In this document: positions 1 to 64,000 of the stretch, one piece after another
How the letters are laid out: each line of letters starts with the position of its first letter
Numbering within the stretch: position 1 is the stretch's first letter
Assembly: GCA_034231615.1 (NCBI GenBank)
Contig: CM067299.1
Coordinates: 11,680,469 to 11,744,468 of the forward strand
Length of the DNA stretch: 64,000 bases
Source of the DNA: Meghimatium bilineatum
Lineage: Eukaryota > Mollusca > Gastropoda > Stylommatophora > Philomycidae
Direction of reading: 5' to 3'
The notes under the pieces: generated by a model
The model's database searches: none
Told to the model about the DNA's origin: nothing
The model's input: the letters and a program-made list of their open reading frames with translations, nothing else
Program-made: the position numbers and the translations under genes

Positions 1-344
1 GTATACATGACAGTTGCTCAGGAAAGTGGGGGCCCTAAGCGATAGCTTATGTAGCCTATATGTAAATCCTTCACTGTATGGGTAGAATATATTTTATTTA
101 GAAATATGCTGGTGGAAAATGTGTTTTTGAAATATGTGTTGGTGGATATTATGTCTGCTTTGTTCGTATGTTACAAATGCACACAATGGAACAAGGGAAT
201 CATAGAATAGTAAAAGTATCATCTGAAAGTGACAAAGCGGGTACTATGTGTTGTTTGTCTACCCTATTCATGTCTAACATTATTAAGTCTGATTAAGATC
301 AATGTTTAAATTATTGTCAAGGAATCAACCAGTTCTCTATAGTA
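1..344. other. Unassigned AT-rich DNA
   Basis: No coding frame, RNA gene or clear repeat was recognised in this stretch. Confidence 0.5.
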
Positions 345-575
345 TACCTGCAGCAGGACCGTTTCCAATATAGATCTTCCAACATAATTAAGAAAGACCA
401 CATTCTTTAAATTTTTGTTGGTCACTATTTACATACTTGTTTTTGCATGCCAAAATTTAGCCAAGGCGATTCCATGTATATAAATAGTGACTAACAGAAA
501 TACCAACAATAATAAAAAACATAAAGAACAGGGTCCTAATTAATTCTTTGGGAAGGTCCTCTTAATCGTCGACGG
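345..575. mobile_element. MITE-like inverted-repeat element, copy 1
   Basis: The left arm contains GTTGGTCACTATTTACATA and the right arm contains its near inverse, TATAAATAGTGACTAAC. The centre has the shared TGCCAAAATTTAGCCAAGG-type sequence. The outer parts (around AGGACCG on the left and CGACGGTATCTCC on the right) are also loosely inverted. The same layout occurs near 3.9, 31.3, 53.9 and 62.1 kb. There is no coding capacity. I infer a non-autonomous DNA transposon family; the exact ends and target-site duplications are not resolved. Confidence 0.7.
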
Positions 576-882
576 TATCTCCTGGAGATTTTCAAAAAAT
601 AATAACAACAAACCCATCTTCCTAACCCACCTAAACAGAAACATGTCGTGCTTGTGATGCTATTACCTGCAGTAACTGAGAATATTAGATTCTATGACCT
701 TACACAAACTATTAATAACCTTGGGTGTTATCAAATCAACAGTAAAAACTCTACCTCCTCGTAAAGAACAAGAGTGGATATGCTTTTTCCTTTATGGTTT
801 ATTGTCGTGAATCATTTTCAAGAAGTCTTCCAAGAACTAGAATTGTAGGCAGGTCCTCAACAACATTCTGGAAACACTAGAC
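576..882. other. Unassigned DNA between MITE and first array
   Basis: AT-rich sequence without a recognisable gene or repeat. Confidence 0.4.
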
Positions 883-1436
883 TACAAGGTGGAGATACAC
901 AAAACCTGAAATACAAGGTGGAGACACACAAAAACTGAAATACAAGGTGGACGCACACACAAACTGGAATACACTGTGGAGGCACACACATACTGGACTA
1001 AAAGGTGGAGACACACACAAACTGGACTAAAAGGTGGAGGCATACACAAACTGGACTAAAAGGTGGAGACACAAAAATAAACTACAAGGTGGAGACACAC
1101 ACACACTGGACTAAAAGGTGGAGACACACAGAAACTGGACTACAAGGTGGAGAAACACACACACTGGACTAAAAAGGTGGAGACACACAGAAACTGGACT
1201 AAAAGGTGGAGAAACACACAAACTGGACTAAAAGGTGGAGACACACAAAAATAAACTACAAGGTGGAGACATACACAAACTTGACTAAAAGGTGGAGACA
1301 CAAAAAATAAACTACAAGGTGGAGACATACACAAACTGGACTAAAAGGTGGAGACACACAAAAATAAACTACAAGGTGGAGACACACACAAACTGGACTA
1401 CAAGGTGTTGAAACACACATACTGGAGTACAAGGTG
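883..1436. repeat. ~27-bp minisatellite, about 20 copies
   Basis: The core is ACAAGGTGGAGACACACACA followed by AACTGG. Units vary between CTACAAGG and CTAAAAGG starts and in the CACA stretch, so the period drifts by one to three bases. The last two units change GTGGA to GTGTTG and GTGTATA, which looks like array-edge decay. Minus-strand open frames here (VSPPFSPVCVCLHLVVYF-type peptides) are by-products of the repeat. Confidence 0.93.
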
Positions 1437-1584
1437 TATATATCTACTAGAGTCTGTGGGTGTCTATAATAAATCACAAAAACAATCAGAATTGAAATTT
1501 ACAATGTATAGATGCAATAATCTTGTATTTAAATATATTCTTTGATTTTATTTGTTGACATCGTGTATATTATTCACTTGAGTG

Positions 1585-1755
1585 CACTCGGGTTACTCCA
1601 TATGTCCTACGACCCTCTCAACGAAGCTGCACGGTGCCTACTGAGAGCACCACTTACAGCACGTAACTGGGTATCTTTAGGAGATACCCCCCAGGGATCT
1701 CTGAAAACAATCCACTTTATAAACAAGACAACGCGAGCAGTTCTTTGCTTCATAT
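1585..1755 (+). repeat. Dispersed repeat DR-B, copy 1
   Basis: This sequence matches the reverse complement of about 32.20-32.35 kb. Both share CCCTCTCAACGAAGCTGCA, a CAC(T)ACAGCACGTA-type block, a GGGATCTC/GAGGATCTC block and CTTTATAAACAAGA. Translation gives a degenerate peptide with PLNEAA in both copies. It is probably the edge of a transposable element; the family was not identified. Confidence 0.65.
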
Positions 1756-1759
1756 AGGA

Positions 1760-2750
1760 GGATGTTTCTACAACAGTAGAAAATCAATGACTTCAGTAAT
1801 GAACCGAACATAAAAATCGGGTTTACGCCTCATAAATATCCCATATTCTAGACCCGGAATCAGATTGATTATAATCCCTACTACTGATCACAGCATTTCT
1901 TTTAAAGTGGTAGGGATGCTCTTGTTTTTATTATACATGTTTTTATTTTATTTTTCGGTGGACTGTTCGAATTCGAGATGTCCGCGTCCACGGAACAGTA
2001 TTTACACAATCTAAGTTCCCTACATCATTCACATCACGTCGGCGGCATAGCTACGACAATAAATGTGCAGAGTTTTTTCCCTAACTACCCATTTTTTACT
2101 AACGTAAACGCCATCCGGGAATGTATTCATCAATAATTATGCCATTACTGTGTTTTTTTCTCCGGAAGATGTTGTTTGTTTATGGTCATTATTGTTGTCT
2201 CTTGAGAAATAAATGTCAGACACTTTTGCTTCGCATTTTTTTAAAGTAAACATTCGTATTTGTGATGTCGATTTAGTTGATTGTGTTGAGTGTAAAATAT
2301 GCGTCCCTCATTTGTTCACATGTTGAACAATTCTATTTTTAAGCAGTTTTACTCAAGTGAACAAATATTGGAGACATTACAGTAACTATAATAAATAAAC
2401 AGAAATAAACGATGAGCAATTAATTAAATACTGTAAAAATAATACAACACATACATTTACAAGTTAGATTAATGGCTAGTTCTGCACATAATTTTTTTTT
2501 TAAACCCACTTTTTTATGCTTTCGAAAACAAGTTTATTTTTTATAAATAGCAGAGTATCTATTTTCCGAAACAGTTTACATTTGCTGTCTATAGGCTATA
2601 GTTTTTTTTATTGTAAAGCGATTTAAATATCGTAGGGAAATTAGTAAAAATAACAGTTAATATAGTCTTCATCTTTGCATGTATGATTTTCGCCAAAACT
2701 GACATATTTGTGTGATTTTTACATATCTTCCACATTTTGTAAGGTAACCT
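1760..2750. other. Unassigned AT-rich DNA
   Basis: About 1 kb of AT-rich sequence with poly-T runs. I saw no gene, tRNA or repeat that I can name. Confidence 0.5.
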
Positions 2751-2754
2751 GATG

Positions 2755-3022
2755 AGATTTTCGTAAATATGCGTATGTTCTATAGCTAGAATATGACCAA
2801 TTTTCCGTGAATATGCGTATGTTCTATAGCTAGAATATGACAAATTTTCAGTGAATATGCGTATGTTCTATAGCTAGAATATGATCATTTTTCCGTGAAT
2901 ATGCGTATGTTCTATAGCTAGAATATCACCACTTTTCCGTGAATATGCGTATGTTCTATAGCTAGAATATGACAAATTTTCTGTGAATATGCGTATGTTC
3001 TATAGCTAGAATATGACCAATT
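2755..3022. repeat. 44-bp minisatellite, about 6 copies
   Basis: The unit begins GTGAATATGCGTATGTTCTA and continues through TAGCTAGAATATGAC(C/A)AATTTTCC. Unit starts at 2807 and 2851 give a 44-bp period. The core TTCTATAGCTAGAATA is an imperfect palindrome, so each unit could form a small hairpin. The first unit is truncated. Confidence 0.93.
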
Positions 3023-3540
3023 TCCATTTTGCTTACTGTTAAAGAACACAATTTTTGACAATCATCTTCATCATTAAGTGCCGTCTCCGCAATGAAGGCT
3101 GGCTGCAAATGACCTCCAACTTCCCCTATCTCTTGTTGTGGTGGTGCACTCTGCTTGTCCTCTGTACGCCTGCAGATAAGGTCAGCGAACTTACACATAA
3201 ACTAAAGTCCAAGTCTAGGATATACATATTGTTATTATACAACTCAGCTTCAGTCCATGCCCAGGCTATATATCCTGTGCTTATTTAAATAAGCTAATAT
3301 TGGGAACATGCCCTATTTCATTGCATTAAAAACAGTTAATTTCTTTGGTGTTAGAGTTGTTAGTGTTCTCGCCCAATAGACACAACCCTTTCCAAGTTGC
3401 TGGTGGCTCCAAAGCCGATCATTAGGCTACATTGTATTGTCGTATTAAATGTGATAGTTGCTACTATTAATTTAGCAATTCTTGAGTGGCGATATCATAC
3501 ACAGAATATACGTCAAGCAGTGATTAAAAGTCTGTTAAGT
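3023..3540. other. Unassigned DNA with a short dispersed similarity
   Basis: About 3054-3115 resembles 31612-31670: both contain GACAATCATC, a run of TCATCAT and a GTCTCCGCAATG block. The rest is unassigned. Confidence 0.4.
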
Positions 3541-3738
3541 CATTTTACTCAGTCCACCGTCTAAACAAGTTTACTCACTCCATAAATTGTGTGATTTGTA
3601 AAACATTTTACACAGTCCACCGTCTAAACAAGGTTACTTCACTCCATAAATTGTGTGATTTGTAAAACATTTTACACAGTCCACCGTCTAAACAAGTTTA
3701 CTCACTCCATAAATTGTGTGATTTGTAAAACATTTTAG
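3541..3738. repeat. 63-bp tandem repeat, 3 copies
   Basis: The unit starts CATTTTACACAGTCCACCGT and contains CTCCATAAATTGTGTGATTT. Starts at 3541, 3604 and 3668 give spacings of 63 and 64. The middle copy carries small insertions (AAGGTTACTTC). Confidence 0.92.
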
Positions 3739-3904
3739 AAATTTATTTGAGTGTCTACTCATTCACTTATATTGTTGTGTCTACTTTGTTATTCACGATA
3801 ATCAATACTTAAAGCTAGATGTATGGATCTTATGGACGGCGCTAACTTGAAAAATCATATGTTAATCTTAACTTTGACATGAATTAAATTCGCTTCAGAT
3901 TTAG

Positions 3905-4135
3905 TGCCTTAGATCGAATCCCTCGGCTTAAGAAGATCTATATACAGAAGTAGACAAGAACTCATCCGTTGCATTTTTTATTATTGTTGATAATTTCGTT
4001 GGTCACTATTTATATACTTGAAATAGCAATCCAAAAGTAGCCAAGAGCAACTAACGAATTGCACGAAAATAATCAAAATCAGCTTTTCAGGTCATGTTTA
4101 CCTTTCCGTACACAGGTCTGTATACAGATGTCCGG
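3905..4135. mobile_element. MITE-like inverted-repeat element, copy 2
   Basis: It contains TTCGTTGGTCACTATTTATA followed by the shared AATAGCCAAG-like centre. The right arm is degenerate. It belongs to the same family as the element at 31.25-31.51 kb. No coding capacity. Confidence 0.6.
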
Positions 4136-4139
4136 TCAT

Positions 4140-4730
4140 GCCTAGATACTGTTGTCACGCTTTCTCCCTGAATAGTCGCCCATGCCAAGTTTCGGCGCTG
4201 GTTGTAGTGTACGTTACAGGTTCTATAAAATATACACGTAAGGGGGCGAAACGTGTTGGAAAAAATGACATAATTACTTAATATCTGAATCCCCCCCTGG
4301 GTTGATCCTGTCTCTGTGTATATCCTATATTAATGCTCTGATAGAACACAGGTCTACCAGGCTCCTTACGTGATCTCAAAGAATACTATATATCTAGTGG
4401 TGTGTGGAGAATGTTCCCACATGGGGCAGTGGTTTGTTTTTCATTATAATCAATGGAATATTCATAATCTGCCCATTTGTTAATGGAAAAAATAACAGCA
4501 CATACTGATTTCTAACAGTTTACCTGCAGTAGAACAATAATATATGTTTGCAGATATGTATTATATACATCTATACATATGTATACATTAAGCCATACGT
4601 AATTCATTTGTTGTGTTCTAACTGACCTAATGGAAGCGCTAGCTTAAAAAAAAAAAACTTTCATTATTGCATGTTTTCCTGTGAAGGAGATCAGGGGCTT
4701 TCTATGAGCTCTGGAAATAAAGGCCGCTGT
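4140..4730. other. Unassigned DNA
   Basis: AT-rich, with a C run near 4292 and a poly-A stretch near 4646. No gene recognised. Confidence 0.4.
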
Positions 4731-4734
4731 GCCA

Positions 4735-4895
4735 TAGTAGACGCTACGACATGTACAGGAAGGATTGTGATTGTTCCTCTGAAAGAAAAAATCCGGTCCT
4801 AACCGCGGATTGAACTCGGGACCACTAGGGTCTGAGAACGGCGTTCTAACCACACGGCCATACACTTCTTCATGAGCTCCACTAGAAGCGCTTGA
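4735..4895 (-). mobile_element. tRNA-headed SINE, minus strand
   Basis: The reverse complement starts with TGGCCGTGTGGTTAGAACG, which resembles a pol III A box. About 35 bases later GAGTTCAATCC resembles a B box. Downstream is a body containing GGACCGGATTTTTTC and a GCACAGCGGCCTTTATTTCC block. A functional tRNA is unlikely because no acceptor stem closes after the T-arm. Other copies of this body were not found in the window. Confidence 0.6.
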
Positions 4896-4924
4896 GTTTA
4901 TATAAATATGACGTATACATCCCA

Positions 4925-5745
4925 CTTTTGTTTTAATAGAATATATAAGAGTTTCTCTACATTTCGTTAACTAGCTGTTGTTTTTGATGAAATCTTAGAG
5001 CTGTACATGTCAATTAATATAGGATTGAGAACAAAACTCGAGAGCTATATAATTAACTGAAAAATAAACTAACCTCTGATCTTTTTGTAAAATAAGCTAC
5101 TTATTGTGAAACCTGCTTTATTAAGTGTACTTTATTATGTTCGTAAGAACGTAGAAATTAACCGGAGCAATAAAATAAGCCTAATAATCACTAAATCCAG
5201 CGTACAGTAACCATTTACAAATTGTAGTCAATAATTAAGACACTCTAGTATTCGCGTAAATCTTCTACTGCATAAGTGGACTCACTAATATCAATCTAAA
5301 CCCAATTTACGCAAGATAAGGTTAGAACGCTTCCAATGACAACTATGTCGATACTATCTGTAATAGCACAACAAAAAGATATAGTACGTAAACTGATACA
5401 TGTGGAAGAATATTACTGCTGATTATTTGCAATATTGTGTTTTTCTTTTATGCTTTTATGTCACAGAGAAACATCTCAAAAGACTATGTGGATTAGGCTG
5501 GATCCTACTAATGTGATGAGCGCGCACCACCTTCTACTTAATAATGACATAGTTATTCGATCAAAGCAAACTACATCGATCACTTTTCATATTGTCAGGT
5601 TATATAGAGCCCAGTGTTAGTGTTGTATTTTGTAATGAACAACCGTGTACTCAGTTACGGTATAATAATCCAAGTGTCAGGGAAATACTACAAACTGACG
5701 TGGGTCGTAATAACATAGAGCTATCTGTAAGATTTCATTGATATT
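4925..5745. other. Unassigned AT-rich DNA
   Basis: No supported gene or repeat. Short open frames here lack any recognisable domain. Confidence 0.4.
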
Positions 5746-5747
5746 GT

Positions 5748-5925
5748 GATTCTTCTTCTTCTTCAGCGTTCATTTTCAAGGTCCCGCTGGATTTCTCTTG
5801 TAACAGAACAATTGTCCTACAAGATTTCCAGTTGAATGTAGTCCAGAGAATGGAAATACGTTGTATTGCCGTTTTATTTGCGCCAGAGGCCCAACACATC
5901 CGTGTTCGGTGGAGATATTGTGATT
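5748..5925 (-). mobile_element. Dispersed repeat DR-A (GAA-tailed), copy 1
   Basis: On the minus strand the element ends with AACGCTGAAGAAGAAGAA. Upstream are CATTCTCTGGACTACAT and CGCAAATAAAACGGCAAT blocks shared with the copies at 11.5 and 36.9 kb. A simple-repeat tail at one end with variable 5' length is typical of a LINE or SINE 3' terminus. I infer a retroelement 3' end. Confidence 0.7.
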
Positions 5926-5929
5926 ATTA

Positions 5930-6875
5930 TTACCGTTACTTTGACCACAACATATTTTTAATTTTCTAACATGTGTTGTTTGTTATATTTTACCATATTT
6001 GTGCTTTTATTGTTCTCACTATGTTTAATAATTATTTTGTTATTAATATTACTATCCGTTCTAAACATTTCTTTCGTTATATGGAACTATCTAGAAAAAT
6101 AGTAAGATACATTCACTTTAATGGACTAAAATAATCTTTGTTTTTGTGATGAACTGTCAGATTCGTTTATTCTACGTGACCTCTATTGTGGGGGTTTCTG
6201 AACTATGGATGCCAAAATTATTGATCCTCGACGTGTGTTCCTTATCTAAGATTACATTAAAGGTTTCATCAATTTCAACCAAATTAATGTATTCACTGTA
6301 GTATTTTGTTATATTTACATCTTTTTTTATGTATGCATTTATTTTTTCCCGGCTGTGTGACTGATACTTAGAGCGGTTCGGTGGTGATGATGTTACAATA
6401 ACTGCTTTACTTGTGAGCAGGCAGCTCTTAATAGTGCATTGACATTCTGAGAAATGCATAGGTTCTCCACAGTTGACTAACCGAGATGACACTCAAATAC
6501 ATAATTTGTTTCTTTTCTCAAAGACATGGTTGCGTTAGTGGGGTTTATGGATGCACGTTTCATTACCGAAGGGCGGCTTTTCAGTGTGTCAGTATCAGGG
6601 GATCACAGATTCCTGCTAGGAGTGCAGAATATCCGTCTCAGCTAACTATATGATCATTCTTTCGTCAAATCTGTTTATCAATCTGCAGTAATGGCACACC
6701 TAGAATTCCCCCTCACCTATGAGTCTGCCATAAAAGGACAAAACTTAAAGATGCAATCGTGTCTGTCCTGCATCTCTCCGCCACCCATTGGGACAATTTG
6801 ACAGAAAACAAAAGTAAGAAATTCAGTCAAGACATGCCAAGACAAAGAGATTTTCACAGTATCAGGTTGTTAGCT
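5930..6875. other. Unassigned DNA with one 106-codon minus-strand frame
   Basis: The frame at 6172-6492 (minus) starts MSSRLVNCGEPMHFSECQC and shows no recognisable domain, repeat or membrane segment. The surrounding sequence is AT-rich. I cannot support it as a gene. Confidence 0.25.
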
Positions 6876-6964
6876 TATCTCCGAACTTTCCTTAGTCATC
6901 TCCTACGACATGGATGAATAGAAGACAGTGGTCCTATTCTTTACACCCTGAACTCCAGACCCGG

Positions 6965-7160
6965 GTTTCCAAACAGTCTGTGGAAAGAAAAGTTGATAGC
7001 GTATCTTGTTCGCCACGTAGCCATCAACCCAACATTTTTTGACTGTAGTAATTTTCTAAGCAATATAAATACGACAAGTAGTTTTCCGTTACTTTCTGAA
7101 CCTGTGACAGGGATCGAACTCGGTATCTTGGCCGTCACAGACCACTCCGCCACAGAGCTG
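6965..7160 (-). mobile_element. tRNA-headed SINE family S1, copy 1
   Basis: The reverse complement begins CTGTGGCGGAGTGGTCTGTG (A-box-like) and then has GAGTTCGATCCC (B-box-like). It continues into a body containing TTCAGAAAGTAACGG, an AAACTACTTGTCGTATTTA block and ACTACAGTCAAAAAATG. The body is shared with copies at 8.8-9.0, 47.7-47.9 and 52.4-52.5 kb. It is non-coding; the open frames across it are incidental. Confidence 0.8.
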
Positions 7161-7395
7161 GCAGTCTGTGGAGTAGTTGATATTGCTTAATTCCTAGACT
7201 GATGATACACCTATTGTATGTAATGTCACTGGCTACGTCTAAACAAAACATGTTTTAATGATTATTAGTAGTAAAACAAGTTCTCTAACGATGGATGTGT
7301 GTATCGTAACGATAGGCCTAACCTGGCTGGAGTCTGAAGTATCTCCTCATGCATGCATTCTGAGTTACTCCATGAGTATGACTCAGAAAGACAAA

Positions 7396-7576
7396 CCAAG
7401 TGAAGTACATATGAAGTACCAAGTGAAGTACATATGAAGTACCAAGTGAAGTACATATGAAGTACAAAGTGAAGTACATATGAAGAACCAAGTGAAGTAC
7501 ATATGAAGTACTAAGTGAAGTACATATGAAGTACCAAGTGAAGTACATATGAAGTACCAAGTGAAGTGCATATGAA
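7396..7576. repeat. 23-bp minisatellite, about 8 copies
   Basis: The unit AAGTGAAGTACATATGAAGT followed by ACC recurs at a strict 23-bp period (for example 7398 and 7421). Substitutions are few (TACC/TACA/AACC). All minus frames are open and give YVLHLVLHM-type peptides. It lies just upstream of an RNase H LINE relic. Confidence 0.95.
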
Positions 7577-7599
7577 ATCGATGACTAATTTGAGGGGGC

Positions 7600-8010
7600 T
7601 AAAATGTTGTCTCGCTCTGCAAAATCACTGCTTACCTTTTTTACCGAACACTGCGAGAAATTAGCTCTCACCATTATTTTACCGGACACGCTGGGAAACG
7701 AGCGCTCACCTTTGTTACCGGACTCGCTAGGAAACGAGCGAGATGGTAAGGTGTGCCCGGTTTTGCTAATACAGGTGGTAATTATGTGGAGAGAGTAGAC
7801 ATTCTCAATGCTCTACGAGAGTCTACTCGATCGGAGACATTTCAGGTCAATGAGCATTACTCAGTATCCAGAATGCGTGAAAAGGGAGTAAGGATCGTCG
7901 TAGCACGGACAAAACACAACTCGAAAATTTCAACAACAAAAAACAACAATGAACTAGCACAGAACAGGAACATTCTGCCCTTACACCCTGATAGATTTAC
8001 TCCAGCTTAG
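7600..8010 (+). mobile_element. LINE RNase H / C-terminal relic with triplicated motif
   Basis: The plus strand contains a degraded form of the RNase H segment that normally reads PGHAGVxGNExADRLA in LINE proteins. Here it appears as LPDTLGNERS and LPDSLGNERDGK, with a third, more degraded copy before them. After this, RVDILNALRESTRSE and a SRMREKGVR segment line up with RVDILNGLWENARKND and TRIRELGLK in the relic at 31.8 kb. The segment between GNER and RVDILNAL is frameshifted. There is no intact reverse transcriptase. RNase H would cut the RNA strand of the RNA-DNA hybrid during retrotransposition; this copy is dead. Confidence 0.7.
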
Positions 8011-8094
8011 ACCTGAACACATAATGACATGTCCTGTGTGGACCTGTTTAGAAAATAAGACACAAATAGCTGAAAGTAGTTACTGTCAATGAAA

Positions 8095-8195
8095 TCACTA
8101 CATCCATAACATTACTGGGTTGAAGGAAACATCCATAACATTACTGGGTTGAAGGAAACATCCATAACATTATTGGGTTGAAGGAAACATCCACA
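8095..8195. repeat. 29-bp tandem repeat, 3+ copies
   Basis: CATCCATAACATTACTGGGT followed by TGAAGGAAA recurs at 8101, 8130 and 8159, and a partial unit follows at 8188. Confidence 0.92.
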
Positions 8196-8800
8196 ATAGG
8201 ATATGCCACCATTTCGACCATTTGTTGACGTGTCTCGAAAGAGAAGCAGAGGATAGCTACACGGTTGAACGTCATGGATGTTGTAAGAGGCGACTGTATA
8301 GGTTTGAGAAGAGTCTTCCCTCTTTTTTAATGTTTATTTTTTCTCTCTGTTGTACTTTATCTTTTGAGATCTTCTTTATTATGATTTAATCTGCTCTTAT
8401 TCTCTTCCTTTTTTCCTGTATATTATTCTAGCTTATTTCCGATTGTACATCCCCTAACGTATGATTTTTTTCTTATTCCATATTTTGTTTCTTGTTTTCT
8501 TGTGATATATTTATTGGCGAGATTTTTACAGTGTTTAATTATTAGCTGTAATCAGATTATGAATTCCATATTTTTTTGCAATCCTGTTTTTGGAATTCTG
8601 ACGTCGTTTTTAATCTTCTTAATGTGTTTCTCAGATTTTCGTTAATTATATTTATATTTGTCATCATTTTAATTTGTATTTTTGTCTACCTCGTTTTATG
8701 CCTTAAATAACAATCAGAAATCAGTGTAATCACATGTGTTTGTTTTTGGAGCGCGTTTATTGTTGTGTTAAGTATGTTAAGTTATGTCAATGTACCTCTA
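8196..8800. other. Unassigned AT-rich DNA
   Basis: TGTAAGAGGCGACTGTATAG near 8281 resembles the 'AGTCGCCTCTTACGAC' block of DR-A on the opposite strand. The remainder is poly-T-rich and unassigned. Confidence 0.35.
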
Positions 8801-8804
8801 GATA

Positions 8805-9015
8805 AAATTTGGTCGCATATCTTATTAAAAAAACAAACTATCTACCAATAATTTTTGGCTGTAGTGATTATCTAGGCATTATAAATGCGATTAGTAGTTT
8901 GCCGTTGCTTTCTGAATGGTGCGGATTCACAATTGCATGTGACGAGTTTCGAACCCGATATTTTGGACGCCACAGACACGCTCTTTACAACGCGACAACA
9001 GAGCCGAGCGTACAT
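8805..9015 (-). mobile_element. tRNA-headed SINE family S1, copy 2
   Basis: The reverse complement contains TATCGGGTTCGAAACTCGTC (B-box region). The body TTCAGAAAGCAACGGCAAAC then ACTAATCGCATTTATAATG then ACTACAGCCAAAAATTATTG matches copy 1 and the plus-strand copy at 52.4 kb. The A-box region is degenerate. Confidence 0.8.
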
Positions 9016-9019
9016 CTGG

Positions 9020-9525
9020 TTACAAGTATAAATTTGCATGCATGCAGCTTAATTATTTTCACCTGCTGTTTCCTAGATACCTTCTTGGTGTACCGTTGAA
9101 AGGATCACATTCCAGACATGAATATTCTGAAAATAACTAAGATAGAAAGAATCTGTGTCTTGTTGACCAAGTTTCATCTAGGTGACATTGTCCGTGTGTC
9201 AGACGAAAGTCGTCCAAAGAGACTTCAGTAGTGAAATGTGTGTAGGTAAGCGCTCAAGCTAAGGCCAGGACACCCGATTAAAGAAATGATGGAAGACATC
9301 TTTAAAGCACTACAGGGTTGACCTAAGATATTTGGAAATACTAGTTTTTGACCATTCATTATGGAACTGTGAGAAAATAGCGGAAATTAAAAGACTCAAA
9401 CATTGTAGTACGCTACATGCGATTCAAATGAGATACAATAGGGGAAATTAGACGTTTTCCCCTCCTGTCAAGACTTACTAAATTCCTGCTCACATTACAA
9501 CCGGTCTTTCTGTTCGACTCGTACC
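9020..9525. other. Mostly unassigned DNA
   Basis: About 9390-9490 (GTCAAGACTTACTAAATTCC and neighbours) resembles part of 61.6-61.75 kb (CTCAAGACTTACTACATCCC), which suggests another dispersed element. Nothing else was recognised. Confidence 0.4.
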
Positions 9526-9527
9526 CG

Positions 9528-9800
9528 ATTCTTCTTCTTCTTCTTCTGCGTTCGTTCTAAAACTCCTGCAGAATAGCAGGATGTAGTCCGGAGAACGGAA
9601 TACGTTGTATCATGGTTTACAGCATTGCTGCGATATCTGCGCCTTTCGGCCTGACACATCCTACTTCAGTGTGGCTTTGGATCACTGACCCTATATGGGA
9701 TGGGACAGCCAACTCCATCCCATAACCTCCTTAGTCGCCTTTTACGACATGCGTGGAAGGTAAACAGTGTTGCTATTCTTTGCTCCCCTTTCGGGCCCCG
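9528..9800 (-). mobile_element. Dispersed repeat DR-A, copy 2 (long form)
   Basis: The GAA-type tail on the minus strand is followed inward by CTGCAGGAGTTTTAGAACGA, a CGGACTACATCCTGCT block and a TGTAAACCATGATACAACG block. The far end carries TTAGTCGCCTTTTACGACAT on the plus strand. This long version matches 23.7, 39.1, 49.2 and 61.9 kb. I recall a similar 'AGTCGCCT(C/T)TTACGAC' repeat as common in mollusc genomes. Confidence 0.7.
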
Positions 9801-11387
9801 GCAAAACACGGGTGATATCCGATTGACACCATCTTGTTCAGACTTGCTTCAGACCGTCTGTCAAAACGAATAACGACACATATACACAGCGTAACATGAA
9901 CGACATATAATTTTTTTCGTATTTCATACATCACTCCGCGTGATTGATCTGACTGTTTCCCATGGCACTGATAAGCTAGAAAAACAAGTATACGCAAAGT
10001 GTCTCATCACATCAGCCAAGATGATAGACACTGTTTGAGATGAACAAGCAGTGGGCATTATCTGGAAAATTGCTTGGTTAAAATGAAATCATTGATTTAA
10101 TATGTTATACATCTCCAAATCCTAACCAATGTTTGGATGTAAGGTATTCCGATCGTAGAATGTACGAGAATATTTTCGAACATCAATGGAAGAAGCGATA
10201 TGTTGACAGACAATAATAGACAAGTGCGCTCCAACAAAAACATCACCAGCAGGAAGGTAAAACAAACCTATGTTCTAGTCTCATCATTACGTGATTGAAA
10301 AGACAGACAAGATGGATGATGGGTGAAGAAGCAATACATCATTCATGTACGTGAGAGAACATATTGGTGTCATTAATTCAGCTGGTTGTTCTGTACTGTA
10401 ATTATCTTTACAGCCAGTGTCTGTCTTATATCATTTAAAATATCTGATTTTCCTGTATATATGGTATAATTTCATATAATTGAATGTAACGTGTCTTTGC
10501 TAAATTGTACGTATCTTGTAGAATTCTAATTGTGTTTGCACACACAGGTTAATTATTTTGAAGTATTTTTGTATATTTGAAGTATCTTGTATATTTTCAT
10601 ATATTTTTGTTCTTAAAATTTTTGTAACCTGATTTAAGCGAGTGGTGTATGACAATCGAAACATATACATTCTACTAAAAGTAATTTGTATAATAAGTTT
10701 TAAGAAGGGTCATGAGTACCAGAACATGGGGAAATGGGAGCGGGATAAACGCATTTCTATGAAAATTGTTAAAAAATGTTACGTTTTCAGAATTACCACA
10801 AATATCGTGTGACGTATTAAACACACATACCAACATCCTCTCATTCGAATAATGTAACCGCTACACTAGCCATTAATCAGCTGACAAGCTGGTTAATTAA
10901 CTAAACAGAGGTCTAATCATTCACGACCTTTTCACAGATAGTGATGCAGTTGAAGAAATGCAGTTATGTCCATAAATTATGTCAAGAATGTTTATGCACA
11001 TTTTTTAACTCTTCTTCCACTGGTCAACAATTGTCCAGTATTTAGGAACCCCTGCTGTCTACTTATGTTACTGTTTCCCCAATCCCTCATACATTTTTGT
11101 GCAGATAATGTACGAAAAAACACTTGAATGATTTGTTTCACATTTCTGTAGAGTATTTAAAATTAAAACAATTTAGGTGGTGCATAAATCACCATTTTTA
11201 ACGTTAACTTTTGTCACCCCCTGTTAATCAATATTATCAATGGTCTGCTTTGTCGCAACACTGAAAAATGTTTTAGATTTTCTGCGAGCGCCACTAGAAA
11301 TGATTTGGGCCACACTATAAAGGGCCACATTTAGTTCGTTTACGTTTTATAGCTGAAGAGCCCATAAACAACAAGAAAACCATTTAA
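9801..11387. other. Unassigned AT-rich DNA, 1.6 kb
   Basis: No supported gene, RNA or tandem array. Open frames are short and lack recognisable motifs. Confidence 0.45.
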
Positions 11388-11402
11388 TTACGGAGTTATC
11401 CA

Positions 11403-11437
<35 letters not shown>
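11403..11437. repeat. (GT)n/(TA)n microsatellite
   Basis: A short TGTGTGTATA stretch runs into about 13 TA dinucleotides. Confidence 0.95.
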
Positions 11438-11517
11438 GGAAGACTAGTTTAATAGATTGTATGTGAGGGAATGGACAGAAACTAAACATGAATATCTTTA
11501 AATATTTGTACTTGTGT

Positions 11518-11695
11518 ATTTCTTCTTCTTCTTCTTCTTCAGCGTTCATTCTCAAACTCCTGCCGGATCTCGCATGTAGCAGGATCATTGTCCTACTATA
11601 TTTCCAGCGGGATGTGGTCCAGAGAATGGAGATTCGTTGTGTTACCGTTTTATTTGCGCTAATGGCCCGACAATCCGTATTCGGCGGGGTACTTT
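11518..11695 (-). mobile_element. Dispersed repeat DR-A, copy 3
   Basis: The minus strand ends AACGCTGAAGAAGAAGAAGA. Inward lie GGCAGGAGTTTGAGAATG, CATTCTCTGGACCACATCCC and a CGCAAATAAAACGGTAAC block, as in copies 1 and 4. The open frames across it, with their run of Glu or Ser residues, are the tail read as protein. Confidence 0.75.
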
Positions 11696-11699
11696 TATA

Positions 11700-12050
11700 T
11701 GATAAGCGATGGAAATACTTACAAAGAAATAAACTCTGGGCCTGAAATGGCTTCGACTGAAAAATATATATATAGTTCATACCATATGGATGAACGGAAT
11801 AATTACAACAGTGAAGATTGTAGCTCTTGGAATGATGTTCTTGCATCTGTCAGGAATACTACGGCTAAGATCAAAGTTTGGTGTTCAGCAGGTGATAGTT
11901 TTCCAACTTGTTTTCCTGGATTTCTGCATTGTAATTGTGTTATAACTTCTCTGTTTGCTCTTTGATTGTATCTCTTAACATTGTTTGGATACTCTATATA
12001 TATATATTTCTGATTCTTGAATTTTCACTGCATTTTCTGCTATATATTCA
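11700..12050. other. Unassigned AT-rich DNA
   Basis: No feature recognised apart from a short TATATA run near 11996. Confidence 0.4.
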
Positions 12051-12054
12051 TTTA

Positions 12055-12420
12055 TTCATTTTCCTTTAGCGCTGAAGTTATCGCATAGGCAGAGGTCAGA
12101 TCTCTCCAATTCTGTCTGTTCAAAGCTATTCTGTGCAGTTCTTGAATAGTATGAATATTGGTTGTTTTACTCTCTCTAAGTATTGTTCTTCTGAGTGTTT
12201 CTTTTGGTCTACCCCTTGCTCTTTTGCCTGTATGTATCCATTCAAGAGATTGGTGGTGTATTCTGTTGGTGTCTGCGCGTAGCGCATGCCCGATGTAGGA
12301 CCAATGGCGTTTTCTGATAACATCTGTGATGAAATGTTGATGTGTCTCTTCTCTGATTTTATCATTTGATTTGAATTCACTCCAATAGGTGTTAGTTAAT
12401 CTGCAATATATACTCTCATC
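12055..12420 (-). mobile_element. LINE ORF2 C-terminal tail relic
   Basis: Read on the minus strand it gives, in order, FITDVIRKRHWSYIGHALRA, then GKRARGRPKETLRRTILRE, then HRIALNRQNWRDL. These are the conserved C-terminal blocks found after the RT domain of many LINE proteins: an (R/K)xxWxGHxLR block, a (K/R)xRGRPKxTWRR block and an A.DRxxWR block. The reading frame is nearly continuous over about 100 codons, making this one of the better preserved pieces. The RT core is absent, which fits 5' truncation or fragmentation. Confidence 0.85.
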
Positions 12421-12424
12421 AATA

Positions 12425-13600
12425 TTTCATGTGGGTATTCGTCAACCACAAGACTTAGCGTAACTGGCGCCTTACGGTGTGTACAATTCTGCTCAATCTC
12501 ACAGAAAATACCTTTAACATCAGAAATGATTACAAAATCTACTATCCTCTTCCCAAGGGGTTTGTTCTGGTACATTCTTGGGGGGGGGGGGCTGGGCTGT
12601 CAAATTCAGATAAGTCTGACATTTTCTACATAATGGTTTGTCCTGATGAATACAGCTATTTCATTTCTGTCATTCCATTGCTAAGTTCAAAGTTTTAAAA
12701 TGTGTCTTTCCTTGGATGTTTTTGCATACAGTGCAGCTATCTCCATGTACTAGTACCTTATTGTACCTGCGTTCACACATTTTGTGTATCCTCCCAATAT
12801 TCTATATCTCTACTATGCATTGTAATTCCCTAAGAATGGTTGTCTCCTAAGTGGCCAGATGGTGCACCTCATATAGCTCATGCAATTGCAGTGCTTGATG
12901 CTGGACACCGTGCACTTGACTAATATTTCAAGTTTTGTCGTTTGCCCTGCTAGCAAACATAACTAAGTATTTTCCCTTTTGTTCCAAATGTGGATCTCCT
13001 TAATTATCTCAAGATGGAGAACTTTCTCTTGACCTTTTTGTTATTGCTATGCTGATGTGTTATTAAGTCACATAAATCCTATGATTAAAGAAATTAGGAA
13101 CTAGTTCTAAATGAGAAAGTAATATGCTTAACATTAGGTTCAAGAAACGTGAAACTATTCAACAATTATAAAAGAGAAGTGTGGTATGGTGTCGGTTTAT
13201 GTAGCAAAATACTTTACAATGCAAACACGAGCTAGAATAAGTTCTTGGTTCGCTTCGCATTGTCGCAGTTTCTCTAGTATAGCATGATATAGCTAATTAA
13301 CGCATGGATGGCACCTAGGGTTCACCAAGATATAGAGCCATGATCTATACACCTCAACCGTATCTTGATTTGTGATTAAAACCCGCATCACTACAAACGG
13401 GCATTACCATAAATGTTCTACTTACCAATATGTATTCCATCTAAAAGTATATAATCTCAGTCTCAAGATTATTTGCTGGTTGTGGGGATTCTTCTGGTCT
13501 TTCAAGTGAGGACGCACTTTCTCTCCTGTCTCTACGTAATTCCCATTTATATTATTACTTTTAGCATGTACATTGTTTGTAATAGTGCACATTGAGTGAT
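12425..13600. other. Unassigned DNA
   Basis: No supported gene. A G run of about ten bases lies at 12581-12590. AT-rich otherwise. Confidence 0.4.
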
Positions 13601-13609
13601 AGTGTATCC

Positions 13610-13835
13610 TTGTTGTGCTCCGTTCGTTATCCATAAGAGTGCCTCACTCTTTTCACACCATTTTCTTTCCTATCTTGCGCAGCATGCTTTCGAAGTCTGA
13701 TAGAATCACTGTGGCTTTTGGTGGTTTCTTAGCATCCGGAAGGTTCGAGGTAGCTTTCTTAATCTCTATTCTTATGCTCGATGTTGTTGTGAAACTTTCT
13801 TTATTTACTACTAACGTAATCAAGTTGTTGACACT
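13610..13835 (-). mobile_element. LINE RNase H domain fragment
   Basis: The minus strand reads TTTSSIRIEIKKATSNLPDA, then KATVILSDFESMLRKIGKKM. The ILSDFESML block corresponds to the D(S)xS segment of type 1 RNase H (usually TDSxSxL), and the preceding Glu-rich helix matches the 'E..A...A' block. LRKIGKKMV followed by a degraded EW is where LINE RNase H domains continue toward the PGHAGV motif. The second half of the domain is missing. Confidence 0.65.
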
Positions 13836-14585
13836 CTATGCCTCTACGACATACTTGTATAATGTACATCTGCTGCATCATACAAAAAGTGTTTTACTGA
13901 TAAGAACACATTCATTATTCATACACATATAAACAGTTTTGTATAATTATTTAAATATGTCACATATAACATAAATAAATAAATTAACGTATTTGTTTAC
14001 TGCATACACTTTTGTGCAGATTCTCTTGAAAATTGCATCTTTGTCACATATTACAGGTTGACTATGAGAGTGTCATAATAAACTATATGAGGGTTACATA
14101 TAGTTTGGGAACCACTGATCTAGATGGTAGATATATTTGACCTGGATATTAGATCTCTAGATACAAAGCTATACTACACGATTTGTCAAGTCACGATAAC
14201 AGTTACTTGTAAAGAAATACTTCTGAGAGTTCCTTTACAGTATATATATATTATAGGCATGTCGGTAACATTATCCAGAAGAAGTTATGAAAGAGTGTGG
14301 CACATGTTCTCCAAAAATTTTCAGAATCTTCATCATATATGTTCAAAAATGTTCAGAAAAATAAAAAATGTTCAGAATTATCATCATATACATGACTCCT
14401 CACTGCTACTAAGTAAACCTCTCTATTCTCAAGTTAATCAATCCAGCCTCTTACTGTGCCATGCTCAGAAGGTCATCAATATCATGTGTCCAATGCAGAA
14501 TTGGTTTGCCTATTGCTCTCTTTCCTTTAATCTTTCCTTCCGTTATTAACCTTTATACGCCATTTAAAAAAATGTATGTCTTAGT
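13836..14585. other. Unassigned AT-rich DNA
   Basis: A 141-codon plus-strand frame at 14124-14549 lacks recognisable domains and overlaps a small CAGAAT/TTCATCATAT duplication near 14325-14390. I do not support it as a gene. Confidence 0.3.
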
Positions 14586-14589
14586 TTAA

Positions 14590-15250
14590 ATATAAAAAAG
14601 ACAGAAACATGGATAATATCAGGAAATAATACTCCACCATATAGTAACATAGTATTAAATAAGAAAAACTTGAAGCAGGTGAATAGTTTCAAATATTTAG
14701 GAACATTAATAACTTCAGATGGTAAATGCAAGACAGAAATTATAAGCAGAATAGGACAAGCAAAAGCAGTATTCCATAAAATGAAAAATATCCTATGCAA
14801 AATGTCCATATCGATGGATATTAGAAAACGTGTTATCAAATGCTACATTGAACCAATGCTACTCTAAAAAAGTGAAGCATGGACAATAAATAAGACATCA
14901 CAAACATCATTGGAGACAGCAGAAATGTGGTTTAATAAAAGAATGTTACTCATTCCTTGGACAGAAAATATTACTAATGAAAAATGTCTTAGAAGGACGA
15001 ATGTGAAAAGATGCATTATTGATATTATAAGAAAAAAGACAGTCAAATTTTATTGGGCACATAATGAGAAGAGGAGGCATTGAGAATATCGTGACAGCAG
15101 GAAAGATAGAAGGGAAATGATCAAAGGGAAGACTCAGAGTAAAGACATTGAACGGTTTGACTAAATGATTTCGATTAACATCACCAACAGAGATGATGAC
15201 ATATATGAGAGATCGATGTACATGGAGAAATATTATCGCCAATATCTTTA
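14590..15250 (+). mobile_element. LINE reverse-transcriptase C-terminal relic
   Basis: The plus strand reads KTETWIISG, then FKYLGTLITSDGKCKTEI, ISRIGQAKAVFHKMKNILC and RKRVIKCYIEPMLL. In LINE ORF2 proteins the YLGxxI(T/S)xDG block follows the FADD catalytic box and leads into the thumb region. A stop falls at 14865 where other copies read LLYGxExWT. The frame resumes with SEAWTINKTSQTSLETAE and MLLIPWTENITNEKCLRR, then breaks again near 15080-15120. The last blocks end about 50 bases from the 38-bp satellite. Catalytic motifs are absent, so this is a dead 3' fragment. Confidence 0.88.
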
Positions 15251-15296
15251 TTTTTAAAAAATATGTTATCTTTGGTTCATTGATGTATTTTTTTTA

Positions 15297-18200
15297 ATGC
15301 TGAGCCAGTCATCTTCTATATTCAAATCTTTGAGGAGCCGAGCCAGTCATCTTCTATATTCAAATCTTTGAGGAGCCGAGCCAGTCATCTTCTATATTCA
15401 AATCTTTGAGGATCTGAGCCAGTCATCTTCTATATTCAAATCTTTGAGGATCTGAGCCAGTCATCTTCTATATTCAAATCTTTGAGGAGCCGAGCCAGTC
15501 ATCTTCTATATTCAAATCTTTGAGGAGCCGAGCCAGTCATCTTCTATATTCAAATCTTTGAGGAGCCGAGCCAGTCATCTTCTATATTCAAATCTTTGAG
15601 GAGCCGAGCCAGTCATCTTCTATATTCAAATCTTTGAGGAGCCGAGCCAGTCATCTTCTATATTCAAATCTTTGAGGATCTGAGCCAGTCATCTTCTATA
15701 TTCAAATCTTTGAGGATCTGAGCCAGTCATCTTCTATATTCAAATCTTTGAGGAGCCGAGCCAGTCATCTTCTATATTCAAATCTTTGAGGAGCAGAGCC
15801 AGTCATCTTCTATATTCAAATCTTTGAGGAGCCGAGCCAGTCATCTTCTATATTCAAATCTTTGAGGAGCAGAGCCAGTCATCTTCTATATTCAAATCTT
15901 TGAGGATCTGAGCCAGTCATCTTCTATATTCAAATCTTTGAGGATCTGAGCCAGTCATCTTCTATGTTCAAATCTTTGAGGAGCAGAGCCAGTCATCTTC
16001 TATGTTCAAATCTTTGAGGATCTGAGCCAGTCATCTTCTATATTCAAATCTTTGAGGAGCCGAGCCAGTCATCTTCTATATTCAAATCTTTGAGGATCTG
16101 AGCCAGTCATCTTCTATATTCAAATCTTTGAGGATCTGAGCCAGTCATCTTCTATATTCAAATCTTTGAGGATCTGAGCCAGTCATCTTCTATATTCAAA
16201 TCTTTGAGGAGCAGAGCCAGTCATCTTCTATATTCAAATCTTTGAGGAGCCGAGCCAGTCATCTTCTATATTCAAATCTTTGAGGAGCCGAGCCAGTCAT
16301 CTTCTATATTCAAATCTTTGAGGATCTGAGCCAGTCATCTTCTATATTCAAATCTTTGAGGATCTGAGCCAGTCATCTTCTATATTCAAATCTTTGAGGA
16401 TCTGAGCCAGTCATCTTCTATATTCAAATCTTTGAGGAGCCGAGCCAGTCATCTTCTATGTTCAAATCTTTGAGGAGCCGAGCCAGTCATCTTCTATATT
16501 CAAATCTTTGAGGAGCCGAGCCAGTAATCTTCTATATTCAAATCTTTGAGGAGCCGAGCCAGTCATCTTCTATATTCAAATCTTTGAGGATCTGAGCCAG
16601 TCATCTTCTATATTCAAATCTTTGAGGATCTGAGCCAGTCATCTTCTATATTCAAATCTTTGAGGAGCCGAGTCAGTCATCTTCTATATTCAAATCTTTG
16701 AGGAGCCGAGCCAGTCATCTTCTATATTCAAATCTTTGAGGAGCCGAGCCAGTCATCTTCTATATTCAAATCTTTGAGGAGCCGAGCCAGTCATCTTCTA
16801 TATTCAAATCTTTGAGGATCTGAGCCAGTCATCTTCTATATTCAAATCTTTGAGGATCTGAGCCAGTCATCTTCTATGTTCAAATCTTTGAGGAGCAGAG
16901 CCAGTCATCTTCTATGTTCAAATCTTTGAGGATCTGAGCCAGTCATCTTCTATATTCAAATCTTTGAGGAGCCGAGCCAGTCATCTTCTATATTCAAATC
17001 TTTGAGGATCTGAGCCAGTCATCTTCTATATTCAAATCTTTGAGGATCTGAGCCAGTCATCTTCTATATTCAAATCTTTGAGGATCTGAGCCAGTCATCT
17101 TCTATATTCAAATCTTTGAGGAGCAGAGCCAGTCATCTTCTATGTTCAAATCTTTGAGGATCTGAGCCAGTCATCTTCTGTATTCAAATCTTTGAGGATC
17201 TGAGCCAGTCATCTTCTATATTTAAATCTTTGAGGATCTGAGCCAGTCTTCTTCTATATTCAAATCTTTGAGGAGCAGAGCCAGTCATCTTCTATGTTCA
17301 AATCTTTGAGGAGCCGAGCCAGTCATCTTCTATGTTCAAATCTTTGAGGAGCAGAGCCAGTCATCTTCTATATTCAAATCTTTGAGGAGCCGAGCCAGTC
17401 ATCTTCTATATTCAAATCTTTGAGGAGCAGAGCCAGTCATCTTCTATATTCAAATCTTTGAGGAGCCGAGCCAGTCATCTTCTATATTCAAATCTTTGAG
17501 GATCTGAGCCAGTCATCTTCTATATTCAAATCTTTGAGGATCTGAGCCAGTCATCTTCTATATTCAAATCTTTTAGGATCTGAGCCAGTCATCTTCTATA
17601 TTCAAATCTTTGAGGATCTGAGCCAGTCATCTTCTATATTAAAATCTTTGAGGATCTGAGCCAGTCATCTTCTATATTCAAATCTTTGAGGATCTGAGCC
17701 AGTCATCTTCTATATTCAAATCTTTGAGGATCTGAGCCAGTCATCTTCTATATTCAAATCTTTGAGGAGCAGAGCCAGTCATCTTCTATATTCACATCTT
17801 TGAGGATCTGAGCCAGTCATCTTCTATATTCAAATCTTTGAGGAGCCGAGCCAGTCATCTTCTATATTCAAATCTTTGAGGAGCCGAGCCAGTCATCTTC
17901 TATATTCAAATCTTTGAGGAGCCGAGCCAGTCATCTTCTATATTCAAATCTTTGAGGAGCAGAGCCAGTCATCTTCTATATTCAAATCTTTGAGGATCTG
18001 AGCCAGTCATCTTCTATATTCAAATCTTTGAGGATCTGAGCCAGTCATCTTCTATATTCAAATCTTTGAGGATCTGAGCCAGTCATCTTCTATATTCAAA
18101 TCTTTGAGGATCTGAGCCAGTCATCTTCTATATTCACATCTTTGAGGATCTGCGCCAGTCATCTTCTATATTCAAATCTTTGAGGAGCCGAGCCAGTCAT

Positions 18201-21200
18201 CTTCTATATTCAAATCTTTGAGGAGCAGAGCCAGTCATCTTCTATATTCAAATCTTTGAGGAGCCGAGCCAGTCATCTTCTATATTCAAATCTTTGAGGA
18301 GCAGAGCCAGTCATCTTCTATATTCAAATCTTTGAGGATCTGAGCCAGTCATCTTCTATATTCAAATCTTTGAGGATCTGAGCCAGTCATCTTCTATGTT
18401 CAAATCTTTGAGGAGCAGAGCCAGTCATCTTCTATGTTCAAATCTTTGAGGATCTGAGCCAGTCATCTTCTATATTCAAATCTTTGAGGAGCCGAGCCAG
18501 TCATCTTCTATATTCAAATCTTTGAGGATCTGAGCCAGTCATCTTCTATATTCAAATCTTTGAGGATCTGAGCCAGTCATCTTCTATATTCAAATCTTTG
18601 AGGATCTGAGCCAGTCATCTTCTATATTCAAATCTTTGAGGAGCAGAGCCAGTCATCTTCTATATTCAAATCTTTGAGGAGCCGAGCCAGTCATCTTCTA
18701 TATTCAAATCTTTGAGGAGCCGAGCCAGTCATCTTCTATATTCAAATCTTTGAGGATCTGAGCCAGTCATCTTCTATATTCAAATCTTTGAGGATCTGAG
18801 CCAGTCATCTTCTATATTCAAATCTTTGAGGATCTGAGCCAGTCATCTTCTATATTCAAATCTTTGAGGAGCCGAGCCAGTCATCTTCTATGTTCAAATC
18901 TTTGAGGAGCCGAGCCAGTCATCTTCTATATTCAAATCTTTGAGGAGCCGAGCCAGTCATCTTCTATATTCAAATCTTTGAGGAGCCGAGCCAGTCATCT
19001 TCTATATTCAAATCTTTGAGGATCTGAGCCAGTCATCTTCTATATTCAAATCTTTGAGGATCTGAGCCAGTCATCTTCTATATTCAAATCTTTGAGGAGC
19101 CGAGTCAGTCATCTTCTATATTCAAATCTTTGAGGAGCCGAGCCAGTCATCTTCTATATTCAAATCTTTGAGGAGCCGAGCCAGTCATCTTCTATATTCA
19201 AATCTTTGAGGAGCAGAGCCAGTCATCTTCTATATTCAAATCTTTGAGGATCTGAGCCAGTCATCTTCTATATTCAAATCTTTGAGGATCTGAGCCAGTC
19301 ATCTTCTATGTTCATATCTTTGAGGAGCAGAGCCAGTCATCTTCTATGTTCAAATCTTTGAGGATCTGAGCCAGTCATCTTCTATATTCAAATCTTTGAG
19401 GAGCCGAGCCAGTCATCTTCTATATTCAAATCTTTGAGGATCTGAGCCAGTCATCTTCTATATTCAAATCTTTGAGGATCTGAGCCAGTCATCTTCTATA
19501 TTCAAATCTTTGAGGATCTGAGCCAGTCATCTTCTATATTCAAATCTTTGAGGACCAGAGCCAGTCATCTTCTATGTTCAAATCTTTGAGGATCTGAGCC
19601 AGTCATCTTCTGTATTCAAATCTTTGAGGATCTGAGCCAGTCATCTTCTATATTTAAATCTTTGAGGATCTGAGCCAGTCTTCTTCTATATTCAAATCTT
19701 TGAGGAGCAGAGCCAGTCATCTTCTATGTTCAAATCTTTGAGGAGCCGAGCCAGTCATCTTCTATGTTCAAATCTTTGAGGAGCAGAGCCAGTCATCTTC
19801 TATATTCAAATCTTTGAGGAGCCGAGCCAGTCATCTTCTATATTCAAATCTTTGAGGAGCAGAGCCAGTCATCTTCTATATTCAAATCTTTGAGGATCTG
19901 AGCCAGTCATCTTCTATATTCAAATCTTTTAGGATCTGAGCCAGTCATCTTCTATATTCAAATCTTTGAGGATCTGAGCCAGTCATCTTCTATATTTAAA
20001 TCTTTGAGGATCTGAGCCAGTCATCTTCTATATTCAAATCTTTGAGGATCTGAGCCAGTCATCTTCTATATTCAAATCTTTGAGGATCTGAGCCAGTCAT
20101 CTTCTATATTCAAATCTTTGAGGAGCAGAGCCAGTCATCTTCTATATTCACATCTTTGAGGATCTGAGCCAGTCATCTTCTATATTCAAATCTTTGAGGA
20201 GCCGAGCCAGTCATCTTCTATATTCAAATCTTTGAGGAGCCGAGCCAGTCATCTTCTATATTCAAATCTTTGAGGAGCCGAGCCAGTCATCTTCTATATT
20301 CAAATCTTTGAGGAGCAGAGCCAGTCATCTTCTATATTCAAATCTTTGAGGATCTGAGCCAGTCATCTTCTATATTCAAATCTTTGAGGATTTGAGCCAG
20401 TCATCTTCTATATTCAAATCTTTGAGGATCTGAGCCAGTCATCTTCTATATTCAAATCTTTGAGGAGCAGAGCCAGTCATCTTCTATATTCACATCTTTG
20501 AGGATCTGAGCCAGTCATCTTCTATATTCAAATCTTTGAGGAGCCGAGCCAGTCATCTTCTATATTCAAATCTTTGAGGAGCCGAGCCAGTCATCTTCTA
20601 TATTCAAATCTTTGAGGAGCCGAGCCAGTCATCTTCTATATTCAAATCTTTGAGGAGCAGAGCCAGTCATCTTCTATATTCAAATCTTTGAGGATCTGAG
20701 CCAGTCATCTTCTATATTCAAATCTTTGAGGATCTGAGCCAGTCATCTTCTATGTTCAAATCTTTGAGGAGCAGAGCCAGTCATCTTCTATGTTCAAATC
20801 TTTGAGGATCTGAGCCAGTCATCTTCTATATTCAAATCTTTGAGGAGCCGAGCCAGTCATCTTCTATATTCAAATCTTTGAGGATCTGAGCCAGTCATCT
20901 TCTATATTCAAATCTTTGAGGATCTGAGCCAGTCATCTTCTATATTCAAATCTTTGAGGATCTGAGCCAGTCATCTTCTATATTCAAATCTTTGAGGAGC
21001 AGAGCCAGTCATCTTCTATGTTCAAATCTTTCAGGATCTGAGCCAGTCATCTTCTATATTCAAATCTTTGAGGATCTGAGCCAGTCATCTTCTATATTCA
21101 AATCTTTGAGGATCTGAGCCAGTCTTCTTCTATATTCAAATCTTTGAGGAGCAGAGCCAGTCATCTTCTATGTTCAAATCTTTGAGGAGCAGAGCCAGTC

Positions 21201-22952
21201 ATCTTCTATGTTCAAATCTTTGAGGAGCCGAGCCAGTCATCTTCTATGTTCACATCTTTGAGGATCTGAGCCAGTCATCTTCTATATTCAAATCTTTGAG
21301 GAGCCGAGCCAGTCATCTTCTATATTCAAATCTTTGAGGAGCAGAGCCAGTCATCTTCTATATTCAAATCTTTGAGGAGCCGAGCCAGTCATCTTCTATA
21401 TTCAAATCTTTGAGGATCTGAGCCAGTCATCTTCTATATTCAAATCTTTGAGGATCTGAGCCTGTCATCTTCTATATTCAAATCTTTTAGGATCTGAGCC
21501 AGTCATCTTCTATATTCAAATCTTTGAGGATCTGAGCCAGTCATCTTCTATATTCAAATCTTTGAGGATCTGAGCCAGTCATCTTCTATATTCAAATCTT
21601 TGAGGAGCAGAGCCAGTCATCTTCTATATTCAAATCTTTGAGGATCTGAGCCAGTCATCTTCTATGTTCAAATCTTTGAGGATCTGAGCCAGTCATCTTC
21701 TATGTTCAAATCTTTGAGGAGCAGAGCCAGTCATCTTCTATATTCAAATCTTTGAGGATCTGAGCCAGTCATCTTCTATATTCAAATCTTTGAGGAGCCG
21801 AGCCAGTCATCTTCTATATTCAAATCTTTGAGGATCTGAGCCAGTCATCTTCTATATTCAAATCTTTTAGGATCTGAGCCAGTCATCTTCTATATTCAAA
21901 TCTTTGAGGATCTGAGCCAGTCATCTTCTATATTCAAATCTTTGAGGATCTGAGCCAGTCATCTTCTATATTCAAATCTTTGAGGAGCCGAGCCAGTCAT
22001 CTTCTATATTCAAATCTTTGAGGAGCAGAGCCAGTCATCTTCTATATTCAAATCTTTGAGGAGCCGAGCCAGTCATCTTCTATATTCAAATCTTTGAGGA
22101 TCTGAGCCAGTCATCTTCTATATTGAAATCTTTGAGGATCTGAGCCAGTCATCTTCTATATTCAAATCTTTTAGGATCTGAGCCAGTCATCTTCTATATT
22201 CAAATCTTTGAGGATCTGAGCCAGTCATCTTCTATATTCAAATCTTTGAGGATCTGAGCCAGTCATCTTCTATATTCAAATCTTTGAGGAGCAGAGCCAG
22301 TCATCTTCTATGTTCAAATCTTTGAGGATCTGAGCCAGTCATCTTCTATGTTCAAATCTTTGAGGAGCAGAGCCAGTCATCTTCTATATTCAAATCTCTG
22401 AGGATCTGAGCCAGTCATCTTCTATATTCAAATCTTTGAGGAGCCGAGCCAGTCATCTTCTATATTCAAATCTTTGAGGATCTGAGCCAGTCATCTTCTA
22501 TATTCAAATCTTTGAGGAGCCGAGCCAGTCATCTTCTATATTCAAATCTTTGAGGATCTGAGCCAGTCATCTTCTATATTCAAATCTTTGAGGATCTGAG
22601 CCAGTCATCTTCTATATTCAAATCTTTGAGGAGCCGAGCCAGTCATCTTCTATATTCAAATCTTTGAGGATCTGAGCCAGTCATCTTCTATATTCAAATC
22701 TTTGAGGATCTGAGCCAGTCATCTTCTATATTCAAATCTTTTAGGATCTGAGCCAGTCATCTTCTATATTCAAATCTTTGAGGATCTGAGCCAGTCATCT
22801 TCTATATTCAAATCTTTGAGGATCTGAGCCAGTCATCTTCTATATTCAAATCTTTGAGGAGCAGAGCCAGTCATCTTCTATATTCAAATCTTTGAGGAGC
22901 AGAGCCAGTCATCTTCTATATTCAAATCTTTTAGGAGCCGAGCCAGTGTTCT
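15297..22952. repeat. 38-bp satellite array, about 200 units
   Basis: The unit is GAGCCAGTCATCTTCTATAT then TCAAATCTTTGAGGA plus a three-base junction. The junction is GCC, GCA or TCT in almost every unit. Rare markers (AGTCAG, AGTCTT, CTTTTAGG, TTCACATC, TCTATGTT) recur at exact multiples of 38, so length is conserved: markers at 17571 and 22739 are 136 units apart. The array holds large internal duplications with 2432-bp (64-unit), 2356-bp (62-unit) and 1444-bp (38-unit) spacing. All three frames contain stops over multiple units and 38 is not a multiple of 3, so it is not coding. The minus strand of one unit reads LKDLNIEDDWL, matching the LINE relic on its right border. Confidence 0.98.
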
Positions 22953-23115
22953 TTTATGTTCAAGTCTTTGCGGACGCAGCGGTGGTATTTCTCTCTTTCT
23001 GTAGCATTTCATTACAAATGCTATTTTTATTCTCTTCCATTGCGGATGTCATTGCCCACGTCTAAAAATGATATGTTGCAACTGGGAAAATATATCTTCT
23101 TAATAGTTGTAAGTT
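22950..23115 (-). mobile_element. LINE relic bordering the 38-bp satellite
   Basis: On the minus strand, in broken frames, it reads TWAMTSAMEENK, IAFVMKCYRK and VRKDLNIKEHWLGS. The first block corresponds to the YGxExWxLT segment of LINE ORF2 and is closely paralleled at 63.6 kb (ETWAMTSAIENKISIFKMKC). The last block is the likely single-copy ancestor of the satellite unit, since the satellite minus strand reads LKDLNIEDDWLG. The relic merges with the array without a gap. Confidence 0.75.
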
Positions 23116-23119
23116 ACTC

Positions 23120-23685
23120 TCTGAAAATGACATACAATCAAGTATCGAAAAGAAACCCCTGTCGATGTTTGTTTACAGCCATAGGTTCTCGTAAAGTGAC
23201 AAATTCCAAAGTGTATCTCTTTATCTAGTGATTCATGTCTGGGTGCAGCAAACAACTAGATAAATCAATGATTGTCACGTTAGTAGACACAGGGTCGGAA
23301 GAATACTGATAGCATCAGGAATGGCGTGATTGGAGTGAGTTACCATCTAGTCACAGATGTGAACAATGCATAATCTGTGTAGGTTTATAGGTAAAAGTAC
23401 TCATACTTTTTACAACCTGTTGACATAGATTTTTGTACACATTGTTTTAACTTTGGGCAAATAATTGTCAAATCTGTCAAATATTCAAATGTGACATATT
23501 TTCGACACATTTCTTCCCACTAAATCCATTTGTTGATATTACGTGTTTTACTTGTTTTCTCAGTGATCAATATTGTTTTCCCATAATCACATTTATTGAT
23601 ATTACGTTTTCTATTTGTCTTCTCAGATATCGATCTTGCTTGTACATAACCGGTTCTCGAAATAATAGCAAACTTGTTTATTGTT
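23120..23685. other. Unassigned AT-rich DNA
   Basis: A loose duplication is visible: TTGATATTACGTTTT-type sequence follows CACATTTATTGATATTACG at about 23530-23640. No gene recognised. Confidence 0.35.
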
Positions 23686-23689
23686 CATG

Positions 23690-23902
23690 TATGTCGTAAG
23701 AGACGACTACGAATTTTGGGATGGTGTAGGCTGTCCTATACCATGTAACGAAAAAGGGATGCAGAAGCCATGTCGAAGTCGGATGTCTCAGACCGAATGG
23801 CGAGTATATCTTAGCTAAGCTGTTAACCTCAACTCAACACATTCCGTTTTCTGGACTACATAATACTAATTACAGGAGTTTGAATACGAACGCAGAAGAT
23901 GA
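23690..23902 (+). mobile_element. Dispersed repeat DR-A, copy 4 (long form, plus strand)
   Basis: It starts GTCGTAAGAGACGACTACGA, continues through a CATGTCGAAGTCGGATGTCT block and a GCTAAGCTGTTAACCTCAAC block, and ends CAGGAGTTTGAATACGAACG followed by CAGAAGA. This is the same order as the reverse-complement copies at 9.5 and 49.2 kb. Confidence 0.7.
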
Positions 23903-23937
23903 CGGAGCTCTTGCTTGCAAAGAAATTTAATATAAAC

Positions 23938-24062
23938 ATCTATGTATGCATCTATGTACGCATATATTTACGCATCTATGTACACACGTATATAGATCTA
24001 TATACACATATCTATACACATATATGTACACACCTATGTACACCTGTATGTGCATGTACTAA
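23938..24062. repeat. ATGTACACAT-type simple repeat
   Basis: Imperfect 12-bp-like units of the TCTATGTACGCATATAT / CTATGTACACAC kind. AT/GC composition shifts sharply here. Confidence 0.7.
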
Positions 24063-24194
24063 AATTCCTTATTGTTATAAAAATTTAGTAAGGAAAACGT
24101 AATACATGGTTTACAGCTTGGCTTAGTGATTTGGGTCTTTGCGCTTATCACTTCAAACTTCAGGAATGTTTTGATCATTTCGTTCTGTGGGATT

Positions 24195-24260
24195 GTACAG
24201 CAACTTCACCCATACCTTCTTTAGTCGTCTCTTACTGCTTTCCTGACGGACAATAATTTA
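24195..24260 (-). mobile_element. DR-A fragment
   Basis: CTTTAGTCGTCTCTTACTGC resembles the AGTCGCC(T)TTACGAC end of DR-A. Only this end is present. Confidence 0.4.
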
Positions 24261-24334
24261 TAGGCCATAAGTTCATACGAACTTGATCTCATTGAGTAAA
24301 ATCACTTACATCTTTGTTCACGGACAAAATTGGT

Positions 24335-24442
24335 GTGGTGGGAAACGAGCGAGCCGACACGATGGCTGGATCTGCTTCTGTAACAGGTGATCAACCTAGA
24401 AGATATACAATGATCTGCGAGAGTCTGAACAGAACAATGGTA
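24335..24442 (+). mobile_element. LINE RNase H signature fragment
   Basis: The plus strand reads GVVGNERADTMAGSASVT and then a VTGDQPRRYTMICESLNRT segment. GNERAD is the conserved block near the end of type 1 RNase H domains in LINEs (GNExAD, with the last Asp catalytic). The frame runs straight into the following 36-bp array. Only this end of the domain survives. Confidence 0.8.
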
Positions 24443-24740
24443 ATATTTAGAGGTAAATGAGCATGTGTGAATTCTGAGTGGAAATATAAATGTGCATGTG
24501 TGATGAATTCCGAGTGGAAATATAAATGAGCATGTGTGATGAATTCTGAGTGGAGATATAAATGAGCATGTGTGATGAATTCTGAGTGGAGATATAAATG
24601 AGCATGTGTGATGAATTCTGAGTGGAAATATAAATGAGCATGTGTGATGAATTCTGAGTGTAGATATAAATGAGCATGTGTGATGAATTCTGAGTGGAGA
24701 TATAAATGAGCATGTGTGATGAATTCTGAGTGGAGATATG
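24443..24740. repeat. 36-bp minisatellite, about 8 copies
   Basis: The unit is GTGGAAATATAAATGAGCAT then GTGTGATGAATTCTGA; variants have GTGGAGATAT or GTGTAGATAT. One unit lacks GATGA. Because 36 is a multiple of 3, minus-strand frames stay open and give 12-residue repeats (STQNSSHMLIYI and SPLRIHHTCSFI in two frames). It directly follows an RNase H relic. Confidence 0.95.
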
Positions 24741-24744
24741 CGTA

Positions 24745-25255
24745 ACACCAATATCACACATCCATAGAAAATTTTAACAACCAGCGCAGAACCGCAACCA
24801 TCAGCCGCTCTATCTGATTGAATTACTAAAGCGAAAATATGAGAACTTATGGATGGATATGTCCGTTGTGCGAAGTCATAATCAAGAAATATAAATATAA
24901 ATCGAAATTTAAACCTCGATCTCACATCCGCAGACGTCTAATGCCTGATGGAATAATTTTTACATCGTTTTTAATTAATTTATTCATACGCAATATCGCT
25001 ATCGGATTTTACAAAAATTATTGGAAACAAAGATTCCAGCAATATAAACCCCATTTCAAGTATTCTGTTTTCTCATTGTAATAATATATCTTTGTCATGG
25101 TCTTAAAAATGCATTGATATAATTAATTATTAACCAATATTTTAATACTTTTTTATAGATCATGCAACCGCCGAAATATGAAGATACAAAACATCATCTC
25201 AATTATTTTAGGTAAATTTTTAATATTCGCGAGCCTTGTATATCTATATATCATT
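24745..25255. other. Unassigned AT-rich DNA
   Basis: Short open frames only; no recognisable motif. Confidence 0.4.
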
Positions 25256-25260
25256 CTATC

Positions 25261-25320
25261 CATCTGTCTGTTTCTTTGTCCATCTGTCTGTTTCTTTGTC
25301 CATCTGTCTGTTTCTTTGTC
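25261..25320. repeat. 20-bp tandem repeat, 3 copies
   Basis: CATCTGTCTGTTTCTTTGTC is repeated exactly three times. It is followed to 25435 by looser (T)CTATCTGTC-type simple sequence. Confidence 0.97.
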
Positions 25321-25484
25321 AAACTGCCTAATGATTTATATCTATTCATTTTCTATCCATTTATCAATGCATTATCTGCTTATCTATCTATCTGTCCATC
25401 TTTCTGCATGTCTGCCTGCTTGTCTGACTGTTTGCCTGTATTTCGGTATTTATATATATATAAGTACATCCGATAAATTTCATA

Positions 25485-26395
25485 TTCACTCAGGTGGGAG
25501 ACAGGGATGTTTACTATCCCCCTCTTATTGTTCATAACATGCATAGAACAAAGTAGCAAAGACAACGGAAGAATACAATTTGAAGGACAACTTCAACGAG
25601 ATACTATTTGCAGACGACCAAACACTAGTGGTATCATCAAAAGAAGAACTACAAAGACAAATAGACAGATTACATCAAACATGCCATACCTTTAATATGA
25701 AGATAAATATATATATATGACCGAAATATAATGACGATAGGAAGAACATAAAGAAACACCAATATATATATATATATATTGACAACAACAGATTTAGCCA
25801 AGGGACAGAATTCACACATCAATAAAATACTATAACAACAGACAGCAAGAGCAGCAAAGAAATACACAATAGATGTAGTAAAGCATACCAAGCCCTAGGA
25901 CAAATGATACCAATCTTCAGAAACAAAAACGTAGATTTAAGCACCAAAATAACACTATTCAAAATGATTATTATGCCAGCGTTGTTCTACCAATGCCAAA
26001 CATGGGCAACGACAGCACAAGACAAACGTAAACTTGTGACAGCTGAAATGGCATGCTTACGCAGAATCCTAGGAATATCGTTAAGAGACAGGGTGAGGAA
26101 TGAGGACATCCGACAAACAACCGGCACCACCCAAATCTTAGAATAGATCAAGATACAGCAGATCAAATTTGTTTGCACACATCAGCAGATTACCATCAGA
26201 CAGCATATCACAGCAAGCTATGATACACAGATACAGCGATGGCAGACCTAGAGGCCGACCACGAAAACGAGTGGCCACAACAAGAAAAAAAAAGGCGACA
26301 AATTCCACAATATACTCAGCACATGCGAGGGACATCTCTAGAGAACTATTCTACTCCTGACGGTGAAAGGCAACAAAGGGTTTAGAGAATAGATA
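25485..26395 (+). mobile_element. LINE reverse-transcriptase relic with FADD box
   Basis: The plus strand shows, in order, GGRQGCLLSPLL (normally GVRQGCxLSPxLF), then ILFADDQTLVVSSKEELQ with the catalytic FADD at 25607-25618, then RQIDRLHQTCHTFNMKI. A (TA)n-containing insertion near 25705-25780 replaces the expected YLG block. The frame continues with KITLFKMIIMPALFYQCQTW, MACLRRILGISLRDRVRNED, FAHISRLPSDS and DGRPRGRPRKRV. Several frameshifts lie between these blocks. RT copies element RNA into DNA at the target site; this copy is broken but is the only one in the window with a readable catalytic motif. Confidence 0.9.
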
Positions 26396-26399
26396 GATT

Positions 26400-27040
26400 A
26401 CGCCTTTTGATTTTAGGTTGGTTTTTTTGTAACAGTATATCAATTCTACTCACTTCTTCGCAATTTGTATTTTCAATTTTAACGGTTATTTCCTTTTAAA
26501 GCTAGATGGTTTTCGTGGTATCCATGCATATTTAAGATGATTGCTATGACATTCCTCATGTATTTAAATTTGTAAAAGCAATATTTTCCATAAAATATTC
26601 TGCAACGAAAATATGTTTTTCATTGGTATAAGGTATATTATTCTGTTTTAACTCAACTTTAGTTGTCTAAAATAAAAATAAAAATTAGTATTGATGTCAC
26701 TTTAGTTTTTTTCGGCATTCATTTTTTGTAAATAAAATATACGCCGTTTTGTTTAAAAATCACATTATAGAGAAAAGGTAGATATAACTTTCCCAATACA
26801 TTTTTACATATTCTGCATACCTGAATCTAATACACTAAAATATTTAATAATCACATTTGCATCATGGTAAACCTTAAAATGTGAATGCAGGAGAGTAATG
26901 GTGATAGGTAATATACCTGTCTGGCTTGGATTTTTCACACCAAACCACTCATGTATTTCACACCTCCTGTTGCGGTTTCTTGTTCATTTAAGTACAATGT
27001 TTTGATGCGTTGAATTAAGTCTAGAGGTACGATAATTTCT
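26400..27040. other. Unassigned AT-rich DNA
   Basis: No feature recognised. Confidence 0.4.
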
Positions 27041-27041
27041 T

Positions 27042-27385
27042 CTACAGCTCACTTATTATGATAGAAATCTGAAAGCAGAAGAAGGTTGCTCCTCTTTGGT
27101 ACTCCCCAGTAGTTGAGTTGACATTCTTTAAACTTGCAAGTATTAAGTCACGTTGTTCGAGTGCCCCAAGATGGCTCGTGCAGGGCACGCTTGACTTCAT
27201 GGCTGCAATATTGATAGGTTGCAAGGTACACTGATATTCATTGTCATAGAAACCTCTAAGATTTTCATTTTTAGTACAATGGTAAGAGAACATTTTCTGA
27301 TGGAATTCATATAGTTGGACAAAAAATGTGCAATATATAATTCGAAAATTGAATTGGACATTAGAATACGTATTTTTTAAATATA
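27042..27385 (-). other. Open frame without recognisable domain
   Basis: The minus-strand frame (124 codons to 27416) includes a segment reading NEYQCTLQPINIAAMKSSVP and CTSHLGALEQRDLILASL. This stretch is less repetitive and a little less AT-biased than its surroundings. No family was recognised. The 5' part of the frame lies in the 34-bp array. It could be a decayed element or an exon; evidence for either is weak. Confidence 0.15.
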
Positions 27386-27388
27386 ATA

Positions 27389-27780
27389 ATGTGCACAGTC
27401 GTCTGTATTTATTCATATTACAATGTGCACAGTCGTCTGTATTTATTCATATTACAATGTGCACAGTCGTCTGTATTTATTCATATTACAATGTGCACAG
27501 TCGTCTGTATTTATTAATATTACAATGTGCACAGTCGTCTGTATTTATTCATATTACAATGTGCACAGTCGTCTGTATTTATTAATATCACAATGTGCAC
27601 AGTCGTCTATATGTATTCATATAATAATGTACAATCTTCTGTATTTATTTATTTATATAATAATGTGCACAATCTTCTGTATTTATTTATATAATAATGT
27701 GCACAGTCGTCTGTATTTATTCATATCATTGCGTGCACATTTTCTGTATTTATTTATATAATATTGTGCAGTCTTCTTTA
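27389..27780. repeat. 34-bp minisatellite, about 11 copies
   Basis: The unit is GTGCACAGTCGTCTGTATTT then ATTCATATTACAAT; starts at 27391, 27425 and 27459. The first six or so units are nearly identical. Later units shorten, change CAGTCG to CAATCT or CATTTT, and decay toward 27.85 kb. 34 is not a multiple of 3, so the open frame across it cycles through three readings. Confidence 0.95.
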
Positions 27781-28380
27781 TTTCATTCACATCATAATGT
27801 GCATAGTGTCTTCCTAAATTCACTAATATAATACTGTACACATTTTGTACAGCAATTTTCCTATATATAATGTGTACAGGTTTTGCTGGAATTCTCTCAA
27901 AATATTAGGCACATTTTCATTAAGAATTCATAAACACAGCCAAAAAAAAAAACACCAAAAAACTTACTTCATATATTACAAACAAATAGCTCATATTTCT
28001 GTACAAATTTCTTGTCAGTTCATAATTAAAGAATCAGTGGGGTTGCTAAACAGGTGCCGTAAACAAACTTCCATACTGACAGGGACAAATCATATTATAA
28101 CTGCAGCTGTCTCAGCTGATAGAAGAGTAATCTGTGTTGACAACACAATTATATATGCTGCTGTCAGGGTCAAAATGTAATTTCAGAATTTCCAGGATAC
28201 TGGTTGCATTTTCTTTTCTATATTTTAGCAGATGAAATAATTAAATTGACGTTCAGGTCATGATGTATGAATGTGTATAGATGTATATATGTTTGATGTA
28301 TAGATGTATGTGTGACGTCTTTCGAAACATCGAAAACAATGTTAATAAAATGGCTATTGTAAAAACGAAATATATTCATT
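27781..28380. other. Decayed array edge and unassigned DNA
   Basis: Up to about 27.87 kb, ATAATGTGCA/ATACTGTACA remnants of the 34-bp unit are visible. Around 28270-28310 there is a GTATAGATGTAT simple repeat. No gene recognised. Confidence 0.4.
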
Positions 28381-28384
28381 AAAT

Positions 28385-29000
28385 CATTGGTACCATGCCT
28401 TCCGGCGTAGGCGATACTGTCTTTCCACTGTCATCTGTGTGTTATACATTTAAATATAGTTTCTGATGATTCTGCATCATGCCAGGCTTTCAAGCCATAA
28501 AACATTGTCTCAAGTTGTTTTCCTCTGCCTCTCTTAACCTCGATCTTTCCAGTTGTTACGATGTTCTCAAGCCTACCTCTTCTCATGATATGACCCAGGA
28601 ACTGTGATTGTCGTCTTCTAATGCAGTTAATAAGTTCTTTACTTCAGTTGATAAGTTGTAGAATTACAGGATTACTTTATTTTAGCAGCCCATGATATTT
28701 TCAACATTCTTCTATAAAACCACATCTCTGTATCCTGCACGTTTCTTGTAATTTGTCAATTATCCATGTTGTACTACCATATAACAGTATGGGCTCTATG
28801 TAACATTTTAGTATGATATTTCTTACTTCTATTGATAGCGAATTATTACACAAGATGTTCCTCATCTTTTGGAATGCTACTTTTGCATGTGCTATTCGAC
28901 TTTTTATCTCAGTGGCGAATCGACCATATGATGTAATAATTGTGCCCAAATATTTAAATTTGTCAACTCATTTAAGTACAGTGCCGTTGACTAAATATAT
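28385..29000 (-). mobile_element. LINE reverse-transcriptase C-terminal relic
   Basis: The minus strand reads YLGTIITSYGRFATEIKS-type sequence (a frame break separates YL from GTI), RIAHAKVAFQKMRNILC, KCYIEPILLYGSTTWII and RIQRCGFIEEC. After a frameshift, NIVTTGKIEVKRGRGKQLET, a MFYGLKAWHDAE segment and QWKDSIAYAGRHGTND follow. These match the post-catalytic and C-terminal blocks of the relic at 14.6 kb, so both belong to one subfamily. The FADD box is not present. Confidence 0.88.
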
Positions 29001-29004
29001 ATAT

Positions 29005-29415
29005 ATTTATAATGATTTAGGTATCACTTAAACTTTGCATCCACGGCTCAGTACAGACATGTTTTAAGAAAGTGGTACTTTCTGTACTATCATTAGTAGT
29101 ATGATGATAGAAGTGATGGCGGCGAGCAGGGCAATGATATGGTTTGAGCCCCGGAGTGTTACAGATGTATGTGCGCCATTTACTTTCTACCACTGCATTA
29201 ACATTGTTTTCCATTTTGTGAAAGGCGCACATATAAATCTATACATATATTTTTAAATATCTGATTGAAACATCACTAAATACTAGCAAAGGAAACCGAT
29301 GATAAAAGTTTATTCATATATTTTCTATTTGACGATTACATTAGTTGTGTTTATAGAAATCGCATAGCTTTTCGTTAGAAGAGAAACAGAAGAGGAAACA
29401 TAAATTGACTGAAAG
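29005..29415. other. Unassigned DNA
   Basis: No gene or repeat recognised. Confidence 0.35.
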
Positions 29416-29417
29416 AA

Positions 29418-29605
29418 AGAAGTTGTGTTTAATCCCCCATTGACAAGAGAAGTTGTGTGGAATCCCCCATTGGCAATAGAAGTTGTGTGGAATCCCCCAT
29501 TGGCAATAGAAGTTGTGTGATATCCCCCATTGGCAAGAGAAAGTTCTGCGGGATCCCTCATTGGCAAGAGAAGTTGTATGGGATCTCCTATTGACAAAAG
29601 AAGTT
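29418..29605. repeat. 30-bp minisatellite, about 6 copies
   Basis: The unit is GAAGTTGTGTGGAATCCCCC then ATTGGCAATA, with substitutions such as TTGACAAGA and GGATCCCTCA. The 30-bp period keeps one minus frame open (NGGFHTTSIA repeats). Confidence 0.93.
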
Positions 29606-29995
29606 GCGGCGAAGTAAGTGGAAAATTGTACAGAACTTGTTATAATATGATATTAACTCAAACTTCCTTGATTCTTTACATAAGTACTATTGTTATACAG
29701 TTTTACACTTCCATTATTCTTTACAGAAGTATTATTGTTATACAGTTTTACAGCAGTCTGACTTATTGCAGAACTGTATAGCAATTTTGAATTTGTTTAA
29801 GGCCGAAATTGGATGTGCTGAGATGAAATGTACAAATAACGCAGCTATGCTGTAAAAAAGCGCAATGTATTTCACACATTTCAGCTGAAATCACACGAAA
29901 ATTTGTAATAATTATCTGAAATCGAACGCTGAAGAAGAATCTGTATTTACTGTTGCAGGTACGTATGACACATTTCTATGTCTATCTATTTATCT
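29606..29995. other. Short duplication and DR-A tail remnant
   Basis: About 29650-29755 holds an imperfect tandem duplication around ATTGTTATACAGTTTTACA. Near 29924 CGAACGCTGAAGAAGAA matches the DR-A 3' tail on the plus strand. Nothing else was recognised. Confidence 0.5.
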
Positions 29996-29999
29996 ATGT

Positions 30000-30560
30000 G
30001 ATTTGTCCTTCACAGAACGTTGTTCTCACTGCCACTCTGTAAGACTCTCCGTTCTGTGCAAGTTGTTTAGCTTTTCTAATGTCATGTTCAAAAGGTCTTC
30101 AATGCCCTTTGTCCATCGTTGTCTTGGTCTCCCTTTTGTTCTCTTACCTGCAACTTTTCTCTCTATTATTAATCTTTCTAAAATATTGTTTCATTTCATA
30201 TCTCCGAAATATGTTAACTTGTGTTTTTATTGTGTTAGTTTTGAGGAACCAGACATCTAACCAACCAGACATCTAACCAACCAGACATCTAACCAACCAG
30301 ACATCTAACCAACCAGACATCTAACCAACCAGACATCTAACCAGAAGTTCAAATTTTGCGCCGTCAGCGTCAGTTAATCTTTCTATTCATTCATTCTATT
30401 CTTAGGATCTGTATATAATATTATATTTCAAATATCAATGATTTCTTTTTCACTGCGATGTCAGTACCCACGTCTCACAACCATATGTTGTCACTGGAAA
30501 TGTATAGCTTCTTTATTGTTGTAACTTTGTTTTTCTTTTGCCCCTTCACATATATTTTTC
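30000..30560 (-). mobile_element. LINE C-terminal relic split by a 16-bp array
   Basis: On the minus strand 30440-30500 reads PVTTYGCETWVLTSQ, the YGxExWxLT block of LINE ORF2. After a 16-bp tandem array, 30020-30160 reads AGKRTKGRPRQRWTKGIEDL and then a LNNLHRTES segment. These are the RGRPRxRW block and the start of the A.DRxxWR block. The tandem array sits where the intervening LINE sequence is expected, so it either expanded inside the element or replaced part of it. Confidence 0.82.
30243..30342. repeat. 16-bp tandem repeat, about 6 copies
   Basis: CCAACCAGACATCTAA is repeated with almost no variation, inside a LINE relic. The low divergence suggests recent expansion. Confidence 0.97.
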
Positions 30561-30689
30561 AACTGAGATGTTTTTTTTTCTAGAGCTTTGCTTTAGTCAG
30601 CGAAATTGTTAAGAGCTTGTGTGTTACCCAAACTCTACAGACACCTTTCAAGCATACCATTATATTTCACAGGGACGGAAATTGTCAAA

Positions 30690-31090
30690 ATAATCAAACA
30701 GGTAGCGCATGGAATTACCAAAGGTTTTCTACTAAATAGGGTGTGGAATTACCAAAGGTTTTCTACTAAATAGGGTATGAAATTACCAACCTTTTTCTAC
30801 CAGATAGGGTATGAAATTATCAAACGTTTTCTACTAAATCGGGTATGAAATTACTAAACGTTTTCTAACAGATAGGGAATGAAATTACCAAAGTGTTCTA
30901 CCAGGTAAGGTATGAGATTACTACATTTTTGTACCAGGTATGGTATGAAATTACCCGTGTTTTCTACCATGTAGGGTATGAAATTACCAGTGTTTTCAAT
31001 CAGGTAGAGTATGAAATTACCCGTGTTTTCAACCAGGTAGGGTATGAAATTACCAGTGTTTTCAACCAGGTAGGGTATGAAATTACCAAC
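30690..31090. repeat. 33-bp minisatellite, about 11 copies
   Basis: The right-hand units read TTACCAGTGTTTTCAACCAG then GTAGGGTATGAAA. Left-hand units are more divergent (TTACCAAAGGTTTTCTACTA then AATAGGGT). The gradient of divergence runs from left (old) to right (young). Confidence 0.92.
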
Positions 31091-31249
31091 TAAAATTTAA
31101 AAAAAAAAGAAATCGATCATATGAAATCATTTATTTTAGTACATAGCAAAGAATTGTATTTTATAGACATGCTATATTTCACGAAACCATTGTGCCATAT
31201 GCAAGTTATGGTTGCTCTTATAAATATGACGGATGGTTTCTGAGTCCTG

Positions 31250-31515
31250 GTATGTACAGGCGAGACCGTGGACAGCAGTAGACCTCTGTACATAATTAAT
31301 TAGGACTTCATTCGTTATGTTTTTGATTATTGTTGTGATCTTCGTTGGTCACTATTTATATAGTTGAAGTCGCATGCCAATAATAGCCAAGGCATATCCA
31401 CGTAAATAATTTGTGACCAACAACAATCACAAGCTATAATGAACGAAGTACTAACTAATTCTGTATATCGGTCTCCTAAGTACCGTTGAAGGTCACGGTA
31501 AAGGCATCCAGATCT
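31250..31515. mobile_element. MITE-like inverted-repeat element, copy 3 (best preserved)
   Basis: The left arm has CTTCATTCGTTATG, TGATTATTGTTGTGAT and GTTGGTCACTATTTATA. The right arm has TTTGTGACCAACAACAATCA and ATAATGAACGAAGTACTAAC, the inverse with a few mismatches. The centre is GCATGCCAATAATAGCCAAG. Outer flanks GAGACCGTGGAC and AAGGTCACGGTA extend the inverted repeat. Total length is about 250 bp and there is no coding capacity. The 53.9-kb copy shares the outer GAGACCGT.AC..AGT..AGACCTCTG block. Confidence 0.8.
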
Positions 31516-31727
31516 ATGCCTGGTAAATGTTGGATGTCAATATCAGGTGTCTATGCTAGGTGTCTATGTATGGTGTCTACAATATCACAGTACACTCATT
31601 TATATTGTTAGTGACAATCATCATCATCATGTGGTGTCTCCGCAATGTAAATTGCTTGTGACGGATCTTCAACATTATGTTTTTAACTTGGAAAGTACAC
31701 TATGCTAAAGTATAACTTGGGGGATCT

Positions 31728-31790
31728 CATGGCGTTGTGATTAAGATGTGCACATTGTGATCAATAGTCACTTGTTCGAATGTGGCTCGT
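31728..31790 (+). mobile_element. Possible tRNA-like SINE head
   Basis: CATGGCGTTGTGATTAAGAT (A-box-like) is followed about 35 bases later by TTGTTCGAATGTGG (B-box-like). No SINE body follows; LINE RNase H sequence begins at once. It may be a chance match. Confidence 0.35.
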
Positions 31791-32170
31791 GTCATCATGT
31801 CATGTTGTGCCAGGACATGCAGGAGTCCGGGATAATGAGACAGCAGATAGGTTGACAGCATACGCTGCTACTACTGCTGTTGGTGGAGCGATAGATCGGG
31901 TAGACATTTTAAACGGCCTATGGGAAAACGCACGAAAAAATGATTGTACAAGTGACAATGACTCTTGTTCCATGACTAGAATAAGAGAGCTTGGTTTAAA
32001 ATGTGGTGTTGCTAGAAAGGAGCGGTTTTGTAGTGAGAAAAAATGATGGTCAATATACGACGTACTGGGACCGTCAGTCTACGTATAATGGCGGATACAC
32101 TCAAGGAGAGATCAGAAAACCTATGGATTTGTCTGGAGTGCAGTGATGACGATCCAACGACTAACTTACT
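31785..32170 (+). mobile_element. LINE RNase H and C-terminal relic
   Basis: The plus strand reads VVPGHAGVRDNETADRLTAY, the end of a type 1 RNase H domain with the GNExAD block changed to DNETAD. It continues with GGAIDRVDILNGLWENARKN and a SMTRIRELGLKCGVARKERF segment. A frameshift at about 32040 leads into RRTGTVSLRIMADTLKERSE and NLWICLECSDDDPTTN. I recall this order (PGHAGV, RADIxNxL, GTVSxxTLxDxL, LWxCPxCxxDxPT) from RNase H-bearing retroelement proteins common in molluscs. Upstream RT is missing. Confidence 0.85.
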
Positions 32171-32199
32171 AACTACCTAAATAACTAACTAACTCACGT

Positions 32200-32350
32200 C
32201 ATCTTGTTTATAAAGTTGAGTTGTTTTTGGAGATCCTCGGTGTTCCTTGCTGGAGGCTACGAGTACGTGCTATGAGTGGTACATTCCACAAGATGAATGC
32301 AGCTTCGTTGAGAGGGACATAGTACATCTGGGGTAACCTGAGTACAATGA
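32200..32350 (-). repeat. Dispersed repeat DR-B, copy 2
   Basis: The reverse complement shares CCCTCTCAACGAAGCTGCA and CTTTATAAACAAGATGACG with 1.59-1.74 kb. It lies just after the RNase H relic, about 30 bases past a TAACTAACTAA run, so it may be the start of another inserted element. Confidence 0.65.
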
Positions 32351-32354
32351 AGTC

Positions 32355-33740
32355 AGTCCTAAACGCCTGGTATGCCCTTTGAGACTGTAACATATCCATC
32401 ACGTGATATCTCCCTCCCACATTTATCTATGCCTACCTCTCGCGCGCCTCCCTTCAACTCTTCCCTAGTAAGGTCTTCAATAATAAATATCGATAGTGTA
32501 ATGAGTCACAAGTGTACAGGCAGAAATGTGCATTCCAAAAAGTGCAATGCGAAACAATATGGAAGACAAGAACACGTACAAAAATATCGTCATGGATGCA
32601 TACTATAGCGCAATATAAGAGTGCAAATACGAACAGAAACATGTTCTCTAGAAAATAAAAACATGGTATGGATCTCGAAATAAACATGGTATGGATGAAA
32701 AGTTAACCTATTTTTGGAACAAAATATTGGCAGATGTTGCTTGTGGAAATTTAAGGAAGAATGACGTAGACAAGGTGTCCATTGAATCGGTATAGAATTT
32801 CCAGATGTGTACAAGAAGATATAACCGATATAATGAACAAAACTAGATCTGTTTTTGTTAATCTAAGATATCACTGGGAACATTGTATACAATCTAAGAT
32901 ATGATTATGCACCAGGTGTTTAATTGTATGTCTTCTTCAGGGCACGGATTACTGTAAAGAAAGATAAAGTTTTCTGTTATAAAATCGTCCTTCTACGCCA
33001 GCGCCTTCATTTTTTTGTTTATTCATGCTACACATGTATATCTCAAAAGTGTAGTTGCTATCATTCAAACTCAATTTAATATTATTAGCATGGGTTGCGG
33101 TGATCCTCAATGTATGTTATGTGTGCATCCCGGGGGGGGGGGATGGAGATTTGCAGTTGGTCCACGAATACCAAAATATGGAAAATCACAGGCCCGCGTG
33201 ATGGCACACAGAATCGTAACGTATGAAGGTGTATATCAATCAATACACCCTAAGATAACGTTTTGAGCTCTAAAGAAATTCTTCAAACTTTCTCTTAGGG
33301 TGCCACTGGTTGAATATCTGTCCTAAAGAGGGATTACTATGAAAACGGGCTGGGAGCGACTCATTTACATGATTTTGTTTAACTTCCCGTCTGTATTCAC
33401 AGCTGGGGTTTCACAATGTGACCCATCTATTTGGTTATGTAATCTTATTCTATTTCTCTAATTCTCTAAATGAGAAGTATGCATATAATAAAATATACGT
33501 TATTTCACTCTCACGAAGTTGAAGTCGAGATGGCTTGAATATAATTCAGGATGTAGTGAATGAACAAGGCGTTCTGAGTTCCACGTCATCTTCTACGCTA
33601 TCATCTATGAGAATCGCCTTTCTACTAACCATTGTGCCAGTATCTACGTATTCTACCGAGACCAGTCTTCACATGCTTGGGTAGACAGACCCTATTTTCA
33701 GCAACCTTATTACATCGATCGCTCTAACTTCGAAATTTCT
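32355..33740. other. Unassigned DNA
   Basis: The stretch is mixed in composition, with a G run at about 33132-33140. Several 60-85 codon frames exist but none has a recognisable motif. Confidence 0.4.
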
Positions 33741-33744
33741 CACT

Positions 33745-33993
33745 ACACACATTCATACATACATACAGATATACATACAACACACAAACATACATATATG
33801 CATACCTACATACACACCATGCAGTTGCAACTTAAACTTATACCTACACACGTACATTCATATATTTTTAGACATATAATAAATTAATGAGTAAGTACGC
33901 ATATAAATAAATGGATGTATGTGTGATGAATCCATCTATTTACAAATAAGTAGTTATATGAACATACACTTATATATCGTAGGAAAGATATTA

Positions 33994-34044
<51 letters not shown>

Positions 34045-34045
34045 T
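33745..34045. repeat. CATACATA simple repeats and (TA)n
   Basis: ACATACATA-type simple sequence lies at 33749-33830, and an uninterrupted (TA) run of over 20 dinucleotides spans about 33997-34043. Confidence 0.92.
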
Positions 34046-34049
34046 GGAA

Positions 34050-35270
34050 ATATGGGAGAAGAATAATTGAACGGATAGATGTATGGATATAAGATTAAAT
34101 TGATGTGTTTCCTAAATAGATATGCCAGATCATAATTATAATGTTATGTAAGTCTCACATTGGCAATGTCTTATGGATATGATCCCATTATATAGAAGTA
34201 TTCTGATGTATATCAGTGGGTGGCCTGTCTGCTTATTCTTTTCTCTAGAAATATACTAGATTTAATAACGACAATTTGCAGACGTGTTGCTGGTCTTTTT
34301 GACAGACATTCAAGTTACACAAGACAACCATTTCTTGGTTATCTCTGTCGGCACGCATCACCACCACCACGTGCAACTTCTCTCATCAATAATTCAGTAA
34401 TTCTTCGTTTGCTTCTGTAGACGGGTTGTTTGTTTAAGGTCATTGTTTTGTCCCCTAAGGCTGAAATATGAGACACGGTTTCCTTTTGTCAGGAATATTG
34501 GCTTCTCGTAACGGTTAAATTGCGTCCCGTGGAGTTAATTTTGTCACCTCAGACAGGCGATCAGAATTTAACATTATTTCAGAACAACTTTGGTGGTGAG
34601 TACTGCAATTATTTCTGCACAACTTGCGTGTATGTTTAAGTGTCTGAGGGTAGTTAAGAATAGCAACAGTATGGCCTACTATGTGTACTACTAGAGGCGA
34701 CTAAGGGGCTTGGCATACACTACGTCAAGATTTAATGTGGGGAGCGGGTCTCAAAAAGGTGTGACAGTTATTGAGATGGGACATCGGGATTGAGAAAATT
34801 TAACATCAACATTGATGTTGTTACACACAGATTAAGTGTTTAATTTCAAAATATTTGTTCTCAAAATATGAAACAAATCATGTAGTTGTTTTTTCATCCT
34901 TTATTTCTGGTAATTTTTCTTAAGGGGGTAGGAAGAAAAATTGTCTGACATAAATAAGCTATGATAGGGGTGTCGTGTATTCTTGACAATTTATGATAAG
35001 AGACGGGGTAAAAACCCGCACAAAATTGATGGACGTAATTTATATGTAGTTCCTGTGCAGAGTTAACGATGTTGTTGACAACTAAACCTATTGAAAGATC
35101 ATTATAGCATAAATAACGTAATGGGATCTGAATTTTCTGTCTGAATTGTACAGGTATCGCTGCCAGTCAGTAAACTTTGTTACAACAGGCCTTTATTACA
35201 ATTGATTATATCTTACTAATCATATAAGCTTGTAGGGACCAAACCCGAAATAAATGATTGACGAAAACGG
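34050..35270. other. Unassigned DNA, 1.2 kb
   Basis: ACTAGAGGCGACTAAGGGGC near 34689 faintly resembles the DR-A end. Otherwise nothing recognised. Confidence 0.35.
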
Positions 35271-35329
35271 ATGTGCTGGACCTCGGTCGTCCAGGTCACA
35301 AAGTGGCCATCCGGGGTGCAAATAATCAT

Positions 35330-35445
35330 AGTTCTACTGTGGAACTTGCAGCACAACATACTTCACGCTCCCCGGCGGAAATCATACGATAATTGCGTTG
35401 TGATTACTTGAGAGCGAACGCTGAAGAAGAAGAAGAAGAAGATAT
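35330..35445 (+). mobile_element. Dispersed repeat, GAA-tailed 3' end
   Basis: It ends GAGCGAACGCTGAAGAAGAA with further GAA units, identical in form to the DR-A tail. The body upstream (GGAACTTGCAGCACAACATA) is different or strongly diverged, so it may be a related element that shares only the 3' end. Confidence 0.55.
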
Positions 35446-35449
35446 AAGA

Positions 35450-36255
35450 TTGAATTATATCCCATTAATTGTACAGAAATTGAGGAGTGTTTACGATGAT
35501 GAGTATTAGTCAGTATCATAATGACTTCATATTGATCAGTAATTTTTCCAACAGCCTTTAAGTTTGAGTTCAAGGTAACACTTCAGGGTAACACTTCCAA
35601 GACTGAGATCGCTTCCAAGACACTTCTTCTAAGACTTGGCGCTCTCAGACAATTGAATTACTGTCCAGCTGTCCGGCAAAAGGTGACTATTGATATTAGT
35701 GGCTGACCTTTTTACCTCTTACCAGTGTACAAAGGTAAAAAAAAAGATAAACAAATCCATATGTCTAAAATTGTTTTTCTTTTCGATCGACGATTACTGT
35801 ATTTTAACTTATTCAATATTATTTCTCCTCATTTTCTGCTGTACCAGTGTATAATTATGTTTGTGAGCGAATCGCATAATATGTTTATATTTGCGTTTCT
35901 GTTAAATTCTTTAAATCTAATCAATCTGGCGTTGAATTATCCGGTAAACATTGATATCACTCTGCTCTGGAAATTATATATCACGTGACACACATTTTAG
36001 AGCCTACAACCTTTATAAAGCTACATTTTGTGTCGTCCATTGTGACCGAATTGCTCATTTCGCACGAGCGCCTAGTACATTATAAGAGAAATTGTGGTCA
36101 TAGGTATTCGACCCAAGAGTTTCTTTTTTCGGCTATATTTTTTGTTGTTGTCATTATGTAGAAACTGACACATATCAAAGTTATCGCTACATTATAAGAA
36201 CAATGTTCACATCTATTATGCTTTTCTAGCTTGATTTATTTTCGCCCGGGCAATG
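35450..36255. other. Unassigned AT-rich DNA
   Basis: Contains a CACTTC(C/A)AAGAC small duplication around 35578-35635. The 87-codon plus frame at 35725-35988 is hydrophobic but has no recognisable family. Not supported as a gene. Confidence 0.3.
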
Positions 36256-36261
36256 CTTCCA

Positions 36262-36319
<58 letters not shown>
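36262..36319. repeat. (TA)n microsatellite, about 28 units
   Basis: Uninterrupted TA dinucleotides. Confidence 0.98.
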
Positions 36320-36321
<2 letters not shown>

Positions 36322-36324
36322 CGA

Positions 36325-36875
36325 TACTTGTATCGATTGTTTGAAAATAAACGCTAACTTTATTTTGCATGATATTGTTAACCCTACACTAAACACAAGC
36401 CATATTTAGATCGTCAGAAAGATAGGTGGATTTGGTTTTCCTGTTAAAAGTTGTGAGTGTAAAAAATAACATATTTACGTGTCGAAAAAAAAACATATTT
36501 ATCGAGTACAAGATATGTATAGCGGAAGACTCCATGGGCTAGAGTCTTACAGCGTTCTGTACATAGAAGTTGGATCTCCGAATGATTTGAAAATTGTGAG
36601 CAGAGTACCATATCCTAGTCAATAAGACGAGATGGAGAATGTCAAGTAACGCTAGTATGGGATAGATTGGCAACCAATATTTCCTCAGATGGAAGATTAC
36701 ATTTATGAATGGATTCCTACTTCAAGAGTAAATTTGTGGGATGCGATCTGGGTTGTTCTTGAAATGGCGCCACATTTAAACATATCCCTAGAATAATTCA
36801 ATGCATACCCAGCATTATACTTTTAGGCTTCCTTCAGCGATGTGAACTGTCATTAAGAAAGACTACTACATGCTT
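36325..36875. other. Unassigned AT-rich DNA
   Basis: No feature recognised. Confidence 0.4.
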
Positions 36876-36879
36876 ATTC

Positions 36880-37045
36880 GTCATCTTCTTCTTCAGCGTT
36901 CATTCAGAAACGCCAACTGTATCTCTTTTGTAGCTGGACTATGGTCCTATTAGATTCCCAGCAGGATGTAGTCCAGAGAAAGGAAATGTATTTTGTCGCC
37001 GTTTTATTTGCGCCAATGGACCGACACTTCAGTCTTCGGCTGGAA
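36880..37045 (-). mobile_element. Dispersed repeat DR-A, copy 5
   Basis: The minus-strand tail is AATGAACGCTGAAGAAGAAG. It has TCTGGACTACATCCTGCTGG and GGCGCAAATAAAACGGCG blocks as in copies 1 and 3. Confidence 0.72.
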
Positions 37046-37049
37046 CATG

Positions 37050-38035
37050 CTATTCAAAATTGAAGAAACTGTGTTTATTACACATGCTAGTATTTTGAAG
37101 TAACTATTTTATTGCCTTGATTTTTTGCAATCCCAACACTACAGTATGATTGCTCCAGACAACACTGCAGTGTTTTCCGAACAAGAAACCCAAATGGCAA
37201 TTGTGCCTATTCACCATCCCACCGTCTACAACCTCAGCGCCATGCATAAAATAACAATATAAATACAATGTGAAATCACTCTTTTTAAAGTTACACATTA
37301 GACATTTCTCGTGATTTTCATTGTCTGATAATGCAAAATACACATAAAGTAACCAATTAAAATAACGCGAAAAATTAAATGCGTCAGTAGATGATCAGAT
37401 GAGATAGCGGGACTGTATGATTGGCGAATGACACGTAGTTCTTGTTGCAACTTTCAACTGTAAATGTTGAGTAAACATTGACGGTTTTCTTCGGACAAGC
37501 CTATGATTTATTCGTTGTTAAATAATTCCACGAAGCAGTTTCTTGCTGTATTTTGCCGTATTTTGATTAGTAAGAACTAATATGTGTTTGTGTGTTGTTT
37601 CTTCCATACCTCGAGATGTAACAGTGAATTCGAATAATTCTTGGAGCAATGAAAAGCAACTCCATTATAGAAAGGATCACAACTGCCAACACCACGCCTC
37701 TATATTTACGAAGAAAATACAAAATTATCTAACAAAACGAAAAATCAGAAAGGCTGAAAGGCTGAAAGATCCCCTCTAAATAGAGCTTTTTTCAAGAAAG
37801 TATTAATAACAGAACATCAAAGTAAAGTCCAAGAAATTTAGCAAGACAGTTATGTATGCAATATGCCGAATCTCTAGACTCTGATATTAACATGTGCGTG
37901 ATTGTATCTACTGAACAATGGACACTCGAACAAAAGACTACACCAATATTATCTGAAATATCAAGCACGAACTTCAAGACCACTCACACAGATACGGAAC
38001 AGAGCGATTTATCACTTCAAACTTAACAAGGCTAT
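37050..38035. other. Unassigned DNA before the LINE relic
   Basis: The 79-codon minus frame at 37104-37343 and the 65-codon plus frame at 37582-37779 show no recognisable motif. Part of 37.6-38.0 kb may be decayed LINE sequence because an RNase H relic follows, but I cannot read it. Confidence 0.35.
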
Positions 38036-38039
38036 TATC

Positions 38040-38815
38040 TCAGAAATATCTGGAAGCATGTCTACACAGACAGATCAGCTATACATTGTGGGCAGTGAAA
38101 TATACATCGTGAATCCAGACGACACATCATACGAAAAACCCCTTGCCACATAAATAACATGCATAAATTTCAAAGCAGAGGCAACTGATATGCTCGCAGC
38201 TTTTCATATAGTCAACAACTGAGTGCCCATACTCCACAAAATCGTCATCTTAAATATAAATCAATTTTGCAAGACATTCAAAATACCAAAGAAGGCAAAC
38301 TCATTCACAACATCAGACCAAAAAAAAAAACAAAGAATTATGCAGAAAATCTGCATTAATACTACAATACATATCATCTTACTATGCCATCCCTGGTAAC
38401 TAAAATAAAATAGAAATACAGACGAATTGACAAACACAAGGGTGAACCTCCCTCAGTTCCGCGTAAATCATAGCTTCAGGGAAGTAAAAGTCGGCTAAAA
38501 CAATTTATACAACTTCATTAGAGAGAACTAAACGGAAACTATAGCCCCGAGCAAGACAACATTAACAAATTACTCAGAAATGAACAGGTCACGACATTTC
38601 GACTGAGAAATGACCACTGCCGTATAAAGCTACGCTTACAATAATTTGGTATCATTGTATCTGCGGTTGGCATCTGCAGAGCAGCAGCACAGACAACACA
38701 GTACATACTAAAGGAGTGTCCCATTTTCGGTGTCTAGAGAAGAAACCTCTCGCTCATATGAGCTTCTATGCAAACGAAGTTGGGGGGGGGGGAGCATGAT
38801 AACCTATGACACACT
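38040..38815 (+). mobile_element. LINE RNase H plus C-terminal relic
   Basis: The plus strand reads GSEIYIVNPDDTSYEKPLAT and then CINFKAEATDMLAAFHIVNN, the N-terminal half of a type 1 RNase H domain (the FKAEA block carries the conserved Glu). KIVILN follows where the D(S)KS block is expected. After about 300 degraded bases it reads EQVTTFRLRNDHCRIKLRLQ and TTQYILKECPIFGV, the QVTxFRLRxGHCxL and PxHxLxxCP blocks that end many RNase H-bearing LINE proteins. There are many stops and frameshifts. Its last bases run into the 40-bp array. Confidence 0.85.
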
Positions 38816-38817
38816 CC

Positions 38818-39032
38818 CTGTACATGACAAAATTAAGATGATTTAAAACACGCCGTCATATGCATGAAAAAATTAAGATGATTTAAAACACGCCGTCGTA
38901 TGCATGACACAATTAAGATGATTTAAAACACGCCGTCATATGCACGACAAAAGTAAGATGATTTAAAACACGCCGTCATATGCATGACAAAAGTAAGATG
39001 ATTTAAAACACGCCGTCATATACATGACGAGC
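38818..39032. repeat. 40-bp tandem repeat, 5 copies
   Basis: The unit is CATGACAAAATTAAGATGAT then TTAAAACACGCCGTCATATG, with AAAA/CACA and ATT/AGT variants. The first unit (CTGTACATGACAAAATTAAG) is continuous with the LINE relic. Translation VHDKIKMI fits the short block after PxHxLxxCP in such LINEs, so the unit is probably LINE 3' coding sequence. Confidence 0.93.
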
Positions 39033-39054
39033 ATTGGATTACATGTTTAACAAT

Positions 39055-39275
39055 TTGTCGCAGAAGACGAAAATACCCCTCTAGTCACCTGCTACATCTA
39101 CTCATCGCATAGATGGTCAAAGTGATCAAGAAACCATGCTGAAGTAGGATGTATCAGGCTGAAAGGCGCAGATAATTCAGCCAAGCTGTAAACCACGGCA
39201 CAATGCATTCCATTCTATGGACTACACCCTGCTAGTCTGCAGGAGTTTGAGAATGACAGCAGAAGACGAAAATAA
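39055..39275 (+). mobile_element. Dispersed repeat DR-A, copy 6 (long form)
   Basis: It reads CTAGTCACCTGCTACATCTA, then a GAAGTAGGATGTATCAGGCT block, GAAAGGCGCAGATAATTCAG, GTAAACCACGGCACAATGCA and finally CTGCAGGAGTTTGAGAATGA plus CAGCAGAAGA. The block order is the same as in the 9.5-kb copy on the other strand. Confidence 0.75.
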
Positions 39276-39279
39276 ATTT

Positions 39280-39510
39280 CAATCATTGAAATTTTTTCAC
39301 CACATTCCCATTTAGTGAACAGATATATTTTTAATATAATGTTTTTCTATAAAAACATGTTATAATGATTATACATGTAATGATTACAGCCAACTGCATC
39401 TGATATATATATAACAGTGATTCTTATACACTGGAAAATATATCAAATCATAAGCGCTTTTTTGTTTTCAAAATGAGAAATCTAGTGATGATAATAAAAC
39501 TCTGGAATAG
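39280..39510. other. Unassigned AT-rich DNA
   Basis: No feature recognised. Confidence 0.35.
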
Positions 39511-39529
39511 TTCATTACGTAATCTGGTG

Positions 39530-40240
39530 GTAGCTATAATTAGTGGAATTGTTTGTTTTCTGCTGTCTTTCCCCAGGTGAGTGATGCTTGATCGCATTCA
39601 CTCTTGCCATTAAGCGTATGGGTGGAAGCTTTGACTCCAAGGCCAGATGTGTCACCGTGGTTGCATTTAATCCATGTTTGTTTAAGGTTATCTTGATGTT
39701 GTCTATCAACCATTTTCTGGGTCTATCTTTGGCCTTACGCCCGGATATTCTTGTGTTATATGCTATTTTTGGTATTTGGTTTGGGTTCATTATCATAAGG
39801 TGGCCGAACCACTTTACTCGCTGCCTCTCAATATGTTCAATACATGATATTATACCAACTCTTTTCCTAATGACTTCATTTCTTATATTATCTAGTTTAG
39901 TAACCACCGCAGCTTTTCTCAGACACTTCATTTCACATGTAACGATTTTCCTTTTCTGCGAGGCTGTTAAAGACCATGTTTGACATTGCTAGCAGAGTGT
40001 TGGTATACAAATTGTAGATAGTATCTTTTTTTTTTATTTCCATCTTGATCTTTGGATGAAGAAGTAATGGTGAAAGTTGGTAATTTACGGTGTTTGCTTT
40101 CATGCAACTTGTTTCTATTTCTTTGTCTAGTTTTCCATTTTCGGAAAAAATGCTGCTTAGAAATTTACATTCTTTGGCTTGTTTCACTTTGGCGTTATCT
40201 ATTGTTATATCTATTGGTGTTGCAGACTATTAATTTCATT
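39530..40240 (-). mobile_element. LINE ORF2 C-terminal relic, long open part
   Basis: The minus strand first gives a LSSIFSENGKLDKEIET block (normally YLGxxxxxxGxxxxEI), then NTLLAMSNMVFNSLAEKENR. After a frameshift near 39.93-39.99 kb, MKCLRKAAVVTKLDNIRNEV continues into IEHIERQRVKWFGHLMIMNP and KAKDRPRKWLIDNIKITLNK, ending in LALESKLPPIRLMARV. The 138-codon part is uninterrupted. The WFGH and RPRKW blocks are diagnostic of the LINE C-terminus. The relic at 58.85 kb is a close relative (VTRLETIRNNE against VTKLDNIRNEV). Confidence 0.9.
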
Positions 40241-40249
40241 GAATGTTGA

Positions 40250-41570
40250 CAGACAAAATTGTTCAAATATATCATGTTCAAAATGGAACTAATTTATTTT
40301 TTGATAATTGAATTTGATTATGTTATGTGTATGAAAGGAATGAATGTGAGGAACAAATATTATGGTTTTTAATGAAAGATTGTGTGGGGTATCTAAGGTT
40401 CAATGCTTAAAAGACATAGTGCATATGTTGACACTATCATATTTACGAAACTCGACAGTAATAGTTGACTTACGTTAACACTATCATAGTTACGTGTCTG
40501 GTCGTTGACAGTTTTCATGCTCATCTTTTGGAAGTCCCTGTCGACCATTGATATTTGAAGTTATTTGTTTGACGTGGTATACTTCATATCTGACATGATG
40601 TTTTTGTTGACAGATACGTAGAAGATGTGACGAAATCGATCATTATTACCCTGAAACCCATAACGGTTCATAATCGCATGGTTGCCACTTTGAAAAATAT
40701 ACACAAAAATATCCGCCGTGCATATATAAAGTTAAACCTTTTGTATATATGTGAAAAAACTTAATTCTGAGCAGTCCTTACTACCATTAATGCACACTTT
40801 CCGTTACACACCTCTTCTTCTCCTCTCCTATTACCTGTCCCATACAGGACATTTATGGATAAAATACTAGACATGTCGATTTAAAAAATACTAGACATGG
40901 CGATTGTAAAAAAAATTGAAAAGACTAAAAAAAACCTGAAGTTTAATTAGGTAACTAGAGAACAATTGCTCACATACGGTAGGTCTGATGGTCTTGCTAT
41001 TGGACTACCAGACCAATCCTTATGCAACAGTAAACTGCCAGTAGATGACATGTCAATATAATGAGTCTTTCCTCCTGTGAAAACTACACAACAGTGCATA
41101 TGCACATTTATTTTCCTTTGTGGTGCAACATTTATAGAACTCGGCATTACACATAACCCTGAGAGTACATACGAAATAAGCATTACACACTCACTTTGAG
41201 AGTGCAGAAGAACTTGACAGTGCATATCACTTTGAGATCAAAGAAATACGTCAATCTTGACCATAGCCCTTGATGTCAACTTGTGCATGATGCCTGCTAG
41301 ACTATGAACCTGATGACATATCAGGTATGGTGAAAGGCAACTTTGTGAAAGTACGTGACAGTTTCCTGGAACTCTCCTTAGTTGCCGGGAAATATATATC
41401 TGACTGCCCCGCCTATTTCAGTGACTATCGCATAAAGTGTGGTTGATATGAATAACTCTGACATGAAGGGATACTTTGCACGGAAACACAGGCTCACAAC
41501 TGCAACTCTGCATTTCGTGGAAAGGTAGAAATCTAAAAAATAATTCATAGAATTAACACCTTCTGAGTAG
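40250..41570. other. Unassigned DNA
   Basis: Contains a short duplication around 40430-40500 (GACACTATCATATTTACG / AACACTATCATAGTTACG) and another around 40863-40905 (ATACTAGACATG(T/G)CGATT). No gene recognised. Confidence 0.4.
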
Positions 41571-41574
41571 TAGA

Positions 41575-42760
41575 AATCTCAAAGCAATACACGCCAGACC
41601 TCTAAAAGTACCTCTTCGTGGTGCACCCTGAAAAAATAAATAAATCTATTCTTGTTGTACTTATGGCCAAAATGTTTAGGCGCGTTTCCGTTGATGTGGA
41701 GTCTGTAGTTGGAATGAGAATTGCCGACAAAGAGACAAGCAATACTTCCAAGACTTCTAGGCAACACACACAACATTAATATCAGCACTCAGTGTCGTAA
41801 GACATCTGTGCATGTCGTCTCAGTAAGTAAAAACTTCTGAAACATTGGAGGGGCGGCCAATGTAAATGTCCCGGTTTTGGTCGATCTTGCTAAGATATGG
41901 TGATTCTAAGATTTTACATTGAATTCAGAAAAGGCAATACCTGCTATATAGCAGCGTTGTGTATGTCAAACGATGTAGTAACAGCGAAGCCATAATTTCC
42001 CGTTCTTGACCAACCGGCGGAGGTGCTGTTCATGCTCGAGAACACACAGAAGCCCACATGTCCCACAACATTTGACCCTAGGTAAGAGTCATGACTCAGG
42101 TATTGGATACCCCAACTTGAACATGAACCCCTGGGTATGAATAAAGCCGTGAATACAGCTGTCCTTTGCAAGCAGGAAAAGCATTGAACAAATGTCGTGA
42201 AGCACATTGTTCTAAATTTCTGCCCGAAGCAGTGTTGAGACTCGGACTCTGTTGGCAAAGTACACGTGAAGTTAGTCCTTGCCTTTAAGTTCATCGTGAA
42301 CCTAGTCTAACGTGACTGTCGCAATTTCCCGACACGGATCACATACAGAGAATTGGGTTCAGTACGTTAGAGCAAAGAGGGGAATGATGCCATTCTTACG
42401 CGAGATTTATTCATCGACTGTGAAGCTCCTTGCCTGGGACAGGCACAATCTACATATTTCTTTGTGTGATATACCCTATGCGGAGAGTCAAAACACAGAC
42501 CACCTATGTGATGTATTGTAAGGCCATCATATATGGACGAGGCGAGGGCGTGAGAAATGCACAAATCAACCTCCAAACTCCCGACATTGTCAAAGCAGCA
42601 CCTTCTCTAGAAATGTGTATCACCCCTGAGTTTAATTCGACTGTCGTCGTTGCCCAATATAGCTCACAGAAAACAAATTTGGTCTGGGACCTAGGGACCT
42701 ATGGATGGTAATGGAATGGTCTTCCTAAACAAGGAATATCTCGCTGGCTGTAATGCGCCT
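41575..42760. other. Less AT-rich unique-looking DNA with Cys-containing frames
   Basis: This is the most even-composition stretch in the window and lacks visible repeats. A 116-codon minus frame at 41944-42294 contains nine Cys and a CSSWGIQYLSHDSYLGSN segment. A 69-codon minus frame at 41579-41788 and a 93-codon plus frame at 42430-42711 also exist. No domain was recognised and no convincing splice structure was worked out. If the window contains host exons, this is the likeliest place. Confidence 0.2.
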
Positions 42761-42764
42761 CGTC

Positions 42765-43045
42765 GGAAGAAAGACACACAATAGGTGACACAGACAAACT
42801 ATCATCTCGTCTGGTGACACATTACACCTCTGAGTGGAAGGCTTCTTCAAAAGGCATTGCACTAAACCGAAAGTTAATGTCTCACTTGTATGAAAGAAAT
42901 CTCTAAGAAACCACCCCCACTGAACATAGGAAGTAAGAGGAAATCGCTTGCAGTTCATAAAGAGAGCAGCCAACCAACCATCTACAACAACACACATTTC
43001 AAAAAGTTATAAACACGAAATGTGAAGATATCAGAAAATGAAGCG
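42765..43045. other. Unassigned DNA
   Basis: No feature recognised. Confidence 0.3.
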
Positions 43046-43071
43046 ACACTTAATTTGAAAATTATATCAGG

Positions 43072-44790
43072 ATAGAAAGTGAACACTGAAACTGCACATT
43101 TTACAACCAGACAAAAGAACACTTAAACTGCACATTTTACAACCAGACAAAAGAACACTTAAACTGTACATTTTACAACCACAATGAACACTTAAACTGC
43201 ACATTTTACAACCAGACAAAAGAACACTTAAACTGCACATTTTACAACCAGACAAAAGAACACTTAAACTGTACATTTTACAACCACAATGAACACTTAA
43301 ACTGCACATTTTACAACCAGACAAAAGAACACTTAAACTGTACATTTTACAACCACAATGAACACTTAAACTGCACATTTTACAACCAGACAAAAGAACA
43401 CTTAAACTGTACATTTTACAACCACAATGAACACTTAAACTGCACATTTTACAACCAGACAAAAGAACACTTAAACTGTACATTTTACAACCACAATGAA
43501 CACTTAAACTGCACATTTTACAACCAGACAAAAGAACACTTAAACTGCACATTTTACAACCAGACAAAAGAACACTTAAACTGTACATTTTACAACCACA
43601 ATGAACACTTAAACTGCACATTTTACAACCAGACAAAAGAACACTTAAACTGTACATTTTACAACCACAATGAACACTTAAACTGCACATTTTACAACCA
43701 GACAAAAGAACACTTAAACTGTACATTTTACAACCACAATGAACACTTAAACTGCACATTTTACAACCAGACAAAAGAACACTTAAACTGTACATTTTAC
43801 AACCGGAGTGAACACTTAAACTGTACATTTTACAACCACAATGAACACTTAAACTGCACATTTTACAACCAGACAAAAGAACACTTAAACTGTACATTTT
43901 ACAACCAGACAAAAGAACACTTAAACTGTACATTTTACAACCGGAGTGAACACTTAAACTGTACATTTTACAACCACAATGAACACTTAAACTGCACATT
44001 TTACAACCAGACAAAAGAACACTTAAACTGTACATTTTACAACCACAATGAACACTTAAACTGCACATTTTACAACCAGACAAAAGAACACTTAAACTGT
44101 ACATTTTACAACCGGAGTGAACACTTAAACTGTACATTTTACAACCACAATGAACACTTAAACTGCACATTTTACAACCAGACAAAAGAACACTTAAACT
44201 GCACATTTTACAACCAGACAAAAGAACACTTAAACTGTACATTTTACAACCAGACAAAAGAACACTTAAACTGCACATTTTACAACCAGACAAAAGAACA
44301 CTTAAACTGTACATTTTACAACCAGACAAAAGAACACTTAAACTGTACATTTTACAACCGGAGTGAACACTTAAACTGTACATTTTACAACCGGAGTGAA
44401 CACTTAAACTGTACATTTTACAACCAGACAAAAGAACACTTAAACTGCACATTTTACAACCAGACAAAAGAACACTTAAACTGTACATTTTACAACCAGA
44501 CAAAAGAACACTTAAACTGCACATTTTACAACCAGACAAAAGAACACTTAAACTGTACATTTTACAACCAGACAAAAGAACACTTAAACTGTACATTTTA
44601 CAACCGGAGTGAACACTTAAACTGTACATTTTACAACCACAATGAACACTTAAACTGCACATTTTACAACCAGACAAAAGAACACTTAAACTGCACATTT
44701 TACAACCAGACAAAAGAACACTTAAACTGCACATTTTACAACCAGACAAAAGAACACTTAAACTGTACATTTTACAACCGGAGTGAACAC
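43072..44790. repeat. 33/36-bp minisatellite, about 50 units, open as a 567-codon frame
   Basis: Three unit types share AACACTTAAACTG(C/T)ACATTT then TACAACC. They end AGACAAAAG (36 bp), ACAATG (33 bp) or GGAGTG (33 bp). Both lengths are multiples of 3, so the minus strand is open from 44770 to 43067 and would encode 12- and 11-residue units (MYSLSVLLSGCK, MYSLSVHSGCK, MCSLSVHCGCK). A sequence like ACACTTAATTTGAAANTTAT then ATCNGGA flanks the array on both sides (43046-43073 and 44786-44813). There is no signal peptide, no recognised domain and no flanking exon, so coding status is unproven; I favour a non-coding array. Confidence 0.97.
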
Positions 44791-44856
44791 TTAATTTGAA
44801 ACTTATATCTGGAAAAATAGTTTCACACTCTTTTACTTATTTTATGATGCACTCCC

Positions 44857-47395
44857 CCACTCATTGACTAATTATATAATGTATTTCTCTACTCATTGAC
44901 TAATTATATCATGTATTTCTCTACTCATTGACTAATTATATAATGTATTTCTCTACTCATTGACTAATTATATCATGTATTTCTCTACTCATTGACTAAT
45001 TATATCATGTATTTCTCTACTCATTGACTAATTATATCATGTATTTCTCTACTCATTGACTAATTATATCATGTATTTCTCTACTCATTGACTAATTATA
45101 TCATGTATTTCTCTACTCATTGACTAATTATATCATGTATTTCTCTACTCATTGACTAATTATATCATGTATTTCTCTACTCATTGACTAATTATATCAT
45201 GTATTTCTCTACTCATTGACTAATTATATCATGTATTTCTCTACTCATTGACTAATTATATCATGTATTTCTCTACTCATTGACTAATTATATCATGTAT
45301 TTCTCCACTCATTGACTAATTATATAATGTATTTCTCTACTCATTGACTAATTATATAATGTATTTCTCTACTCATTGACTAATTATATAATGTATTTCT
45401 CTACTCATTGACTAATTATATCATGTATTTCTCTACTCATTGACTAATTATATCATGTATTTCTCTACTCATTGACTAATTATATCATGTATTTCTCTAC
45501 TCATTGACTAATTATATAATGTATTTCTCTACTCATTGACTAATTATATCATGTATTTCTCTACTCATTGACTAATTATATAATGTATTTCTCTACTCAT
45601 TGACTAATTATATAATGTATTTCTCTACTCATTGACTAATTATATAATGTATTTCTCTACTCATTGACTAATTATATAATGTATTTCTCTACTCATTGAC
45701 TAATTATATCATGTATTTCTCTACTCATTGACTAATTATATCATGTATTTCTCTACTCATTGACTAATTATATCATGTATTTCTCTACTCATTGACTAAT
45801 TATATCATGTATTTCTCTACTCATTGACTAATTATATCATGTATTTCTCTACTCATTGACTAATTATATCATGTATTTCTCTACTCATTGACTAATTATA
45901 TCATGTATTTCTCTACTCATTGACTAATTATATCATGTATTTCTCTACTCATTGACTAATTATATAATGTATTTCTCTACTCATTGACTAATTATATCAT
46001 GTATTTCTCTACTCATTGACTAATTATATAATGTATTTCTCTACTCATTGACTAATTATATCATGTATTTCTCCACTCATTGACTAATTATATAATGTAT
46101 TTCTCTACTCATTGACTAATTATATAATGTATTTCTCTACTCATTGACTAATTATATCATGTATTTCTCTACTCATTGACTAATTATATCATGTATTTCT
46201 CTACTCATTGACTAATTATATCATGTATTTCTCTACTCATTGACTAATTATATCATGTATTTCTCTACTCATTGACTAATTATATAATGTATTTCTCTAC
46301 TCATTGACTAATTATATCATGTATTTCTCTACTCATTGACTAATTATATAATGTATTTCTCTACTCATTGACTAATTATATAATGTATTTCTCTACTCAT
46401 TGACTAATTATATAATGTATTTCTCTACTCATTGACTAATTATATCATGTATTTCTCTACTCATTGACTAATTATATCATGTATTTCTCTACTCATTGAC
46501 TAATTATATCATGTATTTCTCTACTCATTGACTAATTATATCATGTATTTCTCTACTCATTGACTAATTATATCATGTATTTGTCTACTCATTGACTAAT
46601 TATATCATGTATTTCTCTACTCATTGACTAATTATATCATGTATTTCTCTACTCATTGACTAATTATATCATGTATTTCTCTACTCATTGACTAATTATA
46701 TCATGTATTTCTCTACTCATTGACTAATTATATCATGTATTTCTCTACTCATTGACTAATTATATCATGTATTTCTCTACTCATTGACTAATTATATCAT
46801 GTATTTCTCTACTCATTGACTAATTATATCATGTATTTCTCTACTCATTGACTAATTATATAATGTATTTCTCTACTCATTGACTAATTATATAATGTAT
46901 TTCTCTACTCATTGACTAATTATATCATGTATTTCTCTACTCATTGACTAATTATATCATGTATTTCTCTACTCATTGACTAATTATATAATGTATTTCT
47001 CTACTCATTGACTAATTATATAATGTATTTCTCTACTCATTGACTAATTATATCATGTATTTCTCTACTCATTGACTAATTATATCATGTATTTCTCTAC
47101 TCATTGACTAATTATATAATGTATTTCTCTACTCATTGACTAATTATATAATGTATTTCTCTACTCATTGACTAATTATATCATGTATTTCTCTACTCAT
47201 TGACTAATTATATCATGTATTTCTCTACTCATTGACTAATTATATCATGTATTTCTCTACTCATTGACTAATTATATCATGTATTTCTCCACTCATTGAC
47301 TAATTATATCATGTATTTCTCCACTCATTGACTAATTATATCATGTATTTCTCTACTCATTGACTAATTATATCATGTATTTCTCTACTCATTAT
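44857..47395. repeat. 32-bp satellite array, about 79 units
   Basis: The unit is TCATTGACTAATTATATCAT then GTATTTCTCTAC. The main variation is TATATCATG against TATATAATG, plus rare CTCCAC and a single TTGTCT. The period stays at 32 throughout what I checked. 32 is not a multiple of 3 and the unit contains stops, so it is non-coding. The left edge begins in CCCCCACTCATTGACT; the right edge decays at ATTATCAAATTTTAAAATG. Confidence 0.98.
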
Positions 47396-47399
47396 CAAA

Positions 47400-47685
47400 T
47401 TTTAAAATGTAATTTCACACTATTCACTAAGTGTATGATGTATTTCTCCACTCATTGACTAATGTTATGATGTATTTCCCCACACATTGACTAATGCTAT
47501 CTTGTATTTCCCCACACATTGACTTATGTTATCTTGTATTTCCCCACACATTGACTAATGTTATCTTGTATTTCCCCACACATTGACTTATGTTATCTTG
47601 TATTTCCCCACACATTGACTAATGTTATCTTGTATTTCCCCACACATTGACTAATGTTATGATGTATTTCCACACTCATTGACTA
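47400..47685. repeat. Diverged sister of the 32-bp array, about 9 units
   Basis: Units read TGTATTTCCCCACACATTGA then CT(A/T)ATGTTATCT. They are clearly related to the adjacent 32-bp satellite (GTATTTC, CATTGACTAAT) but have a C-rich middle and a 31-32 bp period. This looks like an older or separately homogenised subfamily. Confidence 0.93.
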
Positions 47686-47689
47686 AACA

Positions 47690-47885
47690 CGTTGGTTGCA
47701 TATACTATACAGAATATAGTCATATTTTAACTGCAGTTATGTTCTGGACATCACAAATAATTTTAGTAGGTTGTCGTTGCTTTCTGAACGTCCTGCATGT
47801 ACAAATTCCTGCGGCGGGGTTTAAACATGGTGTCATGCCTGTCGCCTGATACTGTCTATGTGCCTGCCCGAGCCCAGGAGACGGA
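47690..47885 (-). mobile_element. tRNA-headed SINE family S1, copy 3
   Basis: The reverse complement contains GTTCAGAAAGCAACGACAAC, then CTACTAAAATTATTTGTGAT and ACTGCAGTTAAAATATGAC. The head is degenerate around the GTTTAAAC position of the B box. It is shared with copies at 7.0, 8.9 and 52.4 kb. Confidence 0.75.
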
Positions 47886-47959
47886 CATTCACTAAATTAC
47901 TTCACACTAAATCCTGAATCACTTTCACACTCGTATTCTAGTTGAGTCACGCTTTTTTT

Positions 47960-48895
47960 CCACACACTTCTTCAATCGATACACTCCATCGTGTACTATT
48001 TCATTCATTCATTCTTTTCCTCACTCATTTACTCACTCTCTCACTCAATCACTCACTCACACATGCACTTACTCACTCGTCACTCGTTTACACACTCACT
48101 CATATTAACTCAATAGTACATAAGCATACTCACAGATTCACTTACTCGCTCAGTCACTGACCTCTTGACTCACACATTTACCGATTGAATGATTTTAAAA
48201 TACTCATTCAGTCACACATTTATCACTCACTTTCATTCAATAAAGTGTTGACTCACTCACTCATTCACTCACTCATTCACTAACTCACTCATTCACACAC
48301 TCATTCACTGACTCACTCGTTCACTCACTAATTCACTCACTCCGTCAATCACTCATTCACTCACTCACTCACTCATTCACTCACTCATTCTCTCACTCAT
48401 TCACTCACTCATTCACTCACTCATTCACTCACTCATTCACTCACTCTTTCATTCACTCTCTCATTCACTCACTCTTTCATTCACTCACTCATTCATTCAC
48501 TCATTCACTAACTCACTCATTCACTCACTCATTCACTCACTCACTCATTCACTCACTAATTCACTCACTCACTCACTCACTCACTCACTCATTCACTCAC
48601 TCATTCACTCACTCTTTCATTCACTCTCTCATTCACTCACTCTTTCATTCACTCACTCAATAGTTCGTTAGTGCACTCACTCGTTCAATCAATAAAGAGA
48701 TAACTCCCAAACTTATGCATTCACTGTTTCACTCACTCACATACTTTCTCACTTAGTCAATCTCTCGCTCACTCTCTCACTTTCACTGAATAGCTCATTA
48801 GCACGATAACCTATTCATCCAATAATCGCTGACTCACTCACTCACTGACTTTTTTTTACTTACCCATTCACTGAGTGATTGCCTCTTTCCCTCAC
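47960..48895. repeat. ACTC/ATTC tetranucleotide-rich simple sequence
   Basis: Nearly 900 bases of CACTCACTCATTCACTCACT-type sequence with interruptions. The densest part is 48250-48660, where a 30-40 bp higher-order duplication (CTCTTTCATTCACT(C)TCTC) is visible twice. Strong strand asymmetry: almost no G on the plus strand. Confidence 0.95.
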
Positions 48896-48899
48896 TTAC

Positions 48900-49195
48900 T
48901 CAACAAAAACGCTAACGATCGACCACATGATCGTGTGGTAACAGTGCACTTTGTCTCGAGATGCTGTTAGCTAATTAGCTTGGACAGCTGCACAAATACC
49001 ACAACACAATACGCAGGTTGCATCAATGTCAAGGTCATCCAGTAATCGTGTGGTCGATGACAAGATGTGTGTACTCACTACTTACTCACTATGCGAGCAC
49101 GTGATTGTGTGTGCATGATGTGGCTGTAATCTAATCTATACTTTACTAAGCTGGATGATGTAAATAAACATGCACAGCAAGACAAATATATGTGT
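48900..49195. other. Unassigned DNA
   Basis: GATCGACCACATGATCGTGT and later ATCGTGTGGTCGATGACAAG form an inverted pair about 120 bases apart (48915 and 49043). No gene recognised. Confidence 0.35.
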
Positions 49196-49199
49196 GGAT

Positions 49200-49475
49200 A
49201 TTCTTCTTTTGTGCCTGTTTATCAAACTCCTGCAGATTAACAAGGTGTAGTCGTGAGAGCGGAACGCAATCTATCATGGTTTACATCATTTATGCGATGT
49301 CTACGCCTAATGACATGACATATCAGATTTCAGCATGACTTCTGCGTCGCTTTGACACTAATTAGAATGAGACAAACTGCATCCACTCATAATCTCCTTA
49401 GTCGTGTCTTACGACGTGTATGGATGGTACACAGTGTTGCTATTAATTGTTCCCCTCTCGGGAGCGACAACACAT
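49200..49475 (-). mobile_element. Dispersed repeat DR-A, copy 7 (long form)
   Basis: The plus-strand order is TTCTTCTTTTGTGCC, CAAACTCCTGCAGATTAACA, AATCTATCATGGTTTACATC, CTCCTTAGTCGTGTCTTACG and TTGTTCCCCTCTCGGGAGCG. This matches the 9.5-kb copy over its whole length. The end CGTATGGATGGTACACAGTG is repeated about 75 bases later (49497) as TGCTTGGATGGTACACATTG. Confidence 0.75.
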
Positions 49476-49734
49476 GCGTGAGGTATTCCTTACGGTATGC
49501 TTGGATGGTACACATTGTTGCTCTAATCGTTGATGCCCTTTCTGGAACTAGTAACACGGGCATTTCATCTGATCAGATAGTATATCCTGGACAGAAACCT
49601 ATCACAACTCCCAGCGACCTGAACCCAATCTTCCTGTTGTGTTCGGTCTTTGATAGCTGACACCCATCTATCTCGTATCCTAACATGTTTTTTTAAGTAG
49701 TATAACCACTTGTTCATAGTTTTGCCTAGTACAC

Positions 49735-49960
49735 AGCTATGAAATAAATCGTTCGAGCGAGCGGCAATAGCATACAACATGAAAATGGAAACATCCAGAT
49801 ACAGAGGAAAACCACGAAGAAGGTGGATTAAGTTACCAACATTCGAAGATGCCACAATATTACTGCATATCAAGCGACCAAACGTGACATAGCCAGCAAA
49901 CCGATAGTAATCCAATCCTGCGACGCCTTATAACCAAGGCAGGAAAAGGAGAAATATAAA
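49735..49960 (+). mobile_element. LINE C-terminal tail relic
   Basis: The plus strand reads ETSRYRGKPRRRWIKLPT, then in another frame AYQATKRDIASKPIVIQSCD and an ALITKAGKGE end. These correspond to the RGRPRxRW block, the A.DRxxWR block (badly decayed) and the short tail after it. The upstream part (GSYE-type sequence before 49.78 kb) is unreadable. Confidence 0.6.
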
Positions 49961-49964
49961 TAAA

Positions 49965-50125
49965 CACCACAGTACAGTAACTACTTTTATACGATAATCT
50001 GGCATGCGAACAAGATGATACGAAAAACTGATATACGAACAACATGACACGATAATCTGATATACGAACAACATAATACGACAACCTGGCATACGAACAA
50101 CATGATATACATGACCATCTAAGCA
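49965..50125. repeat. Imperfect ~32-bp repeat, 4-5 copies
   Basis: Units of the kind ATACGAACAACATGATACGA then CAATCTG(G/A)C recur between 49990 and 50110, with substitutions. Confidence 0.75.
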
Positions 50126-50129
50126 TATC

Positions 50130-50390
50130 ACTAAGCTAAGCTAAGACCTGCTAAGTTAAGACCAGCTAAGCTAAGAACATCTAAGCTAAGACCTGCTAAG
50201 TTAAGACCAGCTAAGCTAAGAACATCTAAGCTAAGACCTGCTAAGTTAAGACCAGCTAAGCTAAGAACATCTAAGCTTAGACCTGCTAAGTTAAGACCAG
50301 CTAAGCTAAGAACATCTAAGCTAAGACCTACTAAGCTAAGACCAGTTAAGCTAAGACCAGCTAAGCTAAGACCAGCTAAGCATATATATC
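50130..50390. repeat. 45-bp tandem repeat built from CTAAGCTAAG, about 6 copies
   Basis: The unit is CTAAGCTAAGAACATCTAAG then CTAAGACCTGCTAAGTTAAG and ACCAG, itself made of 15-bp subunits (GCTAAGCTAAGACCA). 45 is a multiple of 3, so a minus frame stays open (LAGLSLDVLSLAGLN repeats). Confidence 0.94.
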
Positions 50391-50394
50391 TATA

Positions 50395-51110
50395 TATAAG
50401 ACCACGTGAGTGTCGACCAAAAAACACTGTGTAGACCAGTGTTTCACAACATTTTGTTGCCATGTCCCACCTAACTCTTTCTAAAATGTTTCCCCCCCCC
50501 TCTATGTAATATCCATAATTTTTATATTAAAAAATTGAATTATTTCCTACAAGTTAGGGATTAATTGTCGCCTGAATTGCAACATTTAATAATCAAATTG
50601 ACCCCCCGCACCACCCTGTGGATCGTAGTCCTCACGTTGGGAAACACTGGTGCAGACTGTATTCAATTTATTGAGTATATTGTTTGTTGTCTATCGCAGT
50701 GATTCTCATCCGTCAGACAGGGATCCATGTCGGATATCATGCGTGAAGTTCACCTTCAAGTATTTTTCTAAGAATTTTTCGTGAAAATTCCTATGTATTT
50801 TACAGAAGAAATACGTTTTAGGTAATGGCACGAAAAACAAATATAAAGTTATTGATGTAGTTGAAGATGGGATGATTTACTCCTCCATTCGACTCAGCTG
50901 TAAATGAGTACCTGAAGAATGAGTTAGGGGACGTAAAGACAGCAAGGAAGGGAACTGGCCACCCTACCTAATAGTTGCTGCGACTTAGTTCTTTAAGAGT
51001 TATCTTTATCCCCGACGGCAGGTTGCTGCCATGGGACACATCTTTGCCCTACAATGTTGAAGAAATATTTAAAGGAGAGGAAAGTACAAAATCTGGAGAC
51101 GATACGTTAC
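50395..51110. other. Unassigned DNA with internal inverted similarity
   Basis: GACCAGTGTTTCACAACATT (50434) and the inverse of CGTTGGGAAACACTGGTGCA (50634) form long inverted ends about 200 bases apart, enclosing an AT-rich core and C-rich CCCCCCCC/CCCCCGCACC stretches. This could be a small MITE. Confidence 0.45.
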
Positions 51111-51114
51111 GTCA

Positions 51115-51684
51115 TCACGCAGATAAGAACTCAATATAGCTATTTTTTGCAGAGTAGACACAGACTAGCTGAATAACAGATAAGAAACAATATATATATA
51201 TAATAGTATAAAAGTCAAACGAAATTAAAGTTTCAAACGTAAGGTTTTTTTCAAGTAAAAATATAAGACAAACACGGAACAAACATTGAAAAAACAGTAA
51301 TATCACCAAATGGCTGCAGAGTGTCACAACAGAAAAAAAAATCAAGGTAGGGATATAATATATCAAATAATATCGATATATATATATATATAAAACAGAA
51401 AATAAGAACAAAAATAGATTAGAATCATGTAGAACTGAAAACAAATGAAATAACAACACATCCAATCCTCCATACCCCCCCCCCAAATTGCAATGAATAT
51501 TTTGTTCTTTTATTAAGACAAACTGGCTTATGGGTACATACTGTAGTATATAACTATATTCAAGAGCGTAACTGTGTCTATTGACACCGGAGCAAAATTT
51601 AATGTGAGTTACCTGAAATGTGATCAGTGCCATTAAAATGTGTTGCAACATATTGATGTCATTGACAGGTGAAATATATAGCAT
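51115..51684 (-). other. 189-codon hydrophobic open frame, unrecognised
   Basis: This is the longest frame in the window that is not a tandem array. It starts MLYISPVNDINMLQHILMAL and has Leu/Ile/Tyr/Phe-rich stretches that could pass as membrane segments, but these coincide with (TA)n and poly-A runs on the plus strand (51188-51200, 51377-51393). AT-rich DNA readily gives such frames. No family was recognised. Confidence 0.15.
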
Positions 51685-51744
51685 AGCTCAACATACCGCG
51701 TTCACATTTTAATCGTTGGGCAGTCATTTGACACATTTTTGATT

Positions 51745-52185
51745 AATGTGTGAACATGGACACAGTACTGTTTCTTATAATATGTGAACATGTGTTTCTT
51801 ATAATATGTAAACATGAACGTGTGTTTCTTATATGTGAACATGGACTGTACTGTTTCTTATAATATGTGAACATGTGTTTTTTATAATATGTAAACATGG
51901 ACTGTACTGTTTCGTATAATATGTGAACATGGACTGTACTGTTTCTTATAATATGTGAACATGTGTTTTTTATAATATGTGAACGGTTTAAAAAAAATAA
52001 TATTTGAACGTGTGTTTCTTATATGTGAACATGGACTGTACTGTTTCTTATAATATGTGAACATGGACTGTACTGTTTCGTGTAATATGTGAACATGGAC
52101 TGTACTGTTTCGTGTAATATGTGAACATGGACTGTACTGTTTCGTGTAATATGTGAATATGGGTTGTACTGTTTCTTAGTCGTCG
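51745..52185. repeat. 32-bp minisatellite with deletion variants, about 13 units
   Basis: Full units read TGTGAACATGGACTGTACTG then TTTC(G/T)T(G/A)TAATA. Shortened units lack GGACTGTACT (ACATGTGTTTCTTATAATAT). Full units dominate the right end and are nearly identical there. Confidence 0.93.
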
Positions 52186-52224
52186 TGTGTTATATGGTGA
52201 TGTTTTAATAAAAGCATGTGGTCG

Positions 52225-52400
52225 AACCATCAATGTGTGTGTGTGTGTGTATTAAGTGTGTTACCAGTGATAATTGTCTCTGAGACCACCAATGTGTGCG
52301 TGTGTGTATTTATATGTGTTACCAGTGATAACTGTCACCGTGAGCACCAATATGTGTGTGTATTTATGTGTGTCACTCGTGATAAATGGCTCCGTGACCG
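52225..52400. repeat. ~55-60 bp tandem repeat with (TG)n, 3 copies
   Basis: Each unit contains ACCA(A)TGTGTG(TG)n, a TATT(T)A(T)GTGTG block and (G)TTACCAGTGATAA(C/T)TGT. (TG)n length varies between units. It abuts a SINE S1 copy. Confidence 0.9.
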
Positions 52401-52545
52401 CCATTGTACCGGGTTCGAAACTCGTCGCATGCAATTGTGCATCCAGACCGTTCAGAAAGCAATGAGAAACTAGTGAATATATTTTTATTTTTTTTAAAGT
52501 AATTCAACCACATAATTTTTGGTCGCTGACTATGTCCTGAATTAG
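52385..52545 (+). mobile_element. tRNA-headed SINE family S1, copy 4 (plus strand)
   Basis: CCGGGTTCGAAACTCGTCGC (B-box region) is followed by ATGCAATTGTGCATCCAGAC, then GTTCAGAAAGCAATGAGAAA and a CATAATTTTTGGTCGCTGA end. It is nearly colinear with the reverse complement of the 8.8-9.0 kb copy. The (TG)n array stands where the A-box part of the head should be. Confidence 0.82.
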
Positions 52546-52549
52546 ATAT

Positions 52550-53835
52550 GCTAATCTTGATTCGCTAAAGTCCATTAACTTTACCCAAGTTTCGCTTAAC
52601 CTACACATTATGTCAACATCTTTTCTGTAGACTTACATACTGTTTGAGCATGTCATCAGTCCTAGTAAATATTCATATTTAAACGCAACCTCAAGATGGC
52701 ATGCCTTTCCTTCCAAAACATTCCCATCTTGTCGAGATGTTCGAACCGTGACACTCTCCTCTGAAATCAATCAGATCAGTCACTTCCTTTCATCCCTTCA
52801 ACTAAGTGATATTTGTCTTGTAATCAAGTGATCCTCCCAATAACATCCGGCTTTGATGCTCTGGACAAATTTATTCCGATCGAGTAGCTAGCGTATGGCG
52901 CGAAGCTGGGAATCCATTCATATATCCAACGTGTTTCTCCACGCTAATCACTCGAAATCAATGCCATGCTCCAGGCGAAGTTTCAGAAGCCTTCAGTAAA
53001 GGATCAATTCTTTTGTTGATATATAACCTTGTTAAGTTTTTGAAAATGATTAATACATGTTTATCTATCCCCCACTCAGTTACTAATTTTCTACTAAAGA
53101 TCGCGATTATCGTAAACGTCCCCCTCTCCACAGACTGTTGCTAACTGTGTGACTAAATCCTTCACACGATAGTCATGCCCGTAGATTTCATACATCACGA
53201 CTTATCTTGGCTGATACAGCTGATCCGTTGTTACTTTTCGTATACTTTGTATCGCCAGGAAGAGCAGGGGAAAAGTATGATCGGCTAAGATAATTGAAAC
53301 AGTTGTTATATCTACAGGCAAGACTAATCTAGGCGAAGTACATGATGTATAACTACAATCAATACAGGATAACTGCGTAAAACGTAACAACAATGGTACT
53401 TACGTCATTTTGTTACGTCATTTACTCATCTTTTTGTTCGTTTCGTTTTCACATATATTTACGTTTTTTGTGTACTTCCTGACATTCCGCTATCTCATTT
53501 CCATATGTCCGTTGGATACGTTTGCTTGTTGTGCTAATTTTTTCCATTCGTCGTCTTTTGATGTTTTGTGTTTATCTTGATAACACCTTTTCGTTGAAAC
53601 GTTGAATATGATTTGTATATTGTAATTTGTATGTTTTCTTGTGTGCACATCATTTCCCACTAGTTTTAGATATAGTTGTCGTGTCTGATTGAAGCGAATA
53701 TATTAACCTCTGAAATACGTAAGTACGATGTATTTCTAAAATTGTGGTTCCCAAACATTTAACTGGACTTACCATATACGTATGAGCGGGTTCCAGTAAA
53801 AACATTTGTTCAGAAAGTAAACATGATTTGAAAAA
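52550..53835. other. Unassigned DNA, 1.3 kb
   Basis: Mixed composition. Short frames show no recognisable motif. Confidence 0.4.
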
Positions 53836-53839
53836 ACAA

Positions 53840-54010
53840 ATTATTTGTGATTATCTTCGTACATTTGGTTGGCCAACCTCGGATGTTTTTGACATGCGAC
53901 TCCTAGTATATAAATGGTGACATGCATAATAATAGCGAATGAAGAAGTATTTACTTTACTTGCAGAGGTCTTTACTGTGACGGTCTCGCGCTACGCCTAA
54001 ACAATATTGA
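53840..54010. mobile_element. MITE-like element, copy 4
   Basis: The right arm (AATAGCGAATGAAGAAGT ... GCAGAGGTCTTTACTGTGAC ... GGTCTCGCG) is the inverse of the left arm of the 31.25-kb element. The centre has TGACATGCGACTCCTAGTAT and TATAAATGGTGACATGC. The left arm is degraded. Confidence 0.65.
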
Positions 54011-54029
54011 TATCCCCTTATCAGAATGT

Positions 54030-54170
54030 CTAGCCATGAACGAACTGATTGAACTAAGAAATCAATGTAAAGTAGCTATGCAGTTGGTACCATCGCATTG
54101 TAGAATACATGGAATCGAGAAAGGAGATCATCTAATTAAAAACAGAGCTGCTGATAATCACACAAATGTG
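54030..54170 (+). mobile_element. LINE RNase H signature fragment
   Basis: The plus strand reads NELIELRNQCKVAMQLVPSH and CRIHGIEKGDHLIKNRAADN. The VPSHCxIxGxExxD layout corresponds to the WVPSHCGIxGNExADxLAK block of RNase H in many LINEs; GNEKAD has decayed to GIEKGD. It then reads HTNVPITYHQ, which flows directly into the tandem array that follows. Confidence 0.78.
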
Positions 54171-54520
54171 CCGATAACATACCATCAACGACAACAGATG
54201 TGCCAATAACGTACCATCAACGAAAACAGATGTGCCAATAACATACCATCAACGACAACAGATGTGCCAATAACGTACCATCAACGAAAACAGATGTGTC
54301 AATATCATACCATCAATGAAAACAGATGTGCCAATAACGTACGCTCAATGAAAACAGATGTGCCAATAACGTACGCTCAAAGGAAACAGCTGTGTCAATA
54401 ACGTACTATCAAAGGAAACAGCTGTGTCAATAACGTACTATCAAAGGAAACAGCTGTGGTAATAACGTACTATCAAAGGAAACAGCTGTGTCAAAAACGT
54501 AATATCAAAGGAAACAAATG
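54165..54520. repeat. 32-bp minisatellite seeded by LINE sequence, about 11 copies
   Basis: The unit is CCAATAACGTACCATCAACG then AAAACAGATGTG. Right-hand units change to CTATCAAAGGAAACAGCTGT. The first unit (ATGTGCCGATAACATACCAT) is the continuation of the RNase H relic and reads VPITYHQ, where LINE proteins usually have a VTYxEA-like block. 32 is not a multiple of 3. Confidence 0.95.
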
Positions 54521-54524
54521 ACCA

Positions 54525-55640
54525 AAGCACTTAGAAAATAAACAGAAGATGACTACCAAATTATTAAAATATCAGATGAAGTGTCATTCTGTTTTTCGAA
54601 ACAAGACACAATCAAACCAGCAGTCAAATGTATACAAAGCTCAAGATTGACAACACGGCAAATGGTAAATGTGGACAGGCATCTTAGACAGAAATTTATA
54701 TTCTTCAGGAATGCCTGGAATACGAAAGGCTGAAGGAAATTCACTGGCCCAGAGAAACAACAGTGTAAGAAAAACTCGGACCACTGTGTAAGTTACAAAA
54801 CACAGTCAAGTTTATGTTTATAAAAGAGACAATTTCATATATCAAATATGTTCTAGGCGGTCGAAGGTCGAAGAGGAATGTCTAGCCAAATATTTACTAA
54901 ATTCTGAAGGCAATAACGTAAGCGCAAATATGTACTGAAATTTCACTACTTTTCCTCCCCTTCAAAAGAGATTAAACAATCAAACTACATCTCTATGTTC
55001 GTTCGCTCCAAGTTGGGCAATTCCTAGTAAGATTCTACGAGCAGGGTCGGCGCATGTTTAAAATGACTACAAAAAAAGCCATCGATCCGTTCTTGATACT
55101 AACAGCAAAAGAATGAAAATGGACGCATGAAAGCCACGTTTTTGAGCAATTCTTTCTGCTTTTAAGAGAGCCGTTAAAGCTGGCATATGCCAAAAGATGC
55201 GTGAAAAATTCAGTGAGAGATGACATGCGTACGCTTATGTGTGTGTTTTATGTGAGTTAAAAATGTATCGGAAAATATAGATTAGAGATAAGTACTGGGC
55301 GTTGAGTTAAATCTAATTTATGATGAAGATATATTAGAAATGGATGAATCTCCGAAAATCTATCTAATGTATCTATATTTGCATCCATCTATCTACATTT
55401 AATCTATCTGTCTGTCCATCCTTCAGCCCGTCTGTCATTTTTAATGTATTGTCTCTGCTGTTGCGTAAGTAGACTCAAATTTAATAGAAGGTCGGTTCTC
55501 GGGCTATGTAACATTTGGCCGCTTGATATGCAGAAATATTATGACGACTAAGAATCTAGGTAACTTCTTCCATCCATCTTCTTATTTGTTTTTCTCCGCC
55601 TCTTCCTGTTTCCATTCATATTTTTTGTCATCACTTCACA
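54525..55640. other. Unassigned DNA, possibly decayed LINE
   Basis: QSSRLTTRQMVNVDRHL can be read on the plus strand near 54.64 kb and might be a decayed QxTxFRLRxGHxxLxxHL block, which would fit the RNase H relic upstream. That similarity is weak. The rest is unassigned. Confidence 0.3.
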
Positions 55641-55644
55641 CGAA

Positions 55645-55958
55645 AGTGTCGTGTATTTTCATTTTTTCGTTTACACTTCACATGAAAACGTCGTGAATAG
55701 TCATCACTTTACAAGAAAGTTTCATGCATTGTCATACCTTTGGCATCACTTGACAAGAAATTGTCGTGTATTGTCATAACTTTGGCATCCCTTCACAAGA
55801 AAGTGTCGTATATTGTCATAACTTTGGAATTACTTGACAAGAAAGTGTCGTATATTGTCATAACTTTGGCATTACTTGACAAGAAATTGTCGTGTATTGT
55901 CATAACTTTGGCATTACTTCACAAGAAAGTGTCGTGTATTGTCAGAACTGAGTTAATA
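55645..55958. repeat. 42-bp minisatellite, about 7 copies
   Basis: The unit is ACTTTGGCATCACTTGACAA then GAAATTGTCGTGTATTGTCATA; left units are diverged (TTTTTGTCATCACTTCACAC). 42 is a multiple of 3 and one plus frame reads LDKKVSYIVITLAL repeats. It lies next to the 3' end of a minus-strand LINE relic. Confidence 0.94.
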
Positions 55959-56039
55959 ACACTTTCCTTTTTCTTTTCACTTTGTACCCCTTTATGCCTT
56001 GCAGCGTTAGTGGTAGATGTGTTCATATATGTGTTTTTC

Positions 56040-56520
56040 GCTGACTCTTTCATTTCTGTAATCCATAATTTGCATGGTCTACCCATTGCTTTATATCAAT
56101 CGTGTTTGTAGAGTAATGTCATTTGAGAAGAACTGTTTAATGGTAGTCTGGAAATATGTAAAAACCATTTATTCTGTTTTCTTCTGATATAATCCAGGAT
56201 ATGCATTATGTTTGTTAATCTTCTAATGTTTTCATTTCTGATTCCATTTCGTAGTGTTACTCCCAGATTTCTTCGTAGACAAGTCATTTCTGTTGTGACA
56301 AGTTTTCTTTTGTATTTTGCTGTTAGTGTTCACGTTTGGCCTTGGTAGCATAGTAATGGTATAATAATCGTTTTATATGGTGCAATTTTTGGTGTTCATG
56401 TTCACATGCCTCGTTTTGAAAAGTGGGAACAGCTGCCCGTATGATTTTGTATGCTATGTTTGATTTCTTTGGTGTTTTCCCGTGCAGATGATGTGATGCT
56501 CCCAAGATAAGTGAATTATT
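56040..56520 (-). mobile_element. LINE ORF2 C-terminal relic
   Basis: The minus strand reads LGSITSSAREN near the 5' end, then KIAPYKTIIIPLLCYQGQT, KYKRKLVTTEMTCLRRNLGV, GIRNENIRRLTNIMHILDYI, KWFLHISRLPLNSSS and finally GRPCKLWITEM. It is the same subfamily as the 25.5-26.4 kb relic (MACLRRILGISLRDRVRNED there). WFxH and GRPxKxW are the C-terminal markers. Frames are broken at about 56.32 and 56.09 kb. Confidence 0.87.
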
Positions 56521-56524
56521 TCAC

Positions 56525-57930
56525 TTGTTTAAGTTTGTCCATAAATTACTTCAACGCATCTGTGCCAATTATGTACACCAAACCCATGTCAACAAACTTT
56601 CAAGAAGTCAGGGACCACTCATGCTTACGTATTTCTATAATCCCCCCACCCCCTCAAAATATAAATCCTCGCCATAACTGCTTTAGAAGAAATAGGACGA
56701 AAAAACAACTACATGACTTCAGAGTTACCTAAAAATATTTCCAATTCAAACAATTTAATAAAATAGTATTGTTGACATCAACTTTTGTCAACCCCTCCCC
56801 TTGTCAAAAACTGTCAAACTTTTTCAAACTCCCACCACTAGTTGTTGATGTAATATATAGACAGCCGTACAACGATTACTTCATCTTGTATCCATTTCTG
56901 CTGTAATTGACCAATTCTGACATTAGAAAAGAATATGTATTATTATAGACTTTTATCAGTTGTTCTTCACTACTGTACTTATTCCTCTTTTCTGTATAGT
57001 GTTCAATGAAGACATTGTACAGAAAACTGATAAAGTAAAGTTAAAATTTAATTGACAAAATTGATGGTGGTGACAAAAAACCAGACAGAGCACAACGTTT
57101 TGACAAGTAAAACAAGTCTGACCCAGTCAATGAAGATCTTCAATATAATGATTTTGCTTATTTAAAAAAAAAATGGGTAGAGAAGTGGCCGACAGTCAGT
57201 ATCCCAGACCAATTTCTATTAAATTTCCTTCGATATTTTTGACAAGGAGAGAGTAATGATGTCTGGATGTCCTAGCAGGCGTTCTGCGCTCACGAAGAGC
57301 ATGGACGTTCCTCTATCAGGCTAACTTTGTCACGAGGTAATATAATAACGATTAAGGTCAAGGCCAGCCATTTTTTTTGGATAACTGGTCCAATTACACG
57401 ATCATATAGGAATACATAGTCACGTGACATGAAGAAAGTATCAACATTTACAACCTGAACAATACAATAAATGCACCAAAATAAATATATTTCTCATAAT
57501 TTAAGCTGCAACTAATATAACTGTATAATGGAAGAGCAGCTATTAGACAAGTAGGACCAGTCTAGTCCCCAATCATTTTAGTATTTTAGACATACCATTT
57601 TTATTTTATTTTCGATAAGACAGAATTTAGAAATATGAAAACCGGGAAATTAAATGTACAAAAATATATAATGATCGGAAATACCATTTTTTCACTCATT
57701 AAGTGATAATTTGCTTATCTAAATATTTTTTTTTAAATTGAGGTTACCGATGATATAATATTTGTATCAGGCCCCTATAGGATTTTACATGATTTATTTG
57801 CAAGGGGCTATCTATAAATTACGTGAACAATTGTGTGCCCATTTTTCACTTCCTTCCCAGTGTTAACAATTGTCAAGAATTCAGTGATCACCCATGCTTA
57901 ATGATATAAAAAAACATCTTACTCATTTCA
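56525..57930. other. Unassigned AT-rich DNA, 1.4 kb
   Basis: TTTTGTCAA(C)CCC(C)TCCCCTTGTC near 56793 recalls TTTGTCACCCCCTGTTAATC near 11211, a possible dispersed piece. No gene recognised. Confidence 0.35.
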
Positions 57931-57934
57931 TTCA

Positions 57935-58100
57935 ATCTCCATCGCATCATAAATTATCCCTTTCATCAAACAATCTTCATCCCATTACACATTCTCCATC
58001 CCATCATAAAATCTCGGTACCATCATACAATCGCCATCGCATGTAAAAATATCCTGCCCATCATACAATCTCCATTCTTTTGTAAAATCGCTCTCCCATC
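57935..58100. repeat. Degenerate ~20-bp repeat
   Basis: CATC(C/G)CATCATA(C/A)AATCTCC(A/G)T-type units recur six to eight times with many substitutions. A following pair, ATTAGAAAAACTGTATGAC with CTGTTC(C/A)ACC, is duplicated at 58125 and 58155. Confidence 0.7.
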
Positions 58101-58104
58101 AAGC

Positions 58105-58845
58105 AATTTTAAGAAAGAAATGTTAGAAAAACTGTATGACCTGTTCCACCATGTGTTAGAAAAACTGTATGACTTGTTCAACAATGTATTAGAAAAATGT
58201 TCAAAATTCACACAATATTATATTATATAAAACAATATTCACACAACCTGTATTAAAAACAATTTGTTGACGTCAGTCTTTATTCCCCGCATCCTTGTCA
58301 TCAACCATCTTCCCCACATTTTTGAGGTAATTTATGCACAGTCCCACTTTTTGAATCCAATTAAAATGTTTACGTCATTAATTAATATAGTTTCCATATT
58401 TTTGTTCTTACATTGCGTAGCTTTGTTATTATTACGCGTGTGTAACTGCTCCCGTTAAATATTATGGTCCCTTACAGAAATGTAATTTGTCAATGTAATT
58501 TGATGTATTTCAAAGTGAGAAATATAGATTAGTCGAGACTAAAATGAGTTAATTCAATATAAGTAGCCTGTCAAACTTCTGTTGTGGTCGCGACCGAATA
58601 TTATTTTTTTATTTTAAGTCATTTTTAAAGAAAGGATGATAGTAATTATGTAATGTAGACGACTCTTAACATTTCTGTTAATACAATTATTGTATATGCA
58701 TCTAATTAAAAGCGGAGTATGATAATCCTGTGATAATGTTAACTGTTATTGTTGGATGTGACAAATGTTGACAATATCACAAGAACAGCAACATAAACGT
58801 TTGAGGACTAGGCAAAAAATCCACAGATATCCCAGCAGAGAAAAC
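58105..58845. other. Unassigned AT-rich DNA
   Basis: No feature recognised. Confidence 0.4.
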
Positions 58846-58849
58846 GTAC

Positions 58850-59195
58850 ATGTGAGATAAAATGACTCGAAAATCCGCAAGAGTTACCAGACTAGAAACA
58901 ATAAGAAATAACGAATCAGAAGAAGAATCGGTATAAGACAATGCATATAACGCATAGAGAAACAGCAAGACACCTTATGAGAATAAACATAACCAACAAC
59001 CAACAAGAACATATAACATGATAAGATCCGGATACAAACCAGAGAAAGTCCTAGAATAAAATGGATAGAAATTATCAAGACATTCGTGAAGAAATACGGA
59101 TTCAGCGCAGCCAAGGCGGCACATATGGCCTTGGATAGACAACTAAAACTCCCAGTCATCATCTCTACGCTTAACGGCAAAATTTGAATTTTCAA
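58850..59195 (+). mobile_element. LINE ORF2 C-terminal tail relic
   Basis: The plus strand reads KSARVTRLETIRNNE, IGIRQCI in a second frame, and then PRIKWIEIIKTFVKKYGF and SAAKAAHMALDRQLKLPVI, ending at a stop after STLNGKI. It matches the 39.5-40.2 kb relic block for block. The ALDRxxxLPVI ending corresponds to LALESKLPPI there. The AT-rich 3' flank ends in TTTAATAAATCAATCAAATT, plausibly the LINE tail, immediately before a 33-bp array. Confidence 0.85.
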
Positions 59196-59369
59196 CATTT
59201 TCAACGGTTTTTTTTATTCACAACGTAGTTGCTTTTTTTCTCCTTTCTCATCTGTATATCCTTCTTGTCAGATATTATAACTCACAAATATCTTGTATAA
59301 TGTCTTCCTCAATAGTTGTCAATACCCTTTAATAAATCAATCAAATTACGAAGAATAAGGGAATGAATT

Positions 59370-60066
59370 ACTATTGAAAAGGGAATGGGGCACACTTGTA
59401 ATTTTATTGAAAAGGGAAGGAGGTACAATTGTAACTTTATTGAAAAGGGAAGGGGGCACACTTGTAACTTTATTGAAAAGGGAAGGGGGCACACTTGTAA
59501 CTTTATTGAAAAGGGAAGGGGGTACAATTGTAACTTTATTGAAAAGGGAAGGGGGCACACTTGTAACTTTATTGAAAAGGGAAGGAGGCACACGTGTAAC
59601 TTTATTGAAAAGGGAAGGGGGCACACTTGTAACTTTATTGAAAAGGGAAGGGGGCACACTTGTAACTTTATTGAAAACGGAAGGGGGCACACGTGTAACT
59701 TTATTGAAAAGGGAAGGGGGCACACTTGTAACTTTATTGAAAAGGGAAGGGGGCACACTTGTAACTTTATTGAAAAGGGAAGGAGGCACACTTGTAACTT
59801 TATTGAAAAGGGAAGGGGCAAACTTGTAACTTTATTGAAAAGGGAAGGGGGCACACTTGTAACTTTATTGAAACGGGAAGGGGGCACACTTGTAACTTTA
59901 TTGAATAGGGAAGGGGGCACACTTGACTTTATTGAAAAGGGAAGGGGGCACACGTATAACTTTATTGAAAAGGGAAGGGGGCATACTTGACTTTATTGTA
60001 ACGGGAAGGGGGCACACGTATAACTTTATTGAAAAGGGAAGGGGGCACACTTGTAACTTTATTTAA
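59370..60066. repeat. 33-bp G-rich minisatellite, about 21 copies
   Basis: The unit is TGAAAAGGGAAGGGGGCACA then CTTGTAACTTTAT. The 33-bp period keeps several frames open on both strands (KREGGTLVTLL and EKGRGHTCNFI on plus; VPPSLFNKVTS and CPLPFSIKLQ on minus), an effect of the repeat rather than evidence of coding. Two or three units near 59.93-60.01 kb lack GTAA. Each unit has a GGG and a GGGGG run, so the plus strand is strongly G-rich. Confidence 0.96.
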
Positions 60067-60069
60067 AAT

Positions 60070-60510
60070 CAATGTTGCCTTATTTTTTCGATCATGGATG
60101 GGGAGGGTGAGAGTTGAAGAGTGGCTGTCGTCAAATATACAGTCCTATGAGCTCATCAGGAATCACAAAATATCATTTTTGTCGTGATTTTCATTGATGA
60201 TTTTGTGTATACTTTGCGCCAACATCCAATGATAATCACCGAACACAACCTGCACGTTATGGTAGAATTATGATTCCAAATTTAGGGCACAGGGCCTACA
60301 TTTTTAATGGTCTCTATTTAACCCTAAAACACCCCCTCCCTCCCATACATCTTCGGGCTTGACTTGTTTCGACCCATTATATCCGACACTTTTTCTGTGC
60401 TATTTGAAATCCACGTACAAAACTGATTCACTACCATGCTATCTCGAATTATCTGTGGGAGGGAATTGTATTACTATCTGATACACTACTGTCTCTTCCA
60501 AACATACTAA
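60070..60510. other. Unassigned DNA
   Basis: No feature recognised. Confidence 0.35.
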
Positions 60511-60512
60511 TA

Positions 60513-60556
60513 ACTCTCTCTCTCTCTCTCTCCCTCTCTATCTCTCTCTCCCTCTG
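60513..60556. repeat. (CT)n microsatellite
   Basis: CTCTCTCTCT with CCC and TAT interruptions. Confidence 0.95.
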
Positions 60557-60559
60557 TAT

Positions 60560-60975
60560 GCCAGGGTTTATCCATGTAAATACCTACTTGGAAACAAATA
60601 ATAGGTTCTCAAGTCTCGGCCTCACATCCTAACATATGTCTATTAAGGACATGAAATGGAATGAACTCAGATCAAACAGAGAAGATTTTCCCAAAAAACA
60701 GCGGATGTTAATTTGAGCAGACGTACTGACACAATGTCAGTTCCACTAACTAATGGTTGGTGACATCACACAACGTTGCTGAGGGGTAATCACACGGACA
60801 AAAATCAACAGATGACTCAGGAGGGAAATAGAAATCAAAGAGGACAGAATGGACCTGAGAAATCTGAATGGTTACACTGAGTATTGCAAATTAGTTTATG
60901 TTAATGCTTTTATGATGGTTTTATGACAAGACGGGAAGCCGAGATATTTGATAAATTGACGACGCGTAGATTATT
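60560..60975. other. Unassigned DNA
   Basis: No feature recognised. Confidence 0.35.
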
Positions 60976-60983
60976 CACACAGA

Positions 60984-61245
60984 GATTTGATAAATTCCCG
61001 GCCTATATGTTTAGTTTATTCCAGAGATTTGATAAATTCCCGGCCTATATGTTTAGTTTATTCCAGAGATTTGATAAATTCCCGGCCTATATGTTTAGTT
61101 TATTCCAGAGATTTGATAAATTCCCGGCCTATATGTTTAGTTTATTCCAGAGATTTGATAAATTCCCGGCCTATATGTTTAGTTTATTCCAGAGATTTGA
61201 TAAATTCCCGGCCTATATGTTAAGTTTCTTCCAGAGATTTGATAA
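60984..61245. repeat. 42-bp tandem repeat, about 6 near-identical copies
   Basis: The unit is AGAGATTTGATAAATTCCCG then GCCTATATGTTTAGTTTATTCC. The first five units look identical; the last has TTAAGTTTCTT. 42 is a multiple of 3, giving FDKFPAYMFSLFQR repeats on plus. Very low divergence points to recent expansion. Confidence 0.97.
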
Positions 61246-61264
61246 TTGTAGGTTCTATATATTA

Positions 61265-61575
61265 AACAATCATCTAGGATGTGTATTAAAGTATCACCAA
61301 GGCTGTGTATTAAAGTATCAGCTAGGATGCATATTAAAGTATCTGCTAGGATGTATATTGAAGTATCAGCTAGGATGTGTATTAAAGTATCAGCTAGAAT
61401 GTGTATTACAGTATCAGCTAGGATGTATTTTAAAGTATCAGCTAGGATGTGTATTAAAGTATCAGCTAGGATGTATATTAAAGTATCAGCTAGAATGTGT
61501 ATCAGCTAGGATGTGTATTAAACTATCAGCTAGGATGTGTATTAAATATCAGCTATGATGCATTTTAAACTGACT
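61265..61575. repeat. 24-bp tandem repeat, about 12 copies
   Basis: The unit is AGCTAGGATGTGTATTAAAG then TATC; (G/A)TGTGT/TGTAT variants alternate. One unit is shortened near 61500. It follows the 42-bp array after only about 20 bases. Confidence 0.95.
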
Positions 61576-61579
61576 ACCA

Positions 61580-61790
61580 GCTAGGATGTATGTTAGGAAC
61601 ATCATATAGGAGTACAGGCGATTTAATTGAGAAAAGAACGGAAGAGACATACGACTCATGTTTTCTGATCTCTCAAGACTTACTACATCCCTACTAAAAT
61701 AGAAGTATGTCTTTCGAGCACGAATTGAACTCAGCCATCTAATCACTCTCACAATTACACTAAATCTATCATAATAGCTTGCCCCTCTGT
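61580..61790 (-). mobile_element. Possible second SINE family
   Basis: The minus strand has a degenerate B-box-like CTGAGTTCAATTCGTGC and a body with GGGATGTAGTAAGTCTTGAG. The last part resembles 9390-9490. The call rests on two partial similarities. Confidence 0.4.
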
Positions 61791-61844
61791 GCTTGCGAAG
61801 ATGATGTTCGTCAAGTTAATCTTCTAGAAAATTGTACATGGCCC

Positions 61845-62060
61845 ACAGTTTGTTCTTCTTCTTCTTTCTTCGTCACTGTTGGTTTGCAAAATCCTGTAGA
61901 TCACAAGGATTTAGTCACAAGACAGAAGTGTGCTTCACAACGGTTTACAGCATAGCTACGATTTACATAGCATATCTTACACATTCATCACTTTTACCCA
62001 ATACGGTATGTGGCATCCAACTTCACCCTAATCCTGTTTATTCGCCTCTTACGTTTATGT
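61845..62060 (-). mobile_element. Dispersed repeat DR-A, copy 8
   Basis: The plus-strand order is TTCTTCTTCTTTCTTCGTCA, TTGCAAAATCCTGTAGATCA, CGGTTTACAGCATAGCTACG, then CTTCACCCTAATCCTGTTTA and TTCGCCTCTTACG. It is diverged but colinear with the long DR-A form. Confidence 0.65.
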
Positions 62061-62074
62061 TTTTCAAATAAAGC

Positions 62075-62345
62075 TGTTGTACACCATGGCCATCTGCAGT
62101 ATAGAGGACATTTGCACATAATTAAATAGGAGTTCATTCGTTATGATTTTGACTATTGTCGTAATTTCCGTTGTCGTAATATTGTTGTACTTCATATACT
62201 TAGAGTTGCCTTGGCTATGTGACTTCAAGTATATAAATAATGACCAACGGAAAACACGACATAATAAAAAAATGTAGCAAAATGAAATCAAAATTTATTA
62301 TGTGCAGAAGTCTTCTATCGTATGCGGTAATGAGTACAGTCTGCC
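62075..62345. mobile_element. MITE-like inverted-repeat element, copy 5
   Basis: The left arm has GGAGTTCATTCGTTATGATT and a TTTCCGTTGTCGTAATA block. The right arm has TATAAATAATGACCAACGG. The centre TTGCCTTGGCTATGTGACTT is the reverse complement of the GCCAAGGCAA-type centre elsewhere. Outer sequence CCATGGCCATCTGCAGTATA resembles the other copies' flanks. Confidence 0.7.
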
Positions 62346-62349
62346 ATTT

Positions 62350-63040
62350 AAGCCCCCGGTAACACGCAGACAGAAATTTGCTCAATGTCATCACATTCAG
62401 AAGCTCTAGATGAAGCGGATATTAATGCTGAAATAGAAAAATACCATTTGTAAACATAACAGTATAGGCAATGATATGATTTGCAAATGATATTTGCTGA
62501 AATTTGCAATGATATGAATTTTCAATACTACTATACAGATCGTAAAAATACTAAAGTATTGGCACTATACCTGCTTGCAATTACATAAACATTGCTGGCA
62601 AAAGTCCCAAGCTTCATGTCAGCTACTGTATTACCTATCAAATAAAATGTAGATACTACTAACCTAAATCACACATATAACAGCAACCTTCTGGGGTAGA
62701 AAGATCAGAGTACCTACCATCATGCAACTACGTACACAATATATACAAATTAACTATCTCCTGAGCAACCAAATTAGCAATCAACGGAGCAAACACGGTA
62801 GTAAACAAAGCAGGACAAAAAATAGCAAACAAAAGCAGTAACCAAAGCAGCAGCCACAGTCTTTATCAAGACAACTAGACACAACATTAAATATAATAGA
62901 GAAATCACAATTCTCATAAAGTAAACATGACATAAGAATAGACAATGATACGATTTGCAAATTTCTTCTCAATGAATATTTCCCTATAGTTTTCGTCATC
63001 ATCATGTAGCATATCCTGAACAGGATGTAACAGTCATCAT
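62350..63040. other. Unassigned AT-rich DNA
   Basis: GCAATGATATGATTTGCAAA is partly repeated at 62468, 62500 and 62945. No gene recognised. Confidence 0.4.
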
Positions 63041-63054
63041 AGACTTTCAAAACG

Positions 63055-63665
63055 TCTGTCTATCTTGAGCCACTCTTCTTGTTTCTGTTACTGTCATGTT
63101 CAGGTGGTCTTTGATGTCTTGCGTCCATTTTCTTCTTAGTCTGCCTCTTGCTCGTCACCCTAGAATCACCACATCAATTATGCTCTTCTCTAGACTGTCA
63201 CTGCATTTGATATGGCCAACATAGTATAGTTTTCTCGAAAGAACCATGATGTTTAGCCAATTTTCTTAAACATTCATTTCTCGCAGGATGGCTACATTGC
63301 TGATGTTTTTCGTCAAAGGTATTCTGATGATGTTTCTGTAAAAAAAACATTTAAATGCTGCTATTTGGTGACTGTTCAGGATTCACACCCATATACTGCG
63401 AATGGAAATATGAACGCTTTTAGGAATGTTAGTTTTGTTGTTTTGCAGCAGCACAGTCATTTGTTTTTCATTTATTTAATAGTGTTGAGCACTCAGTCTT
63501 CTATGTGCAGACATGTGCGGACGTCTCCACTGGTTCGTCTTTCTATCCATGATATTCTTAGCACATTACTATAACACTTCATTTTGAATATCGATATCTT
63601 ATTTTCTATTGCGGATGTCATTGCCCAAGTCTCAAAATCTCATCATGCCACTGAAAAAGTATAGA
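63055..63665 (-). mobile_element. LINE ORF2 C-terminal relic
   Basis: The minus strand reads ETWAMTSAIENKISIFKMKC, VLRISWIERRTSGDVRTCLH, IED, and, in other frames, IIRIPLTKNISNVAILREMN, KLYYVGHIKC and RARGRLRRKWTQDIKDHLNM with RRVAQDRQTF. Two partly redundant R(I/P)xW/TxxxxxxxxLR blocks are present, which suggests an internal duplication or two nested fragments. The VRTCLHIED block is homologous to the sequence that forms the 38-bp satellite unit at 15-23 kb. Confidence 0.85.
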
Positions 63666-64000
63666 CTTAGTAGTTCTAACTATGTGTATCTGTATATGTT
63701 CCATATGTAAGTATAACTATAACGATAACGATACGATATGCAATTTTGTTTTCAACGAGTTCCTTGTAGTAAACATCATCAATACGTAGATGATGACACG
63801 ATTTGAACATTTCTTCTGCAAGGTTTACCTACAGTAAACATAACACACACAGACAATTACGCGATTTATTTTACTGGGTGCTGCTTCTTTCTTCTGCTTT
63901 CATTAAAAGCACGTCAATTATCTGATATTTTGCAGACAGGTGACAGAGTCTGTTGGCAGCATTTGTTTCTGACAGACAAGGACAATCTTGTTTATCTCCG
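63666..64000. other. Unassigned DNA with a possible DR-A tail
   Basis: CTGCTTCTTTCTTCTGCTTT near 63882 may be the GAA tail of another DR-A copy on the minus strand. The window ends here. Confidence 0.35.

Follow-up and report, generated by a model that had tools for sequence, protein, structure and literature searches.

Tandem repeats that descend from transposable elements (TEs) are already known. Ahmed and Liang (2012; PMC3389668) described human minisatellites derived from TEs; in the available text of that survey, known mechanisms explain only 6% of the cases and most of the rest consist of two units. The model of Haber and Louis (1998), as presented in the available parts of PMC6947457 and PMC3389668, invokes a first duplication via flanking direct repeats of 5-10 bp, after which the array grows by slippage, conversion or unequal exchange. 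LINE ORF2 can also be a source of tandem repeats, and the available text of PMC9659126 lists the satellites PROsat (Phodopus), Pvc 20 (Phoca) and chicken HinfI, the last derived from CR1. Little is known of how minisatellites start, since in most cases the single-copy ancestor no longer exists.

Here we describe a 38-bp tandem array in a stretch of 64,000 nucleotides from Meghimatium bilineatum (the window), which grew in place from a piece of one copy of a dead LINE family, labelled LINE X. Its unit is a segment of a TE copy that flanks the array on both sides, as in TE-derived minisatellites. What is informative in this case is the replication across LINE X copies. TRF reports the array at 15300-22974, with a period of 38, 202.0 copies and 96% matches. 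The units run head to tail over ~7.7 kb, and their length falls within the range of minisatellite units (10-100 bp). When the register is cut from position 22975, 202 whole units and a 3-base remainder are obtained, comprising 32 distinct unit sequences with a mean identity of 96.7% to the majority unit. The minus strand translates as ILKDLNIEDDWL. The array is the largest seen in this analysis. A block within it has been duplicated with an offset of 64 units (2.4 kb): counting from 0 at the right end, units 82-125 agree with units 146-189 in 40 of 44 cases, and the score of 37.2 exceeds the best of 100 shuffles (7.8).

In the 1.61-Gb genome, a 34-base core of the unit, with up to 3 mismatches allowed, is matched 204 times in forward and 6 times in reverse orientation. 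Of the forward matches, 201 lie in this window; viral contigs hold no exact match of the core. This near confinement argues against any spread of the array by transposition and makes it a single-locus minisatellite, not a multi-locus satellite DNA family. Satellite DNAs such as PROsat, Pvc 20 and HinfI are multi-locus. The array shares with these three a coding part of a LINE as its source but, unlike them (they are listed as satellite DNAs in the available text of PMC9659126), it occupies one locus and is still flanked by its parent LINE.

The LINE X consensus of 640 bp was built from 38 genomic copies. It includes ...TERRTNADVRKDLNIEEDWLLKTIKKRKL... and reads VRKDLNIEEDWLLKTIKK at the position of the array source. 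A 35-base pattern occurs at 1273 genomic places with up to 3 mismatches, and the family is a high-copy, dispersed one that resembles the C-terminal tails of LINEs. Of the 38 copies, 37 match a LINE C-terminal peptide; when longer copies were taken, one of the 38 (L043, E 9e-6) had an RT-like stretch immediately before the tail, on the same strand. In the 198-aa tail, Pfam finds no RT domain, the only match being Syntaxin_2, below its cut-off.

Judged by its likeness to this consensus, the array unit is a descendant of a LINE X segment. The majority unit matches c315-350 (consensus positions) at 30 of 35 ungapped positions, and none of 5000 shuffles is as good, either for this unit or for the outermost one (Table 1). 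The doubled unit scores 46, against a maximum of 33 for 3000 doubled 38-mers taken from elsewhere in the window. The match to the single relic at 63.5 kb, which translates as ETWAMTSAIENKISIFKMKCYSNVLRISWIERRTSGDVRTCLHIED, is weak, as 20 of 1000 shuffles reach its score, while the border flank without the unit scores 68 against the same relic (shuffle maximum 32, n=500).

Table 1. Features of the array locus and of further LINE X copies in the window (c, position in the LINE X consensus).
Feature	Position	Strand	Details	Basis
LINE X c405-570	14397..14564	-	downstream of array and inserted LINE	blastn 75%, E 1e-26
Second LINE, 5'-truncated	14598..15246	+	inserted in LINE X copy beside array	tblastn
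Left flank, LINE X c353-397	15247..15292	-		best place across 640-bp consensus
38-bp tandem array	15300..22975	-	202 units; source LINE X consensus c314-350	TRF, unit-versus-consensus match
Outermost unit	22938..22975	-	adjoins LINE; upstream repeat GTCCGCAAAG kept	33/36 to consensus, ungapped
Right flank, LINE X c153-350	22940..23115	-		blastn of consensus, 77% identity
Second LINE X copy	29977..30576	-	holds 16-bp x 6.1 array at 30247-30343 (TRF)	consensus search
Third LINE X copy, c142-368	63472..63693	-	without TRF array	consensus search

The right flank runs unbroken into the first unit and carries an internal deletion; its genomic search gave 40 scored matches, itself included, from 1815 candidates. 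The right border translates as VRKDLNIKEHWLGS, while other frames further upstream give TWAMTSAMEENK and MKCYRK, showing that this LINE copy is frameshifted. The right flank ends at c350 and the left flank resumes at c353; of the flank matches the left one is the weakest, with 3 of 2000 shuffles scoring as high. Next to the left flank lies the second LINE. Each of its 39 other scored matches in the genome stops at query 238-251 of 300, corresponding to window 15237-15250. A candidate target-site duplication of this element amounted to A/T-rich near-repeats (the best 13 bp with 2 mismatches) and is not claimed. Since LINE X is found at the expected coordinates on both sides, the array arose within a single copy of the element.

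An earlier note on this DNA, made from the letters, had proposed that about 200 units grew from a piece of a dead LINE. The unit count and the consensus match bear this out: the segment is present in the 38-copy consensus, and the unit outscores shuffled 38-mers as well as 3000 random ones. The border, suspected there to hold the parent sequence, is the parent copy and more than a relative, as LINE X continues past the array. The LINE source thus stands, while its placement in a reverse-transcriptase gene gives way to the C-terminal tail. The "satellite of known origin" keeps its origin but becomes a minisatellite, with limits corrected to 15300-22975.

How did the array begin? Two imperfect direct repeats in the LINE X tail, GTCCGCAAAG and CTCCTCAAAA, lie 33 bp apart, which differs from the array period by 5 bp. 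At two telling sites the outermost unit has G and G, matching the upstream repeat. The second site is T in all 201 other units, matching the downstream repeat, and the first is C in 95 of the 201 and A, the base of neither repeat, in 105. We propose that a copy of the now-dead LINE X family inserted at the locus and that 5 extra bases beside the second repeat (a doubled GGCTC) brought the spacing to 38. The two repeats would then have mediated a 38-bp duplication, by replication slippage or by unequal exchange, after which one unit had the upstream repeat and those that came later had a hybrid. By more slippage or unequal exchange at one place, the tandem pair would have expanded to 202 units, presumably without function or selection, and the block duplication would represent a later growth step. 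The unit, previously traced to a 38-bp LINE segment, keeps its LINE source, but the best account of its length is 33 bp of the LINE with 5 bp added. The 5-bp insertion is absent from 74 of 74 sampled LINE X copies that span the place, so this step is attested by the array alone. As a whole explanation, LINE X origin with growth in place, a start by slippage and subsequent expansion is highly probable. It resembles the Haber-Louis model, as far as the available accounts describe it, in the proposed repeat-mediated first duplication and growth by slippage or exchange. It departs from the setting of that model in that the unduplicated ancestor exists in many copies, making the spacing predictable and testable.

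Other LINE X copies hold tandem repeats of their own, in which the start of an array can be read from the sequence. Six copies in a sample of 98 (L089, L045, L024, L026, L023 and L128) carry arrays with 3 or more units. In each, the unit scores higher against the LINE than all of 200 shuffles do, in L128 narrowly so (30 versus 29). This count omits the 2.1-unit copies L012 and L029, as well as rows of 21 bp x 1.9 at c220-260 (L016, L018, L026, L084, L089, L101), which we take as a native near-repeat of LINE X. The arrays of the sampled copies have about 2, 4, 12, 28 and 29 units; that of L089 (30 bp x 29.1) stems from c314-342. Two arrays, one of 18 bp in L128 and one of 12 bp in L078, were positioned by eye and stayed outside the count.

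A 13-mer at c413 occurs in tandem at no fewer than 19 loci within the first 100 of 162 matches. Among these matches, at least 8 loci repeat every 31 bp, which is the distance between the GAAAGA direct repeats there, and differ in unit sequence; 6 of the 19 hold one pair only. At the c413 locus C1:114572777 there is little LINE X besides the 13-mer. For c491 a period of 23 had been predicted in advance, although L023 had already shown it; 2 of 5 loci have this period and a third has 24. The c159 segment, which lacks such a direct repeat, has the same number of loci (5), with differing main periods. The periods at c327 are not simply equal to the spacings of exact repeats. Reversed-pattern controls gave 6+9 (c327), 9+0 (c491), 0+3 (c159) and 0+0 (c413). 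All these loci were grouped by hand from match positions, with LINE X identity beyond the 13-mer checked for some. In the second LINE, the one 13-mer tried does not stand in tandem anywhere. L089, L045 and 334 pair matches at c327 had suggested that c314-350 is a special hotspot of array birth; this was rejected, as the 100 matches listed first for c327 hold at least 8 loci, against the larger count at the control c413.

A short-repeat test of nine arrays gave a modest result: the combined p values were 0.012 and 0.047 when the periods of two arrays were adjusted, and 0.15 and 0.65 with unadjusted TRF periods; in this test, L128, L012 and L029 had no direct repeat. Its breakpoints came from match ends, which gave weaker results than a first microhomology test with breakpoints set by eye. 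LINE X may constitute a genome-wide, replicated natural experiment, with independent births in place and unit lengths predictable from direct repeats in the consensus. We hold this reading to be evenly balanced, its standing lowered by the single-pair c413 loci and by the reversed controls that were not empty. If it is true, the founding junction is still legible in the window array. The available text of the human survey (PMC3389668) likewise describes internal TE stretches amplified in place and discusses flanking direct repeats, and its regions spanned by more arrays in AluS and LTR12 can be likened to LINE X. In contrast to that text, the LINE X periods 31 and 23 recur at spacings of the element's direct repeats, and one array reaches 202 units.

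Alternatively, the array or its first duplication could have arisen in an active LINE and been retrotransposed, in which case arrays at several loci would be inherited and not independent births. The C4 and C5 arrays have one 38-bp junction in common, the recurrence of period 31 would fit as well, and inherited tandem repeats have been suggested for human LTR12 (Ahmed and Liang; PMC3389668, available text). However, the window unit is found at one locus only, its 5-bp insertion is missing from every sampled spanning copy, and the 31-bp loci have unlike units. Moreover, the flanks of L143 and L026 differ at 24% of sites, compared with 18.5% on average among the other copies (L143 alone, of eight fetched flanks, was comparable with L026). 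We regard inheritance as unlikely overall, although it may apply to the 31-bp loci. It is still less probable, and indeed barely plausible, that the c314-350 segment was kept amplified for a function, for example because it encodes a repeated peptide or binds a protein. The homogeneity of the units might suggest this, but it is the expected product of block duplication; a 38-bp unit, not being a multiple of three, shifts the frame each time and then runs into stops, and tandem repeats also come from other LINE segments. That an unrelated satellite was inserted or copied into the LINE copy and resembles LINE X by chance, as the near-chance match to the single relic might hint, is hardly credible given the shuffle and random 38-mer comparisons with the consensus and the position of the unit match, with one flank stopping at c350 and the other picking up at c353.

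The ancestor of the array survives at more than 1000 places, with the parent copy flanking the array itself. Together with this surviving ancestor, the series of LINE X arrays allows direct tests of how arrays start and grow. Within the window, 61 TRF rows have a period of at least 10, and the 38-bp array alone beats shuffles against LINE X. The 16-bp unit in the second LINE X copy matches LINE X no better than shuffles do, and its array sits between c323 and c338.

The 38-bp array sits at a single locus. Divided in register starting at the right border, the array comprises 202 whole units. The genome (1.61 Gb, 32 contigs; window at C2:11680469-11744468) contains 204 forward and 6 reverse matches to the unit core with at most three mismatches. 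Since 201 of the 204 forward matches fall within the window, this is a one-locus array. Among 98 other sampled copies of the dead LINE family that holds it, here called LINE X, L024 alone comes this close to the unit core by itself.

The earlier note had proposed that about 200 units were amplified from a dead LINE, with the likely parent at the right border. This right flank has 1815 first-look candidate places in the genome, 40 of which, the window itself included, were scored. From 38 of the 39 other scored copies we built a majority consensus of the LINE X C-terminal end (positions denoted c), which translates in frame 3 as QLENVRNFEYLWSTI...CETWAMTSAMEKKISAFEMKCYRKVLRISWTERRTNADVRKDLNIEEDWLLKTIKKRKLTYFGHIKRHNGLERLIMEGKVPGKRTRGRPRLRWTHDIEDLLNM...TFCKGHVT-stop. 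The majority unit aligns ungapped with c315-350 at 30 of 35 bases (score 45; maximum in 5000 shuffles, 33), and the outermost unit, which adjoins the right flank, matches c314-350 at 33 of 36 (57 versus 31 in 5000 shuffles). The doubled unit scores 46 against the consensus, compared with at most 33 for doubled random 38-mers from 3000 places in the window, outside the array and known LINE X pieces. The genomic consensus thus contains the segment, the unit exceeds all shuffles, and the proposal of a LINE-born array was right in substance.

Coordinates of the window array with its surroundings, and of arrays in other LINE X copies (L numbers)
Feature	Window position	Strand	Unit x copies	LINE X consensus	Remark
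38-bp array	15300-22975		38 bp x 202.0 (TRF)		TRF 15300-22974, 96% matches
Right flank	22941-23115	minus		c153-350	
Left flank	55 bases left of array			c353-397	best place in whole 640-bp consensus
Second LINE	14598 to ~15246	plus			right end from genomic matches
LINE X resumed beyond second LINE	14564-14397			c405-570	
L089 array			30 bp x 29.1	c314-342	
L045 array			45 bp x 3.9		
L024 array			42 bp x 3.7		
L026 array			31 bp x 4.2		
L023 array			24 bp x 12.5		
L128 array			20 bp x 27.8		beats shuffles barely, 30 vs 29

The parent is still in place. The left flank begins in LINE X directly past c350, where the right flank ends, and its alignment score was equalled or exceeded by 3 of 2000 shuffles. 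Further left lies a 5'-truncated second LINE, for which all 39 other scored genomic matches stop within positions 238-251 of a 300-base query. LINE X continues on its far side. As LINE X lies on both sides at consecutive coordinates, the array sits within one LINE X copy, at the unit's own position in the element, and the border does hold the parent sequence.

The LINE X consensus carries the repeats GTCCGCAAAG (c314) and CTCCTCAAAA (c347), 33 bp apart, and slippage or unequal exchange between them may have produced the first duplication. The two repeats differ at two sites within their first five bases, and at both of these the outermost unit agrees with the upstream repeat. In the 201 other units the second site always has the downstream T, while the first has the downstream C in 95, A in 105 and G in one. 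Units past the first therefore carry a hybrid repeat, as slippage or unequal exchange between two repeats predicts. GGCTC is doubled at the border (GGCTCGGCTCC), which would supply the remaining five bases of the unit (33 + 5). None of 74 sampled copies spanning this place has the doubling, so it is either private to the window copy or arrived with the duplication. Later growth included a block duplication, seen as a match between units 82-125 and units 146-189 at 40 of 44 positions, with a lag of 64 units (score 37.2; maximum in 100 shuffles, 7.8).

The sample of 98 copies comprised 38 chosen by border similarity and 60 from the first 65 places of a 35-base pattern (632 + 641 genomic places), five being already in the sample. 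Six contain arrays of three or more units in which the unit's match to the LINE exceeds that of all 200 shuffles (see table); L012 and L029 have 2.1 units each. The segment that gave the window array gave rise to a second one in L089, again flanked on both sides by LINE sequence.

Do short direct repeats set the unit length? The breakpoints of nine arrays, tested together, only hint at this: combined p was 0.012 for the exact run and 0.047 for the 8-bp window with periods of 33 for the window array and 23 for L023, versus 0.15 and 0.65 with TRF periods. Stronger is a genomic census of pairs of one exact 13-mer 17-47 bp apart, with the reversed pattern as control. The c413 13-mer gave 108 + 54 matches (control 0 + 0); the 100 listed of these 162, grouped by hand, form 19 loci, 13 with more than one pair. 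Eight of these 19 loci, five with more than one pair, have period 31, the GAAAGA spacing in the consensus (binomial 6e-8 if all 31 periods were equally likely). This period was first noticed in L026. For c491, where 23-24 was known from L023, period 23 was forecast beforehand, as were fewer loci and no common period for c159. We found 31 matches at c491 (control 9 + 0) in five loci with periods 23, 23, 24, 37 and 40 (period 23 at two of five, binomial p 0.01). At c159, 18 matches (control 0 + 3) fall in five loci with main periods 17, 45, 32, 41 and 31, counting two places on contig C14 8.5 kb apart as one locus (one C14 pair gives 41). Because the exact c159 13-mer occurs in 38 of 98 sampled copies versus 14 for c491, the forecast of fewer loci holds only per copy. 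At c327 (277 + 57 matches; control 6 + 9), the 100 listed of 334 form eight loci, window array included, with periods 18, 35-38, 38, 38, 38, 40, 41 and 41, which are not simply spacings of exact repeats. One 13-mer tried in the second LINE gave no tandem pair (control 4 + 0).

Alternatively, the period-31 arrays could descend from one duplication rather than having arisen independently. Over 420 bases of flank per locus, two of the eight have no notable LINE match, two have the array segment only and four have LINE sequence, from c341, c269 (the start of the fetched stretch), c63 and c145. L143, the only one of the eight long enough, differs from L026 at 24% of sites, above the mean of 18.5% for other copies, which speaks against inheritance for the one pair compared.

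The window array clearly belongs to a known class, the minisatellites derived from transposable elements. Such elements gave rise to 23% of minisatellites and satellites in one human survey, which reports hotspots inside AluS and LTR12 and known mechanisms for only 6% (PMC3389668). Haber and Louis's flanking-repeat model is described in one review (PMC6947457), and LINE ORF2-derived satellites are listed in another (PMC9659126). Among the titles listed in literature searches, none concerns LINE X. What this case adds is that parent copy, founding junction and parallel births are all readable in one genome.

L128 has two internal arrays, one of 18 bp x 3.3 at 161-220 and, apart from it, one of 20 bp x 27.8 at 277-831. 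At window 30247-30343, a further LINE X copy contains a 16-bp x 6.1 array between c323 and c338, within the stretch from which the 38-bp array grew; the 16-bp unit itself is not recognisable as LINE sequence. In three of the 98 sampled copies (L077, L086, L113) the LINE X match ends at c338-341, and in the two examined further, L077 and L086, other sequence follows; c338-341 is possibly a breakage point.

Tandem repeats occupy 19.8 kb of the 64-kb window in 43 separate stretches (merged TRF rows, microsatellites counted). Among them, a 36-bp x 3 array (7630-7740) can be read as a GHAGNERA-like sequence, similar to the RNase H stretch of another LINE. It shortly precedes the stretch YVERVDILNALREST (region 7630-7830), which matches a LINE RNase H peptide. 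From its reading, the 36-bp array may be another minisatellite that arose within the coding sequence of a LINE.
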